A stretch of 10,379 nt of DNA. Source: Rhizobium sp. LCM 4573. GTDB taxonomy: Bacteria; Pseudomonadota; Alphaproteobacteria; Rhizobiales; Rhizobiaceae. Numbering within the stretch: the first letter of the stretch is position 1; each line of letters starts with the position of its first letter. Location: NCBI RefSeq assembly GCF_001854865.1, contig NZ_MDDW01000030.1, forward strand, positions 35,348-45,726. Reading direction: 5' to 3'. Shown here in pieces: positions 1-10,379 of this stretch. A model generated the notes under the pieces. It saw nothing but the letters and a program-made list of their open reading frames with translations, did no database searches and had not been told where the DNA came from. The translations under genes were made by a program, and so were the position numbers.

Positions 1-1852
1 AGAGTTCCTCATCGACCTTCACTTCCACGAAGACGGCCGAATGGGTGTAGCTGATGAACGTCTTCATCTGCTCCTCATCGGGCTCGACCTTGCCGTGTTC
101 CTCGATGAAGGAGAGGCCGGCGGCCTCCATGATGTCGCCTATGGAAAGCCCTATCTGATGATTGCGCTCGAGCACGAGCCGGCCTTCGCTGACCGAGACG
201 TCTTCCTCCGATGCGCGGGCAAGCGGCGAGTTCGCCATTCCCTTCGCATGGGCAAGCAGCGTCCTGACGACAGCCTTCGAGGCGGCGTGGACAGCAGAGC
301 CGGAGGAGGCGGCGGTCCGCGAGCCGCCTTCGACACCGGTTTTCGGCAGGGTGGAATCGCCGATCCGGACTTCCACCCTGTCGAGGGATGCATCGAAGGT
401 TTCGGCCGCGATCTGGCCGAGGATGGTATAGGTGCCGGTGCCGATATCGGAGGCGGCCGCCGAGACGGTGAGGCTGCCATCGGCGGAAAGGCGGACCCGG
501 GCTTCGGCCGGCGCGATCGCCGCTTCCCAGACGCCGCCCGCCATGCCCCAGCCGACGAGATCGCGGCCCTTACGCATCGAGCGGGGCGCAAAGGACCGCC
601 GGTCCCAACCGAAGCGGTGGGCACCTTCGCGGTAGCAGGCGTCGAGCGCCTTGGAGGTGAACCGCTTGCCCCGGTTCTGGTCATGATCCGCGAAGTTGCG
701 GCGCCTCAGCTCCACCGGATCGATACCGACCTCGTAGGAGAGTTCATCCATGGCCGCCTCGAGCGCGGTGACGCCGGTGGCGGCACCAGGAGCGCGCATG
801 TCGCCCGGCGTGGAGACGTCCAGCCTGGCGAGTTCGTAGGAAAGCCTGACATTGTCGCACCGATAGGCGAGGCCCGACCAGTTGACGACGTTTTCCTGAT
901 AATCCTCGTAGCGCGATGTGGCCTGTACGGCATGATGCATGACCGATTGCAGCCTGCCGTCCCGATCGGCCGCGAGCGAAATCCGCTGCACGGTTGCGGG
1001 GCGCCAGGTGAGATAGAACATTTCGCGGCGGGAAAGCTCCACCTTGACCGAGCGCTTGAGATCGAGGCTCGCCATGACGGCAAGGAAAAGCTGGTGCTTG
1101 GGGCGAAGGCCCGCGCCGAAGGCGCCGCCGACGAAACTGTTTTTCACCCTGACCTTTTCGGGATCGAGGCCGAAGACGTTGCAGACATAGTCATGGGTGT
1201 TCTGCGGCCCTTGCGTCTTGTCGTGGATGGTGAGGCCACCGTTTTCGAAGAGCACCGTCGTGCCGAAGAGTTCCATCGGATTGTGGTGCTCTCCCTCCAG
1301 CACGTATTCCGCGGAGACCGTGCAAGGCGCGGCCTCGAAGGCCAGTTCCGGTTCGCCGCGGGGAGGGGGCGGCACCATGCTTTCCCCACGCGGCTCGGGC
1401 GGCACATAGCCCTGCCGCCTTTCGCGGAGGATATCGGTATGGGGCTCGTCCGCGACGTAGCGGATGCGGATGAGGGCGGCGGCATCGCGGGCGGCCTCGA
1501 AGCTCTCGGCGATCACCAGCGCTACGGGCTGGCCGTCATAGAGAATGCGGTCGTTTTCCAGAGGCCGGAAGGGGTGGCCAGGCACGGCGGCCGTATCCTT
1601 CCATTTCTCGTCGCTTCGGGTCGCGCCGGGCCGATTTTCGTGGGTATAGACTTTCACTACGCCGGGAAATCGCTCGGCTTCGGCCGTATCGATCTCCGCG
1701 ATGCGGCCGGCGGCGATGGTGGAGACCGCGACGAAGCCGTATAGCAGGCCCGGCGCGGGATGCTCGGCGGCATAGTGTGCCTGACCGGTGACCTTCAGCG
1801 GTCCCTCGATGCGGGAAAAAGGAAAACCGACGATCCGCGAATGATTTTGCAT
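1..1852 (-). CDS. paoC: Molybdopterin-binding subunit of a PaoC-like aldehyde oxidoreductase (xanthine dehydrogenase family), partial at the C-terminus
   Basis: This is the large catalytic subunit of a molybdenum hydroxylase, which binds the molybdenum-pterin cofactor and oxidises the aldehyde substrate. It begins at ATG 1852-1850 and stays open for 617 codons to the window edge. E. coli PaoC is 732 residues, so roughly the last 115, including the segment expected to carry the catalytic Glu, lie outside. Family landmarks are visible: the N-terminal R-I-E-G-P-L-K-V-T-G stretch, V-G-G-A-F-G-A-G at residues 241-248 (the G-G-x-F-G-G-type cofactor loop) and M-R-A-P-G at 352-356 followed by a PaoC-like T-A-L-E-A-A-M-D-E-L. 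The gene follows paoB after 13 bases, with a modest AGAGAAG ribosome site, so it is the third gene of the operon. No signal peptide is visible. The exact substrate cannot be told. The long plus-strand open frame opposite it is a GC-driven shadow. Confidence 0.93.
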   Translation of the reverse strand, partial: MQNHSRIVGFPFSRIEGPLKVTGQAHYAAEHPAPGLLYGFVAVSTIAAGRIAEIDTAEAERFPGVVKVYTHENRPGATRSDEKWKDTAAVPGHPFRPLENDRILYDGQPVALVIAESFEAARDAAALIRIRYVADEPHTDILRERRQGYVPPEPRGESMVPPPPRGEPELAFEAAPCTVSAEYVLEGEHHNPMELFGTTVLFENGGLTIHDKTQGPQNTHDYVCNVFGLDPEKVRVKNSFVGGAFGAGLRPKHQLFLAVMASLDLKRSVKVELSRREMFYLTWRPATVQRISLAADRDGRLQSVMHHAVQATSRYEDYQENVVNWSGLAYRCDNVRLSYELARLDVSTPGDMRAPGAATGVTALEAAMDELSYEVGIDPVELRRRNFADHDQNRGKRFTSKALDACYREGAHRFGWDRRSFAPRSMRKGRDLVGWGMAGGVWEAAIAPAEARVRLSADGSLTVSAAASDIGTGTYTILGQIAAETFDASLDRVEVRIGDSTLPKTGVEGGSRTAASSGSAVHAASKAVVRTLLAHAKGMANSPLARASEEDVSVSEGRLVLERNHQIGLSIGDIMEAAGLSFIEEHGKVEPDEEQMKTFISYTHSAVFVEVKVDEEL

Positions 1853-1865
1853 GGGCGAAGCTTCT

Positions 1866-2882
1866 CTATTGGAAGGCTTTAACGGTCTGATCCTGCGGCG
1901 TGCCGGCGGCGGCCTGGGAGAGGGCCCGCACGATTGCGCGATGGGCGAGCGGGATCTTGAAATCATTGCCGCCCTGGCCCTTCGCGCCGGCCAGAAGCCG
2001 CGCGGCGACCTTGCGGAAAGTCTCCTCCGTCGGCGGGGCGCCGGCGAATTCGGCCTCCGCCAGACTGTCGCGCCAGGGCATGTGGGCGACGCCGCCGAGC
2101 GCCACGCGCAGATCGATGATCTCGCCATCGGCGATATCCATGGCCGCGGCGACCGAGACCAGCGCGAAGGCGAAGGAAAGCCGGTCGCGAAGCTTCAGGT
2201 AGCTGTGGTGGGGGACGAAGTGATTGCCCTCCAGCCGTACGGCGAGGACCATTTCGCCCTGGCTCAGCGTGTTGTCGCGCTCGGGATGATCGCCGGGCAG
2301 CCGGTGGAATTCGGCAAAGGGGATGTCGCGGCGGCCCTCCGGCCCTTCGACCTCGACGATCGCGGCGAGCGCGGCGAGCGCCACGCACATATCGGAAGGG
2401 TGGACCGCGATACATTTGTCGCTGGCGCCGAGAATGGCGTGGATACGGTTGACGCCGCCGATCGCCGAGCAGCCGGAGCCCGGCTGGCGCTTGTTGCAGG
2501 GGCTCGCGGGATCGTAGAAATAATAGCAGCGGGTGCGCTGGAGCAGGTTGCCGCCGGTGGTGGCCGCGTTCCTGAGTTGCGGTGAGGCTCCGGCCAGGAT
2601 CGCACTGGCGAGCAGCGGATAGCGCTCCCGGATGCGCGGATTATGGGCGACGGCCGCATTGCTGACGAGCGCGCCGATGCGCAGGCTGCCGTCCGGAAGC
2701 TCTTCGATCTGCCTGAGCGGCAGGTGGTTGATATCGATGATGGCGGCGGGGTGCGCCACGTCGTATTTCATCAGGTCCACGAGATTGGTGCCGCCGGCGA
2801 GCAGTTGCGCCTCGGGATTGGCGACGAGCGCGGCAACAGCGTCGCGAACGGTTTCGGCGCGGGTGTAATCGAAGGGCCTCAT
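1866..2882 (-). CDS. paoB: FAD-binding subunit of a PaoB-like aldehyde oxidoreductase with an extra 4Fe-4S cluster loop
   Basis: This is the 338-residue middle subunit that carries FAD and passes electrons on from the molybdenum site. The N-terminus has the FAD_binding_5 signature A-G-G-T-N-L-V-D-L-M at residues 29-38, followed by a second FAD-loop-like segment, T-T-G-G-N-L-L-Q, at 108-115. A Cys-rich insertion follows, with Cys119, Cys129 and Cys138 in the pattern R-C-x9-C-N-K-R-x5-C, and Cys157 in a C-I-A-V-H-P-S-D-M context. In PaoB this loop holds a 4Fe-4S cluster absent from ordinary xanthine dehydrogenases. The C-terminal half has L-R-D-R-x-S-F-A-F-A-L-V-S-V-A-A and V-A-L-G-G-V-A-H-x-P-W, which also match PaoB closely. 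The start at 2882 is chosen because it overlaps the paoA stop by four bases (ATGA), a translational-coupling arrangement. An open extension to 3071 only reads through paoA in another frame. Confidence 0.95.
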   Translation of the reverse strand: MRPFDYTRAETVRDAVAALVANPEAQLLAGGTNLVDLMKYDVAHPAAIIDINHLPLRQIEELPDGSLRIGALVSNAAVAHNPRIRERYPLLASAILAGASPQLRNAATTGGNLLQRTRCYYFYDPASPCNKRQPGSGCSAIGGVNRIHAILGASDKCIAVHPSDMCVALAALAAIVEVEGPEGRRDIPFAEFHRLPGDHPERDNTLSQGEMVLAVRLEGNHFVPHHSYLKLRDRLSFAFALVSVAAAMDIADGEIIDLRVALGGVAHMPWRDSLAEAEFAGAPPTEETFRKVAARLLAGAKGQGGNDFKIPLAHRAIVRALSQAAAGTPQDQTVKAFQ

Positions 2883-3394
2883 TCCGCCGCCTCCCGGAGA
2901 GCCGCCTGGTGGCCCAGGACTTCCTCGACGGCGTCCACGATATTGGTATAGGCGCCGCAGCGACAGAGATTGCCGCTCATCAGCTCGCGGATCTCGGCGC
3001 GGGACCGGGCATGGCCTTCGGCGAGCAGGCCGGCGGCGGAACAGATCTGCCCCGGCGTGCAATAGCCGCACTGATAGGCGTCGTGGTCAAGGAAGGCCTT
3101 CTGCAGCGGGTGCATGTTTTCCGGCGTTCCGAGGCCCTCGATGGTGGTGATCTCGGCGCCGTCGAGGCTGGCGGCGAGCTTGAGGCAGGAATTGATCCTC
3201 TCGCCATCGATGAGAACCGTGCAGGCGCCGCACTGGCCCTGATCGCAGCCCTTCTTGGTCCCGGTGAGTTGCAGGGGGCCGCGCAGGAGATCGAGAAGCG
3301 TGACCCAGGGATGAAGCTCGAACCGGTGGCGCTCGCCGTTGACGGTGAGCATCACGGGTATGGTGGGGAGAGAATGACTTGCGCCGGTTTCCAT
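2879..3394 (-). CDS. paoA: 2Fe-2S iron-sulfur subunit of a PaoA-like aldehyde oxidoreductase, without Tat signal
   Basis: This is the 171-residue electron-transfer subunit with two 2Fe-2S clusters. The plant-ferredoxin-like domain has Cys50, Cys55, Cys58 and Cys70 (G-C-D-Q-G-Q-C-G-A-C-T-V). The C-terminal helical domain has Cys109, Cys112, Cys144 and Cys146 (Q-C-G-Y-C-T-P-G-Q and L-C-R-C-G). All eight ligands are present. E. coli PaoA has a twin-arginine leader; this protein begins directly before the ferredoxin fold, with only about 14 extra residues and no R-R motif, so export is not indicated. The ATG at 3394 is preceded by a GGAAAGGG-type ribosome site. It is the first gene of the operon, and an EcfG-like promoter lies just upstream. 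The substrate is unknown; aldehydes are inferred from the PaoABC-like subunit make-up. Confidence 0.95.
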   Translation of the reverse strand: METGASHSLPTIPVMLTVNGERHRFELHPWVTLLDLLRGPLQLTGTKKGCDQGQCGACTVLIDGERINSCLKLAASLDGAEITTIEGLGTPENMHPLQKAFLDHDAYQCGYCTPGQICSAAGLLAEGHARSRAEIRELMSGNLCRCGAYTNIVDAVEEVLGHQAALREAAE

Positions 3395-3426
3395 GAGCTA
3401 CCCTTTCCGCAATCGGTTGGCGACGT

Positions 3427-3451
3427 AACCGGGGCTGAGCCGGTTTGTTCC
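3427..3451 (-). promoter_or_regulatory. EcfG/RpoE2-type promoter for the paoABC operon
   Basis: On the minus strand GGAAC (3451-3447) is followed after 16 bases by GGTT (3430-3427). The alphaproteobacterial general stress sigma factor EcfG (RpoE2 in Sinorhizobium) recognises GGAAC-N16/17-CGTT, so one base of the -10 element differs. Transcription would start near 3420 and leave a leader of about 25 bases that includes the paoA ribosome site, which is a good geometry. This is inferred from the motif only. Confidence 0.6.
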
Positions 3452-3530
3452 AGAACGAGGAGGCGGCGGAAGCTATGAGCTGCCGGAAACAGAGCACAGC
3501 AATAAAAATCACCGAGATAGGAAAATAATC

Positions 3531-3560
3531 CTTGACGGCGTGACGGTGGTTTGATAGGTT
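3531..3560 (+). promoter_or_regulatory. Candidate sigma-70 promoter for the small RNA
   Basis: CTTGAC at 3531-3536 is a perfect rhizobial -35 element. The -10 region 16 to 18 bases later (GATAGGTT, 3553-3560) is only a partial match. It lies in the most AT-rich part of this gap, immediately before a structured stretch that ends in an intrinsic terminator. Confidence 0.45.
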
Positions 3561-3565
3561 CTTGG

Positions 3566-3666
3566 CATAGTCGAAGAATTGCGGCCGCGGGCAGCCTTTG
3601 AGGGCAGCGGTCGCAAGGCTTCCAGTCAACTGGCCCGGCCTCAATCAAGCCGGGCTTTCTTTTTTC
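3566..3666 (+). ncRNA. Candidate trans-acting small RNA, about 100 nt, three hairpins
   Basis: The stretch has no convincing reading frame but folds well on paper. GCGGCCGC (3581-3588) pairs fully with GCGGTCGC (3607-3614), allowing one G-U pair. Inside it, GCCT (3594-3597) pairs with GGGC (3602-3605) around a TTGA loop. CCAG (3622-3625) pairs with CTGG (3630-3633). The last hairpin, GCCCGGC (3633-3639) with GCCGGGC (3649-3655), is followed by a T-rich tail. A CTTGAC -35 box lies about 30 bases before the assumed 5' end, which is approximate. Promoter, successive hairpins and Rho-independent terminator together fit the layout of rhizobial intergenic sRNAs. I cannot assign it to a known family. 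It could instead be a terminated leader upstream of the terminase gene. Confidence 0.55.
3633..3666 (+). terminator. Rho-independent terminator
   Basis: A perfect seven-base-pair GC stem, GCCCGGC (3633-3639) and GCCGGGC (3649-3655), with a nine-base loop, is followed by TTTCTTTTTT. No protein-coding gene on this strand ends nearby, which supports a short RNA as its transcript. It also separates the left region from the terminase gene. Confidence 0.85.
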
Positions 3667-3710
3667 AGGATTCGGCAGCGCTTTTGACGCGGGTGGGGTT
3701 TCGGCCACCG

Positions 3711-3724
3711 GCGCGAATTCGCGC
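3711..3724. promoter_or_regulatory. Perfect 14-base palindrome before the small terminase gene
   Basis: GCGCGAATTCGCGC is fully self-complementary and lies 18 bases before the ATG at 3743. It could be an operator or leader structure for the packaging genes. In such GC-rich DNA a chance palindrome is also possible. Confidence 0.25.
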
Positions 3725-3742
3725 GCCTTACGGATATCGGCC

Positions 3743-4309
3743 ATGGATGATTTCGAGACGCTGGACCTGGCGCTGTTCGGGCTCTGGGCGGAACAGCCGC
3801 GCTTTGGCGAGACCGTACGGATGGAGGATCTGCGCCTGGCCGATGCGGTGCGCGGGGTGCTGCTGGAGACGAAGTCCGCCGAGGGCATGCGCTCCGACGG
3901 CGAGGAACTGCGGCGGTTGCTGAACGAGATGACGGTGGAGATGCGCGCGCAGTTTTCGACCTTCCGCAAGCTGCGCGCCACCGCCGAAGCGCTTCTCGAC
4001 GGCGGCGACGAGGCAGCGCAGAAGCTCGCCCGCGCCGACGTGAAGGCCGCGACCGATGCCATGTCGCTGATCGTGCGGACGCTCGAAAAGGTGGATGCCC
4101 TGCAGCGCCAGCTTGCCCGCGACCGGGAGCTGGAGGCCGAACGGCAGGCGGAGGAGGGCGGGTATGAGGATGCGGTGCGCGAAGTCGAGCGGCTTATCGA
4201 GGAACGCGCGCGCGAACGCTTTGAGAGCTGGAAGTGCGAGGGGCGTGCTGACGGCGGTGAGCCCGGCGGTCCGGGAGGGGATCGACCGCAACCGCCTGAC
4301 ACCGGGTGA
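3743..4309 (+). CDS. Putative small terminase / GTA gp1-like protein
   Basis: The 188-residue protein is largely helical and charged, with heptad-rich segments around residues 52-84 and 110-165, so a coiled coil is likely. It has no signal peptide and no recognisable enzymatic motif. Its place directly before the large terminase matches gene 1 of the Rhodobacter-type GTA cluster, whose product is a small terminase. The functional call therefore rests on position, coiled-coil character and size, not on a sequence motif. The ATG at 3743 has only a weak upstream ACGGA. The last 25 residues (from about 164) are Gly/Pro/Asp-rich and look like out-of-frame coding. From about 4245 the +1 frame looks more protein-like, so the natural C-terminus may have been lost by a frameshift. 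No paralogue is present in the window. Confidence 0.7.
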   Translation: MDDFETLDLALFGLWAEQPRFGETVRMEDLRLADAVRGVLLETKSAEGMRSDGEELRRLLNEMTVEMRAQFSTFRKLRATAEALLDGGDEAAQKLARADVKAATDAMSLIVRTLEKVDALQRQLARDRELEAERQAEEGGYEDAVREVERLIEERARERFESWKCEGRADGGEPGGPGGDRPQPPDTG

Positions 4310-4361
4310 GGAAGCGGTTCCCGATAGCTTTTCGGAAGTCCTAGCCAAGCATGAGGTTGGC

Positions 4362-5990
4362 ATGACGCGGATCGGCGAGCTTTGCACGATTGCTCGCAAG
4401 GCCAATCAGGCCGGTGCGGCGGTGATCGAGGGCCTTCAAACCCCTGCTGGCTCTGCTAGCGATCTTACCCTTGATAGTGGTGTAATGGCATGTGGAAAGA
4501 AAGGGCGCGGCGTATCGATCTCCCACCTTGAGGGGGAGATGCCCGGCAGGGCAGAGGGGGATATCGCCTCGACAGACGTGCAGGCTGATCCTGCCGAGCC
4601 GTTGCCACCCCCCTCTGTCATCTCCGGTGACATCTCCCCCTCAAGGGGGGAGATCAGAGGGAGTGTGCCGCTAGGTCTATCTTCCTCTCTTCTCCCCGTC
4701 GGGGGGAAAGTACCATCAGCTTCGCCGAGAGAACCTGATACGACGAAGCACCCTACGTGGCCGAGACATGCGCCGCGCCTGCAGCGCGGATGGTTTCTCT
4801 TCGGCCGTCGCGAGCAAAAGCCGCCCGAAGGCGATTGGCGGACCTGGCTGATCATGGGCGGGCGGGGATCGGGCAAGACGCGGGCGGGCGCGGAATGGGT
4901 GCATGCGCTGGCCTGCGCCTCCAAGCGCTCGAACCTGAGGATCGCGCTGGTGGCAGAGACGCTGGGTGACGCCCGCGAGGTGATGATCGACGGCGTTTCG
5001 GGCATTTGCCGGGTTGCTCGGAGCAAGCGGCCGGAATTCGAGATCTCGCGGCGAAGGCTGGTGTGGCCGAACGGTACGGTGGCGCAGATCTTCTCCTCCG
5101 AAGACCCGGAGAGCCTGCGCGGGCCGCAGTTCCATTTCGCGTGGTGCGACGAGCTCGCCAAGTGGAAATACCCGGAAGAGACTTTCGACATGCTGCAGTT
5201 CGGGCTTCGGCTCGGGGCCGATCCGCGCCAGCTCGTGACGACGACGCCGCGTCCCGTGCCGGTGCTGAAACGGCTGATCGCCGAGCCGGGAACGCGGCTC
5301 GTGAGGATTTCGACGAGAGACAATGCCGGCAATCTGGCGCCGGGCTTCATCCAGGTGCTCGAAGGACGCTATGGCGGCACGCGGCTCGGGCGACAGGAAC
5401 TCGAGGGCGAGCTGATCGAGGACCGCGAGGATGCGCTGTGGAAGCGCACCGACCTCGAAACCTGCGTGATCCGGTTTGCCGGAGCGCTGCGTCGCGTCGT
5501 AGTGGCAGTCGATCCGCCCTCAGGCGCAGGAGCAAGCTCCTGCTGCGGCATCGTGGTGGCCGGGATAGAGGCGGGCGGGCGTGGCGTGGTGCTGGCGGAC
5601 TGTTCGGTGGAAGGAAAAAGCCCCGCCGGCTGGGCGCATGCGGTGGCGAGAGCCTACGAACGCTTCCAGGCGGACCGGGTGGTGGCCGAAGTCAACCAGG
5701 GCGGCGAGATGGTGACAGCCATGCTGAAAAGCGTGGACGCGAACCTGCCCGTGGTCATGGTGCGGGCGACGCGCGGCAAATTCCTGCGCGCCGAACCGGT
5801 GGCCGCTCTCTATGAGCAGGGCCGGGTGGCCCATGCCGGACGGTTCGCAGAACTGGAGGACCAGATGTGCGACTTCGGACCGGAGGGGCTCTCCAGTGGC
5901 CGTTCGCCCGACCGGCTGGACGCGCTGGTCTGGGCGCTGACGGCGCTGATGCTCGAAGGACAGGGCGAGCCGAGGGTGCGCGGGGTCTGA
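4362..5990 (+). CDS. terL: Terminase large subunit (phage/GTA DNA-packaging ATPase-nuclease), start uncertain
   Basis: This motor protein pumps DNA into the prohead and cuts it. The conserved part begins near 4780 and runs about 403 residues to the stop. Numbered from ATG 4362, Walker A is G-G-R-G-S-G-K-T at 166-173 and Walker B is F-A-W-C-D-E with Asp263/Glu264, followed by the L-V-T-T-T-P-R-P coupling segment. The RuvC-like nuclease acidic residues are probably Asp384 (A-V-D-P-P-S-G) and Asp517/Asp520 (S-P-D-R-L-D-A-L-V-W). The frame is open far upstream, through a palindromic repeat, so the true start is unclear. Candidates are GTG 4245, ATG 4362 (GAGG five bases before it), ATG 4485, ATG 4539 inside the repeat and GTG 4665. 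I chose 4362 for its ribosome site. Rhizobial relatives as I recall them are about 420-430 residues, so up to 120 N-terminal residues may be foreign. Confidence 0.9.
   Translation: MTRIGELCTIARKANQAGAAVIEGLQTPAGSASDLTLDSGVMACGKKGRGVSISHLEGEMPGRAEGDIASTDVQADPAEPLPPPSVISGDISPSRGEIRGSVPLGLSSSLLPVGGKVPSASPREPDTTKHPTWPRHAPRLQRGWFLFGRREQKPPEGDWRTWLIMGGRGSGKTRAGAEWVHALACASKRSNLRIALVAETLGDAREVMIDGVSGICRVARSKRPEFEISRRRLVWPNGTVAQIFSSEDPESLRGPQFHFAWCDELAKWKYPEETFDMLQFGLRLGADPRQLVTTTPRPVPVLKRLIAEPGTRLVRISTRDNAGNLAPGFIQVLEGRYGGTRLGRQELEGELIEDREDALWKRTDLETCVIRFAGALRRVVVAVDPPSGAGASSCCGIVVAGIEAGGRGVVLADCSVEGKSPAGWAHAVARAYERFQADRVVAEVNQGGEMVTAMLKSVDANLPVVMVRATRGKFLRAEPVAALYEQGRVAHAGRFAELEDQMCDFGPEGLSSGRSPDRLDALVWALTALMLEGQGEPRVRGV
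4517..4655. repeat. RIME-like palindromic mosaic repeat within the 5' part of terL
   Basis: Outer arms 4517-4541 and 4631-4655 are inverted copies of 25 bases with one mismatch, and inner arms CAGAGGGGG (4552-4560) and CCCCCTCTG (4609-4617) match perfectly. Each outer arm also folds on itself (ATCTCCC with GGGAGAT). The CTCCCCCTTGAGGGGGAG style of motif is typical of Rhizobium intergenic mosaic elements (RIME), which are non-coding and usually lie between genes. A further short hairpin, TCCCC-GTC-GGGG, lies just after it near 4691-4706. The element has no stop codon in the terminase frame. Confidence 0.8.
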
Positions 5991-6005
5991 TGTCTCGGCC
6001 GCGCT

Positions 6006-6161
6006 TTAAGGGCGTTTCAAGGGGATCTGGACGGATGGTGCGGGCGCGTTTTCGCGCATCTGCTGCCATTCGGATTCGAGGCGGTCCAGCACATGCTGCG
6101 GGATGGGCTGCTTGGCCGGGGCGTTATCGACAGCGACTGGGGCAGATTGGTGCATCATCAT
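6006..6161 (-). CDS. Small hypothetical protein (about 50 residues) under an EcfG-type promoter
   Basis: This short gene lies opposite to its neighbours in the gap after the terminase. It has three consecutive ATG codons (6161, 6158, 6155) and a strong AAGGAG ribosome site at 6170-6165; the middle ATG has the best spacing, six bases. The product, 51 residues from the first ATG, is hydrophilic. It has a Pro/Ala-rich start, one amphipathic helix around residues 22-37 (H-V-L-D-R-L-E-S-E-W-Q-Q-M) and a short basic end (K-R-P). No membrane segment or Cys is present. The stop TAA lies 15 bases from the terminase stop, so the two genes converge. A perfect GGAAC-N16-CGTT promoter sits 24 bases upstream. 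I do not recognise the family. Promoter, ribosome site and frame together make it a convincing real gene with a likely stress role. Confidence 0.75.
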   Translation of the reverse strand: MMMHQSAPVAVDNAPAKQPIPQHVLDRLESEWQQMRENAPAPSVQIPLKRP

Positions 6162-6184
6162 GATCTCCTTTCAGCGAGCCATCT

Positions 6185-6209
6185 AACGTTGCTTCTGCCT
6201 CTTGGTTCC
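6185..6209 (-). promoter_or_regulatory. EcfG/RpoE2-type promoter of the small minus-strand gene
   Basis: GGAAC (6209-6205, minus strand) and CGTT (6188-6185) are separated by exactly 16 bases, a perfect match to the alphaproteobacterial general stress response consensus. Predicted start of transcription is near 6178, giving a leader of under 20 bases that carries the AAGGAG ribosome site. Confidence 0.75.
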
Positions 6210-6249
6210 ACAGGGTTTCACAAAAGTAAATCACCCGCCTAACGGCTTA

Positions 6250-6276
6250 AAACGATTTAGTTTTTCTAAACCGATT
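6250..6276. promoter_or_regulatory. Operator-like inverted repeat upstream of the endolysin gene
   Basis: Arms of 11 bases (6250-6260 and 6266-6276) match at 9 positions around a TTTTT spacer; the core TTTAG-N5-CTAAA is perfect. It lies in an AT-rich island 45 bases before the endolysin ATG and 41 bases upstream of the -35 box of the divergent small gene. It resembles a binding site for a dimeric regulator. It is close to, but not spaced like, the Irr box as I recall it (TTTAGAA-N3-TTCTAAA). The rest of the gap 6162-6320 holds the EcfG promoter and the endolysin ribosome site. Confidence 0.45.
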
Positions 6277-6320
6277 GAAACTTTCGGATTTCCTCAAGAA
6301 CAGTAAACGGGAGGGGCGGC

Positions 6321-6947
6321 ATGCATGTCGAGCGGCGCTATTTCTTCGAGCGTGTGCGGGCCGAAATCTTCGGCGGCAGGCTGCGGGCGAAGCAGGTGGA
6401 GGGGCTGAACGCGGTTCTCGACGGATGGCGGAAGCGGGGTGGGGGCGGAGAGCCGGAGGCGCTGACGCAATCGCTGGCCTATGTGCTGGCGACCGCCTTT
6501 CACGAGACCGCCGGCACCATGCAGCCGATGCGCGAGACGCTGGCGAGGACCGACGCGGCGGCGATCGCCAGGTTGGAAAAGGCCTATGCGAGCGGCCGGC
6601 TCGGCTCGGTCCGGACGCCCTACTGGCGGCCGGACGCGGAAGGAAAGAGCTGGCTCGGCCGTGGGCTCGTGCAGCTCACCCACCGGCGGAACTACGAGGC
6701 CATGTCGGAACTGACCGGCGTGGATCTGGTGAGCGATCCGTCCCGCGCCATGGAAATGGAGGTTTCGGTGACGATCCTGATCGAAGGCATGCGGGCGGGC
6801 AGCTTCACCGGCATGCGGCTTGGCGATTATTTCGGGCCCCGCCGGGACGACTGGCTGGGCGCGCGGCGCATCATAAACGGCACGGACCGGGCGGAACTGG
6901 TGGCCGGATATGGAAGGGCGTTTTGCCGCGCGCTTGCCGGGGTTTGA
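6321..6947 (+). CDS. GH19-type (chitinase/lysozyme-like fold) endolysin
   Basis: The 208-residue protein resembles the GH19-fold cell-wall hydrolases carried by rhizobial phages and prophages, which cut peptidoglycan to release particles. The likely catalytic Glu is Glu62 in A-T-A-F-H-E-T-A-G-T-M-Q-P (residues 57-69). The lysozyme-like G-R-G-L-V-Q-L-T-x-R-x-N-Y motif follows at 113-125, and A-R-R-I-I-N-G-T-D-R-A near 181-191. No signal peptide or membrane segment is visible, so it would need a holin or other exit route. The start ATG 6321 has a strong GGGAGGGG ribosome site. An overlapping open frame at 6275-7183 is only a shadow. The gene sits between terminase and portal, a place not occupied in the Rhodobacter GTA cluster; its transcription may come from the AT-rich island upstream. 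Chitinase activity is possible but less likely in this context. Confidence 0.85.
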   Translation: MHVERRYFFERVRAEIFGGRLRAKQVEGLNAVLDGWRKRGGGGEPEALTQSLAYVLATAFHETAGTMQPMRETLARTDAAAIARLEKAYASGRLGSVRTPYWRPDAEGKSWLGRGLVQLTHRRNYEAMSELTGVDLVSDPSRAMEMEVSVTILIEGMRAGSFTGMRLGDYFGPRRDDWLGARRIINGTDRAELVAGYGRAFCRALAGV

Positions 6948-7001
6948 GGCCGGACGGATATGTGATAGCCGCGTGGGCGTTGCATGAGACTGGAGTGAGA
7001 C

Positions 7002-7310
7002 ATGATCCGCCATATCGTCTTCTTCACCGCCCGGAGCGACGAGGATCGCAACGCGGTGCTTGCCGGCCTGTCGCTGCTGACCGAGATACCGCATGCGCGG
7101 CTTCTGGAGATCGGCAGCAATGCGAAGACAGACCAGCTCGGCAATGCGGTGGATTTCGTGGTCTATGGCGAGTTCGACGATGAGGCCGCACTTATCGCCT
7201 ACAAGGCGCATCCGCTCTATCAGAAATCCATCGACAGGGTGAGGCCGCTTCGGGAAATGCGGATCGCGGCGGACTACGACACGGACAAGGCGGCGAGGCG
7301 GCCGGTTTGA
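7002..7310 (+). CDS. Dabb-domain (stress-responsive alpha/beta barrel) protein
   Basis: The 102-residue protein is one Dabb domain (dimeric alpha/beta barrel, PF07876 type). It begins M-I-R-H-I-V-F-F, the typical first strand with its conserved His. F-V-V-Y-G-E-F-D-D-E-A-A-L-I-A-Y-K-A-H-P at about 53-72 is the standard strand-helix segment, and a final strand ends near A-A-D-Y-D. The family forms homodimers; its members have varied and often unknown roles, including stress-related proteins and small cyclases, so the function cannot be set. GGAGTGAG lies just before the ATG as a ribosome site. The gene follows the endolysin after 54 bases and is probably co-transcribed. It is not a phage structural type and looks like a cellular passenger. 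Confidence 0.87.
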   Translation: MIRHIVFFTARSDEDRNAVLAGLSLLTEIPHARLLEIGSNAKTDQLGNAVDFVVYGEFDDEAALIAYKAHPLYQKSIDRVRPLREMRIAADYDTDKAARRPV

Positions 7311-7311
7311 T

Positions 7312-7430
7312 GATTAGTGAGTAGTCGGTAGTGGTTAGTGATTAGTGATTAGTGTGAGGGCGCGCCCTCGTCTGCTTTCGCGTCGCCGCCTCGCATTTAA
7401 CTACTCACTACCGACTAATCACTGCTCACT
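7312..7430. repeat. Heptamer array with an inverted second arm
   Basis: The left arm, 7312-7353, consists of six in-phase seven-base units ending in TAGT or TTAGT: GATTAGT, GAGTAGT, CGGTAGT, GGTTAGT, GATTAGT, GATTAGT. The right arm, 7400-7430, holds four units of the same kind in the opposite orientation (ACTACTC, ACTACCG, ACTAATC, ACTGCTC) plus ACT. The arms can pair imperfectly into a long stem. The loop contains the perfect palindrome GAGGGCG-CGCCCTC at 7356-7369. The element fills the gap between the Dabb and portal genes and could attenuate or insulate transcription. Confidence 0.85.
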
Positions 7431-7448
7431 TTAAGCAAGGATTTTCCC

Positions 7449-8621
7449 ATGAAATCTCCATTCCGGCTGCCGTGGGGCTCCACGGCGGGGCGAGGGCGCG
7501 TGCCTGAAGAACAGCGTGTCGAGAAGAAGATGGCGGGCGGGTTCGCCGTGGTTTCCGGAGAAGGGGCGGCGCACTGGTCCGGCCGTTCCTATGCGGCGCT
7601 TTCGCGTGGCGGGTTCATGAGGAATCCGGTCGCGCATCGGGCGGTGCGGATGATCGCCGAGACGGCGGCGGCCGTGCCCTGGCTCGCCTATGACGGCGCG
7701 ACCGAGCTTGCCGGACATCCCGTTCTCGGACTGCTGGCGCGACCGAACGGCCGGCAGGGCGGGCCGGATTTCTTCGAGGCGCTCTACGGGCACCTGATGC
7801 TTTCCGGCAATGCCTATGTGGAGCCGCTGGTGCTAGGCGAAGATCTGCGCGAACTGCACCTGCTTCGCCCCGACCGGGTGAGCGTGGTGGAGGGCCGCGA
7901 CGGCTGGGTGGCCGCCTACGACTATCGCGCCGGCGGGGTGACGCGCAGGTTGCCTGTCGATGCGGAAGGCTTGGGGTTGCTGCATCTCAAGCTATTTCAC
8001 CCGCTCGACGATCATTCCGGCTTTCCGCCGCTTGCGGCCGCGGGTGCCGCGCTCGATCTCCACAATGCGGCGGCAAGCTGGAACAAGGCGCTGCTCGACA
8101 ATTCGGCCAGGCCTTCCGGCGCGCTCGTCTACCAGCCGAAGGACGGCGGCAATCTTTCGCCCGACCAGTATCAAAGGCTGAAGGACGAGCTGGAAGCCGG
8201 CTATTCCGGCGCGGTGAATGCCGGGCGGCCGCTGCTGCTGGAAGGCGGGCTCGACTGGAAATCCATGGGGCTTTCGCCGAAGGACATGGACTTCATCGAG
8301 GCGAAGAATGCGGCGGCGCGCGACATCGCGCTGGGCTTGGGCGTGCCGCCCATGCTGATCGGCATTCCGGGCGACAATACCTACGCGAACTATCAGGAGG
8401 CGAACCGCGCCTTCTACCGGCTGACGGTGTTGCCGCTGATTTCCCGCACGGCGGCGAGCTTTTCGGCCTGGCTTTCGGATGCTTACGGCGAACGGCTGCG
8501 GCTGGAGCCGGACCTCGACAAGGTGGCAGGGCTTTCCGCCGAACGCGAGGCGCTTTGGACGCGGGTGGGGGCGGCGAGCTTCCTGACGGACGAGGAGAAG
8601 CGCGAGGCGGTGGGGTATTAG
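7449..8621 (+). CDS. HK97-family phage/GTA portal protein
   Basis: The 390-residue protein forms the ring at the head vertex through which DNA passes and to which the terminase docks. Its length fits GTA portals of this order. Landmarks are W-S-G-R-S-Y-A-A-L at residues 43-51, M-R-N-P-V-A-H-R-A-V-R at 57-67, the L-L-A-R-P-N segment at 95-100, G-N-A-Y-V-E-P-L at 120-127 and a late P-P-M-L-I-G-I-P-G-D-N-T-Y-A-N-Y-Q-E-A motif typical of HK97 portals, followed by T-V-L-P-L-I. The ATG at 7449 has AAGGA seven bases before it. It corresponds to gene 3 of the Rhodobacter GTA cluster. It is separated from the terminase by about 1.5 kb of unrelated genes and the heptamer array, and it is followed by a toxin-antitoxin locus instead of the protease. 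Confidence 0.95.
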   Translation: MKSPFRLPWGSTAGRGRVPEEQRVEKKMAGGFAVVSGEGAAHWSGRSYAALSRGGFMRNPVAHRAVRMIAETAAAVPWLAYDGATELAGHPVLGLLARPNGRQGGPDFFEALYGHLMLSGNAYVEPLVLGEDLRELHLLRPDRVSVVEGRDGWVAAYDYRAGGVTRRLPVDAEGLGLLHLKLFHPLDDHSGFPPLAAAGAALDLHNAAASWNKALLDNSARPSGALVYQPKDGGNLSPDQYQRLKDELEAGYSGAVNAGRPLLLEGGLDWKSMGLSPKDMDFIEAKNAAARDIALGLGVPPMLIGIPGDNTYANYQEANRAFYRLTVLPLISRTAASFSAWLSDAYGERLRLEPDLDKVAGLSAEREALWTRVGAASFLTDEEKREAVGY

Positions 8622-8642
8622 TCGGAGCGGAGATGGTCTGTA

Positions 8643-8663
8643 TTGTAATACGCGGTATTACAA
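8643..8663. promoter_or_regulatory. Palindromic operator of the parDE locus
   Basis: Perfect nine-base arms TTGTAATAC (8643-8651) and GTATTACAA (8655-8663) flank GCG. The site lies 12 bases before the chosen antitoxin start, where ribbon-helix-helix antitoxins bind to repress their own operon. Its AT-rich halves contrast sharply with the surrounding GC-rich DNA and may also contain the promoter -10 element. Confidence 0.85.
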
Positions 8664-8675
8664 ATGGAGGCTGCC

Positions 8676-8954
8676 ATGACCAAGCCCGTTCTTTCCGACC
8701 CGATCACCCTGCGCCTGCCGCTCGACATTCTGGAAGATATCGAGAAGATCGCCGAGACGGCGGACAGAAGCCGGAGCTGGGTGATCGTGAGGGCATTGAA
8801 ATATTACCTGATGGCGGAGGGGAGTGAACTCTTGGAAATTGCCACGGCGCGCCAAGAGGTTCGTGAAGGCAAGGTCATGGATATGGACGACCTTCTCGAT
8901 GAATTAGACGCATTGAATGCGCAGGATGAGAAATCGCGGAACGATGCCGCATGA
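8676..8954 (+). CDS. parD: ParD/CopG-type ribbon-helix-helix antitoxin
   Basis: The 92-residue protein has an N-terminal ribbon-helix-helix fold: the strand S-D-P-I-T-L-R-L-P (residues 7-15), a helix with I-L-E-D-I-E-K-I-A, the turn R-S-R-S-W-V-I and a second helix R-A-L-K-Y-Y-L. The acidic C-terminal half (M-D-M-D-D-L-L-D-E-L) is the usual toxin-wrapping tail. Such proteins bind DNA as dimers and neutralise a ParE/RelE toxin. The start at 8676 is preferred because GGAGG lies five bases upstream; an in-frame ATG at 8664 overlaps the operator edge and has no ribosome site. The stop overlaps the toxin start (ATGA, 8951-8954), the classic coupled arrangement. Since the toxin gene is damaged, this antitoxin may now be an orphan repressor. 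Confidence 0.92.
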   Translation: MTKPVLSDPITLRLPLDILEDIEKIAETADRSRSWVIVRALKYYLMAEGSELLEIATARQEVREGKVMDMDDLLDELDALNAQDEKSRNDAA

Positions 8955-9250
8955 GACAGAGTCCGTATCTCCACTATGGCCGGGGACTACATCCGGTCGG
9001 AACGGACCTATCTGGCGAAATTCAACGCGCAGGCTGCGCGGGAATTCAGCAGGAAACTGCGGAGCACGCGAGAGTTGCTCGCGCGTCATCCGGAGATTGG
9101 CAAGGTCAAGCCGGGTTCGAACGGTGTGCGGCTACTGATCCCTATCTCTTCGAGTATGAAATCCATCCGGATGAAATTCTAGTACTGGTTGTCCGGCATG
9201 GGCGGCAGGATGACCGGCATGACGAGGATGAGGACGTGTACGGCGGGTAA
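8951..9250 (+). pseudogene. parE: ParE-type toxin relic with two compensating frameshifts
   Basis: The frame starting at ATG 8951 runs 99 codons to 9250, the normal size of a ParE toxin, but only its two ends look like ParE. The start gives M-R-Q-S-P-Y-L-H-Y, and the end, from about 9134, gives T-D-P-Y-L-F-E-Y-E-I-H-P-D-E-I and V-V-R-H-G-R-Q-D-D, the usual last strands. The middle 53 residues are nonsense in this frame, while another frame (8976-9137) encodes the missing part: Y-I-R-S-E-R-T-Y-L, A-A-R-E-F-S-R-K-L and L-L-A-R-H-P-E-I-G. So the frame shifts by +1 near 8975 and back by -1 near 9131-9139, where loss of a single G from CTGGATCC would explain it. The product should be inactive. A sequencing error is possible but would need two events in one gene. 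The tail after 9250 up to 9425 holds no gene. Confidence 0.85.
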
Positions 9251-9425
9251 CATCGCCTGGATGCACAGTTGAATCATTTTCTGAACTGCCGGACTCGAAG
9301 TCCGAACAAAGCCCGCTAAGGGATTCGCAAGATTTGCGGAAATGGCATCCGGCATCTTGAGCCGATGCTTTGCGGCGGCGCGCGTGCCGCCGATCTATGT
9401 GCTTCACCTCAACAAGAGATTAACG

Positions 9426-9761
9426 ATGGCTGACCTTGGAAACGAACCGGACGCCCTATCCGGTATTTGGGCCGCGAAGGCGCTTGGCGCCACGGCGGGA
9501 GCCGGCATTTCGCTGATCTATCTTCTGCCGAAGAGCCGTCGCGAGGCGGCGAGCCGTTTCATGACAGGCATGAGCTGCGGGCTGATCTTCGGCGGTCCGA
9601 CGGGACTGTGGCTGGCGGAGCGGCTCGGCATTGCAGACGCGCTTTCCGGCACGGAGGTGATGCTGACGGGAGCCGCCGCCGCGAGCCTTTCCGCCTGGTG
9701 GGTGCTCGGCGCGCTCGCCCGTGTGGCTGAGAGGTATGGTTCGCGTCCGAACGGACGCTAA
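9426..9761 (+). CDS. Small membrane protein of the GTA cluster, DUF6107-like
   Basis: The 111-residue protein has three likely membrane helices, at about residues 16-34, 45-66 and 77-101, with a positively charged loop (P-K-S-R-R-E) between the first two and a polar C-terminus. The sequence recalls the DUF6107 family found next to rhizobial portal and protease genes; this is from memory and moderately sure. The start at ATG 9426 is chosen because the preceding in-frame stretch from 9342 is not protein-like and the next residues match the family start; the ribosome site is weak (AAGAGA). It occupies the place of the small g3.5 gene between portal and protease in GTA clusters. Its function is unknown. 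Size and three helices would fit a holin partner for the endolysin, which is speculation. Confidence 0.8.
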   Translation: MADLGNEPDALSGIWAAKALGATAGAGISLIYLLPKSRREAASRFMTGMSCGLIFGGPTGLWLAERLGIADALSGTEVMLTGAAAASLSAWWVLGALARVAERYGSRPNGR

Positions 9762-9793
9762 CCGCGCATTTTCAAACATTTCAGGAGAAACCC

Positions 9794-10375
9794 ATGCACG
9801 CTTACCGCGGGCCGCGTCCCGCCATGCGCAAATTCGCCAACCTGGAGCTTGCCGGGGTGACCGGCGACGGTTCCTTTTCCGGCTATGCCAGCATCTTCGG
9901 CGAGGTCGATCTCGGCAAGGATACGATCGAGCGCGGGGCCTTCATGAACTCCCTCACGGAGCGCGGCGCGAAGGGCGTACGGATGCTCTACCAGCACGAT
10001 CCGGCCGAGCCGATCGGCGCCTGGAAGGTGATCCGCGAGGATGCGCGCGGCCTCTATGTCGAGGGAGTGCTTTCGGCAGGCGTCGCCCGTGCCCGTGAGG
10101 TGCATTCGCTGATGAAGAGCGGTGCGCTCGACGGACTTTCGATCGGCTTTCGCACCGTCAAGGCGCGGGCCGATGCCAGGACCGGCGTGCGGCGCATCCT
10201 GGAGGCCGATCTCTGGGAAATCTCGGTGGTGACCTTCCCGATGCTGCCATCGGCCAGGGTCTCCAACGTCAAGCATGCGCGGTTCTTCCGGGACAAGGAA
10301 ACCGAGCTCGTCCGCCAGATGCGGCGGGCGGCGAAACTCATGTTGAACTCCAGCTTCAAGGGAAAGACGATATGA
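9794..10375 (+). CDS. HK97-family prohead (capsid maturation) protease
   Basis: The 193-residue serine protease removes scaffold or delta domains from the capsid protein during head assembly. It corresponds to gene 4 of the Rhodobacter GTA cluster. The family layout is present: F-S-G-Y-A-S-I-F-G at 28-36, R-G-A-F at 47-50, Y-Q-H-D-P with the catalytic His68, G-L-S-I-G-F-R with the nucleophile Ser116, and D-L-W-E-I-S-V-V-T-F-P-M at 139-150, whose Glu142 may complete the triad. The length is usual for stand-alone proteases of this type. The start ATG 9794 has an excellent AGGAG ribosome site six bases upstream, better than the internal Met at residue 11. Its stop overlaps the probable next start (ATGA). 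The major capsid gene is expected further to the right, outside the window. Confidence 0.95.
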   Translation: MHAYRGPRPAMRKFANLELAGVTGDGSFSGYASIFGEVDLGKDTIERGAFMNSLTERGAKGVRMLYQHDPAEPIGAWKVIREDARGLYVEGVLSAGVARAREVHSLMKSGALDGLSIGFRTVKARADARTGVRRILEADLWEISVVTFPMLPSARVSNVKHARFFRDKETELVRQMRRAAKLMLNSSFKGKTI

Positions 10376-10379
10376 CGGA
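10372..10379 (+). CDS. Possible start of the next head-cluster gene, truncated by the window edge
   Basis: ATG at 10372 overlaps the protease stop by four bases, and AGGGA lies about eight bases before it. Only two codons (Met-Thr) and part of a third are visible, so no product can be named. Similar ATGA coupling occurs twice elsewhere in the window. Confidence 0.35.

Follow-up and report, generated by a model that had tools for sequence, protein, structure and literature searches.

A small gene on the minus strand of a GTA-like cluster in Rhizobium sp. LCM 4573, placed between the genes of a terminase and a lysozyme-like protein and preceded by what looks like a general-stress promoter, raises the question of whether it belongs to the GTA or only resides there. 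The window, which is the whole stretch of 10,379 nt that was analysed, was compared with related genomes. The comparison of sequences indicates that the gene is conserved and selected as a protein, and that an EcfG-type promoter and an AT-rich dyad, which can be separated from each other, lie upstream of it.

Results

The small gene within the GTA-like cluster

The source genome of the window is 5.52 Mb long. The cluster in the window contains genes of a terminase, a GH19-type lysis protein, a Dabb protein, an HK97-type portal and a prohead protease, and its portal protein shares 91% identity with the portal of Rhizobium sp. LC145 and at most 87% with Neorhizobium portals. The large terminase gene terL (4275..5990, plus strand), assigned by matches to the Terminase_6N/6C domains, is convergent with the small gene at a distance of 15 nt, and the GH19-type lysozyme-like gene (6321..6947, plus strand; PF00182) is divergent from it. 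The small gene has cluster genes on both sides, terminase on one, GH19 and portal on the other, and the preliminary description was right in placing it inside a GTA-like cluster. No terminator-like site was detected between positions 5700 and 6420 of the window.

Several other features of the cluster were observed. The gene of the Dabb protein, a "stress responsive A/B barrel" (7002-7310, plus strand), lies between GH19 and portal, and it is found near the same place in many relatives, not in all. Between portal and prohead protease (8664-9182, plus strand) the gene of a CopG-type RHH protein lies ahead of a short frame of ParE type (PF05016, 20.9 bits, slightly under the cut-off of 23), and the two possibly form a toxin-antitoxin pair inside the GTA cluster. 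Ahead of the terminase domains (about 4440-4700) words similar to SPLEGEM, PSRGEIRG and PPQGGRS occur in several frames, which may point to an interspersed repeat that was inserted into the front part of terL. The same genome also contains a second, distant portal gene (G000:C1:22857-23855), which is 27% identical and is probably part of a prophage.

The small gene occupies positions 6006..6161 of the minus strand, exactly as a 51-codon frame had been read there, and its assignment is based on the open reading frame, its homologues and purifying selection. The claimed ribosome site AAGGAG is present at 6165..6170 on the same strand. Three in-frame ATG codons at 6161, 6158 and 6155, which leave 49-51 codons, are located 3, 6 and 9 nt, respectively, from this site. 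The most usual spacing corresponds to the ATG at 6158, and the database cluster P0001 also begins at this second ATG; the second or third ATG is a likelier start than the first. A ribosome site with at least four matching bases was found in 85 of the 87 homologous ORFs, the starts of which had been picked for such a match.

Distribution and selection

A single-sequence search with the small protein returned only two proteins, one of which was the window's own. Because the query is short such a search is nearly empty, and whole-genome and profile searches were therefore needed. Among the 297 genomes sampled from the bacterial family of the window, 39 had a match in the profile search (E ≤ 1e-5), and these belong to 11 of 109 genera. 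In the protein database 222 proteins matched the profile at E ≤ 0.01, and among the matches listed (120 of 222) the source names, where given, were hypothetical or uncharacterized protein only. The gene had been called unlisted, which holds only partly, as several relatives are annotated under such names. A homologue search over the whole order, which had been proposed as a check, gave five carriers, all from family f1, in a sample that contained few f1 genomes and in which at most 24 candidates per genome were scored. A 377-residue frame of genome G521 (E 1.9e-4) in this sample was taken as a chance match. The small gene is thus likely restricted to Rhizobiaceae. A lone relative was also observed elsewhere in genome G204 (L174:3799-3897); its 7.5-kb stretch contains no EcfG box, and frames that by eye are transposase-like lie about 2.3 kb downstream.

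The surroundings of the gene were compared in named loci, which are the best 80 of 290 loci found via the portal gene. The small gene is present in 47 of these 80 loci, and its 47 ORFs are a subset of the 87 homologous ORFs, among which some genomes appear twice. In all 47 loci of this best-80 set the gene is on the strand opposite to portal and upstream of GH19, and in 46 of them it is flanked by terL and GH19, the remaining one being L068, the available stretch of which is without terL. The gap between terL and the small gene does not exceed 120 nt in 23 of the 46 measurable loci, and it is 134-2471 nt in the other 23. On the other hand, 31 of the 80 named loci (best 80 of 290) contain terL and portal but not the small gene; in the two others of the 33 loci without it, L052 and L070, terL is not in the stretch.

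The pN/pS ratio of the core was 0.42 in the frame versus 0.59-2.43 in the five other frames, as calculated from 3681 pairs, which are not phylogenetically independent and from which stop-containing ones were skipped in the other frames. The window and its nearest relative, L031, differ by four synonymous and no non-synonymous changes. These substitution patterns indicate that the frame is under purifying selection and evolves as a protein. It represents an undescribed small-protein family; no curated family describes it, and at the level of titles and abstracts the surveyed literature contains no description of it.

Two upstream elements

The window has the GGAAC-N16-CGTT box that had been proposed as a general-stress promoter, with the −35 element GGAAC at 6205..6209 and the −10 element CGTT at 6185..6188 of the minus strand. 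Its spacing agrees with the published EcfG pattern, which is GGAAC-N16-17-cgTT, also used as GGAAC-N18-TT-N8-G (PMC6011840); the Sphingomonas version is GGAAC-N17-20-GTT (PMC6599016). The PMC6011840 pattern predicts a transcript start at about 6176, close to the position near 6178 that had been suggested.

A strict box with a spacer of 16-17 nt was found within 150 nt upstream of 39 of the 47 named homologues (best 80 of 290), and the spacer was 16 nt long in 36 of these 39. The same box preceded 15 of 2497 control ORFs, which came from the 80 named loci and were at least 100 residues long; among 9400 mononucleotide-shuffled upstream sequences it occurred in 4. Among the eight named ORFs without a counted box, L041 and L057 have TGTT instead of CGTT, L042 and L058 have a strict box outside the counted 150-nt stretch, and in L056, L061, L062 and L067 the strict box is absent and terL and portal are retained. 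The 30 distinct 16-nt spacers are on average only 43% alike, and therefore the conserved part consists of the two box ends. The bare motif with spacers of 15-18 nt is not enriched genome-wide (201 matches vs 318 in the reversed control), so the case for a promoter rests on position and conservation. The genome has an EcfG system, with nepR detected by PF18557 in locus L167 next to genes that by eye we take to be those of an ECF sigma factor and a divergent phyR, and a GGAAC-type box of the same kind is located 43 nt upstream of this presumed phyR. Overall, the comparisons argue that the association of the box with the small gene is not due to chance, and that the EcfG-type promoter is kept in most GTA-bearing carriers. 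The frame and, in most GTA-bearing relatives, the promoter box are conserved, the lack of which would have spoken against the preliminary description, and the observation itself is confirmed and stands more firmly than first put.

Upstream of the EcfG box there is another element, absent from the preliminary description, which is an AT-rich dyad, TTTCAATCGGTTTAGAAAAACTAAATCGTTTTAA, at 6247..6280 of the minus strand, with the pattern CGRTT-N10-12-AATCG. Comparison of the named loci (best 80 of 290) marks it as a putative regulator site: the pattern [AT]CGRTT-N10-12-AATCGNTT was found in 47 of 47 loci with the gene and in 0 of 33 without it; 31 of these 33 have terL and portal. In 46 of the 47 loci the distance between the dyad and the assigned start is at most 220 nt; only in L058 is it greater. 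The dyad is more widespread among carriers than the EcfG box. In the window's own genome the long form of the dyad has one site with at most three mismatches, which is the window site itself, and the control has none. Two of 13 mirrored pairs matched above the level expected from independent pairing (1.0 vs 0.73 and 0.58 vs 0.33; 19 distinct sequences), and this excess is as expected for a site that would be bound by a putative dimer. Both small gene and dyad are absent from L082, L083, L086, L087 and L102, in which GH19 is present, and both are present in the 13-kb loci L145-L148, which have no significant match to any of seven proteins of the window cluster. In its occurrence the dyad thus follows the small gene rather than GH19.

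The two elements are distributed between the copies of the gene in the ten tandem duplications that the profile search showed. In 10 of 10 the EcfG box is found upstream of the second copy and not of the first, and in 9 of 10 the dyad is found upstream of the first copy and not of the second, as judged with a pattern slightly looser than that used for the 47 and 33 named loci; the tenth, L175, has a dyad variant which was recognized by eye and missed by the pattern. The simplest reading is that two ancestral inputs were partitioned after duplication.

Carriers without the GTA

Twelve GTA-less genomes, which are the carriers in genera g30, g46 and g71 from the profile search, were picked for having the gene, and the counts for these genera refer to carriers only. 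None of the 12 has a GTA-type portal, as the portal search gave only matches of 27-31% identity and one 39-residue remnant, and terL was not matched at E ≤ 1e-60 in any of them. Carrier G175 was left out of this set, because it has the GTA portal, even though terL was not matched. In all 12 genomes the gene is intact and the dyad, searched with the slightly looser pattern, is kept, while the EcfG box is present within 220 nt in none. The pN/pS ratio was 0.34 in g46 and g71 together (28 pairs) and 0.44 in g30 (6 pairs). Purifying selection on the gene where the GTA is missing indicates that it has a function outside the GTA.

The same genes flank the small gene whether or not the GTA is present; the genes of this neighbourhood are presumably ycgN/UPF0260, feuP/feuQ and cycHJK. 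In the genome of the window, about 34.5 kb including the GTA lie between the ycgN-like gene and feuP; the corresponding interval of L145 (genome G045 of g46) measures about 1.5 kb and contains the small gene. In g30 genomes GH19 or Dabb remnants are still beside the gene. A decaying GTA was also observed in L184 (G128:C97), where a 39-residue portal remnant with a stop codon lies near the intact small gene and dyad.

The missing box in the 12 GTA-less carriers could reflect a stress input linked to the GTA. This argument is weakened because we infer only about two independent lineages of box loss, and because L056, L061, L062 and L067 are without the strict box in the presence of terL and portal.

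Predicted product

The AlphaFold2 model has one helix at residues 22-38, with pLDDT of 82-90 in this block and an overall mean of 70, and flexible ends. The helix carries the conserved motif IPxxhxxRhExEWRQhR, and the tails are rich in Pro, Ala and Gln. Its hydrophobic moment is modestly above that of shuffled sequences, of which 3.7-11.2% were as high for the four peptides compared. A scan of 42 members gave nothing over the curated cut-off in Pfam, where the best match was PilJ (E 0.0063, in two members; 12.9 bits for the window protein against a cut-off of 26.6), and no significant match in PHROGs (best E 0.021, in one member). The window protein, the sole member scanned there, had no match in NCBIfam, and Foldseek gave no match in the PDB. 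A profile search of PDB sequences returned one weak match, 3pes (E 0.16), and no PDB relative was accepted; one sub-threshold snoRNA match in Rfam was taken as chance. The product is probably cytosolic and is most likely a small docking protein, the helix of which would bind a partner protein.

Discussion

We consider it probable that the gene encodes a small helical protein, independent of the GTA, with two transcriptional inputs, one of which is EcfG. Under general stress PhyR and NepR would release EcfG, which would initiate the transcript about 6 nt upstream of the ribosome site and 15-18 nt upstream of the start codon. A dimeric regulator on the dyad may drive or gate transcription under another condition, and where the EcfG box has been lost, the dyad would be the conserved site that remains. 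The product would act as a small modulator by helix docking, independently of the GTA, and the cluster would be the vertically inherited address of the gene rather than its function.

The preliminary description had offered two readings, an independent stress protein that settled in the cluster or a tie of particle production or lysis to stress. In the latter, the small protein would couple general stress to GTA production or GTA-mediated lysis, perhaps by being induced under stress and then inhibiting or assisting the neighbouring terminase or GH19 lysis protein. It agrees with the location of the gene, which is flanked by terL and GH19 in 46 of 47 named loci (best 80 of 290), with the presence of the EcfG box in most GTA-bearing carriers as opposed to 0 of 12 GTA-less ones, and with the reported effect of a stress-type partner-switching system on RcGTA in Rhodobacter (PMC3999984). 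However, a structural or lysis gene of the GTA should co-occur with it, and the small gene does not: it is present and under selection in 12 genomes without a GTA portal, and it is missing from 31 of 80 named loci (best 80 of 290) with terL and portal, five of which also have GH19. The reading as an independent stress protein thus appears to fit better, the data do not support direct involvement in lysis or in the production of the GTA, and we regard the coupling as rather unlikely. A further, likewise doubtful reading is that EcfG drives the peptide only in the presence of the GTA, so as to restrain particle production or host lysis under stress, and that the dyad serves an older function independent of the GTA, the two jobs having been split between two genes by tandem duplication.

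A transcript from the EcfG promoter could also act mainly as an antisense RNA on the 3′ end of terL, silencing terminase under stress in an excludon-like manner. Convergent genes 15 nt apart in the window with no terminator-like site at 5700-6420, and gaps of at most 120 nt in 23 of 46 measurable loci, are consistent with this, but the other 23 gaps reach 134-2471 nt, selection acts on the amino acids, and the gene persists without an intact terL, which makes such a role quite improbable. The peptide is equally improbable as a NepR-like feedback regulator of EcfG/PhyR, corresponding to the half of NepR formed by the IP-linker and the second helix. The EcfG-type promoter and the local likeness of GIPDRFLDLLE to PIPQHVLDRLE point in this direction, but the hhalign probability is 3.4% over 15 columns, PF18557 is not matched by any of 42 members at E ≤ 1, the invariant W of the family has no counterpart in eight aligned NepR sequences, and some carriers have lost the box but not the gene. 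Membership in NepR (PF18557) was dropped, because the likeness is local and non-significant and no profile match extends over both helices. A chance ORF with a chance box, which the shortness of the ORF and the absence of genome-wide motif enrichment might suggest, is refuted by conservation, selection and control counts, and we see hardly any room for it.

The family offers a natural experiment: the gene occurs in GTA-bearing and in GTA-less genomes, and its two inputs either share a single copy or are divided between two. It opens poorly annotated small members of the stress response of Alphaproteobacteria to direct tests, and the dyad is a cis element, the regulator of which can be sought biochemically. 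The gene also cautions that not every resident of a GTA cluster is part of the GTA.

To our knowledge, the small gene is outside the RcGTA gene set. It resembles RcGTA-like clusters and their regulators (CtrA, GafA, GafY/GafZ, Rba partner switching) in having its address inside such a cluster, and it differs in being on the opposite strand and in being kept after GTA loss. At the level of titles and abstracts, the surveyed literature contains no EcfG control inside a rhizobial GTA cluster. With NepR, which the window's own genome also has, it shares the short length and the IP..hL..hE start of the helix, but it is without the first NepR helix and has other invariant residues. Its promoter fits the GGAAC-N16-17-cgTT pattern of the EcfG/RpoE2 general stress regulon at promoter distance. 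In that regulon 150 of 202 rpoE2-dependent protein genes of S. meliloti are without predicted function (PMC3616915). The difference from this regulon is that the dyad, the other input of the small gene, is better conserved than the EcfG box.
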